Both the position numbers and the translations under genes were made by a program. Below, piece by piece: positions 1 to 12,002 of a stretch of 12,002 nucleotides of DNA. The notes below the pieces were generated by a model. That model searched no databases, was not told the origin of the DNA, and worked only from the letters and a program-made list of their open reading frames with translations. How positions within the stretch are numbered: the first letter of the stretch is position 1; each line of letters opens with the position of its first letter. The DNA is taken from contig DVKA01000097.1 of NCBI GenBank assembly GCA_018716365.1, positions 1 to 12,002 on the forward strand, given 5' to 3'. The stretch comes from Candidatus Caccocola faecipullorum. Lineage in GTDB: Bacteria > Synergistota > Synergistia > Synergistales > Synergistaceae.

Positions 1-171
1 ACAAAAAACAGCCGTACCATAAAAATATATATAGCAGATATAGCTCTAAAGAATATTGCAAATCGTCAAAAAACGGAGCTTGAAGGATATAGTGCGCCAG
101 ATTTTCAGAAGTTTCTCGCGTTCCGTAATTCTTCTATTTACAAAATCTGTCCTAAAACAGGAAGAGCCTGA
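1..171 (+). other. Open reading frame entering from the left edge, uncertain coding status
   Basis: The first plus-strand frame is open from base 1 to a TGA at 169-171, giving 56 codons without a visible start, so it would be the 3' end of a gene that begins outside the window. The translation ends in ...FLAFRNSSIYKICPKTGRA and has a protein-like mixture of residues, but I recognise no family. The stretch is clearly AT-richer than the rest of the window, where stop-free frames are less expected by chance. Against it, its last 20 bases overlap the 3' end of the convergent methyltransferase-like gene, and 56 codons is too short to be decisive. It may be non-coding. Confidence 0.2.
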
Positions 172-736
172 CGATGATGACTATTGTAACTATGATGTTG
201 ACGCGGATGGAGTATATCTCTTCTTCGCGCGCGCGTTTCGAGTCGAATGGTTTTTCGTTCGGGGATTTGTCGGGGAAGCCGCCGCGCGGGTAGGGGATCA
301 GCTGCGGCACGCGCTTTTTGAATTCGGCGTATTCCGCGCCGAATTTGTCGGCGAGGAATTCCTCTTCAGCCGGGATGATTATCATCGAGTAGAGCAGCAT
401 AAAGGCGATGACGAAGGCTATGACCCAGCCCCAGCCGACCATGAGCGACCAGCCGAGCCCCATTATCGCGTTTCCGGCATAGAGCGGGTTGCGCACCCAT
501 TTGTAGGGCCCCCACGTGACGAGCACGGGCGCGCCGATGACTTCGGTGCGGTATTTCGGGATGTAGCCCGCAGCCCAGAAGCGCAGCATCTGCCCGCCGA
601 GGACGAGCGCGAGCCCTATCGTGAAGCGCACTATCTCGAACTCGCCGGGGAATATCAATATGCCCGCCGCAAAGACGCCCCAGAAGAGCCCTCTGCACTT
701 AAACGCCGTTGAACTTACCTTTTTGCTTACTTTCAT
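152..736 (-). CDS. Isoprenylcysteine carboxyl methyltransferase-like membrane protein (ICMT/PEMT family)
   Basis: Predicted 194-residue integral membrane protein of the ICMT/PEMT methyltransferase family, whose members transfer a methyl group from S-adenosylmethionine to lipid or lipidated substrates at the membrane. The substrate cannot be told from sequence. The signature GPYKWVRNPLYAGN lies at residues 76-89, followed by a hydrophobic hairpin (about 90-122) and the family's C-terminal AEEEFLADKFG...Y..F segment (about 123-139). I chose ATG 736 because it forms an ATGA overlap with the stop of the upstream gene and has GGCGG nine bases ahead; an in-frame ATG at 745 is possible. The last 20 or so residues (NIIVTIVIIVRLFLF) form an unusual hydrophobic tail after the conserved region. 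It is the third gene of a minus-strand run. Bacterial relatives are often annotated only as 'isoprenylcysteine methyltransferase family protein'. Confidence 0.82.
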   Translation of the reverse strand: MKVSKKVSSTAFKCRGLFWGVFAAGILIFPGEFEIVRFTIGLALVLGGQMLRFWAAGYIPKYRTEVIGAPVLVTWGPYKWVRNPLYAGNAIMGLGWSLMVGWGWVIAFVIAFMLLYSMIIIPAEEEFLADKFGAEYAEFKKRVPQLIPYPRGGFPDKSPNEKPFDSKRAREEEIYSIRVNIIVTIVIIVRLFLF

Positions 737-1794
737 TCGCCGCATCCGCCTTTTTCTATTTTGTTATTCTCATCGGAAAGGACTTTATCCGCTCCGCCCC
801 ATCCGAGCATTCTCACAACTATGAATGTGCCGATCGCTATCCCCGTGTATTCGGAAAGCAGCCGCCAGGTGACGGCCATGACGCCGGCGACGCTCCACGG
901 CACGAATAGACCGAATACCGCCACAGCGCCTCCCTCGGCCGCGCCGCTCGCGCCGGGCGTCGGGATAAAGTATAGCATGAAGAGCAGCAGCGATTCAGCG
1001 AGAATACACTGAAGATAGTTGACTTTGAAGCCGGCAGCGAGTATCAGACATGGCATCACCGACATATATGTGATTAAGTGCGCCGCGGCGAGCAGCGCCG
1101 ACAGCGCGAACCAGCCCTTGCCTGTCGAGGTGAACAGCTTTATGTTGTCGTTGTACGACGTTATTTCATGGTTTATCCAGCGCGCGGCGCGCAGCAGGTA
1201 TTTCGACTTGAGGAAGCCGATTTTGTTGATCCATACCAGCACGGCGTTGACCCAGCGCTTTATCCACCGCGGGCGCGCGATGCTGACTACTAGCAGAAAG
1301 GCGCAGCCGCCGATGAAGAGCACGACGTAGCATGCGTACCAGCGAAGGTAGGAGTATTTTTGCAGAAGGTCCGGCTCGGCGACCATTGAAAACGGCATTA
1401 CAAGCGCCAGGAGGAACAACACCTGGAGCGTGCGGACGAGCGTTATCGCAACGGATTTTCCGACCGATACGCCGTTTCTGTACAGCAGGTAGACCTGGAA
1501 CGGGCCGCCGCCGCTCTGCATAGGCGTGATGGCGCTGCCGAAGTAGTTGATCCAGACGACGGAGAGCGTGCAGCGCAGCGACAGTTTTTCGCCGGCCGCG
1601 CGCGCGAGCGTCATGAACTTGAAGGCGTCCAGGAACCACATGAGTACGACGAGCGCCGCGGCGCATGCAAGCAACGCTGGATTTGCGTCGCCGAGCATCG
1701 CGAAGGTCGAAGCGTCTATACTGCAGAACAATACGCCGACTATGGATAGTACGACGATTATAACAAATATCGAAAAACTCTTTTTAACGCTCAT
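733..1794 (-). CDS. YbhN/LPG-synthase-TM family flippase-like membrane protein
   Basis: Predicted 353-residue polytopic membrane protein of the UPF0104/YbhN family (the transmembrane half of lysylphosphatidylglycerol synthase), proposed to move or help synthesise lipids in the cytoplasmic membrane. Visible family motifs are the N-terminal hydrophobic helix (8-25), SAITPMQSGGGPFQVYLL (about 87-104, matching the usual TPxxxGG-P-x-x-x-YLL pattern) and PTPGASGAAEGG (278-289, matching the PTPGxxGxxE signature), with further hydrophobic helices between. There is no soluble aminoacyl-transferase domain, so it is not a complete MprF. ATG 1794 is preferred because AGGGAGGA lies five bases upstream. 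A longer frame reaches 1839 but adds only 15 unconvincing residues. Its stop overlaps the downstream methyltransferase-like start, so the two are probably translationally coupled and may act on the same lipid. Confidence 0.85.
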   Translation of the reverse strand: MSVKKSFSIFVIIVVLSIVGVLFCSIDASTFAMLGDANPALLACAAALVVLMWFLDAFKFMTLARAAGEKLSLRCTLSVVWINYFGSAITPMQSGGGPFQVYLLYRNGVSVGKSVAITLVRTLQVLFLLALVMPFSMVAEPDLLQKYSYLRWYACYVVLFIGGCAFLLVVSIARPRWIKRWVNAVLVWINKIGFLKSKYLLRAARWINHEITSYNDNIKLFTSTGKGWFALSALLAAAHLITYMSVMPCLILAAGFKVNYLQCILAESLLLFMLYFIPTPGASGAAEGGAVAVFGLFVPWSVAGVMAVTWRLLSEYTGIAIGTFIVVRMLGWGGADKVLSDENNKIEKGGCGE

Positions 1795-1843
1795 TCTGTC
1801 CTCCCTAAGACAAAACGGGACGGCAAAGCCGCCGCGCACCTTA

Positions 1844-2527
1844 TTATTTTAGCATAGGCTCTGCGGAAGAGAGGGAATAAAAATCCTCGGAAATCTGCGG
1901 AAGCCCTTCGCGCCACGCGAGGGCGGCGGCTTTTGTGCGGTCGGTCAGCTCAAGTTTTTTCAGAATATGGCTAACATGGTTTTTTATCGTTTTTTCGGAA
2001 AGAATCATTTTTTTCGATATTTCTTTATTCGTAAGGCCGAGCGCGAGCCAGTAGAGCACCTCGCGCTCACGCGGCGTTATCTCGCCGAGCGGGTCGCTCA
2101 GCCGCTCCGCGCCGCTTCTGCCCCCGGCGGCTGCTAGGACTTTCTTGCTGACGTAACGCTCGCCGCGCGCAAGCGAGCGCAGAGCGGAGACGAGCTCATC
2201 TATATCCGACGAGCTCGACATAACGCCGATGCCCGCGTTTTCGCCCGCGAGAGACAAAAGGTCACCAGCCGGCTCCTTCACTATAAGCAGCGCGCGCAGG
2301 TCTTTTCTGTCGCGCTTTCCCTCGCGCAGCATATGTATGGTTTCCGCGTCAGGTATCTGCCGGTGAATGACGACGATTCCCTGCCCGCGCGCAAACACTT
2401 CGCGCAGCCCCGCCGCGCCGCCGCCAGCCGTACCGACGTCGAAATCCTCAACGCCGCCTAGCGCCGCGCGCAGCGCGTCGGTGAACAGAGAATCCGCGTC
2501 GGCGAGAATTATCTCAATTTTTTTCAT
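1844..2527 (-). CDS. LuxR/NarL-type DNA-binding regulator with degenerate receiver domain
   Basis: Predicted 227-residue transcription factor built like a NarL/FixJ response regulator. The C-terminal LuxR-type helix-turn-helix is intact at about 147-205 (ITPREREVLYWLALGLTNKEI, then SEKTIKNHVSHILKKL). The N-terminal receiver-like domain (about 3-120) keeps the acidic pair at D10/D12, but the normal phospho-acceptor Asp is replaced by His: IVVIHRQIP (51-59) stands where VVLMDIRMP is usual. The switch Thr and the conserved Lys (the GYLLK position, here GVMSS) also look lost. It is therefore probably not controlled by ordinary aspartyl phosphorylation. GGAGGTG upstream of ATG 2527 supports the start. 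It is first in a minus-strand run, 49 bp before the flippase-like gene, so control of that lipid-related pair is the likely role. No sensor kinase is visible. Confidence 0.85.
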   Translation of the reverse strand: MKKIEIILADADSLFTDALRAALGGVEDFDVGTAGGGAAGLREVFARGQGIVVIHRQIPDAETIHMLREGKRDRKDLRALLIVKEPAGDLLSLAGENAGIGVMSSSSDIDELVSALRSLARGERYVSKKVLAAAGGRSGAERLSDPLGEITPREREVLYWLALGLTNKEISKKMILSEKTIKNHVSHILKKLELTDRTKAAALAWREGLPQISEDFYSLSSAEPMLK

Positions 2528-2597
2528 TACGGCGCACCTCCGGCAAAATCTATGCTAGCATAACGTAATATTACATCTCCGAAGGGGAGCGATCCAG
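2528..2597. promoter_or_regulatory. Divergent control region with two perfect short palindromes
   Basis: This 70-bp gap separates the divergent regulator and TtcA-like genes. It holds a perfect 12-bp palindrome TATGCTAGCATA at 2551-2562 and, two bases on, a perfect 10-bp palindrome GTAATATTAC at 2565-2574. Both are more AT-rich than the flanking genes and lie where promoters for both genes must sit. A minus-strand -10-like TATGCT overlaps the first palindrome. They could be operators, possibly for the adjacent LuxR-type regulator. No convincing -35/-10 pair could be fixed. Confidence 0.4.
2582..2589 (+). promoter_or_regulatory. Ribosome binding site supporting a CTG start
   Basis: AAGGGGAG is a good Shine-Dalgarno sequence that ends eight bases before CTG 2598, the beginning of the conserved N-terminal helix of the TtcA-like protein. 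The next in-frame ATG (2676) has no comparable site and would remove 26 conserved-looking residues. Confidence 0.5.
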
Positions 2598-3353
2598 CTG
2601 AAGGATTTTGAGGAACATTACCCCATCTCAAAAAAAATATCCCGCTTCATAGGAGAAGCCATAAGGGATTATAGCATGATAAAAGCGGGAGACGGCGTCA
2701 TGATAGGACTTTCCGGCGGCAAAGACAGCCTCCTGCTCTCGCTCGCCCTCGCGTCGCTGAGAAAGCGCAGCCCGGTGAAGTTCGAGCTGCGCGCCTGCAT
2801 GATAGACCAGTCCGGCGGCTCAATGGAGACAGGAGCCGTGCTCGAATACATGGACGAGCTCGGCATCCCCGTCACGACGATAACACACCCGACATATCAG
2901 ATAATGAAAGAGCGCGATGAGCGGTCGCCGTGCAGCCTCTGCGCGAATATGAGGCGCGGGATGCTCGCAAACGCCGCCCGCGCGGCAGGCTGCGGCGTGC
3001 TGGCGCTCGGCCATCACAAGGACGACGCGGCCGAGACGGTGCTGATGAACCTCTTTTACGGCGGGCGCTTCAAATGCTTCCATCCGCACCTTTATATGAG
3101 CCGGACGCAGATAAGGGTGATACGCCCGATGATTTACATAGAAGAGCGTCAGATAAAGCTTGAAACAGAAAGGCTCGCCCTTCCCGTAACAAGTTCGTGC
3201 TGCCCATTCGGCGGCGCGACGAAGCGCGACGAGGCGAAGGAGACCCTGGCGCGCCTGATGGCGGAAACGCCGGAGCTCAAGAGCAACATAATCCACGCGC
3301 TGAAAAATATGCGCGAGTCCGAAGGCTGGCCGCAGGGGATGCTGAACGGGTAA
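2598..3353 (+). CDS. TtcA-family PP-loop ATPase, probable tRNA thiolation enzyme
   Basis: Predicted cytoplasmic tRNA-modifying enzyme of the TtcA family, which adenylates a tRNA base and replaces oxygen with sulfur using an iron-sulfur cluster. With the start at 2598 the protein has 251 residues. The PP-loop SGGKDS is at 39-44, the cysteine pair SPCSLCANMRRG is at about 110-121 (C112, C115), LGHHKDDAAETVLMNLFYGG is at 137-156, and a late cysteine pair in TSSCCPFGG is at 201-202. TtcA normally uses a CxxC plus one later Cys to hold the cluster, which fits. ATG 2676 would start right at the PP-loop and lose a helix (ISRFIGEAIRDYSMI) typical of the family, while CTG 2598 has a well-placed Shine-Dalgarno. 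Which base is thiolated (C32 or another) is not certain. The gene stands alone on the plus strand. Confidence 0.8.
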   Translation: MKDFEEHYPISKKISRFIGEAIRDYSMIKAGDGVMIGLSGGKDSLLLSLALASLRKRSPVKFELRACMIDQSGGSMETGAVLEYMDELGIPVTTITHPTYQIMKERDERSPCSLCANMRRGMLANAARAAGCGVLALGHHKDDAAETVLMNLFYGGRFKCFHPHLYMSRTQIRVIRPMIYIEERQIKLETERLALPVTSSCCPFGGATKRDEAKETLARLMAETPELKSNIIHALKNMRESEGWPQGMLNG

Positions 3354-3400
3354 CTCACAAGAGTTACAGCTATGTTTGCGCGCTCTGCCGTATAATGTTA

Positions 3401-3428
3401 TTGACACCCGCATAATATCACTTAAAAT
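3401..3428 (+). promoter_or_regulatory. Sigma-70-type promoter of the nucleotidyltransferase/HTH cassette
   Basis: A consensus -35 TTGACA (3401-3406) is followed after 16 bases by TAAAAT (3423-3428), about 50 bases before the proposed start of the nucleotidyltransferase gene. The -10 box lies inside the left arm of the inverted repeat at 3415-3451, so a protein bound there would block transcription. Confidence 0.65.
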
Positions 3429-3451
3429 AATATTATTATTTTAAGTGATAT
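3415..3451. repeat. Perfect 17-bp inverted repeat, candidate operator
   Basis: ATATCACTTAAAATAAT (3415-3431) is followed by three bases (ATT) and its exact reverse complement (3435-3451). The stem is almost pure A/T with no U-tract after it, so it makes a poor terminator for the upstream gene. It overlaps the -10 box and the expected transcription start of the downstream pair, and the second gene of that pair encodes a helix-turn-helix. An autoregulatory operator is the simplest reading. Confidence 0.65.
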
Positions 3452-3461
3452 AAAATCTCAC

Positions 3462-3471
3462 AAGGTGGTGA
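3462..3471 (+). promoter_or_regulatory. Near-consensus Shine-Dalgarno that fixes the nucleotidyltransferase start
   Basis: AAGGTGGTGA matches the extended anti-Shine-Dalgarno complement with one mismatch. Because it covers the two upstream GTG codons (3465 and 3468), those are unlikely to be used. GTG 3477, five bases beyond it, is the best start. Confidence 0.6.
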
Positions 3472-3476
3472 AAATT

Positions 3477-4028
3477 GTGCCTGCTCGCGGAATCAAGGAA
3501 AATATATTGAAACGTCTGGAAGAACTGGACGAACTGCTTTTTCTCAGCGGGCTGCACAATAAAGAACAGCTCAGAGCAGTGGTCGTGGGCGGAGCAGCGC
3601 TGCTGCTGATGGGATATATAGACCGCTCCACCAAGGATATTGATTTCATCGAGGTATCGCGCGAAGCGGAGAAATTTCTTCCAGAGTTCGACATAAATAC
3701 GAACGTCACGGCCTATCTGAATGATTTCCCAGACGACTACAACGAGCGGCTCGTGGTTCTTCCAATCGGTGGAAAGAAGATAAAATACTACGCCATGTCG
3801 CTCGAAGACATCGTCATCGCAAAGGCGTGTTCTTACAGGGACACTGATATGAACGATATAAGAAGTCAGGAAGTTATAAACAACCTAGATTTCGCTTTAC
3901 TTGACAGGCTCGCGGAAGAGAAAGCATTAAACGCGCTCAACGATACGCAAAGCTCTATCTTCCGCGCAATGTACAGGCAATACAGGAAAGAAGCGGCAGA
4001 AAAAAGAAAAGAGGCGGAACGAAAATGA
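3477..4028 (+). CDS. Nucleotidyltransferase of the DUF6036/AbiEii-like group, putative toxin
   Basis: Predicted 183-residue cytoplasmic protein with a polymerase-beta-like nucleotidyltransferase core. VVVGGAALLLMG (about 35-46) carries the glycine pair, and RSTKDID (50-56) carries the two Mg-binding acidic residues (D54, D56). LEDIVIAKACSYRDTDMNDI (about 109-128) matches the third conserved block of AbiEii/DUF6036 proteins. The C-terminus is a charged, Lys/Glu-rich helix (about 168-183). In this superfamily AbiEii and MenT members are toxins that modify RNA or nucleotides. Whether this protein does so is inference. It is preceded by its own promoter and inverted repeat, and its stop overlaps the next gene's ATG (ATGA), so the pair is translationally coupled. 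The codons look somewhat AT-richer than in neighbouring genes, consistent with acquisition. A frame extending four residues upstream to 3465 is less likely. Confidence 0.78.
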   Translation: MPARGIKENILKRLEELDELLFLSGLHNKEQLRAVVVGGAALLLMGYIDRSTKDIDFIEVSREAEKFLPEFDINTNVTAYLNDFPDDYNERLVVLPIGGKKIKYYAMSLEDIVIAKACSYRDTDMNDIRSQEVINNLDFALLDRLAEEKALNALNDTQSSIFRAMYRQYRKEAAEKRKEAERK

Positions 4029-4564
4029 GAGCGCCGTCGTTCAAATGGTTTTTGAAAAAATATGTTCAAGAGCTCTCATACTGCGGCAGCTCCGGCGTTA
4101 TCCGGCTTGCGCGCGAGGCCGCGGATGGAAATCCGAGGCTGCGTGCGCCGCTGTTTCTATACGCCTGTTTTTACGGGGTCGAGCGGGAGCTCGTCACGGC
4201 GTCGTCGTCCAACGAAGCGCTCTTTGCCGAATATTCGCGGCTCAGCGATCTTTTTGGCGGAGACACGCAGAAGCTGCTCGACGCGCTGAAGTCCGGCGAC
4301 GGCCCGATGGACGCGGAATATTTCAAGGTCTACGCCTCGTACGCCGCCGAGCGCGCGACGGCGGAACGGGAGAACAGACTGAAAATTTTAATGAGAGACC
4401 GGGCCGTTGAGCTCAAAGAAGAGAAACGCATATCCGGCTATAAAATATACAAGACGCTCGGCCTCAACCCGGGGAACGCAAACGCATATCTAAAGCACGG
4501 CGACGCAAGCAAGGTCAGCCTTGCGACGGCGCGCCGTATACTCGATTTCGTCAGCGGATACTAG
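4025..4564 (+). CDS. Unrecognised protein with C-terminal helix-turn-helix, putative antitoxin/repressor
   Basis: Predicted 179-residue protein. I do not recognise the N-terminal part (1-130): it is mainly helical in appearance, begins FKWFLKKYVQEL, includes NPRLRAPLFLYACFYG (about 36-51), and has a charged helix at 105-135. The C-terminal 45 residues look like an XRE/Cro-like helix-turn-helix: ISGYKIYKTLGLNPGNANAY (136-155), then KVSLATARRILDFV (163-176). No HEPN motif (RxxxxH) is present. The gene overlaps the nucleotidyltransferase by ATGA and ends in a CTAG shared with the convergent rluB stop. A DNA-binding partner downstream of an NTase, plus an upstream palindrome, suggests an autorepressing antitoxin. 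In AbiE the antitoxin is usually the first gene with an N-terminal winged helix, so order and domain layout differ here. Confidence 0.65.
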   Translation: MRAPSFKWFLKKYVQELSYCGSSGVIRLAREAADGNPRLRAPLFLYACFYGVERELVTASSSNEALFAEYSRLSDLFGGDTQKLLDALKSGDGPMDAEYFKVYASYAAERATAERENRLKILMRDRAVELKEEKRISGYKIYKTLGLNPGNANAYLKHGDASKVSLATARRILDFVSGY

Positions 4565-5292
4565 ACCGTCTTCCCCTCTTTGATATACCGCCAGAGCGTT
4601 TCGCGGTCTACGGATATGAATTCGCCCGCGGGCAGAGTTTTGAGCGTCAGACGCCCGATTTTGCGGCGCAGCAGGCGGCGCACGTCGTTCCCCAGCGCGC
4701 GCGCCATCAGGCGGATTTCGCGTTTTATCCCTTCTCCTAGTACGACCTCGAACCAGCACTGCATGGGATTGCGCGCTAGGCGGCGCACTGAGAGCGGCTT
4801 CAGGAACGTGCCGTCCGCGTCGACGCCCTTCGTCCAGCGTATCAGCGTAGGCTCGTCCATAGGGCGGCGAAGTTCCACCTCGTAGGTCTTTGTGAAGCCG
4901 TTGCGCGGGTGTATCAGCTCCTGCGAGAACATTCCGTCGTTCGTCAGGATTATCAGCCCTTCGCTGTCGCGGTCGAGCCGCCCTACTGGAAAGAGGCGCA
5001 GACGGTCCATCGAAGGCGGCAGAATGTCTATAACTGTGCGCTCCCGCGAGTCCTCGACAGCGGAGAGCACTCCCTTCGGCTTATTGAAGATGAGGTACGC
5101 CGGTTCCACAGGCGAAAGTTCACGCCCGTCGAGTTCCACAACGTCGCCGGGAGTTACCTGCCGCCCGGGTTCGTTCACGATTTCGCCGTTTATGCGGACG
5201 CGCCCCGCCGTTATGAATTCCTCGACTTTGCGCCGCGCTCCGGCGCCGCACATGGCGAGATACCTGTTAAGCCTCACAGTCCCTTCACTCAT
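4561..5292 (-). CDS. rluB: Pseudouridine synthase, RluB/RsuA family
   Basis: Predicted 243-residue RNA-modifying enzyme that isomerises a uridine, most likely in 23S rRNA. The N-terminal S4 RNA-binding domain (about 6-52) begins VRLNRYLAMCGAGARRKVEE, and the catalytic block FPVGRLDRDSEGL (101-113) carries the family's Asp (D107). The later block EGIKREIRLMARALG (187-201) matches the usual EGxxRQVRRM motif, and IGRLTLKTLPAGE (212-224) is also family-typical. Length fits RluB/RsuA proteins. I use RluB because scpA-scpB-rluB order is common, but sequence alone does not exclude RsuA or RluE. ATG 5292 overlaps the scpB stop by eight bases, implying coupling. The stop shares a CTAG with the convergent cassette. 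Confidence 0.85.
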   Translation of the reverse strand: MSEGTVRLNRYLAMCGAGARRKVEEFITAGRVRINGEIVNEPGRQVTPGDVVELDGRELSPVEPAYLIFNKPKGVLSAVEDSRERTVIDILPPSMDRLRLFPVGRLDRDSEGLIILTNDGMFSQELIHPRNGFTKTYEVELRRPMDEPTLIRWTKGVDADGTFLKPLSVRRLARNPMQCWFEVVLGEGIKREIRLMARALGNDVRRLLRRKIGRLTLKTLPAGEFISVDRETLWRYIKEGKTV

Positions 5293-5914
5293 CGCCGTTC
5301 GTCTCCTCTATTGTTTCATTCTCCGGCGCGCCGTTTTCCGTCTCCGGCTCGTCCGCGCCGTCGTCCTCGTATTCTCCGCGAAGCTCTTCAAGCGTCGGAA
5401 GGGCGCTTATGCTCGACAGGCCGAATATTTCAAGAAATTTGTTCGTCGTGCGGTAGCGGCGCATGGATTTTTTGCGGCTGTCGCTGCGGGGCCTGTCTAT
5501 GAGGCCGTTTTTCAGCAGCGTCTCGACTACGCGGTCGCAGCGCACGGAGCGGATTTCCTCTATCTCGGACATCGTTATCGGCTGATTGTAGGCGATTACG
5601 GAAAGCGTTTCGAGCGCGGCGCGCGAGAGACGGATGCGCTGCGTCGAAAGGAAGGCCGCGAAGCTTTCAACCGTGTCAGCAAGGTCAGGCGCGGTCGCCA
5701 TCTGCCAGCCGCCGCCGAGGTGCAGCAGCGTTATGCCGCGCCCCTTCGCGTACTGCGCGCGCAGCGTCCTGATCGCCGCCTCGGCGCGTTCGGCGGATAT
5801 TCCGAGATGCGCCGCTATCGTCTCCGCCGGCACCGGCTGCGGGGATACGAAGAGCAGCGCCTCCACCTGACGCTCTATCAGCCCAAGCGGTAAATTTTCG
5901 TCAACAGGCGGCAA
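5285..5914 (-). CDS. scpB: Segregation and condensation protein ScpB
   Basis: Predicted subunit of the SMC-ScpA-ScpB condensin complex, which organises and segregates the chromosome. About 209 residues: a first winged helix starting LIERQVEALLFVSPQPVPAETIA, then a second with RLSRAALETLSVIAYNQPITMSEIEEIR and CDRVVETLLKNGLIDRP, both highly typical of ScpB, and a low-complexity acidic tail (EYEDDGADEPETENG...). TTG 5914 is proposed because GGAGGTG sits eight bases ahead and covers the GTG at 5923 that would give a slightly longer protein. It overlaps scpA by 14 bases and rluB by 8, within the minus-strand operon. The function is well supported; only the start is uncertain. Confidence 0.92.
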   Translation of the reverse strand: MPPVDENLPLGLIERQVEALLFVSPQPVPAETIAAHLGISAERAEAAIRTLRAQYAKGRGITLLHLGGGWQMATAPDLADTVESFAAFLSTQRIRLSRAALETLSVIAYNQPITMSEIEEIRSVRCDRVVETLLKNGLIDRPRSDSRKKSMRRYRTTNKFLEIFGLSSISALPTLEELRGEYEDDGADEPETENGAPENETIEETNGDE

Positions 5915-6689
5915 TTTCAACACCTCCGAGAGTCTCCGGCTGGATTATATGGACCATGCTGAGGCGCGAGAGCTCAAGCAGCGCGAGCAGCGTCACGATG
6001 AGCGTTTTTTTGTTCCGCTCCGAGAGCAGCTCGCCGAGCGGCAGCCGCCGCCCCGCGACTATGCGCATCAGCTCGTCCATGCGTTCTTCTATCTGGCGTT
6101 CCTCGGGAACCGCATCGGGGATTTCGTCCCAGAGCATCGCCTCTTCGTCGTACTGCGCCGCGGCGCGGCTTTCTTCGAGGCGGGCTTCCAGCTCCCACCA
6201 TTTGGAGGCAAGCATCTCAAGGTCGCCTATGTCGTAATAATAGTTGTCTTCTTCGTCCGTCACACGCAGGAAACAGCGCTCGCGCTCCTCCTTCGCCGCG
6301 GCGAGCCAGCGCGCCGCAGCCCTGTACGGACGGTAACGGTTCATGATGAACGCAAGTTCTTCCTCCGAGACAAAATCGTCTTCCTCAGGCGCGATTTCGT
6401 CAGGCGCTGGGGCACGGTCGGGGAAGAGAGAATCTACCTTGCGCAGTAGCAGGCGGCTTGCGAATGAGAAAAAGTCTGCGAGCTCGTTCAGCGTCGCCCC
6501 TTTCGCGCGCACGAGGAAATCTATATACTGCGTGACCAGTTCCGTAAGGTTCAGCTTCACGGCGTCCATCTCGCGCGATTCCACAAGATGGCAGAGCAGG
6601 TCAAGCGGGCCGGAGAAACTGCCGAGGTGGACCTCGAAGCCGGCTTCTCCGCGTTCTTCCGGCTTTGAGGCCGCGTTATCTTCCGCCAA
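5901..6689 (-). CDS. scpA: Segregation and condensation protein ScpA (kleisin)
   Basis: Predicted 262-residue kleisin that bridges SMC heads in the bacterial condensin. The N-terminal SMC-neck-binding region has the diagnostic FSGPLDLLCHLVESREMDAVKLNLTEL-type opening (about 25-50), followed by ADFFSFASRLLLRKVDSLFP (about 71-90). The C-terminal winged helix ends NKKTLIVTLLALLELSRL...HIIQPE, as expected. The middle is acidic and variable. The start is TTG 6689, with GGAGG six bases ahead, and it lies inside the 3' end of the nif3-like gene (14-base overlap). The gene overlaps scpB as well, so translation of the four-gene operon appears coupled. Length and motifs are normal for ScpA. Confidence 0.92.
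   Translation of the reverse strand: MAEDNAASKPEERGEAGFEVHLGSFSGPLDLLCHLVESREMDAVKLNLTELVTQYIDFLVRAKGATLNELADFFSFASRLLLRKVDSLFPDRAPAPDEIAPEEDDFVSEEELAFIMNRYRPYRAAARWLAAAKEERERCFLRVTDEEDNYYYDIGDLEMLASKWWELEARLEESRAAAQYDEEAMLWDEIPDAVPEERQIEERMDELMRIVAGRRLPLGELLSERNKKTLIVTLLALLELSRLSMVHIIQPETLGGVEIAAC
5921..5927 (-). promoter_or_regulatory. scpB ribosome binding site deciding a TTG start
   Basis: The minus strand reads GGAGGTG here. The first possible start codon (GTG 5923) is part of this motif and so cannot use it. TTG 5914, with eight bases after GGAGG, has ideal spacing. Confidence 0.5.
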
Positions 6690-7467
6690 GGCCGTCCTCC
6701 ATATCCGCGTCAGCGCCTTCCAGGAGAGTCACGGGAAGCCCCGTCTGCTCCGCGACGAGGGCCGCGAGCGCGGGAAGAGAGACACGCTCCATTTCGCCGT
6801 GGTCGCAGGCCGCGATGCAAAGCCCGGCTTCGGCTGCCTCTTCGCGCGGGTGGTACGATACGTCTGCGGTTATGAAGCACTGGACGCCGAGCTCCAGAGC
6901 CTCCGGCCAGAAGTCCATGCAGGCGCCGCCGCCGAGCGCGACGCGGCGCACGCAGGTTTTCAAATTTCCGTGGAGCGAGAGCGCGGACAGATTCCAACGC
7001 TCGCGCAGCAGCTCGCCGAGCGCGCCGAGGCGGACTGGGCGCGGCAGGTCTCCGGCGGCGCCGAGCCCCCACGCGCCGCTCTGCGAAGGAACGAGCGGCT
7101 CGATATTTCTCAGGCCGAGCTCCGACGCGAGGACGAAATTCACGCCCTCAGGCGACGAATCCCAGTTCGTATGCGCCGCGTACAGCGCGACGCCGTTTTG
7201 CACGGCGGAGAGCAGCGTCCGCCCTGTGTGGCAGTCGTCGACGACGGACTTGACGGGACGGAAAATAATAGGATGGTGCGTGACGAGCAGCCCGCAGCCG
7301 CGTTCAGCAGCCAGCGCGACGGTACGCGGCGAAGCGTCAAGCGCGACGGCTATCTTCTCAACGTCTGCCCCGCGCTCTCCGGCGAGAAGCCCCGGATTGT
7401 CCCACGGCTCAGCCCATTCCTTAGGAAGTCTCTTTTCTATCGCTTCAACTATTTCATAAAGTTTCAT
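6676..7467 (-). CDS. Nif3-like dinuclear metal-centre protein (YbgI/YqfO family)
   Basis: Predicted 263-residue cytoplasmic protein of the NIF3 family, toroidal oligomers that bind two metal ions; the in vivo reaction is not settled (a GTP cyclohydrolase I-type role has been annotated but is doubtful). Metal ligands appear present: HH in LVTHHPIIF (H64, H65), D103 in AHTNWD, and H223/E227 in DHGEMER, matching the H-x3-E spacing of YbgI. The N-terminus WDNPGLLAG (22-30) and FITADVSYH (198-206) are also typical. The central PII-like insert of larger members is absent. ATG 7467 has GAGGTG five bases upstream. It leads the nif3-scpA-scpB-rluB run behind a good promoter. Nif3 genes often sit by tRNA or DNA housekeeping genes, so the link to condensin may be only positional. 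Confidence 0.88.
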   Translation of the reverse strand: MKLYEIVEAIEKRLPKEWAEPWDNPGLLAGERGADVEKIAVALDASPRTVALAAERGCGLLVTHHPIIFRPVKSVVDDCHTGRTLLSAVQNGVALYAAHTNWDSSPEGVNFVLASELGLRNIEPLVPSQSGAWGLGAAGDLPRPVRLGALGELLRERWNLSALSLHGNLKTCVRRVALGGGACMDFWPEALELGVQCFITADVSYHPREEAAEAGLCIAACDHGEMERVSLPALAALVAEQTGLPVTLLEGADADMEDGLGGR

Positions 7468-7496
7468 AACGACACCTCGAATTGTCTCATTGATTT

Positions 7497-7526
7497 ATTT
7501 TATAACGGCGCACGGCGGCGCGTCAA
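7497..7526 (-). promoter_or_regulatory. Promoter of the nif3-scpA-scpB-rluB operon
   Basis: On the minus strand TTGACG (7526-7521) is followed after 16 bases by TATAAA (7504-7499), or after 18 by TAAAAT (7502-7497). The expected transcript would start some 25 bases before the nif3-like ATG at 7467. The GC-rich spacer between AT-rich boxes makes the site stand out. Confidence 0.6.
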
Positions 7527-7745
7527 AGAGGCAGCATGATATGGCTGCAACATGTAGGTTCACCATACTATAACTATGTATGTAGGAAGCAGAACAACGA
7601 AAGCTGCCAGACACTGTTTATGCACACACTCCATCAACTTATAAACAGAACGCAAGAGTATTATAGCCATATAAGTCATCAGACTCTTTGTATAAACTAA
7701 CAGGCTGTATTTATAAAAATCACTTTATTGGATTATATTGCATTG
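7527..7745. other. AT-rich intergenic stretch with no gene seen
   Basis: Every frame is broken by frequent stops, and no Shine-Dalgarno/start pair with a credible reading frame was found. No tRNA-like or rRNA-like sequence is apparent. The composition is far more AT-rich than flanking genes. It could be a decayed element, an unrecognised small RNA, or plain spacer. The stem-loop at its right end is listed separately. Confidence 0.5.
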
Positions 7746-7793
7746 AACGCAGTTCACGCATCGCCACATCCACAGCGATGCTTGAACTGCGTT
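7746..7793. repeat. Long imperfect hairpin, 19-bp arms with one mismatch
   Basis: AACGCAGTTCACGCATCGC (7746-7764) pairs with GCGATGCTTGAACTGCGTT (7775-7793) with a single mismatch and a ten-base loop (CACATCCACA). It lies 34 bases beyond the stop of the MATE gene, so it could end that transcript. Neither side has a clean run of T, however, so an intrinsic terminator is not certain. An RNA processing or stabilising structure, or a remnant mobile-element end, are alternatives. Confidence 0.6.
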
Positions 7794-7827
7794 GTATTTA
7801 ATTATTGAAGCGTCAACGCTGTTGATA

Positions 7828-9252
7828 TTACGGACGCACAGGCTGTCCTGCCGCGTATTTAGAGAGCACGTGCTTCTTGACCCAGAGGAAGCAGGCGAAG
7901 TGCGCGCCGAAGGTCAGCGCCCATGAGACGGGGTACGAGAGGTAGATTGTGATGGGCGAATGGAAGGCCGGGATCGAGAGCAGGCCGACTACCCAGATGA
8001 CGCGGAAGACGCATACACCGAGCAGGGTCACGACGGTAGGCAGCACGGAGTAGCCTATGCCGCGCATTACGCCTCCAGTGACTTCCATCAGGCCGCAGAG
8101 CGAGTACGTGAGTATTATCAGCCGCAGTCTCTGCTCGCCTGCCGCTATGACCGCGGGGCTGGAGGTGTATATACCGAAGAGCTGCTGTTCGCATATGATG
8201 GCGAACGCGCCGAGCGCCAGGCCTACCACGCCGCTGCATATCATTCCAGTTCTGAGCACTTTGTAGACGCGGTCTATCTTGCCGGCGCCCATGTTCTGGC
8301 TCGTGAAGGATATTGTCGCCTGATAGAAGGCTTCCATCGAGAAATATACGAACGTTTCTATGTTGTCGGATGCGCTGCTGCCGGCCATGACGGTGGCGCC
8401 GAATGTGTTTATCGACGACTGTATGACGACGTTCGAGAATGAGAAGAGGACGCCCTGAAGTCCGGCAGGAACGCCTATGCGCAGGATTTTCAGCAGGTTG
8501 TCGAAATCTATGCGCGCATTGTGGAGGGAGAAACGCATCGGCCCCGTCTCGCGCGTAAGGCAGCGCAGTATGAGCGCGGCGGAGACGCACTGCGCTATGA
8601 CCGTGGCTATTGCGACGCCGGCGACGTCGAGGTGCAGATAGATGACGAAAAACAGGTTGAGTATTACGTTTATGATTCCGGCGGCAGACAGGTAGAGCAG
8701 CGGGCGGCGTGTGTCTCCGCCGGCGCGCAGCACCGCCGCGCCGAAGTTGTATATCATCATCGGCGTCATGCCGAAGAAGTATATGACGAGGTAGAGTGTG
8801 GCTAGGCCGAGTACTTCTTCCGGCGTGTGCATGAGTATGAGTATCTTTCGCGCGAATATAACGCCGAGCAGCGTGAGGAATACCCCGCTGACGAGCGCGA
8901 CCAGTATCGAGGTCGACACGGCCTTCGATATGCCTTCTTCGTTTTTGGAGCCGTAGTAGCGCGAGATGAGGACGTTTGTACCTATCGAGATGCCGACGAA
9001 GAGGTTCGTCATGAGGCTTATCAGAGATGTGTTCGAACCGACCGCAGCGAGGGAATTGTCTCCCGCGAAGCGGCCCACGACGATGATGTCCGCGGCGTTG
9101 AAGAGCAGCTGCAAAATGCTCGTGAGCATGACGGGGATGGCGAAGAGCAGCATTTTGGGCATTATACGCCCGCTGCACATGTTGATTGTGTATTTGCGCC
9201 CGCTGTTTCTATTCTGATGTATCGACCTGGCACGGCCTCTGAACAGCAACAT
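7828..9252 (-). CDS. MATE-family multidrug/Na+(H+) antiporter
   Basis: Predicted 474-residue inner-membrane exporter with about 12 hydrophobic helices in two homologous halves. MATE proteins expel cationic drugs or metabolites in exchange for Na+ or H+. The N-terminal MCSGRIMPKMLLFAIPVMLT (25-44) followed by NAADIIVVGRFAG is typical of the gut-bacterial MATE group, and a second such repeat starts near LLKILRIGVPAGLQGVLFS. ATG 9252 is chosen because GGGAG lies eight bases ahead, and related proteins also carry a 20-25-residue polar N-terminus before the first helix; ATG at codon 25 is the alternative. It follows the YitT-like gene in the same direction with a 129-bp gap that has its own likely promoter. 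With the BmrR-like regulator nearby, a role in drug efflux is plausible, but the substrate is unknown. Confidence 0.9.
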   Translation of the reverse strand: MLLFRGRARSIHQNRNSGRKYTINMCSGRIMPKMLLFAIPVMLTSILQLLFNAADIIVVGRFAGDNSLAAVGSNTSLISLMTNLFVGISIGTNVLISRYYGSKNEEGISKAVSTSILVALVSGVFLTLLGVIFARKILILMHTPEEVLGLATLYLVIYFFGMTPMMIYNFGAAVLRAGGDTRRPLLYLSAAGIINVILNLFFVIYLHLDVAGVAIATVIAQCVSAALILRCLTRETGPMRFSLHNARIDFDNLLKILRIGVPAGLQGVLFSFSNVVIQSSINTFGATVMAGSSASDNIETFVYFSMEAFYQATISFTSQNMGAGKIDRVYKVLRTGMICSGVVGLALGAFAIICEQQLFGIYTSSPAVIAAGEQRLRLIILTYSLCGLMEVTGGVMRGIGYSVLPTVVTLLGVCVFRVIWVVGLLSIPAFHSPITIYLSYPVSWALTFGAHFACFLWVKKHVLSKYAAGQPVRP

Positions 9253-9279
9253 TTTACCCGCTCCCGATAAATAAAATTT

Positions 9280-9309
9280 TTCGCCCGATGCGCGCGCGCA
9301 CTGGGCGAA
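9280..9309. repeat. Inverted repeat in the yitT-like/MATE gap (terminator or operator)
   Basis: TTCGCCC (9280-9286) and GGGCGAA (9303-9309) are perfect arms flanking a GC alternation that can itself fold. On the minus strand the stem is followed by AAAAATTTTATTT, a weak U-tract, so it could terminate the YitT-like transcript. It also lies at the expected start of the MATE transcript, so an operator role is possible. Confidence 0.45.
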
Positions 9310-9312
9310 GGT

Positions 9313-9340
9313 ATTCTAACACCTTAATTGTTTTTTGCAA
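9313..9340 (-). promoter_or_regulatory. Likely MATE gene promoter
   Basis: On the minus strand TTGCAA (9340-9335) and TAGAAT (9318-9313) are separated by 16 bases. A dyad ACCTT...AAGGT, with 13 bases between the arms, covers the -35 and much of the spacer. The leader before the MATE ATG would be roughly 55 bases. Confidence 0.5.
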
Positions 9341-9381
9341 GGTTCTGCGGATTTTTTGTTAAATTTCCTTTACCGTGCGCG

Positions 9382-10041
9382 TTACGCCTCCGCGCCCTCG
9401 CGGCACGCGCCGCGGCTCTGTATGAAGTCTATCAAGAACGACGAGACTGTGACGGTCACGAGCGAGAAGACGATGCGGCTCACGGGAATGTAAGAGAGCG
9501 AGAGCACGAGCACCGTAATGTCGGTCAGCAGGTATGCGCGCGCAATGCGCCATTTCGTCAGGTGCGCTATCGTGAGCGCGAGCGCGTCGTCGCCGCCGCA
9601 CGAGCCGCCTCCGCGTATGACGAGGCCGACGCCGGTACCGACGAAGAGGCCGCCGAGCAGCGCGGCGATAAGCGGCGAGGCCGACAGATTCGGGAGAAGC
9701 GGCGGAAATTGTTCCCATATGCGGAAAAGCAGCGTGAGGCTCGCCGTGCTTGCGACGGAGAGGCAGAGGAAGCGTCCGCCGAGGAATCTGAAGGCGAAGA
9801 GATAGCAGGCCGCGTCGAGCACGGGCGTCGCTATCGACGGCGAGAGTCCGAGCCAGCGGTTTGCCAGCAGGATGAGGCCGATGACGCCGCCCTCTGTGAT
9901 GCCAGACTGCTGATGGATGTTGTAAACTCCGAAGGATGAAATCGCAGTCCCGACTACGATGAAGGCCGCCTGCCGCATCGAGACCGACGCAGCGTAATCG
10001 CGCAGAGTTTTTGAGATTCGAGCTATGTTCGTCCTGAACAT
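9382..10041 (-). CDS. YitT/YczE-type integral membrane protein, short form
   Basis: Predicted 219-residue membrane protein with about five to six helices, of the YitT (DUF161) superfamily; the function is unknown, and a transporter or channel role is usually assumed. Characteristic glycine-rich motifs are visible: GITEGGVIGLILL (47-59) and GTGVGLVIRGGGSCGGDDALAL (about 136-155), the latter matching the family's S-x-GG-x-D block. It lacks the C-terminal soluble DUF2179 domain of full-length YitT proteins (about 280 residues), so it resembles the shorter YczE-like forms. ATG 10041 has AGGGGG eight bases upstream. A longer frame to ATG 10080 would begin inside the promoter and is rejected. It is divergent from the MerR-type regulator and precedes the MATE gene. 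Confidence 0.82.
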   Translation of the reverse strand: MFRTNIARISKTLRDYAASVSMRQAAFIVVGTAISSFGVYNIHQQSGITEGGVIGLILLANRWLGLSPSIATPVLDAACYLFAFRFLGGRFLCLSVASTASLTLLFRIWEQFPPLLPNLSASPLIAALLGGLFVGTGVGLVIRGGGSCGGDDALALTIAHLTKWRIARAYLLTDITVLVLSLSYIPVSRIVFSLVTVTVSSFLIDFIQSRGACREGAEA

Positions 10042-10063
10042 CTTAACTACCCCCTGTGAGGAT

Positions 10064-10094
10064 AATATAAACTCTGGCATAATACTAAGGTCAA
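10064..10094 (-). promoter_or_regulatory. YitT-like gene promoter with possible MerR-type 19-bp spacer
   Basis: On the minus strand TTGACC (10094-10089) is followed by TATATT (10069-10064) after 19 bases. A 17-base alternative with TTTATA (10071-10066) exists. A 19-bp spacer is the hallmark of promoters activated by MerR proteins, and a MerR-type gene starts 29 bases away in the other direction. The dyad within the spacer is weak, so the assignment is tentative. Confidence 0.5.
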
Positions 10095-10122
10095 GCGAAG
10101 AATTTCTGCGGAGGGCGCAAAG

Positions 10123-10944
10123 ATGAAGGATTATTACAAAATCAGCGAAATATCAAAGCTTTACGGTATCGGCGCCGACTCGTTGAGATATTACGAGCGC
10201 GCCGGAATCATAACGCCGAAGCGCGGCGAGAATGGCTACCGCCTCTACGGCCTTAAGGACATATACAAGCTGAGCGTGCTGCGCGACCTGATGGCGCTCG
10301 ACTTTTCCGTCGCGCAGGCGAAGGAGTATCTGGACGGGCAGAACGTAGGCAAGACGCTTGAGCTTCTGCGGCGCGAGAGCGGCATACTCTCGGAGCGGCT
10401 GCGCGGGCTGGCGCAGAAAAAAGAGCTCATCGAAGAGCGCATCGCCGTTCTTTCCGCAGCGCGGACGATAAAGGCGGGCGAGGTGATTGTCAAAAACCTG
10501 CCTGAGCGCAGCTGCGTGAGGATAAGCGAACGCATAACAAGGGACGAGGAGATGGATTTCGTAATCAAGAAGCTGCACATGAAGCACGCGGACAAGATAC
10601 GCGACCTCGGCAATCAGACGATAGGAGCCTTTTTTTCGTCCGAGGCTCTCGCAGAGGGACGCGCGAACGTCTACGATTCCGTTTTCTTCGTGCTGGAAGA
10701 GCCGTGCGCCGGAGGCTTCACACTGCCTGCGGGAGAGTATCTTTCATACTTCTACCGCGGCGGCTACGCGCAGAACGCCGCGCGGCTGCGCGAGCTTGCG
10801 GAATACGCAGGATCGCACGGATTTTACGCCGCAGGCGAACCGTTCGAGCTATATGAGATAGACAACAGGGACACAATGCTCGAAGAGGAGTTCCTCACCG
10901 AGATACAGATGCGCGTGGAACGCGCCGCGCCGGATAAATTTTAA
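10123..10944 (+). CDS. MerR-family regulator with GyrI-like ligand-binding domain (BmrR type)
   Basis: Predicted 273-residue transcriptional activator. The N-terminal MerR winged helix (YKISEISKLYGIGADSLRYYERAGII, residues 5-30, then GYRLYGLKDIYKLSVLRDL) binds DNA. A long charged coiled-coil dimerisation helix runs over about 78-115. The C-terminal 120-265 region resembles the BmrR/GyrI effector domain, ending in LPAGEYLSYFYRGGY (201-215), FELYEIDNRDT (241-251) and EEEFLTEIQMRV (254-265). BmrR-type proteins bind hydrophobic cations and turn on efflux genes by untwisting 19-bp-spacer promoters. GGAGGGC lies upstream of ATG 10123. The gene is divergent from the YitT-like gene and near a MATE exporter, which are its most likely targets. 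It is convergent with the DUF501 gene, ten bases apart. Confidence 0.9.
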   Translation: MKDYYKISEISKLYGIGADSLRYYERAGIITPKRGENGYRLYGLKDIYKLSVLRDLMALDFSVAQAKEYLDGQNVGKTLELLRRESGILSERLRGLAQKKELIEERIAVLSAARTIKAGEVIVKNLPERSCVRISERITRDEEMDFVIKKLHMKHADKIRDLGNQTIGAFFSSEALAEGRANVYDSVFFVLEEPCAGGFTLPAGEYLSYFYRGGYAQNAARLRELAEYAGSHGFYAAGEPFELYEIDNRDTMLEEEFLTEIQMRVERAAPDKF

Positions 10945-10954
10945 AGACGCGCCG

Positions 10955-11554
10955 TCAGTTGAAGGAAGAGCACGAGCCAGCGGGACATTCGAGCGGGCCT
11001 ATCTCCGATTCGAGCCACGCGGTCGCAGGGTGGCGGCCCATGCCGAGCCACGCGGCCGTCTGGAGATGCAGGCATTTCGGCGCGCAGCAGCCGCCGGCGT
11101 AGTTTATGCCGCCGACGCCGCTTTCGGCGAGCACGGCGAACATCGCGGGATTTTCGTTTTCGAGCGCGCGTTTCGCGCCGTCTGGTATCAGCGACAGGCG
11201 CAGCGCCGCATAGTCCGCGTGGTAGCGCTCTATGTCTTCGGGCATAGAGGCGAAGAGCTTTTCAAGCTCCGCTATTTTCTGCATCGATTCAAGCTCGCCG
11301 CAGCGCCGTTTGAGGAACGGGCAGGTGAGCCAGAAGAGGGTCGGGAACGGCTTCATACCGCGCGATAGCGGCGCGGAGACGACGGCCTGCGGGAAGCCGA
11401 AGCGGCAGCGCCGCGCGACGGCGAGGACGTCTGATTCGCCGAAGGCGCGTCCCTTGTTCTGCACGGCGAGCGCCGCGGCGTCGCTCTCTTTCAGCGCGCT
11501 CCAAAAAGCCGGAGGAGAAATCCCCTCCGGCTCGCGCGTATTCGATTCCGCCAA
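10955..11554 (-). CDS. DUF501 domain protein
   Basis: Predicted 199-residue protein of the DUF501 family, whose function is unknown. Diagnostic segments are ARRCRFGFPQAVVSAPL (47-63), PFPTLFWLTCPFLKRRCGELES (about 69-90) and AGGCCAPKCLHLQTA (153-167), with G-x-x-x-P-A following. Cysteines are frequent: C78, C85, C156, C157, C161, C190 and C195, with H163 next to C161. A metal or iron-sulfur role is conceivable but is my inference. There is no ATG near the 5' end; TTG 11554 lies two bases after the S1 gene's stop, so translation is probably coupled. A tail ECPAGSCSSFN adds two more cysteines. In several lineages DUF501 sits near cell-division initiator (FtsB/DivIC) genes, but none is within this window. 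Confidence 0.85.
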   Translation of the reverse strand: MAESNTREPEGISPPAFWSALKESDAAALAVQNKGRAFGESDVLAVARRCRFGFPQAVVSAPLSRGMKPFPTLFWLTCPFLKRRCGELESMQKIAELEKLFASMPEDIERYHADYAALRLSLIPDGAKRALENENPAMFAVLAESGVGGINYAGGCCAPKCLHLQTAAWLGMGRHPATAWLESEIGPLECPAGSCSSFN

Positions 11555-11556
11555 CG

Positions 11557-11979
11557 TTATCTTCTTCCCGAGAAGCTGTTGCCGCTGCGGCGCTTCGTGC
11601 CGCGCGGGTCCTTGCTCTTGCTGTTCAGGTCGGCGATTTTTTCGTCGCTGAACTTCATGAAGCCGGCGAGCTTCTTTTCAAAATCTTCCTCGCGGCGTGC
11701 CGGCGGGCGCACTTCTCTCACCTGCATGGCCTTGATGGACAGGTCGATACGTCCCTTGTCGTCGATCTTGATGACCTTCGCCGTCACCTTCTGTCCCTGT
11801 TCGAGGACGTCCTCGACCTTCTTCACGTAGTTGTGGGAGAGCTCGGAAATATGGACCATCGCCTTCTGTCCCGACTCAAGCCTTACAAAGGCTCCGTACG
11901 GCGCGATGTGCTCCACCGTTCCGCTGACCGTTTCTCCCACGCTTACCGCAGGCGCCGCTGCAGCCGTCTTTTCTGCCAT
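11557..11979 (-). CDS. Small S1-domain RNA-binding protein (GSP13/YugI-like)
   Basis: Predicted 140-residue cytoplasmic protein with one S1 (OB-fold) RNA-binding domain at about 13-83: VGETVSGTVEHIAPYGAFV (14-32), AMVHISELSHNYVKKVEDVL (40-59) and QKVTAKVIKIDDKGRIDLSI (63-82) are textbook S1 segments. A short Ala-rich lead and a basic, Ser/Arg/Lys-rich tail (GTKRRSGNSFSGRR) flank it. Such proteins associate with ribosomes or modulate translation under stress. ATG 11979 has GGAGGT about eleven bases upstream, slightly far but the only good option. It is the first gene of the visible minus-strand pair with the DUF501 gene. The gene upstream lies beyond the window edge. Confidence 0.88.
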   Translation of the reverse strand: MAEKTAAAAPAVSVGETVSGTVEHIAPYGAFVRLESGQKAMVHISELSHNYVKKVEDVLEQGQKVTAKVIKIDDKGRIDLSIKAMQVREVRPPARREEDFEKKLAGFMKFSDEKIADLNSKSKDPRGTKRRSGNSFSGRR

Positions 11980-12002
11980 CTGTGGTTTTGACCTCCAAAA
12001 AA

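Follow-up and report, generated by a model that had tools for sequence, protein, structure and literature searches.

According to two papers, the active-site residues of the nucleotidyltransferase (NTase) MenT1 of the MenAT system are T39, D41, K137 and D152, and MenA1 makes MenT1 phosphorylate its T39 (PMC11375011, PMC10435456). In AbiE, as described in another study, an NTase is found with an autoregulating DNA-binding protein that acts on inverted repeats, and this protein, AbiEi, carries an N-terminal winged helix-turn-helix (HTH) and is encoded ahead of the NTase (PMC3985639). The COG4861-COG4849 or PygAT-type pairs likewise consist of a predicted NTase adjoining a predicted transcriptional regulator, which is the arrangement of the locus described here. 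In the accounts given in those papers, the regulator gene comes first (PMC3985639) or the NTase lies upstream (PMC11375011), and the NTases of this type have a conserved serine or threonine at the phosphorylation site (PMC11375011). Since the two accounts disagree on gene order, order alone cannot separate these pairs from the module reported below.

The two-gene locus and its proteins

The module lies on the forward strand of the window, which is the whole stretch of 12,002 nucleotides that was analysed. It comprises an NTase gene (183 aa, 3477..4028) followed by a partner gene (179 aa, 4025..4564), the second starting at ATGA 4025 with a 4-nt overlap, the same coupling that had been noticed in the sequence-only reading. 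Upstream is a PP-loop gene (2676-3353), and an S4/pseudouridine synthase gene (4561-5292) follows on the opposite strand, both assigned by Pfam family; we take them to be ttcA-like and rluB-like, respectively. One hit, P0042, is from Cloacibacillus (65%) and points to Synergistota. Although the NTase frame is open from GTG 3465, from which the residue numbers below are counted, GTG 3477 is more likely to be the start judging from the sequence, since GTG 3465 lies inside AAGGTGG (3462..3468, forward strand), a ribosome-binding-like element 8 nt 5′ of GTG 3477, and the homologue P0041 begins at the position equivalent to 3477.

The NTase shows the expected GG and T-x-D-x-D signature, in which GG is followed after 14 residues by DxD, with a threonine two residues ahead of the first aspartate. 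The profile search proposed in the sequence-only reading placed it in DUF6036 (PF19502; E 6e-41, 140.4 bits against a gathering cut-off of 23.6), a family whose Pfam entry states no function, and below the Pfam cut-off of AbiEii (PF08843; 18.4 versus 22.5 bits), while the PADLOC AbiEii models matched at E 0.004-0.012. Among 34 aligned homologues, the invariant residues include G42, G43, R54, T56, D58, D60, K120, D128 and D131. Sequence comparison suggests that T-x-D-x-D, K and D run in the same order as T39/D41/K137/D152 of MenT1, and the predicted fold (pLDDT 91.4) was nearest to MenT1 and AbiE-type proteins, with MenT1 as the best match of the model, level with the C-terminal domain of AbiEi. 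The locus may resemble MenAT in its top predicted fold match and in this order of residues, and it too has an adjoining small protein. It differs in that the NTase falls below the AbiEii cut-off and in that the partner, of 179 aa, has two predicted domains with the HTH at the C-terminal end and is accompanied by a conserved operator.

The partner was modelled with high confidence (pLDDT 95.4) as an all-helical N-terminal domain (approximately residues 1-120) and a C-terminal XRE-like HTH (approximately 123-178), so that the HTH proposed earlier is also seen in the predicted structure. In a structure comparison of the model, residues 111-179 aligned with XRE, HipB and C-protein structures, the comparison barely covering the N-terminal domain. 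This domain matches no Pfam family, as the sequence-only reading had anticipated. For the whole partner, NCBIfam and PADLOC hold no family and Pfam gave none above cut-off, the best being DUF3511 at a sub-cut-off 13.1 bits; a PF19610 match on one homologue was discarded for falling below its own cut-off. Neither protein had significant sequence relatives in the PDB. A profile search with the partner retrieved 975 related clusters at E <= 0.001.

Neither Pfam nor PADLOC gave the partner an AbiEi match at E <= 1, and the order and HTH position depart from AbiE in the way first described, with the NTase gene placed first and a predicted XRE-like HTH that is C-terminal; there is also no above-cut-off AbiEii match. 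What is shared with AbiE is an NTase accompanied by an HTH protein at an inverted repeat, and autoregulation that is putative here. Unlike HipB/HigA-type XRE antitoxins and restriction C proteins, the partner has the rest of its chain on the N-terminal side of the HTH, without a Pfam family. In HipB/HigA-type systems the toxin is a kinase or an RNase, whereas the putative toxin side of this locus is an NTase. Across 35 partners, no column that is invariant or nearly so is a histidine, and hence there is no conserved RX4-6H motif, in contrast to the HEPN/MNT (type VII) plan. In the literature searched, the scope of which lay outside subscription journals and preprints, there was no mention of DUF6036, PF19502 or the operator 15-mer in its C form, and no paper within that scope joined nucleotidyltransferase, toxin-antitoxin, Faecalibacterium and Collinsella.

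A conserved palindrome in the control region

A consensus scan of the forward strand located a –35 hexamer TTGACA (3401..3406) and, after a 16-nt spacer, a –10 hexamer TAAAAT (3423..3428), which together score 11/12 against the consensus, in agreement with the promoter first proposed. The –10 hexamer falls within an inverted repeat (3415..3451, no strand) found by repeat search. The repeat was correctly described as perfect and as covering the –10, but its arms (3415-3432 and 3434-3451, separated by 1 nt) are 18 bp and not 17 bp long. When the upstream region was shuffled 100 times (first order), its score was never matched. The repeat is probably an extended operator judging from the sequence. 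The surroundings are AT-rich, as had been noted, with 33% GC at 3400-3499 versus 41-68% in the remaining 100-base segments of 2600-5199.

The core of this repeat, AATAATA-T-TATTATT (3426..3440, no strand), corresponds to a 15-mer that is conserved in relatives, where the middle base is mostly C or G. Within a search span of –220 to +80 of the module start, 33 of the 35 NTase-bearing loci retrieved through the partner have AATAATA-N-TATTATT at 0-2 mismatches, as does the window; the two misses are L041, which has no upstream sequence, and L042, a true miss. Beyond that span, the same loci yielded seven matches in 416,589 bp, every one with two mismatches. When 88 modules with distinct NTase DNA were considered, the 15-mer was found at <=2 mismatches in 55 and was missing from 33, and the shorter AATABTATT occurred near the start in 65, with 0.84 expected from flanking rates; after removal of NTases at least 90% alike, the 9-mer was still present in 46/69 modules (0.54 expected). 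Many Coriobacteriia sites carry at least three mismatches. Many of the loci from the search of the Coriobacteriia class (L114, L116, L118-L126) have two operator-like sites 5′ of the NTase, mostly at about –41 and –19 from its start and both diverged from the 15-mer.

The palindromic operator of the sequence-only reading was therefore recovered as a core conserved before modules, and also before five of twelve partners that have no NTase: it is exact at L034, has one mismatch at L011 and L039 and two at L007 and L032, while the remaining seven have none. Because some loci keep the operator after the NTase is gone or without ever having had one, it is probably the HTH partner that binds it, and recognition of the operator by this protein is our strongest inference from these sequences. 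In 29 of 39 loci, a set that includes near-identical strains, TTGACA begins 35-37 bp ahead of the operator, which therefore would lie just past the –10 and cover the likely transcription start. In the window, TTGACA is 25 bp upstream of the operator, and thus the repeat covers the –10, which makes the window an exception.

Copies of the operator at other places were also sought. The window's draft genome (87.7% complete) has its sole copy with 0 or 1 mismatch at the module. Eighteen of the loci led to 17 genomes, of which 12 had a site with <=1 mismatch, with 25 sites in total versus 20 for a reversed control; eight copies were exact, seven of them at known modules or solo partners and one elsewhere. 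When six operator regions were opened in four of the genomes, one proved to be the solo partner of L034 and five had no module. The exact copy located elsewhere (L065:3473-3487, G189:C18) has no adjoining module. A gene judged AbiEi-like by eye is found approximately 250 bp away, and the copy may be either a chance occurrence or a second site at which the partner acts.

Linkage, damage and possible mobility of the pair

The neighbourhood survey suggested at the outset was performed from both sides. A contig scan with the partner alignment identified 48 loci, which by record title belong to Oscillospiraceae, Faecalibacterium, Ruminococcus, Lachnospiraceae, Bacilli and Coriobacteriia, and the NTase was directly upstream in 36 of them, namely 35 with a DUF6036-like NTase plus L037, which is cut by a contig end and keeps the NTase C-terminus. 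The two frames overlap by 4-22 nt in 27 of 35 measured rows (34 loci and the window). In the opposite direction, the NTase alignment A3 matched 7/394 genomes of one order, 46/396 of the class of a Coriobacteriales genome and 12/396 of the family of a Faecalibacterium genome, and when all matched places were fetched the partner adjoined in 65 of 66 distinct loci, ten of which repeat places from the first scan; the exception, L063, holds a remote NTase (E 7e-6). Among 185 genomes of the phylum to which the window belongs, two have the partner and one has the NTase. Distances among partners and among NTases were correlated (r = 0.887 over 38 pairs, with species history uncorrected), the highest of 1000 shuffles reaching 0.246. 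At the level of sequence, the NTase and partner are thus a conserved, tightly linked two-gene module, as expected of a type II-like toxin-antitoxin pair, that recurs across several bacterial groups, many of them gut-derived. A single 363-aa frame spans both in L127:1504-2595, and in L155:1711-2541 the NTase C-terminus is joined to partner sequence in one frame; these may be natural fusions or draft-genome indels.

The partner occurred without the NTase in 12 of the 48 loci, a set that includes two partial matches to the partner (L048 and L049) and the broken L050. On the partner tree, with L037 relabelled as NTase-bearing, absence of the NTase required 8 changes, 5 of them forced by well-supported branches, against a mean of 9.3 for shuffled labels; absence is therefore scattered, and its direction is not indicated by the count. 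Remnants of the NTase were seen in several places. An intact partner in G163, a genome of the same family, is preceded by a C-terminal stump of an NTase that is 31 residues long (45% identity, E 8.6e-5), and elsewhere the NTase is a 72-aa ORF (L012), holds a stop (L033, the same place as L101), is split (L154) or is left as a 61-aa ORF (L156). The NTase-like tails of L011 and L038 were judged weak, given that most of the L011 match falls within the partner gene and that the L038 tail may be merely a ribosome-binding site. A damaged partner beside an intact NTase was not found among the loci examined; the split partner of L153 accompanies an NTase that is itself incomplete, near a contig end. 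This pattern of damage fits a toxic NTase and a protective partner, judging from sequence, and draft-genome errors may inflate it.

Other genes were observed beside solo partners. Directly 3′ of the NTase-less partner of L011 (5733-6402) are, by eye, an MNT-like NTase gene and a HEPN-like gene; a YafQ-like toxin gene, also recognised by eye, lies by the NTase-less partner of L034 (5878-6159) in a prophage-like stretch; and a run of ankyrin-repeat-like genes, identified in the same manner, is found near the solo partner of G163 (L052:10850-13845).

A further source of evidence on the two halves of the partner comes from other DUF6036 NTases, which are followed by short proteins without the operator. 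Residues 1-122 of the partner align with the short partners of one such group (A5), which were judged to have no HTH because they are short, because of how far the alignment reaches and because Pfam gave no HTH match. In 13 short-partner loci, no operator within two mismatches was found near the NTase, and one of them, L079, has a single two-mismatch site about 490 bp upstream. Since the short, operator-less proteins of A5 resemble the N-terminal domain only, the comparison suggests a division of the partner in which the N-terminal domain would control the NTase and the C-terminal HTH would bind the operator. Proteins of another group, A6, which also follow DUF6036 NTases, had no detectable relation to the partner (E 0.63, with a control at E 0.52) or to A5 (E 0.075 over 20 columns), and therefore the likeness of the N-terminal domain is claimed for A5 only. 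In L081-L085 and L087-L089, DUF6036 NTases are followed by proteins of about 113-127 aa from a different set, four of which were tested and had no Pfam family above cut-off; a further partner type is possible.

The site of the module was compared with that of relatives. The gap between the ttcA-like and rluB-like genes is 1,211 bp in the window versus 58 bp in the same-genus genome G124 and 53-110 bp in the same-family genomes G163, G133 and G134, so that the sequences of these four relatives present the empty site of the module. No transposase or integrase was found beside it in the window, where ten genes scanned in Pfam belonged to other families. Searching plasmids with the partner gave zero matches, none of 33 candidate stretches from a scan of viral contigs with the partner alignment was confirmed, and three phage records matched. 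Two of these, unannotated records from human faeces, contain the partner (L096, MT839758.1, and L097, MT835727.1), one of the two having the partner and an NTase cut by the record edge and the other the partner alone.

The sequence-only reading had also considered a defence cassette, which gained little support from the flanking genes. After eight near-duplicate loci were left out, 90 of 140 flanking ORFs, from 35 of the 48 loci, were picked, and no common neighbour was found among the families listed for them. The ORFs were taken without a gene finder, so that some of them may be spurious. Families had at most five members each among the best 25 of 221 and the best 25 of 99 families, the biggest of those listed being AAA/DUF4143 (Pfam) and PDC-S01 (PADLOC), and the listed defence matches were scattered, with two of mad1/mad2 and single ones of AbiEi, methyltransferase, type IIG, DpdF, BrxP, SspA, PsyrT and YafQ.

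Possible functions and their implications

The explanation that we favour, and consider reasonably probable, is an autorepressed toxin-antitoxin module with a MenT-like NTase toxin and a partner that has two jobs, moving as a unit. The NTase, with its MenT-like predicted fold and intact T-x-D-x-D, K and D, would be the probable toxin and, by analogy with MenT, might add nucleotides to an essential RNA, for instance tRNA. The N-terminal helical domain of the partner would bind and restrain the NTase, and its C-terminal HTH, as a dimer, would bind the promoter palindrome and shut off the operon, so that loss of the partner would raise expression. Transfer from one bacterium to another would involve the whole module, about 1.2 kb in length. 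The weakest link is the toxicity of the NTase, which is suggested by sequence and model together because of NTase damage beside intact partners, strict linkage of the NTase to the partner and the MenT-like predicted fold. A more elaborate version, which we hold to be doubtful, has the N-terminal domain driving self-phosphorylation of the NTase at T56, as MenA1 does with T39 of MenT1, while the C-terminal domain represses; silencing and transcriptional shut-off would then be combined in one antitoxin, and the short versions in other Bacillota would be ancestral or stripped-down.

The strict pairing and the conserved operator would suit equally well a sensor pair in which nucleotidylation of the HTH partner, or of a ligand, by the NTase tunes DNA binding by the partner, for self-regulation and perhaps that of other genes. 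Retention of the operator by some NTase-less partners and the exact copy away from any module in G189 also agree with such a sensor. However, the only near-exact site of the window's draft genome is at the module, which gives no hint of a regulon there; the operator-less short partners point to a need for a partner even where DNA is not bound; and damage to the NTase beside intact partners would be unexpected if the sensor were useful. A sensor is thus unlikely in our assessment. If the locus were instead a type IV system like AbiE, the NTase toxin and its antitoxin-repressor would not interact and would act in phage abortive infection. The plan of an NTase with an autoregulating HTH protein is that of AbiE, a weak AbiEii similarity of 18.4 bits exists, and one AbiEi with other single defence matches lies among the 90 flanking genes; we nevertheless judge it quite improbable, since the NTase is a DUF6036 member at 140 bits with AbiEii below cut-off, the partner has a C-terminal HTH and no AbiEi match, the possible natural fusion in L127 hints at contact between NTase and partner, and the families listed for the flanking genes give no common defence context.

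Two further proposals appear very improbable, to a similar degree. If the NTase were the antitoxin and modified a toxic partner, as in HEPN/MNT of type VII, the NTase-first order and the all-helical partner domain would be explained, but the 35 partners have no conserved RX4-6H motif, and partners persist without the NTase, which is contrary to expectation if the partner were toxic. A drug-modifying or metabolic nucleotidyltransferase with its own repressor is opposed by the higher rank of MenT1 among fold matches, although by a margin of <2 Z, by the retention of the same partner in 65/66 NTase loci and by the operator-less short partners of other DUF6036 NTases. Returning to the autorepressed toxin-antitoxin module, it is most likely an undescribed family of the known NTase toxin-antitoxin kind.

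The conserved operator offers a sequence tag with which more of these modules can be found. If the toxin-antitoxin explanation is true, DUF6036, a family with no assigned function, would become a toxin family, and the two-domain partner, together with its short operator-less relatives, would allow neutralisation and autoregulation to be studied separately. Additionally, a large unnamed partner family of 975 clusters, which occurs in Bacillota (Faecalibacterium among them), Coriobacteriia and the genome studied here, would gain a function.
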